Positions 1 to 19,860 of a stretch of 19,860 bases of DNA are shown in pieces. Under the pieces are notes generated by a model, which saw only the letters and a list, made by a program, of their open reading frames with translations, was not told the DNA's origin and made no database searches. Made by a program: the position numbers and the translations under genes. Source of the stretch: Candidatus Eiseniibacteriota bacterium. GTDB taxonomy: Bacteria; Arandabacterota; Arandabacteria; JAGLYR01. The number at the start of each line of letters is the position of its first letter. The stretch's first letter is position 1. The stretch is from the NCBI GenBank assembly GCA_023132135.1, contig JAGLYR010000035.1:1-19860 (forward strand), given 5' to 3'.

Positions 1-37
1 AATTGGAAGCGGTGTTCACGCGCCCGGGGGCGGGTTC

Positions 38-1009
38 ATGAAAGAGCTGAGTGTCGAGCAGCTGCTGGAAGAGACCGGCGAGGCCTTGCAGCTGGATCTG
101 GTTTCAGAGACGGCCGAGTCGATGATCCCTGTCACGACAGCCGACGTGAATCGGCCGGGGCTTCTGCTGACCGGGTTCAGGAAGAACTTCCTCAACAAGA
201 GAATCCAGATTCTCGGCGAGACAGAGATTCTCTACCTCGATTCCCTCGATGAAACCCGCAGGGTGGAAGCAATACAGACGCTTTTCTTCAAGGCCGTGCC
301 CTGCATCATTGTGACCAAGGGGCAGGAGATTGATCCTCTGGTGGTGGAGTTGGCCAACGAGAAGAGGATTCCCATTCTTCGAACCTCTCTGTCCACCACG
401 CCATTCATCCATCTTCTGGCCATGCATTTGGGACAGGCCTTTGCCCCCCAGACGGTGGTCCACGGTACACTGGTTGATGTGTACGGCGTAGGCCTGCTTT
501 TCACCGGGAAGAGTGGGATTGGCAAGAGCGAATGCGCGTTGGACCTGGTCGAAAGAGGCCATCGGCTCGTGGCGGACGATGTGGTTGTGGCGACGCGAAC
601 AGCGCCCGGCATTGTGGTTGGAAGAGGCGACGACATGCTCCGCCACCATATGGAAATCCGCGGTGTTGGCATCATGGATATTCCCAGGATGTTCGGTATC
701 CGCGCAGTCCGCAGGCGGAAACGGATCGAGGTGGAGGTTCGGCTGGAGCTGTGGGACGACAAGAGCCACTATGACCGCGTGGGGCTTGACGACACAAAGA
801 CCTCGATCCTGGGGGTCAAGCTCGGTTTCGTGACAATTCCCATCATCCCGGGCAAGAACATCACCGTGATCTCTGAGGTTGTGGCCCTGTCTCACCTGCT
901 CAAGATCTGCGGGTTCGACAGCGCCGGGGATTTCAGCCGGAACCTGCGAGAAGCCATTGCTGGAAAGAAGGCGGCGAGCGGGATTCTGGACATCCACGAC
1001 AACGAGTGA
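38..1009 (+). CDS. hprK: HPr kinase/phosphorylase
   Basis: Bifunctional enzyme that phosphorylates HPr on Ser46 and removes that phosphate, linking carbon and energy status to the PTS phosphorelay in the cytoplasm. Length (323 aa) matches the family. The N-terminal domain (about 1-130) begins like known HprK proteins. It is followed by His142 in the VHG motif, a Walker A loop GKSGIGKS at 157-164, an acidic VADD at 178-181, and the HprK signature MEIRGVGIMDIPRMFG at 205-220. The start at 38 fits the family N-terminus, but the frame is open to the window edge and no strong Shine-Dalgarno is visible, so a slightly longer protein cannot be excluded. Its substrate HPr is encoded two genes downstream, with a GH57 gene between them starting 19 bases after this stop. 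Identification is firm. Confidence 0.96.
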   Translation: MKELSVEQLLEETGEALQLDLVSETAESMIPVTTADVNRPGLLLTGFRKNFLNKRIQILGETEILYLDSLDETRRVEAIQTLFFKAVPCIIVTKGQEIDPLVVELANEKRIPILRTSLSTTPFIHLLAMHLGQAFAPQTVVHGTLVDVYGVGLLFTGKSGIGKSECALDLVERGHRLVADDVVVATRTAPGIVVGRGDDMLRHHMEIRGVGIMDIPRMFGIRAVRRRKRIEVEVRLELWDDKSHYDRVGLDDTKTSILGVKLGFVTIPIIPGKNITVISEVVALSHLLKICGFDSAGDFSRNLREAIAGKKAASGILDIHDNE

Positions 1010-1028
1010 CGGGGTTGTCATTCCTCAA

Positions 1029-3194
1029 ATGAACGATCTGTGTCTCATTCTCTGCATCCACAATCACCAACCGGTAGGCAACTTCGGTTTCGTGCTGGAA
1101 GATGCGTACCGGCGCGCATACCTGCCCTTCGTGAAGGTGATGGCCGCGCACCCGGCGATCAGGTTCGTGATCCACAACTCCGGCTGTCTCCTGGAATGGA
1201 TGGAGGAGGAACATCCCGAGTACGTTGAGTTGCTCCGGGAAATGGCCGCGCGAGGACAGGTCGAGATCCTGACGGGAGGGTTCTACGAGCCCATCCTCGC
1301 CATGATTCCTGATGCCGACAAGCTGCTGCAGATTTCGCGTTTCTCAGAGTACCTGGCGGAGCGATTCGGCATGAAGCCAAGGGGGATGTGGCTCGCGGAA
1401 AGGGTGTGGGAGCCGCAACTGGCCCGGTGGTTAAGCGACGCAGGGATTGAGTACACGGGATTGGACGATTTCCATTTCCGGGCGTGTGGCCTGAAGCAGG
1501 AGGCCCTGGTTTCCCATTTCACGGTGGAGGATCAGGGCAGAACGATTCAGGTGTTCCCGTTGAGCGAGGCTCTGCGTTACTACGTTCCCTTCCGGTCGGT
1601 TACGGAGACCGAAGAATACCTCCGCTCCCTGGCGGAGAAGAACCCCGGCAGTCTCGCGGTCTTCGGGGACGATGGGGAGAAGTTCGGGATCTGGCCGGGT
1701 ACGCACCACCTGGTGTACGGGAAGGGATGGCTGGCGTCGTTCCTGCAGATGCTGGAGAAGAACTCGGATTGGCTTCAGACTGTGACCTTCTCCGAGTGGC
1801 TGGAGACTCACGAGTCGGCGGGACTGGCCTACCTGCCGACGCTGGCGTACCCCGAGATGATGGAATGGGCGCTCCCCGCGGATCGTCGGGGCGAATACCA
1901 ACGAAACCGGGAGGTACTGAAGAAGGAATTTCACTATCCGTGGAGCCCTCCGTTTCTCAGGGGCGCGTACTGGCGCAGCTTTCTCTCGAAGTACCCGGAA
2001 AGCTACCTCATGTACCGCAAGATGCTGGACGTCCGCTGCCGATTGGCCAAGACGGATCCGGAGGTCTCGCTTCCGGATCTGGCGCCGGCGTGGCGGGATC
2101 TCTGGCGTGGGCAGTGCAACTGCGCCTACTGGCATGGTGTGTTCGGTGGGCTGTATCTCAAGCATCTTCGGACCGAGGTGTACCGGCGGTTGATCTCGGC
2201 CGAGGTTCGGCTGGACCGTGTTCTGCATGGCGCGAAGTCCTGGTCGGAATGCCGCACGGTCGATTTCGATGGGGATGGCTGGCCGGAGATTCTGCTGTCC
2301 GATCCCCATCTCAATGTGTACCTCGCGCCTCGCCGGGGCGGATCCATGTTTGAGCTGGACTTCAAGCCGTCGGTTAGCAATCTTCTGGCTACGCTGGCTC
2401 GAAGACCAGAAGGTTACCACGAGGATCTGCTGAAGGCGGTGGGGGATGGCAGCGGCGATCCCGAGGGTGAGCCCCGGAGCATCCACGACGGTCCGGTTGC
2501 AAAGGAGAAGGGGCTCGAGACGTATCTGGTGTTCGATCGCTATCCTGCGGATAGCTGGAGGGACCGGTTCGCGCCTCTCACGGTGACCGCCGGGGAGATG
2601 AAGGAAGGGCGGTGCCGGGAGCTGGGCGATTTCATCGATGCGCCCTACGAGGTTCGCGTCCCGGAGGGAGAGTCGTCCGGTAAGGTCGTGTTGCGCCGGG
2701 TGGGTGTGGTCGAGACACCCTCGGGTACGAGAAAGATCAAGATCACGAAGTCAATCTCCCGGGGGCGCCCGGGGGAGGTGATCCTGGAGCACGATCTCCA
2801 GGCGGGCGAGGAACCGGTGGCTGGGGTTCTGTTTGGCACAGTGTTCAACTTGGCCATGAGTACGGGGGATTCCCCCGAGTGCTACTACCTTATTGACGGT
2901 GAGAGGTCCGGGCAAGCGCTGCTCGGGTGTGAGGGCGACGACGACGCGGTTGGGTCGGTGTCGTTGATTGACGGTTTTCTCTCTACCTGTGTGGATTTCC
3001 GTTTCGACAGGCCCGCGAGAGTGCTGCGGTTCCCGGTGATCACCGTTTCTCTCTCCGAAAGCGGGTACGAGAAAGCGTACCAGAGCTCGGTTGTCATGCC
3101 GTTTTGGGACGTGCGCCTGGACGCGGGAGAGCATCTGAAGATCCGTATCAGGGCTATGATCTCGGTGCTCGAGCAAGCAGTGGAAGCCAAATGA
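1029..3194 (+). CDS. GH57 alpha-glucan enzyme (4-alpha-glucanotransferase/alpha-amylase type)
   Basis: Cytoplasmic enzyme (no signal peptide) that cleaves or transfers alpha-1,4-glucan chains, likely in glycogen or maltodextrin turnover. The 721-residue protein carries GH57 signatures: HNHQP at 11-15, GMWLAERVWEP at 119-129 with predicted nucleophile Glu124, and FGDDGEKFGIWP at 212-223 with predicted acid/base Asp214 or Asp215. These align with Glu123/Asp214 of the Thermococcus litoralis 4-alpha-glucanotransferase. After the barrel, the region from about residue 400 (FDGDGWPEILL, LDFKPSVSNLLATLARRPEGY) resembles the C-terminal beta domains (DUF1925/DUF1926) of that enzyme. The start at 1029 places HNHQP near the N-terminus as usual; the frame is open back to 879, but that would overlap hprK and add non-family sequence. 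The stop overlaps the ptsH start by four bases (ATGA), implying translational coupling. Amylase and glucanotransferase activity cannot be separated by eye. Confidence 0.92.
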   Translation: MNDLCLILCIHNHQPVGNFGFVLEDAYRRAYLPFVKVMAAHPAIRFVIHNSGCLLEWMEEEHPEYVELLREMAARGQVEILTGGFYEPILAMIPDADKLLQISRFSEYLAERFGMKPRGMWLAERVWEPQLARWLSDAGIEYTGLDDFHFRACGLKQEALVSHFTVEDQGRTIQVFPLSEALRYYVPFRSVTETEEYLRSLAEKNPGSLAVFGDDGEKFGIWPGTHHLVYGKGWLASFLQMLEKNSDWLQTVTFSEWLETHESAGLAYLPTLAYPEMMEWALPADRRGEYQRNREVLKKEFHYPWSPPFLRGAYWRSFLSKYPESYLMYRKMLDVRCRLAKTDPEVSLPDLAPAWRDLWRGQCNCAYWHGVFGGLYLKHLRTEVYRRLISAEVRLDRVLHGAKSWSECRTVDFDGDGWPEILLSDPHLNVYLAPRRGGSMFELDFKPSVSNLLATLARRPEGYHEDLLKAVGDGSGDPEGEPRSIHDGPVAKEKGLETYLVFDRYPADSWRDRFAPLTVTAGEMKEGRCRELGDFIDAPYEVRVPEGESSGKVVLRRVGVVETPSGTRKIKITKSISRGRPGEVILEHDLQAGEEPVAGVLFGTVFNLAMSTGDSPECYYLIDGERSGQALLGCEGDDDAVGSVSLIDGFLSTCVDFRFDRPARVLRFPVITVSLSESGYEKAYQSSVVMPFWDVRLDAGEHLKIRIRAMISVLEQAVEAK

Positions 3195-3460
3195 TTGAGC
3201 GCAGGGTGATCATCACCAACAAGTTTGGCCTTCATGCGCGGCCATGCGCGGAATTTGTGAAACTGGCCAGCACTTTCGCTTCCGACGTCTTTGTGGCGTC
3301 CGGTGACACGGAAGTGAATGGGAAGAGTATCATGGGAGTCATGATGCTGGCCGCGGCGAAGGGGACCCGGATCCGGATCCGGGCAGAGGGTTCTGATGAA
3401 GACAATGCCATTCGGGCCCTTGTCGATTTGGTGACGGGCAAATTCGAGGAAGAGGAGTAG
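3191..3460 (+). CDS. ptsH: Phosphocarrier protein HPr
   Basis: Small phosphocarrier (89 aa) that takes phosphate from enzyme I on His15 and can be phosphorylated on Ser46 by HprK. Both sites are present at the canonical positions: GLHARP at 13-18 with His15, and NGKSIMG at 43-49 with Ser46. The start at 3191 gives exactly the canonical numbering. The frame extends upstream to 3104, inside the GH57 gene, but that would add 29 unrelated residues. It overlaps the GH57 stop by four bases, and its own stop shares one base with the ptsI start. HprK, HPr and enzyme I together show that both phosphorylation routes are intact. No sugar-specific EII component is visible in this window. Confidence 0.96.
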   Translation: MIERRVIITNKFGLHARPCAEFVKLASTFASDVFVASGDTEVNGKSIMGVMMLAAAKGTRIRIRAEGSDEDNAIRALVDLVTGKFEEEE

Positions 3461-5244
3461 TGGCAAAATCCTGGAGACTTGCTGGAACAGATTCGCCGCG
3501 CAGGATTCTCGAAGGCATCAGTGCATCCCAGGATGTCCGGGTGGGCAAGGTGTTTCTCGTCAAGTCGGCGGTGGACGACTTTGTCCGGAGGCGGATTGAG
3601 CCGGACGAAGTGGACATGGAGATCATGCGTCTTCGGGAAGCTATCCGGAGAACCCGCGAGGAGATGGAAGGGCTGCAGGCACAGCTGGCCAGGGATTTCG
3701 GAAAGGACCATGCGAAGATCGTCGAGGCCGACATAATGATTCTCGATGATCCCTTGGTTGTGAACGAGACCGTCCGGCTGGTGACGGAAGAGAAACGGAA
3801 CGCAGAGTGGGCCTTTCACGGGGGAATCTCCAAGGTAATTGACGCTCTGGAGACGATCGAGGACGAGTACCTGCGGCACCGGTCTGCCGATGTGAAGGAC
3901 ATCCTGCGGAGAGTCCTCTGGAACCTGGCGGCGCCATCGCGGAGAGAGCTGCGGGAAATCAAGGAACCGGTCATAGTCGTTGCGCGGGATCTCTCCCTTG
4001 CCGAGATGGCCCAGATGCCCCGAGAGATGGTTCTGGGCATCGCTACGGACCGGGGTGGGCGCTATTCGCATACGGCTATTTCAGCGCGGGACAAGTGGAG
4101 AATCCCCGCGGTTGTGGGTTTGGGGACGGTGTCTCAGAGTGTCCGGGATGGGGACACCATCGTTGTCGATGGCAACCGGGGTGTGGTGGTTATCAGCCCG
4201 ACGCCCGCCGAGATCGAGCAGTACCATGAGGAAGAAAAACGGCTGAGGGTCCAGGTTACGCGGGCGAAACCGGAAAGCCGCGAGCCTGCGAGGACCTCGG
4301 ACGGGCACGAGCTGGACCTGTCGGCCAATATTGAAACGGTGGATGAGCTGGATCTGGTGATTTCCCAGGGAGCCAACGGCGTAGGACTGTACCGGACGGA
4401 GTTCACTTTTCTTGCGCGCGGGGATCTTCCCGGCGAGGAAGATCAGTTTGAGATGTACCGGGAAGTTGCCGAGAGGCTCAAGCCGGACTACGCCGTCATC
4501 CGGACAGTGGATCTGGGCGGCGACAAGCTTCTCCCCGGACTCCATACGCCCGAGGACAATCCTTTTCTGGGGTGGCGAGGTATCAGACTGAGCCTGGCCC
4601 GGCCCGACATGTTCAAGACACAACTCCGGGCCATCCTCAGGGCCAGCGCCTACGGATCCCTCAAGACACTCCTGCCCATGATCTCGGGTGTGGAAGAAAT
4701 GCGGGAAGCACGGTTGATCTACGAGGAGGTTAAGGAGAATCTCAGGAGGGAAGGAATACCCTTTGATGAGGACTGCCCTCTGGGGGCGATGATCGAGACA
4801 CCGTCAGCGGCCACCATCACCGATTTCCTGGCGGAAGAGTCCGACTTCTTCTCTGTGGGATCCAACGATCTCGTTCAGTACACGCTGGCCGCCGATCGGG
4901 GAAACGAGAAGGTGGCGCACCTGTATGAGCCGATGCATCCGGCCGTGCTGCGGATGATGAAGTACGTGGTGGATACGGCCAGGGCCAAGGGCCGTTGGGT
5001 GGGGATCTGCGGCGAGATGGGCAGCGATCCGCTGGCGACTTTCGTGCTGGTCGGGATGGGGTACGATGGGATCAGTACCAATCCCATCGTGCTTCCCGAA
5101 ATCCGGAGCATCATCGAAGCCGTGAGCTACAGCGAGGCGCAGGAGATTGCCGAGACCTGCCTGACCTTCCGCACGTCGGCGGATGTACGCGCCTACCTGC
5201 GCAGGAACCTGATCGCGCGACTGAAAGCCAAGGACGGAGCGTAG
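3460..5244 (+). CDS. ptsI: PTS enzyme I (phosphoenolpyruvate-protein phosphotransferase)
   Basis: Transfers phosphate from phosphoenolpyruvate to HPr. The 594-residue protein has the HPr-binding helical domain (about 30-160), the phosphohistidine domain with GGRYSH at 199-204 (His204 as active site), and the PEP-binding barrel. Barrel motifs are LYRTEF at 310-315 (Arg312), RTVDLGGDK at 348-356, MIETPSA at 444-450 (Glu446), SVGSNDLVQYT at 465-475 (Asp470) and GICGEMGSD at 515-523 (Cys517). The residue two before the catalytic His is Tyr rather than the usual Thr, and ARDKWRIPAVVG follows. Translation starts at GTG, sharing one base with the ptsH TAG; GAGGA at 3446-3450 is a suitable Shine-Dalgarno. 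EI-Ntr is unlikely because no GAF domain is present. The N-terminus is slightly longer than in Escherichia coli enzyme I. Confidence 0.95.
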   Translation: MAKSWRLAGTDSPRRILEGISASQDVRVGKVFLVKSAVDDFVRRRIEPDEVDMEIMRLREAIRRTREEMEGLQAQLARDFGKDHAKIVEADIMILDDPLVVNETVRLVTEEKRNAEWAFHGGISKVIDALETIEDEYLRHRSADVKDILRRVLWNLAAPSRRELREIKEPVIVVARDLSLAEMAQMPREMVLGIATDRGGRYSHTAISARDKWRIPAVVGLGTVSQSVRDGDTIVVDGNRGVVVISPTPAEIEQYHEEEKRLRVQVTRAKPESREPARTSDGHELDLSANIETVDELDLVISQGANGVGLYRTEFTFLARGDLPGEEDQFEMYREVAERLKPDYAVIRTVDLGGDKLLPGLHTPEDNPFLGWRGIRLSLARPDMFKTQLRAILRASAYGSLKTLLPMISGVEEMREARLIYEEVKENLRREGIPFDEDCPLGAMIETPSAATITDFLAEESDFFSVGSNDLVQYTLAADRGNEKVAHLYEPMHPAVLRMMKYVVDTARAKGRWVGICGEMGSDPLATFVLVGMGYDGISTNPIVLPEIRSIIEAVSYSEAQEIAETCLTFRTSADVRAYLRRNLIARLKAKDGA

Positions 5245-5297
5245 CTGCTTTTGCAGCAGCTGTGAATAGAGACGATCTCAGATCTGGAGGATGAAAC

Positions 5298-6371
5298 ATG
5301 GCTGCCGTTGATCTGGACAATCCACAATCCTTCGACGCCCTTGACACCGGTGGGATGCTGACTCTGGTCGAGGAATTCGGCGAGCAGTGCAGCCAGGCAA
5401 TCGAACTGGGTCGGGGGACGCCGCTGCCTGAGTCGAGGGACTTCCGGGCCGTTGTGACGCTGGGGATGGGCGGTTCTGCCATTGGTGGAGACCTGCTGCG
5501 GTCATGCGTGGGGAACGGTATGGCGCAACCCTGGTTCATCAACCGGGATTACGGCCTGCCGCGATGGGTCGGCGAGGGGACCCTGATGCTGGTGAGTAGC
5601 TACTCGGGAAACACGGAGGAGACGCTGGCGGCTTTCGAGGAGGGAATCTCGCGGGGGGCGACGGCGATTTGCCTGACCTCGGGCGGCAGGTTGGAGCAGC
5701 TGGCGAAGGAGAGGGGATTGCCCATGGTCCGGCTTCCAGGGGGTCTTCCGCCGCGGGCTGCCTTGGGGTATTCCTTTTTTCCGACGGCCGTGATATTGGG
5801 ACGGATGGGCTTGGCCGCGGTGACCGAAGAGGATTTGTCGGAAACCCTCGAAGTTATCCGCCGTTCGGCCAACGGGTGGGGAAGGGCAAGACCCGCTGCC
5901 GAGAATCAGGCCAAGTCCATGGCCTTGATGCTCGAGAACCGTGTGCCTGTCATTTATGCGGGGGATGAGTTGCTGGGGTCCGTCGCGACACGCTGGAGAA
6001 ACCAGTTCAACGAAAACTCGAAGATACTGGCGCACTCGAATGTATTTCCAGAGCTTAACCACAATGAAATTGAGGGTTGGGAAGGGGCGGATCCCATGGG
6101 CGGGCAGGTTCATCTGATCTTCCTCCAGGATCAGGAGGATTCTCCCCCGATCCAGCGCCGGATGAAGGTTACGGACGAGATCATCGGAAAACGGGCCGCG
6201 GGGATTTCCCGATTGTGGTGTGAGGGAACAGGCCGTATTGCCCGGGTTTTCTCACTCGTGTGTCTTGGGGATTTCGTCAGCGTGTATCTGGCTCTTATCA
6301 GGGGTCAGGATCCAACGACGATCAGGAACATCAACTGTCTGAAGGAGGCCTTGGCAAATGTTCCGGAGTAA
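5298..6371 (+). CDS. Bifunctional phosphoglucose/phosphomannose isomerase
   Basis: Interconverts glucose-6-phosphate, fructose-6-phosphate and probably mannose-6-phosphate in the cytoplasm. The 357-residue protein contains two SIS-fold halves: GMGGSAIGGDLLRS at 56-69 and SSYSGNTEETLAAFEEG at 100-116. Residues matching the archaeal/bacterial PGI/PMI active site are Arg153 (PPRAALGY), Glu239 (FNENSK), His255 (ELNHNEIEGWEG) and the near-terminal Lys349 (NCLKEAL). This small family is distinct from classical Pgi. A strong Shine-Dalgarno TGGAGG at 5285-5290 precedes the ATG by seven bases. The gene follows ptsI by 53 bases with no terminator seen, and the next gene starts 27 bases after its stop. 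That context suggests it routes hexose phosphates to nucleotide-sugar synthesis. The mannose-6-phosphate activity is inferred from the family. Confidence 0.9.
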   Translation: MAAVDLDNPQSFDALDTGGMLTLVEEFGEQCSQAIELGRGTPLPESRDFRAVVTLGMGGSAIGGDLLRSCVGNGMAQPWFINRDYGLPRWVGEGTLMLVSSYSGNTEETLAAFEEGISRGATAICLTSGGRLEQLAKERGLPMVRLPGGLPPRAALGYSFFPTAVILGRMGLAAVTEEDLSETLEVIRRSANGWGRARPAAENQAKSMALMLENRVPVIYAGDELLGSVATRWRNQFNENSKILAHSNVFPELNHNEIEGWEGADPMGGQVHLIFLQDQEDSPPIQRRMKVTDEIIGKRAAGISRLWCEGTGRIARVFSLVCLGDFVSVYLALIRGQDPTTIRNINCLKEALANVPE

Positions 6372-6398
6372 TCCTGCTGGCGGAAACGGAGGAGTCTG

Positions 6399-7370
6399 GT
6401 GAAAGCCGTGATCCCGGTGGCGGGTGTGGGAACTCGTTTGAGACCACACACGCATACAGTTCCGAAGGCGCTGCTCCAGGTAGCGGGGAAACCGATTCTG
6501 GGGCATATCATCGACACGGTTGCAAGTCTTCAGGTCGATGAAATTATCCTGGTTGTCGGCTACATGAGAGAGAAGATCGAGGACTACGTTTCCAGGAACT
6601 ACAGTCTCCCCATCCGGGCCGTCGTGCAGGAGGAGCCCAAGGGTTTGGGGCACGCGGTGTACGTGACCCGGGAAAGCGTCGCCGACGGGGAACCTCTGCT
6701 GGTGATCCTGGGAGATACCATTTTCGACCTCGATTTCAGTCCCATCGTCAAGGGCGGTGGGAATCTCATCGGCGTCCGGGAGATCGAGGATCCGAGACGC
6801 TTTGGGGTGGTGAAGAGCCAGGGCACCCGGATAGAGGGATTTGTGGAGAAGCCGGAGCGGCCACCGTCGAATCTGGCAATCGTCGGGCTCTACTACTTCA
6901 CGGACGGTGGGCCGCTGTTCAGCGCGCTGGACGAGGTTGTCCGCAGGAACATCAGGACACGTGGAGAGTATCAGCTGACCGATGCTCTCCAGCTGATGCT
7001 GGAAAGAGGTCACGAGATGACGTGTCTCCATATTGAGGGCTGGTTCGACTGCGGGAACCGGGAGACGCTTCTGGAAACCAACCGGTACCTTCTTGATCGA
7101 GTTGGCAAACCGGCAGATCTGGAGACGGCCATCGTTGTTCCGCCCGTCTCTATAGATCCCGCAGCTACGGTGGAGAATTCCATCGTTGGACCCTATGCTT
7201 CTGTGGCGGCGGGGGCCGTGATCCGCAATTCCATCGTACGCAACAGCATTGTCGGGGAGAGGGCCACGGTGGAGAGCACATCCCTGGAGGGGTCATTGAT
7301 CGGAGACAATGCGGTGGTGCGGGATGTGTGCCGGAGGCTCAACGTAGGAGACTCGTCGGAAGTCGCCTAG
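6399..7370 (+). CDS. Sugar-1-phosphate nucleotidyltransferase with left-handed beta-helix tail
   Basis: Forms an NDP-sugar from a sugar-1-phosphate and NTP. The 323-residue protein has an N-terminal Rossmann-like domain with AGVGTRLRP at 8-16, PKAL at 22-25, the metal-binding LGDTIFD at 104-110 (Asp106) and FVEKP at 148-152. A C-terminal run of hexapeptide repeats (about 245-310; [32 protein letters not shown]) forms a left-handed beta helix. It ends [10 protein letters not shown], like long-form RmlA/StrD-type glucose-1-phosphate thymidylyltransferases. The sugar and base cannot be fixed from sequence; mannose-1-phosphate guanylyl- or glucose-1-phosphate uridylyltransferase are alternatives. 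The start codon is GTG, with GGAGGAG at 6388-6394 four bases upstream. Coupling with the upstream isomerase fits an NDP-sugar supply role, for example for LPS or exopolysaccharide. Confidence 0.88.
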
Positions 7371-7371
7371 C

Positions 7372-7418
7372 CTGGGTGATTCATGGAGAGCGCCGGCATT
7401 GCGGTTTCGGAGTCCGAC
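7372..7418 (+). repeat. Intergenic repeat, copy 1 (after the nucleotidyltransferase gene)
   Basis: A 47-base stretch two bases after the nucleotidyltransferase stop matches 19624-19670 in the same orientation at 39 of 47 positions without gaps. The shared identical core is AGAGCGCCGGCATTGC (7387-7402). Its left part, preceded by CTAGCCTGG, also resembles the palindromic elements at 11423 and 19533. Both long copies lie in intergenic DNA 5' of a + strand gene. Confidence 0.7.
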
Positions 7419-7429
7419 GCAGAAACAGC

Positions 7430-7457
7430 TTGTTCCTGTGTGTATCTTGTGTAAGTT
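7430..7457 (+). promoter_or_regulatory. Possible metK promoter
   Basis: TTGTTC (7430-7435) and TAAGTT (7452-7457) are separated by 16 bases, about 50 bases before the metK start. Both boxes are weak against the sigma70 consensus. The string TGTAAGTT also occurs at the -10 position of the putative rimP-nusA promoter, which gives slight support. No S-box-like riboswitch structure was recognised in this leader. Confidence 0.3.
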
Positions 7458-7507
7458 GTGAATCCACTGTTACCAATTCTCTGGCCCTGATGGTGGGGAG
7501 GATATCC

Positions 7508-8668
7508 ATGGGTAGAACTCGTTTTCTCACGTCCGAGTCAGTGACGGAGGGACATCCCGACAAGGTTGCGGATCAGATTTCAGACGGCGTGCTGGACGCG
7601 GTTATGGCCTCTGATCCGCAGAAGGGACGGGTTGCCTGCGAAACACTACTGACGACGGGGATGGCCCTGGTCGCCGGGGAGATCACGACCGACTCGTACA
7701 TCGATGTTCGCGGGATCGTCCGCCAGGTGGTCAAGGACATTGGGTATACCCGGGCCGACTACGGGTTCAGCTACAAGACGTGCGCGGTCCTGGTTTCCAT
7801 CGGTGAGCAGTCTCCGGACATCGCGATGGGTGTGGACCCGGGTGGTGCGGGCGACCAGGGTATGATGTTCGGCTATGCAACCCGGGAAACTCCGGTACTC
7901 ATGCCCCTTCCGATTACCTTGGCGCATCGTCTGACCTCCCGGCTGGCGGAGGTCCGGAAGAAAGGAATCCTGTCCTATCTGCGGCCCGACGGGAAGTCGC
8001 AGGTAACCGTGGAGTACGAGGGCCCCACTCCGGTGCGCGTCGACACGGTCGTGATTGCGGCCCAGCATGCCCCCGAAACTGACCAGGACGACATGAAGAG
8101 GGACATCTGGGAACAGGTGGTGGTGCCCTCGATTCCCGAGGAGTTCATGGACAGGTTGCGGCCCATCACGTACTACATGAACCGCACCGGGCGCTTTGAG
8201 GTGGGCGGGCCCCAGGGAGACACAGGGCTGACGGGTCGCAAGATCATAGCGGACACCTATGGCGGGGTGGGCAGTCATGGGGGAGGGGCCTTCTCCGGGA
8301 AGGATCCGACGAAGGTAGATCGTTCCGGGGCGTACATGGCTCGCTACATAGCCAAGAATGTCGTCGCCGCCGGTCTGGCGGATCACTGCGAGATCCAGCT
8401 GGCCTATGCCATCGGAGAGCCCGAACCCATATCGATTCTGGTCAATGCGCACGGCGGGGAGGAAATCCCCGAGGAGTCCTACGTCAAGGCCATTCGGGAA
8501 GTTTTTGACTTGAGGCCCTCCGGGATGATAGATGCGCTGGATCTGCGCCGTCCAATCTACCGGAAGACCGCCGCCTACGGCCACTTCGGCCGGGAGGACA
8601 GCGACTTCACGTGGGAGATATGCGACAAAGTCGAAGCACTACGGAAGGCCGTTGGGCAGCGCGCCTGA
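7508..8668 (+). CDS. metK: S-adenosylmethionine synthetase
   Basis: Makes S-adenosylmethionine from methionine and ATP in the cytoplasm. The 386-residue protein has [17 protein letters not shown] from residue 15 (His16 active site), the central [12 protein letters not shown] motif, the phosphate-binding loop [16 protein letters not shown], and the typical [18 protein letters not shown] segment. Length is normal. The start at 7508 is chosen because GGGGAGG at 7495-7501 lies six bases upstream and the protein then begins directly with the family N-terminus. The open frame continues back to 7328 through the previous gene and a repeat, which is not credible coding. It stands as its own unit, with a 137-base leader and the convergent lptG downstream. 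Confidence 0.97.
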
Positions 8669-8687
8669 CAGTGTATTCAGTAGAACA

Positions 8688-8711
8688 AGTCCCTAGTGCG
8701 TAGTCCCTAGT
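8688..8711. repeat. Short direct repeat between metK and lptG
   Basis: AGTCCCTAGT occurs twice, at 8688-8697 and 8702-8711, with a period of 14 bases, in the 108-base gap between the convergent metK and lptG genes. No rho-independent terminator (GC stem plus T tract) is visible in this gap on either strand. Confidence 0.5.
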
Positions 8712-8776
8712 CCGAGGAACAGAGCATCGCAGCCCATGGACCGGTACCGTAGCAGAAAACTGGTGAGAAATGCAGG

Positions 8777-9853
8777 CTACTGATCGGCGCGGATCAGAAG
8801 AAGGATGCCCGCGACGGCAAAGGCCGCGTTGGCGATCCACGCCGCCGCCGGCGCCGGCAACGCCGCCGCTTGGCCAAGAACCTCGCTCACCCGCATGATG
8901 CCGTAGTAGACAAAACACAGAGCCAGGCTGATCCCGAAGCCGAAGGCCAGGCCGCTTTTTCGCCGGATGGCGGACAGGGAAGCTCCCAGAAGGACCACGA
9001 TGAGACTGGCAAAGGGAAAAGCGATTTTCAGGTGCCGCTGGACCCGAAGCTTCTCCACGGCGGAGCCTCCGGCCTGTACCCTCCGGATGTAGATGCCCAG
9101 CTCCCGGAAGTTCATGTTCTCGGGGTCTTTCTCCTCGGCTGCCATGTCTTCGGGGCGTTCTGCGATGTCGGGCCGCCGCAGCTCAGAGAAGATGCTCACC
9201 GCCTCACCCTCCCGTGAGAATGTCCGCACGACCCCATCGTAGAATACCCAGCTGCCGCGATCCCAGATTGCCTTGGCGGCGTCAATTCTCTCGACCAGCT
9301 GGTTGTGGGTGAATCGCTGAATCACGACGCCGTTCATCTCCCGGTTGTCCCTGTCGTAGGTCTTGATGAGGTAGATGCGCCCCCCATCGCCCAGGAGATG
9401 CACGTTGCGGCGGATGGAACCCAAGCGGCGGGGTTTCTTCTTGATGTCATAGTTCTCAATGGTGGTCATCTCCTGGTTGGCGCGTGGAACGACCAACTCG
9501 TTGAACAGGAGGGTCGCGACCGACATCAGGCCGGCGAAGAGGAAAAGAGGCAGGAGCATCCTGCGCACCGACACGCCGGAGGCCTTGATGGCCACCAGCT
9601 CGTTGTGGCGAGCGATCTGTCCCACGGAGAAAAGACTGGCCAGCAGCATTGCCATGGGCAGCGTGATGCTCAGGATGTATGGAATCTGGTAGAAGTAGTA
9701 GCGCCCGACGGTCAGCGCCGGCGTTTGGTGATCGATATAGGTGTCGATCTTCTCCCACAGGTTCACCACGAGCACCAGGAGAATGAACACGGCCAGTGAG
9801 AGAAGGAGGTTTCGCAGGTACTCGCTGAGGACGTAGCGGTCCAGGATTCTCAT
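8777..9853 (-). CDS. lptG: LPS export ABC transporter permease LptG
   Basis: Inner-membrane permease of the LptB2FG complex, which extracts lipopolysaccharide from the inner membrane and passes it to the Lpt bridge. The 358-residue protein has the YjgP/YjgQ layout: an N-terminal helix (about 13-32), two more helices (about 55-75 and 100-120), a periplasmic beta-jellyroll region (about 125-270), and three C-terminal helices (about 277-295, 302-320, 335-355). The coupling-helix region ELVAIKASGVSVRRML (85-100) is typical. The ATG at 9853 overlaps the lptF stop by four bases (ATGA) and gives the family N-terminus; the frame runs further upstream inside lptF, but as noise. The LptF/LptG assignment rests on order and sequence flavour; the two are paralogous. 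Confidence 0.9.
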   Translation of the reverse strand: MRILDRYVLSEYLRNLLLSLAVFILLVLVVNLWEKIDTYIDHQTPALTVGRYYFYQIPYILSITLPMAMLLASLFSVGQIARHNELVAIKASGVSVRRMLLPLFLFAGLMSVATLLFNELVVPRANQEMTTIENYDIKKKPRRLGSIRRNVHLLGDGGRIYLIKTYDRDNREMNGVVIQRFTHNQLVERIDAAKAIWDRGSWVFYDGVVRTFSREGEAVSIFSELRRPDIAERPEDMAAEEKDPENMNFRELGIYIRRVQAGGSAVEKLRVQRHLKIAFPFASLIVVLLGASLSAIRRKSGLAFGFGISLALCFVYYGIMRVSEVLGQAAALPAPAAAWIANAAFAVAGILLLIRADQ

Positions 9854-11199
9854 CTCTCGGTCTCCCGCTCCGGCCCTGTCCCGCGGTTGCGTGTTCTGAG
9901 GGCGCGCCACAGGTGTCCCAGAGCTTCCGGCACGAAGGGTTGCTCCCTGGCTGCGCGGACAAAGACCCACACTCCCAGAATGCCCAGTACGATGTTGGCC
10001 GCCCACATGGACCAGAAGGGAGGAAGATAGCGCCTGTCGGACAGCTGCTCCCCGCCGATCAGGGAGATGTAGTAGAAAAGGATGAAGCCCGCGGAGACCG
10101 CAAGCCCTATCACAAAGCTGCCGTGACGGATGCGCGCGCCCAATGGGGCGCCCAGAATCACGAAGACAATGCACGCGAAGGGAATGGAGAACTTCTTCTG
10201 GAACTCCACCGAATACCGGTTGATCTCCCTGCGGAGGGCGATCTCCCTGCCCGCCTCCGCCTTGAGAGCCTTTCTGAGACCCTGCACGTTGGGTGTGGTT
10301 GAGTCGGCCGGCGCTCCAGGCGTGTCCAGTGAACTACGGATCGACCGGAGGACGTAGCTCTGCGCCTTCTGGCGGGACTGCTCCAGCTGGCCCTCGAGAC
10401 TCTTGACTTTGGCCCGGAGGTCCGTGATGTTCATCTCCCGATCACTCCGGTGCTCTCGCTGGGTCCGTACCAGCGCCGAGCCGGCGTTCTCGATCCGGAT
10501 CTCGTGAGTCCCGAAGGACAGCCGGAAGTACCGGTCCGGTTCCTCCCTGTCGATTTCGTGAATCTCCCCGTCGAACAGCTCAATCGCCAGGGTATTTCCA
10601 TCTTCCGACCAGACGAGGCGGCCCCGGTCTGCAAGGATCGTCTGCGTGGGGCGCGTTCGGTGGGTGCGGTAGATCGTGACCCCCCGAAGGGTGGAGGTCT
10701 TGTCGTCCACATCATCGACCAGAATACTCAAGTCCTTGAAGGGAGAGCTGAAGACGCCGGGTTTGATCTCGAGGACGGGTTTCTTTCGATGCACGGCGAC
10801 CAGGAGGTTGGAGAGGCGGTGATTGGCCTCCGGCAGGACGAAGTGGTTAAACAGGGTGAGTGCCAGGGTCAGGAGCACGGCGGCCCCCAGTAGCGGGAAT
10901 GTCATCTGAAGCAGACTCAGACCGCTGGCCTTCATGGCGGTGGTCTCGTTATCGGCCCCCAGGCGGCCGAAGGCCATTATGGTAGCAATGAGCACCGCCA
11001 TGGGAACGGCCAGGGCGAACATCCAGCCGAGACTCAGGGCGAACAGCTCCAGAACAACAACAGGCGGCACGCTCCGTCCGATGAACAGTTCTAGATAATC
11101 CAGGACAAAGTTGATGACAAGAACAAACAGGACGACCGCAAGTGCAAAGACGAATGGGCCGATGTGTTCTTTGAGGACATACCACCCGAGAATACCCAT
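9850..11199 (-). CDS. lptF: LPS export ABC transporter permease LptF
   Basis: Partner permease of LptG in the LPS exporter. The 449-residue protein has helices at about 14-36, 50-78 and 100-121, a periplasmic domain, and helices at about 337-355, 361-382 and 393-415. The motif NETTAMKASGLSLLQM (84-99) corresponds to the ABC-coupling region. It is longer than E. coli LptF (366 aa). The extra length is mostly a charged, heptad-like helical stretch at about 255-335 (MNITDLRAKVKSLEGQLEQ) just before helix 4, plus a basic C-terminal tail. The ATG at 11199 is preferred because AGGA lies seven bases upstream; a TTG at 11232 in the same frame would add 11 residues. It is first in a two-gene operon and divergent from sprA. 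Confidence 0.9.
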   Translation of the reverse strand: MGILGWYVLKEHIGPFVFALAVVLFVLVINFVLDYLELFIGRSVPPVVVLELFALSLGWMFALAVPMAVLIATIMAFGRLGADNETTAMKASGLSLLQMTFPLLGAAVLLTLALTLFNHFVLPEANHRLSNLLVAVHRKKPVLEIKPGVFSSPFKDLSILVDDVDDKTSTLRGVTIYRTHRTRPTQTILADRGRLVWSEDGNTLAIELFDGEIHEIDREEPDRYFRLSFGTHEIRIENAGSALVRTQREHRSDREMNITDLRAKVKSLEGQLEQSRQKAQSYVLRSIRSSLDTPGAPADSTTPNVQGLRKALKAEAGREIALRREINRYSVEFQKKFSIPFACIVFVILGAPLGARIRHGSFVIGLAVSAGFILFYYISLIGGEQLSDRRYLPPFWSMWAANIVLGILGVWVFVRAAREQPFVPEALGHLWRALRTRNRGTGPERETER

Positions 11200-11261
11200 G
11201 GCTGAATCCTGAGGAACTTCCTTGCTGCACAAGCGGTTAGATCAGTTGCAAGCTCTCTTGC

Positions 11262-11289
11262 CCGGCCCAACCTATCAGGATTGGGCCGG
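11262..11289. promoter_or_regulatory. Stem-loop in the lptF upstream region
   Basis: CCGGCCCAA (11262-11270) and TTGGGCCGG (11281-11289) form a perfect 9-bp GC-rich stem with a 10-base loop. It lies 63 bases upstream of the lptF ATG, inside the 307-base lptF/sprA intergenic region (11200-11506). It lacks a T tract on the + strand, so it is not a standard terminator. It could be a leader structure of lptF mRNA or a protein-binding site. The stretch 11290-11380 holds nothing else I can assign. Confidence 0.45.
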
Positions 11290-11380
11290 CAGAGCAATGG
11301 AGAAGTAAAAAACCAGGGAAGTCGGCCCCGGACGCGCGGTTCCGTTTGCTGGATACCTGGAATCCCCGGATTGTGGTTGC

Positions 11381-11409
11381 TTGACGGTCGGAGATCGGAT
11401 TGCTAACAT
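11381..11409 (+). promoter_or_regulatory. Putative sigma70-like promoter of sprA
   Basis: TTGACG (11381-11386) and TAACAT (11404-11409) are separated by exactly 17 bases, matching the -35 and -10 boxes at 5 and 4 of 6 positions. Transcription would begin near 11416 and give a leader of about 90 bases containing the 49-base palindrome. This is the best promoter-like match I noticed in the window. Confidence 0.55.
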
Positions 11410-11422
11410 CCGCAGCGAGCTA

Positions 11423-11471
11423 GCCTGGATTATGCATGAACCCCAGTCTGGGGTTCATGCATAATCCAGGC
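11423..11471. repeat. 49-base perfect inverted repeat in the sprA leader
   Basis: Arms of 24 bases (11423-11446 and 11448-11471) are exactly complementary around a single central T. Each arm contains GGATTATGCATGAACC. The outer part, GCCTGGATTATGCAT and its complement, is the same as the palindrome after nusA at 19533-19552. The inner GAACCCCAG/CTGGGGTTC part is extra. A further right-half copy, TATGCATAATCC, follows at 11478-11489. If transcribed from the promoter at 11381 it would form a very stable hairpin ending 35 bases before the sprA GTG. Confidence 0.85.
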
Positions 11472-11506
11472 AGAGCATATGCATAATCCCTTGCTCAGGT
11501 AATGCT

Positions 11507-14500
11507 GTGAAACGCCAGACGTTGAGGAAACAGAATCTCTCGCCTCGCGCCAACCGGACCCCGCTCCGGTTGATTCCCGCTGTCGTCTGGCTTCTTCTCT
11601 TTGCAGTGTCCGGTTCCTCCCTCGCTGTGGAATTCTCCGTCAGGCCTCCTGCGACTCCCGGGCAGTGGTGGTTTCAAAAGGGGGATGTGCCCGCCGGAAG
11701 GCTGGGCGAGCAGCCCGCTGCCTTCCTGCGGATTTCGACCAGTCCCGTCGAAGAGACTGCCACCCTGGATTTTGACAACGGTGTGATGGAGTTTGTCTGG
11801 ACCATCAAGGAGTATGAACTTTTCCAGTGGCGGGTTCCCCTGGAGGAGTACATCGGGGTTGAGGGGCGGCGGCGTGTGGAAGAAGCCCGCATCGATATTG
11901 CCCGAAGAAACCTCGAGCAGAGACCCGGGCAGGAGGCGGGGCGGACCGGGATGTCCTTCGATATCCCGGTGACGTTCCCGCGCCACGTGGAGGCCATCAT
12001 TGGGCAGGGGGCAAACCTGGATGTTTCCGGCTCGGAGACTATCTCGTTCAGGGGTGAGTCCACCTACCGGGTGGACGAGAAAGAGAGCGAATTCGGCCGG
12101 CGGTCCAAGTTTCCCCAGCTCGACATGAAACAGCGTCTCCGGGTCAACCTGGATGGAACAATTGGGGAAAAAGTCCATGTTCTCGTTAACCATGACAGCG
12201 AAGTCCAATCGGCCCTTGAGAACCGGATCAAGCTCCGTTACGAGGGTCGCGAAGACGAGATCGTGAAGAAGATCGAGATGGGAAACACGGATCTCTCCAT
12301 CACGGGCGCGCAGTTCGTGAGCTACCGGGGAACTCACCAGGGCCTGTTCGGAGCCAAGATGCTGGCGCAGGTCGGTCCTCTGGACATGTCCATCATCGCG
12401 TCGAAGCGTGAAGGGAAGTCCGCCCGGTCCACCTTCGTTGGAAGGGCGACGAAGGACAGCGTGATGATCTACGACATTGAGTACCAGAAGCGAAAGTACT
12501 ACACGCTGCGGATGTCCAGCGATCCTCACCATCTGGTTTTCACGCAGGGAGCTCTGGACATCCCGACGCGGGTTACCATCTGGGTCGATGACCACGACGT
12601 AACCAACGATGCTATCACAGGCGCCAAGCTGGGCAGCGCGTACCTCTCGGCCGCTGACGAAGAAACCCTCATCGACACGGTGTTCACCGAGGGATACTTC
12701 ACCCAACTGATTGAGACCGAGGACTACTATATCGATCCGGGCTCGGGCATGGTGACCTTCTACCGGCCCCTTCGGGCGGAGCATACCATCGCGGTGTCAT
12801 ACGTTGACTCCAGCGGTGTGCAGGTGGGAAACGCCCCGCGCGGTGTCGACGTCTCAGACACCAGCTTCGTCCTGGATCTGAAAATGATCAAGCCCCGCAA
12901 AGAGCTCATCCGGAGTGAGACGTGGGCCTACACCCGGGGCTATGAGTTCAAGCAGTTCTATTTCCTGGGAAGCCGCAACATCCTTCCCGATGATTTCGAT
13001 CTGGTAATCCGGCGCAAGAGGACGGGCTCCGAGCCCGTCGACCCGGATCGGGAGGAGGGAGAACCCCTGTTCGTGGAGGTGCTGGGGTTGGATGAGAGGG
13101 ACAACCTCACAGGGGAGAGTGAACCCGACGGGCGTGTGGATCCGAAATGGGTGGACTACAGCCTGGGCGTGCTCCAGTTTCCAGACCTCCGTCCCTTCGA
13201 TCCGGATCCGTCCGAGTTTGCCCTGGATCTGAGGAACCCCGAGATCTACGAACTGTACGAGGATGAGATCAACGCTCACCGGCAGGACTACCAGAAGTAC
13301 TACCTGGTGGCGAAGTACCGGACTCCCCAGACCTCCTATACCCTGAACCAGATGAACATCCTCGATGGAAGCGAGAAGGTCATTCTCAACGGGCGGCAGC
13401 TCCAGCGGGGAAACGACTACACCATTATCTACGAGCTCGGCCGTGTGGATCTCCTGGGGGCCGCGGCCGAGGAAGCGCAGAAGCCGGATGCGAACATCTC
13501 CATAGACTTTGAGTACGCGCCGTTTCTCGCGCTGGCCCAGCAGAGTTTGTTGGGGGTGTCGGGGATGTACACCTTCTCGCCAAAGAAGAACCTGGGTTTT
13601 GCGTGGCTGTACGAGAGCAAGTCGACCCCGGAAGATCGTCCCCGGTTGGGACAGGAGCCGTCTCGCTACCAGGTGGCGGACGTCAACGGGCGGTTCGAGT
13701 TCAACCCGTCTTTCATGACTCGGATGGTGGATGCTCTTCCACTGATCCGCGCCGAGAGCCCATCGTCCCTCAAACTCTCGGGCGAGGTGGCCGCTTCTTT
13801 CCCCAACCCCAACACCAAGAACGAAGTGTACATCGATGACATGGAGGGTGTGGAAGACTCGAGGATCTTGTCCATCGCCAGGCGCGGTTGGGTGCCGGCC
13901 AGTATTCCCCACCCGATGGGTTCCTCGGAGCATCTGGAGTTCAACTGGTACAACCCCAGGAACCGGGTGAAGCGGGGAGACATCTATCCCGATCTGGCGG
14001 AACAGGAAAGGGATGAATCCCTCACCATCCTTGAGCTGGACGCATCGCACGCGGAACTGGACAGTACGAACAACTGGGTCGGGCTAATGCGTCTGATCTC
14101 CAAGTCGGGAACCGACCTGTCCGAATCCAAGTTCTTCCAGATTCTCCTCGACGAGGGGAACAGCCCCATCGAGCGGCGGGGAAGGATGCATATTGAACTC
14201 GGAGCCATTAACGAGAATTACCGCAATCCGGGTGTCTGGGAGCTGGACACGGAGGACGCGAACAGCGACGGTGTCCTCGATGCAGAGGAGGACACCGGAC
14301 TCGATGGGATGTTTGGAGAAGACGGCCGCAACGTGCCCGAGGATGACGGCGATGATGACTACTACTACGAGTTTTCCAACCAGGATGAGTACCGCTTCAT
14401 CAACGGGACCGAGGACAACGATCTTCTCGATACGGAAGATCTGGACCGGGACGGCGGACTGGGCGTGGATTCCTATTTCTCGGTAGCTGTGGATCTGGCT

Positions 14501-17413
14501 GACGTCGGGGCCTACCTGGCCCCCGATTCACTGGTAGGCAACTGGCGCGTTCTGCAGATTCCTCTGAGTGATTTTGAGGACGGGAAAATCGGTGATCCGA
14601 TGTGGGAGTCGATTCGCTACGCGAGGATCTGGTTTGAGGACCTTGCCTGGTGGAAGCAGTTGCGGATCGCGTCGATGGAGATTGTGGGGAACCGCTGGCT
14701 GGAGCGAGGAATCCGCCACGTGGCCAGCGGCGACAGCGTGGACGTGGCGGATCTGGGGATTGGCGAGTTTTTCTCCCTCAAGACAGTTAACAACAAGGAG
14801 AACGCGGACTACGACCCGCCCTTCGATCCTGGAGAGGAACGTGGAAGCGTGGGAAAACGGGGCCAGAGAGAACAGTCCCTGGTCTTCGGTTTCGACGAAC
14901 TCGGGTCCAGCCACATGGTCTCGGCCCGCAAGGAGATTCACGAAGTCCGGGGCAACACGGCTCTGAATGATTACACGCGATACGGTACCCTGGATTTCTG
15001 GTTGAAGTCCTACACGATTTCGGAGCCGGACAGCCAGCCGGTTTTTTTCCTGCGGCTGGCCTCGGACCGGGAGAATTTCTACGAGTACCGGGTCCGCCTG
15101 ACAGGCGGTTGGAAATCCATTCAGGTGGATCTTGAAGAGCTATCGAGGGTCAAGCTGCAGAGCGACACGACTACCGTCAGCTACGAGGGCCGATCCGTGG
15201 TGGCGGTCAATCCTGCCGGTGTAGACTACGTGCTGGGGGATCGGTACGAGGTGTACGCAGTCTACGGTCAACCCACTCTCACCAAGGTGGTCCAGATAAC
15301 CGCGGGCGTGATGAACGATCGGGGCCAGCCTCTGAGCGGCGAGGTTTGGTTCAACGAGATCCGACTGAGGGACATAAAAAAGAACGTGGGAATGGCCCGG
15401 CGCCTCACAGCCTCGGCCCAGTTCTCCGATTTCCTCACGTTGAGCGGGGATTTACGCCAGGTGGACGGGGATTTTGCTTCCCTGGGGAGAGAGCGGTCGG
15501 GGCGGGACCAGACGGGGTACTCGCTCGAGGCCAAAGCCGAGATGGGAAAAATGTTGGGGGCGCTTGGCCTCAAGGTCCCGGTGTCGGCCTCGTATCGCAA
15601 GAGCGAGGATCTGCCGCAACTGGTGACCGGGTCGGACATTGTTCTGGACGCTGAAGGCTCAGAGCTTGAGAAGTCCGAGTCGGAAGGGACAGTTTACAAT
15701 CTCTCCGTCTCCAGACCCAAAGCGTCCAAGAATGCCCTGGTTCACCTGCTGCTGGACGGCTGGTCGTTGAGCAGTAGCTGGGCCGAGAAAAAGAGCTTGT
15801 CTCCGGTGAGACGGGAGTACTCGGAGAACGCCGCTGCGTCGGCCTCGTACCGGCTGACTACCCAGCGCCCCGGGCTGCGCTTTTTCCGGGACTTCGAGAT
15901 TGCCTGGCTGCCCAAGGCCGTCCGGTTCTCGGTTGACGCCAAACGGCAGATCAGCCGCTCGTGGGACGTCATGGACCACCGGATGCGCGAGGAACTGCGC
16001 TTCGACCGCGTCACCCGCACCGCTGTGGGCACAGGGGAACTCAATGTCAGTCCCCTGAACTCCAGTACACTCAACACGGACTACTCTTTCAACATGCAAC
16101 GGGATCTGCTCCCCAACAAGACGATTGGGTTTCGGGAGGGGCTGGGATTCGGCCAGGAAATCCGCCGGGGCCAGAGTACAAAGCTCACCTACAAACCAAA
16201 GGTCCTCTCGTTTCTCTCTCCGACCTTTGCCTACGACACGTCCTACCAGGAGGATCAGAGCCCCAACATCCGGCAGGCAGGCGATCCCAAGGGCACCCGC
16301 AAGGCTACCGCCAACAGTACGCTCAGGTGGACGTTCAATGTGAAGATGGCGTCCATCCGGGGGTTTCTGGCCGGTGTGGGAGGGCAGGAAAAGGGTGGCC
16401 CCCAATCCCGGAGCCCCCAGGAAGACGGGGAGGGGGAGCAGGCGGATGAGGGTGAGGAGGAAGCCAAGGAGAAAGGCCGGGCGCTGTGGCTTCTGCCCGC
16501 GGATTTCGTGACGAATCGGATCCAGCAATTCAACGCCACTTTCACCGTGACGAGGAACTCCAACTACGAGCGGATCCTGGAGCGGCCGGACTGGATGTAC
16601 CAGTTCGGTCTCGTGTCCGAGATTGCCTCCGATCTGGCCGCCCAGTCCCTTTCCAAGGGCCGGGATACGCGCGGGGAGAAGCGTTCCACGTCGCTCCAGG
16701 GGAGTGTGGTCCCGATCTTCGATATCTCGCTCTCCGTCAAGTACGGCTCGAGCGAGGACACACGCTGGGTGGCGGGTGGTGCCAGGGAAACCCGGTCCCG
16801 GACGTGGCCCGATCTGGGATGGTCCTACGACGGCATCGAGCGGTTTGCCTTCCTCAACAAAGTCCTGACCCGGGGCAGCATCCAATCCGGGTACATCCGG
16901 AAGACGGATTCGTCCGGCCCCTTGGGAACAGAGGAGCGCTCTACGTCGCGGACCGAATGGTCGCCGCTTCTGTCCCTGAACACCACAGTCAAGGGCAACA
17001 TCACCTCCAGCTTCTCCATGGGGCGCTCGTCGGAGCAGACGGATGAGAGGGTCGGCGCAGGGGTGAAGACCGGGTCGGTCCGGGCCAACTACCAGTTCGG
17101 CCTCAAGTACTCGTTTTCCCTTCCCCAAGGAATGGGAATGCCTTTGAAACGACTGGGCAGCGGCAAAGGCGGCGGAGGGAAGGTTTCGCTGAGTCTGGAC
17201 GTTACCTACAACACGAACAAGAGCGAGAACCTGACCTCGGGGGATGTCACTGCCGAGAGTACGCGGCTTTCCATCGTGCCCAAGGCTACCTACACTTTCA
17301 GCCGCAACATGAACGGAAACCTCAACGCCAAGTTCGGGCAGGATTCAGACGTCAAGCGCGGACGGACCACCCGCACCATCGGGCTAGGGGTAGAACTGAG
17401 TATCAAATTCTAG
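11507..17413 (+). CDS. sprA: SprA/Sov-family outer-membrane type IX secretion translocon
   Basis: Giant beta-barrel protein family that forms the outer-membrane pore of the type IX secretion system. The 1968-residue protein starts with a signal peptide: basic N-terminus, hydrophobic VVWLLLFAVSGSSLA, cleavage predicted after Ala40. Family marks are YIDDMEGVEDSRILSIARRGW from residue 775, an Asp/Glu-rich segment at about 914-993 (DANSDGVLDAEEDTGLDG, DDYYYEF, NGTEDND), many amphipathic beta strands, and a C-terminal strand ending in Phe (GLGVELSIKF). An acidic low-complexity insert lies at about 1624-1660. It is shorter than Flavobacterium SprA or Porphyromonas Sov (about 2400-2500 aa). Translation starts at GTG with only AGG at 11497-11499 as a weak ribosome site. 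No other T9SS gene is in the window, so an intact system is not shown. Confidence 0.85.
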   Translation: MKRQTLRKQNLSPRANRTPLRLIPAVVWLLLFAVSGSSLAVEFSVRPPATPGQWWFQKGDVPAGRLGEQPAAFLRISTSPVEETATLDFDNGVMEFVWTIKEYELFQWRVPLEEYIGVEGRRRVEEARIDIARRNLEQRPGQEAGRTGMSFDIPVTFPRHVEAIIGQGANLDVSGSETISFRGESTYRVDEKESEFGRRSKFPQLDMKQRLRVNLDGTIGEKVHVLVNHDSEVQSALENRIKLRYEGREDEIVKKIEMGNTDLSITGAQFVSYRGTHQGLFGAKMLAQVGPLDMSIIASKREGKSARSTFVGRATKDSVMIYDIEYQKRKYYTLRMSSDPHHLVFTQGALDIPTRVTIWVDDHDVTNDAITGAKLGSAYLSAADEETLIDTVFTEGYFTQLIETEDYYIDPGSGMVTFYRPLRAEHTIAVSYVDSSGVQVGNAPRGVDVSDTSFVLDLKMIKPRKELIRSETWAYTRGYEFKQFYFLGSRNILPDDFDLVIRRKRTGSEPVDPDREEGEPLFVEVLGLDERDNLTGESEPDGRVDPKWVDYSLGVLQFPDLRPFDPDPSEFALDLRNPEIYELYEDEINAHRQDYQKYYLVAKYRTPQTSYTLNQMNILDGSEKVILNGRQLQRGNDYTIIYELGRVDLLGAAAEEAQKPDANISIDFEYAPFLALAQQSLLGVSGMYTFSPKKNLGFAWLYESKSTPEDRPRLGQEPSRYQVADVNGRFEFNPSFMTRMVDALPLIRAESPSSLKLSGEVAASFPNPNTKNEVYIDDMEGVEDSRILSIARRGWVPASIPHPMGSSEHLEFNWYNPRNRVKRGDIYPDLAEQERDESLTILELDASHAELDSTNNWVGLMRLISKSGTDLSESKFFQILLDEGNSPIERRGRMHIELGAINENYRNPGVWELDTEDANSDGVLDAEEDTGLDGMFGEDGRNVPEDDGDDDYYYEFSNQDEYRFINGTEDNDLLDTEDLDRDGGLGVDSYFSVAVDLADVGAYLAPDSLVGNWRVLQIPLSDFEDGKIGDPMWESIRYARIWFEDLAWWKQLRIASMEIVGNRWLERGIRHVASGDSVDVADLGIGEFFSLKTVNNKENADYDPPFDPGEERGSVGKRGQREQSLVFGFDELGSSHMVSARKEIHEVRGNTALNDYTRYGTLDFWLKSYTISEPDSQPVFFLRLASDRENFYEYRVRLTGGWKSIQVDLEELSRVKLQSDTTTVSYEGRSVVAVNPAGVDYVLGDRYEVYAVYGQPTLTKVVQITAGVMNDRGQPLSGEVWFNEIRLRDIKKNVGMARRLTASAQFSDFLTLSGDLRQVDGDFASLGRERSGRDQTGYSLEAKAEMGKMLGALGLKVPVSASYRKSEDLPQLVTGSDIVLDAEGSELEKSESEGTVYNLSVSRPKASKNALVHLLLDGWSLSSSWAEKKSLSPVRREYSENAAASASYRLTTQRPGLRFFRDFEIAWLPKAVRFSVDAKRQISRSWDVMDHRMREELRFDRVTRTAVGTGELNVSPLNSSTLNTDYSFNMQRDLLPNKTIGFREGLGFGQEIRRGQSTKLTYKPKVLSFLSPTFAYDTSYQEDQSPNIRQAGDPKGTRKATANSTLRWTFNVKMASIRGFLAGVGGQEKGGPQSRSPQEDGEGEQADEGEEEAKEKGRALWLLPADFVTNRIQQFNATFTVTRNSNYERILERPDWMYQFGLVSEIASDLAAQSLSKGRDTRGEKRSTSLQGSVVPIFDISLSVKYGSSEDTRWVAGGARETRSRTWPDLGWSYDGIERFAFLNKVLTRGSIQSGYIRKTDSSGPLGTEERSTSRTEWSPLLSLNTTVKGNITSSFSMGRSSEQTDERVGAGVKTGSVRANYQFGLKYSFSLPQGMGMPLKRLGSGKGGGGKVSLSLDVTYNTNKSENLTSGDVTAESTRLSIVPKATYTFSRNMNGNLNAKFGQDSDVKRGRTTRTIGLGVELSIKF

Positions 17414-17444
17414 CGCGGACGGTCGGTTCTTCAGAAAAAAGCGC

Positions 17445-17473
17445 TTGCACAAATCCAAAGCATCATGTAAGTT
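17445..17473 (+). promoter_or_regulatory. Putative rimP-nusA promoter
   Basis: TTGCAC (17445-17450) and TAAGTT (17468-17473) are spaced by 17 bases in the 156-base gap after sprA. The -35 box is good and the -10 box is weak. Transcription would start near 17480, exactly at the left edge of the 18-base palindrome. Confidence 0.4.
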
Positions 17474-17479
17474 CGGTGC

Positions 17480-17497
17480 GAGTGGGGATCCCCACTC
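17480..17497. promoter_or_regulatory. 18-base perfect palindrome in the rimP-nusA leader
   Basis: GAGTGGGGATCCCCACTC is its own reverse complement and is followed by TTT. As RNA it gives a 7-bp stem with a GATC loop. As DNA it is a two-fold symmetric site at the predicted transcription start. A second CCACTC at 17538-17543 could pair with the left arm instead, disrupting a smaller hairpin formed by GTGCC (17535-17539) and GGCAC (17554-17558). It could be an operator, a leader switch or a 5' stabilising hairpin. Confidence 0.55.
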
Positions 17498-17569
17498 TTT
17501 CATGTATGGGGAGGTTTCGCGCCCGGCCCATCGCGTGCCACTCGGGGGTGCGGGGCACAATGGCGTGAG

Positions 17570-18052
17570 ATGGAGGAGTATGAGCTGTTGGCCCCCTCGT
17601 TCAGAGAACGTATCGAGGAGATAGCGGAGACCATACTTACCGGGGAGGGGTACGAACTGGTAGAAACCCGGATGAACCTCGGGGGCCCTCGCCCGACGTT
17701 AACGTTCTTCATCAGCAAGCCCGGTGGATCGATTTCGCTCGGCGACTGCGCTCGGGCGAGCCGGGCGCTGGAGGATGAATTCGATAGCGTGGATTTGGTG
17801 GGCCGCCGGTACGTTCTGGAGGTGTCATCGGCGGGTCTCGACCGGTTGCTGCGTGGGGAGAGGGATTTCGTGAGATTCCGCGGGGAGCGGGCCAGAGTCA
17901 CGACGCGGCATCCCATCGGCAAGCAGAAATTCTTCCAGGGGATTCTGGGGGAGGTTTGTGAGGAGGCTCTGGCAGTTGAACTGGACTCCGGCGAGAGTGT
18001 CCGGATTCCCCTTGCTGAGATTTCAACGGCCAGGCTGGAGGTCGTTTTCTGA
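17570..18052 (+). CDS. rimP: Ribosome maturation factor RimP
   Basis: Assists 30S ribosomal subunit maturation in the cytoplasm. The 160-residue protein has the two-domain RimP layout: an N-terminal alpha/beta domain with LTFFISKPGGSISLGDCARAS (44-64) and the diagnostic RYVLEVSSAGLDRLL (80-94), then an SH3-like C-terminal domain. The usual Pro in the VSSPGLDR motif is Ala here. The ATG at 17570 is the only plausible start in this frame and lacks an obvious Shine-Dalgarno. A two-codon ORF (ATG GCG TGA, 17560-17568) ends one base before it. nusA begins 26 bases downstream, the classic rimP-nusA pairing, which supports the call. Confidence 0.93.
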   Translation: MEEYELLAPSFRERIEEIAETILTGEGYELVETRMNLGGPRPTLTFFISKPGGSISLGDCARASRALEDEFDSVDLVGRRYVLEVSSAGLDRLLRGERDFVRFRGERARVTTRHPIGKQKFFQGILGEVCEEALAVELDSGESVRIPLAEISTARLEVVF

Positions 18053-18078
18053 CAGTCTGCTCGGCTGGAGATTGAAAC

Positions 18079-19527
18079 ATGAACTACGAAATCATTGAGG
18101 CGCTGGGGCGGATCGCGCGGGAGAAAAATGTGGACCGCGAAATCGTCCTGGAGACCCTGAAAGCGGGACTCATCTCCGCCGCCCGCAAGAAGTACGGTTC
18201 CGCCGCCAACGTTGAGGTCAGGATTGACGACGAGGAAGGCGAGCTGGAAGTTTCGCTCATCAGGAACATTGTGGAGGAAGTGACCGACCCGGTGATCGAG
18301 ATCAGCCTTGGGGAGGCGGAGGAGTGTGACGAGAGAGCTGTCGTTGGGGGAACGGTCAGGATCTCCCTTGCCTTGGAGGATTTCGGGCGGGGGGCGATCC
18401 AGGCAGCCAAGCAGGTGGTGATTCAGAGGGTCCGTGAGGCAGAGCGTGAGAAAGTCCACGAGGACTACTCCGAGAAGATTGGTGAGGTTGTCTCGGGTGG
18501 GGTGCAGCAGATCGACCACGGCAACGTCCTGATCAACCTTGGGCGGACCGAGGCCGTCCTGCCGGTGAGGGAGAAGATCCCGCGTGAGCAGCTTCATCAG
18601 GGGAGCACGATACGGGCCTTGGTCCTCGACGTTCAGAAAGTGGCCAAGGGCCCTCAGGTGATTCTCTCCAGGGCGCACCCTGATTTCGTGCGCCTGCTGT
18701 TCCAGATGGAAGTGCCGGAGATCCTCGAGGGAGTGGTGGAGATCAGGGAGATTGCACGGGAGCCTGGTGCCCGGACGAAGGTTGCCGTCGAGTCGTCGGA
18801 CCCTCGCGTCGATCCCGTGGGCGCATGTGTGGGTATGAAAGGGTGCCGGGTTCAAGCTGTGGTGAGGGAGCTGGGCGGCGAACGGATTGATGTGGTGACC
18901 TACTCGTCGGAACCGATCTCATTTGTGAGTCGTGCGCTCAGCCCGGCGCGCGTTGTCCATCTCCAGATGAACGAAGAAGAGAGAGCCATGACCGTCGTGG
19001 TCCCGGACGACCAGCTTTCGCTGGCCATCGGGAAAGGTGGGCAGAATGCCCGGCTCGCGGCGAAACTCACACGCTGGCGGATCGACCTGTTGAGCGAGAG
19101 CGAGTTCAGCAAGAGGCAGGAGGTCTCCAAGGAAGCTCTTGTGCAAGTGGAGGATCTGCCGGGTATTGGTCCAAAGCTGGCCGAGAAACTGGTTTCCGAA
19201 GGATTCGAGACGGTGGAGGATATCCTCCGGTTGGGTGAAGAAGCGCTTCTGGCCGTGCAGGGTGTTGGAGAAAAAACGGTGGCCAAGGTCATGGCCGTGG
19301 CCGAGGCGGTGCGCGAGGCTCTGGCAGAGGAGTCTGGCGAACAGGATTCCGAGGAAGAAGAACAGCAGGTGGAGGAAGTGGCGGATACCACCGAGGCAGA
19401 AAATGAGACCGAAGAGCCAGCGGTGGACGAAGAGGGAGCCGGGGAGAGTGATGAACAGGCGGCTGTCTCCGATAAAGGACTGATTGACAAGGAAGATCAG
19501 GCCGGGACGGAGGAGACGGGGAGCTAG
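18079..19527 (+). CDS. nusA: Transcription termination/antitermination factor NusA
   Basis: RNA polymerase-binding factor that modulates pausing, termination and antitermination. The 482-residue protein shows the N-terminal polymerase-binding domain (1-130), an S1 domain (about 135-200; [15 protein letters not shown]), KH1 with [16 protein letters not shown] (247-262), and KH2 with [19 protein letters not shown] (313-331). A helix-hairpin-helix segment (about 355-412; [25 protein letters not shown]) and a strongly acidic tail (about 416-482) follow. The position usually Ser in the KH1 GMRGSR motif is Cys. GGAG at 18067-18070 lies eight bases before the ATG. A repeat element follows within a few bases of the TAG stop. 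Confidence 0.96.
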
Positions 19528-19532
19528 CCTGC

Positions 19533-19552
19533 CTGGATTATGCATAATCCAG
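19533..19552. repeat. 20-base palindrome after nusA
   Basis: CTGGATTATGCATAATCCAG is a perfect palindrome beginning six bases after the nusA stop. It equals the outer parts of the 49-base inverted repeat in the sprA leader, without that element's central 25 or so bases. It is AT-rich in a GC-rich setting and has no T tract typical of an intrinsic terminator. Confidence 0.8.
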
Positions 19553-19623
19553 TTTCAACTCTCTACTTTCTGGCCCAGCAGGAGCATACAGCGCCGGGCC
19601 GGAGAACTTATGCGTAGAGTAGG

Positions 19624-19670
19624 CTAGGTTATTCATGAAGAGCGCCGGCATTGCAGTCTCGGGCTCCGCC
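19624..19670 (+). repeat. Intergenic repeat, copy 2 (downstream of nusA)
   Basis: Matches 7372-7418 at 39 of 47 positions, including the identical core AGAGCGCCGGCATTGC (19639-19654). The left end, GGCTAGGTTATTCATGAA, resembles the palindromic elements: its reverse complement TTCATGAATAACC aligns with TTCATGCATAATCC at 11454-11467. It sits 33 bases before the start of the last gene. Between 19553 and 19621 I see nothing assignable. Confidence 0.7.
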
Positions 19671-19702
19671 TTGGATCTCTGATGGAGGATGGTTAGGAAC
19701 TC

Positions 19703-19860
19703 ATGGCGAAGGATATCGATGATCTGGACGTTGGACCGCTGACCCGACCGACGCGGGACGGTTTGAAAGCGCGGAAGAAGAAGGCCAGCCCCAAGACTCC
19801 CCGGAAGGTCAAGGCCAAAGCAAAGGCCAAGCCCAAACCGAAAGTGAAAGCCAAGGCCAA
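19703..19860 (+). CDS. Lys/Ala/Pro-rich basic protein, N-terminal part only
   Basis: The frame begins ATG GCG AAG, with AGGA at 19695-19698 four bases upstream, and runs off the window end after 52 codons. The first 14 residues are acidic and hydrophobic (MAKDIDDLDVGPLT). The rest is dominated by Lys, Ala, Pro and Arg (LKARKKKASPK, VKAKAKAKPKPKVKAK), with no fold visible. By position after rimP-nusA it could be the variable basic N-terminal extension of translation initiation factor IF2 (infB), but no IF2_N-like motif is present in the part seen. A histone H1-like DNA-binding protein is an equally possible reading. Function is not assigned. Confidence 0.6.
   Translation, partial: MAKDIDDLDVGPLTRPTRDGLKARKKKASPKTPRKVKAKAKAKPKPKVKAKA

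Follow-up and report, generated by a model that had tools for sequence, protein, structure and literature searches.

The window analysed here, a 19,860-nucleotide stretch of contig JAGLYR010000035.1 from a Candidatus Eiseniibacteriota bacterium, contains a divergent gene pair formed by lptF (9850–11232, minus strand) and sprA (11507–17413, plus strand), a pairing that is conserved among relatives. The sprA reading frame opens with a GTG at 11507, encodes 1968 residues, and matches the SprA profile TIGR04189 at 498 bits, with a cut-off of 200. In the gap between the two genes, on the plus strand at 11381–11409, lies a σ70-type promoter-like site, TTGACG-N17-TAACAT, recognized by consensus match only (9 of 12 positions). 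Immediately downstream of this site is a perfect 49-nucleotide palindrome (11423–11471) with the arm GCCTGGATTATGCATGAACCCCAG, the two halves of which (11423–11446 and 11448–11471) are complementary at 24 of 24 positions around a single central T (11447). The palindrome is bounded on its left by CTAG (11420–11423) and is followed, on the plus strand, by AGAGCA (11472–11477) and by a third half-copy, TATGCATAATCC (11478–11489). In longer copies of the element, AGAGCA opens a conserved tail located behind the hairpin. On the right, where CTTG is found and not CTAG, the boundary is unrecognizable. The GTG start codon of sprA is located 35 nucleotides past the palindrome.

The initial annotation of the window had described this arrangement, and the 24-bp arms with their one-base centre, the third right-half copy, the preceding promoter, and the 35-base spacing to the GTG of a 1968-residue protein were all found where it had placed them. 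It had also judged so exact a palindrome to be unlikely by chance, and simulation agrees: when the window was simulated 15 times with a first-order Markov model and loops of up to 10 nucleotides were allowed, the longest perfect palindrome measured 8–10 bp, as compared with the 24 bp observed.

Several other repeats are present in the window. In the same lptF/sprA gap, a second module (11260–11307, plus strand) consists of a different, imperfect hairpin (11260–11290) followed by the same tail, AGAGCAATGGAGAAGTA. On the nusA side, a stretch of about 105 bp between TAGCCTG and AGGCTA (19525–19629) contains a short palindrome, GCCTGGATTATGCATAATCCAG (19531–19552), a member of the sprA palindrome's family from which the hairpin tip, GAACCCCAGTCTGGGGTTC, is missing; the kinship of the two, with extra central sequence in the sprA element, had been recognized in the initial annotation and is borne out. 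Tip-less copies resembling the nusA-side one also occur at L075, L108, and L024. Upstream of metK, a left arm, GCCTGGGTGATTCATGGA, is joined to a repeat tail common to other intergenic sites (7369–7425, plus strand). Between the metK stop codon and the 3' end of an lptG-like ORF lies the end of another IS1380-type MITE (8724–8779, minus strand), including an exact copy of a sister arm, TAGCCTGCATTTCTCACCAG, at 8760–8779. The repeat AGTCCCTAGTGCGTAGTCCCTAGTCC neighbours this end (8678–8779), and the metK/lptG gap consists of repeats.

A dispersed family of hairpin elements

A genome-wide search, which the initial annotation had suggested as a check on the palindrome, uncovered a large family of related sequences. 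Counts were obtained by pattern searches of the 3.4-Mb host genome, and copies were studied as stretches around the matches. With up to three mismatches, the arm GCCTGGATTATGCATGAAC was matched 162 times (84 forward and 78 reverse), as compared with one match for the reversed control, and a T-variant of the arm was matched 165 times (84 + 81), with no match for its control. A 22-mer with 58 + 59 matches in the host gave a single match each in 2 of 40 other genomes, while the 17-bp core of the arm was present in just 3 of 385 other genomes; the nearest genomes available to all of these comparisons belong to the same class as the host. Family copies diverge from one another by about 2–20%. By simple longest-ORF gene calls, 51 of the 60 sites with usable context are intergenic, and they occur in all three orientations.

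In about ten copies (for example, L008, L059, L087, L091, L114, L120, and L140), the upstream ORF stops exactly at the TAG that flanks the element; since the family's target motif includes a stop codon, an element inserting at the TAG that already ends a gene would do no damage. Fifty-three family sites lie no more than 150 bp from where an examined stretch stops, in most cases at a contig end (in G000, for example, C83, C153, C206, C257, and C332), and the repeats are probably behind much of the fragmentation of the assembly into 345 contigs. Beyond the host, the T-variant arm was carried by one contig among the IMG/VR contigs, in an element of about 183 bp bounded on both sides by CTAG and possessing the same ends (L175, IMGVR_UViG_3300031452_000089, positions 1057–1240). 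An element of about 178 bp with the same ends, flanked on both sides by a direct repeat of CAAG, was also observed in a genome outside the class (L167 in G042, positions 1340–1517).

Copies range from hairpins of 43–62 bp to elements of 152–176 and about 200 bp. The long copies of the subtype found in the window (L121, L123, L134, L003, and L161) begin with TA and the hairpin, continue through a tail, AGAGCARTRGAG, that contains an inner inverted repeat, and end with a right-end arm, ATGCATAATCYAGGC, and a second TA. To the left of the 162 arms the sequence TAG is conserved (T in 130, A in 133, and G in 158), with positions beyond it close to random; the TAG within the CTAG that bounds the sprA copy is this conserved flank. 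Typical family flanks read NTAG...CTAN and are not clean direct repeats. Only TA is repeated on both sides, as it is in most copies, and of 35 copies with both ends, just 3 show a 4-bp direct repeat (CTAG). A size within about 30–300 bp, the lack of a transposase gene, terminal inverted repeats, and many dispersed copies place the family among the MITEs, a well-known kind of element.

Approximately 30 family copies fold into hairpins like that of sprA and display many paired (compensatory) changes. Aligning 22 hairpins of the subtype found in the window showed pairing in 94.6% of the cells and changes on both sides in 9 of 21 pairs; when the partners in the same 22 hairpins were slid by 1–3 columns as a control, pairing did not exceed 38%. 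Either selection has acted on the structure, through transposition or through the RNA, or the arms have been mutually corrected by template switching.

Hairpins with unrelated stem sequence were found to bear the same tail (L160, L162, and L164), an observation that is not predicted by a model of a simple MITE with terminal inverted repeats. An unlikely reading of these copies is that the elements are modular, with a conserved AGAGCA(A/G)T(G/A)GAG tail placed behind interchangeable, unrelated hairpins and a left end that would be recognized by its fold-back shape and not by its sequence. Recognition of this kind would explain the preservation of palindromy through paired changes, and it would amount to a hybrid of the IS1380-type mode, which acts on double-stranded terminal inverted repeats, and the REP-type mode, which acts on hairpins. 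Nothing else in the family is as unusual as its hairpin-plus-tail build, in which the hairpins are exchangeable.

Element ends and IS1380 insertion sequences

IS1380-family loci were found through PF13701, and the ends of the elements were read beside the transposase genes, three of which match NF033539 (IS1380) at 366–391 bits, with a cut-off of 180. The end CCCGGATTATTCACGAAC of the element at L177 (G038) agrees with the family arm at 15 of 17 positions, and the end CCCGGATATTTCATAAA at L176 (G036), present at both termini with TTAG on both sides, agrees at 13 of 17. Among 5000 random 250-nt flanks, the best agreement was 13 of 17, reached in 5, and 15 of 17 was never reached. The host itself carries one intact IS1380 transposase gene (C139), and the right end of this element, CCCGCATTTCTCACCAC, matches the sister arm TAGCCTGCATTTCTCACCAG at 15 of 17 positions; the sister arm has 214 matches in the host genome, with none for its control. 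Some elements (L096, L109, and L232) combine the two arm types, a hairpin-type arm forming one end and the sister arm the opposite end. The end matches, the sister arm, and these mixed-end elements tie the family to IS1380, and not to IS630 or RAYT.

No autonomous element with exactly the arm of the sprA palindrome was found in the assembly, where the intact IS1380 element bears the sister arm and agrees with this arm at 10 of 17 positions, within chance. The ends read in G058 (10 of 17) and in an IMG/VR element (9 of 17) are likewise at the chance level (range 8–11 of 17), and IS1380 relatives on viral contigs have only the outline of the end in common with the family. The intact transposase gene of the host (L031, G000:C139) adjoins an apparent IS3-type element, and the left end of its own element was not found. 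An IS630-type mobilizer, with its TA target, was rejected, as the host genome contains no DDE_3 transposase.

The sprA leaders of relatives, whose comparison had also been proposed in the initial annotation, were compared within the class of the host. The divergent lptF/sprA gap measures about 90–130 bp in G001 and G003, depending on the start codons chosen, as compared with about 275–310 bp in the host, a difference of about 190 bp, and the extra length in the host contains both the sprA element and the second module at 11260–11307. The element is absent from seven same-class genomes, and no palindrome of at least 12 bp was found in any same-class sprA locus examined, some of these loci being partial.

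We consider it probable, at roughly 0.8, that the palindrome forms the hairpin at the left end of a non-autonomous MITE with IS1380-type ends, that the sprA copy has been internally deleted, and that the family was spread in trans. The reading as a left-end hairpin draws on the family members and their paired changes. A full copy of about 200 bp would comprise, between flanking TA dinucleotides, the hairpin arm GCCTGGATTATGCATGAACCCC, a loop, the inverted arm, the AGAGCA tail with its inner inverted repeat, and a right-end arm terminating in ATGCATAATCCAGGC. In the sprA copy (11423–11489), the middle would have been lost by internal deletion, leaving the hairpin, AGAGCA, and the half-copy TATGCATAATCC, which the full-length copies L121, L123, L134, L003, and L161 suggest is a remnant of the right end. 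An IS1380-family transposase would have acted in trans on the terminal arms to spread the copies. The proposal in the initial annotation of a recent mobile-element insertion holds as regards mobility, which is strongly supported by the dispersed, high-copy family, its transposon-type ends, and its absence from relatives; that the insertion is recent is not supported by the 2–20% divergence among copies, nor by any clean target duplication at this site.

Alternative origins and the effect on sprA

Palindromic, intergenic, high-copy sequences with a TAG foot, arranged in mosaics, are also what would be expected of REP/BIME-type repeats, short palindromes with GTAG at one foot that a RAYT (Y1 tyrosine transposase) moves as single-stranded DNA hairpins. 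In one subtype, 13 of 25 right arms carry GTAG, and one Y1_Tnp-like fragment was detected in the genome. That match, however, is short (62 positions in a 112-aa frame), no arm lies at its locus, and no full-length RAYT was found. Moreover, the stems of 21–24 bp contrast with the 6–9 bp of most GTAG REPs (PMC3733652), the tag is present on both feet and is mostly CTAG or TTAG, the arms agree with the ends of IS1380 elements, and in some copies the two ends differ although both are of IS1380 type, all of which makes an origin through RAYT quite unlikely. An assembly artefact in the middle of the palindrome could be a chimera, which the initial annotation had named among the findings that would overturn its reading, or a fold-back, and the 53 copies at the edges of fetched stretches, mostly contig ends, indicate that the family does disturb assembly. 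Since the two sides of the palindrome are different, unique sequences of a divergent lptF/sprA pair conserved in relatives, and the structure is common to many independent copies, such an artefact is extremely unlikely.

Selection on RNA structure was considered in the form of a conserved cis-regulatory leader hairpin controlling SprA and other genes. The element lies between the promoter-like site and the start codon, the fold of the leader RNA is very stable (z = −6.95), and the paired changes are strong, with both sides changed in 9 of 21 pairs and 94.6% of cells paired against at most 38% in the slid controls. Paired changes can, however, also arise through template-switch repair of quasi-palindromes or through transposition that selects hairpin ends, and the same family is found between gene ends, between genes, and between gene starts, and is absent from the sprA leaders of relatives. 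Sixteen hairpin-plus-tail copies could be scored for the gene towards which the tail is directed; it leads to the start of that gene in 10 cases and to its end in 6, with no clear preference. No Rfam family scored above the gathering threshold for the palindrome; the matches obtained at E-values of 0.009–0.5 were to eukaryotic snoRNA and miRNA models far below the gathering score, and were rejected as chance on a perfect hairpin. A conserved regulatory leader of this kind is accordingly very unlikely, and site orientations and tail directions across the family give no indication of a general regulatory role.

What the element does at sprA is a separate matter. Situated just past the promoter, it should be transcribed as a 5' leader hairpin of great predicted stability, expected to begin about 7 nucleotides past the predicted transcription start. 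No terminator-like site (a stem followed by a T run) is present on the plus strand at the palindrome. In the centroid structure the start region is unpaired, and because the hairpin leaves it free, a repressor role is unsupported; the idea in the initial annotation that SprA expression is restricted by an mRNA hairpin is further weakened by the location of the palindrome 35 nucleotides upstream of the GTG and by the tail counts given above. Its further suggestion of a protein-binding site survives only insofar as the element's end would be bound by a transposase, and implies no host regulator. 5' hairpins are known to stabilize some bacterial mRNAs. It is conceivable, though doubtful, that an element of mobile origin was co-opted at sprA, its 5' hairpin shielding the transcript from 5'-end-dependent decay and raising SprA output, and the predicted position of the hairpin and the unpaired start region are consistent with this; the perfect arms, however, may merely reflect a young copy or template-switch correction. 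A mild stabilizing effect of the hairpin on the sprA transcript is possible. As the hairpin does not cover the start codon, the effect of the inserted MITE is most likely nearly neutral, or limited to a mild protective effect at the 5' end of the mRNA.

Relation to known elements and significance

With the IS1380 family (ISEcp1, IS1247; NF033539), the elements share the terminal arm CCYGGATT.TTCA... and ends placed beside TTAG- or CTAG-like sequence, and an intact transposase is encoded in the host genome. They differ in having no transposase gene, in arms that are 2–4 of 17 bases removed from the two closest IS1380 ends, and in the extra fold-back hairpin at the left end. IS1380 is used as the prokaryotic outgroup of piggyBac, the target duplications of which are usually TTAA and occasionally TTAG/CTAA (PMC10813416), and these duplications resemble the flanks of the present family. 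Like the Correia elements of Neisseria (CREE/NEMIS) and MITEs generally, the elements are short, high-copy, intergenic, TA-flanked, palindromic, and transcribable as hairpins; unlike the Correia elements, they have IS1380-type ends, a hairpin-plus-tail architecture, and short deletion derivatives of about 43–61 bp. With REP/BIME sequences and their RAYTs, they have in common dispersed intergenic palindromes in mosaics, and they are set apart by longer stems, by a TAG at each foot, by ends of IS1380 type, and by the failure to find a full-length RAYT.

MITEPye1 of Paracoccus yeei (IS1182-type, with 1–3 chromosomal copies; PMC11578231) and the TIMEs (Tn3-type, usually single copies; PMC4133298) were likewise placed in IS families on the basis of their ends, and their RNAs are predicted to fold as hairpins. 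They belong to other IS families and are present in 1–3 or single copies, in contrast to the well over 100 arms counted here. No earlier IS1380-type MITE was found in the most relevant open-literature papers on IS1380 and MITEs; one further paper names both IS1380 and MITE and draws no link between them (PMC9330008). The sprA element is ordinary in kind and new as a family.

A single cause accounts for the striking palindrome and for several other odd repeats in the window, and a large IS1380-type MITE family has been identified in an uncultured lineage. The case also cautions against taking perfect hairpins of this kind to be gene-specific regulators, while the some 30 diverged hairpins of the family offer a natural set for studying how perfect palindromes are maintained.
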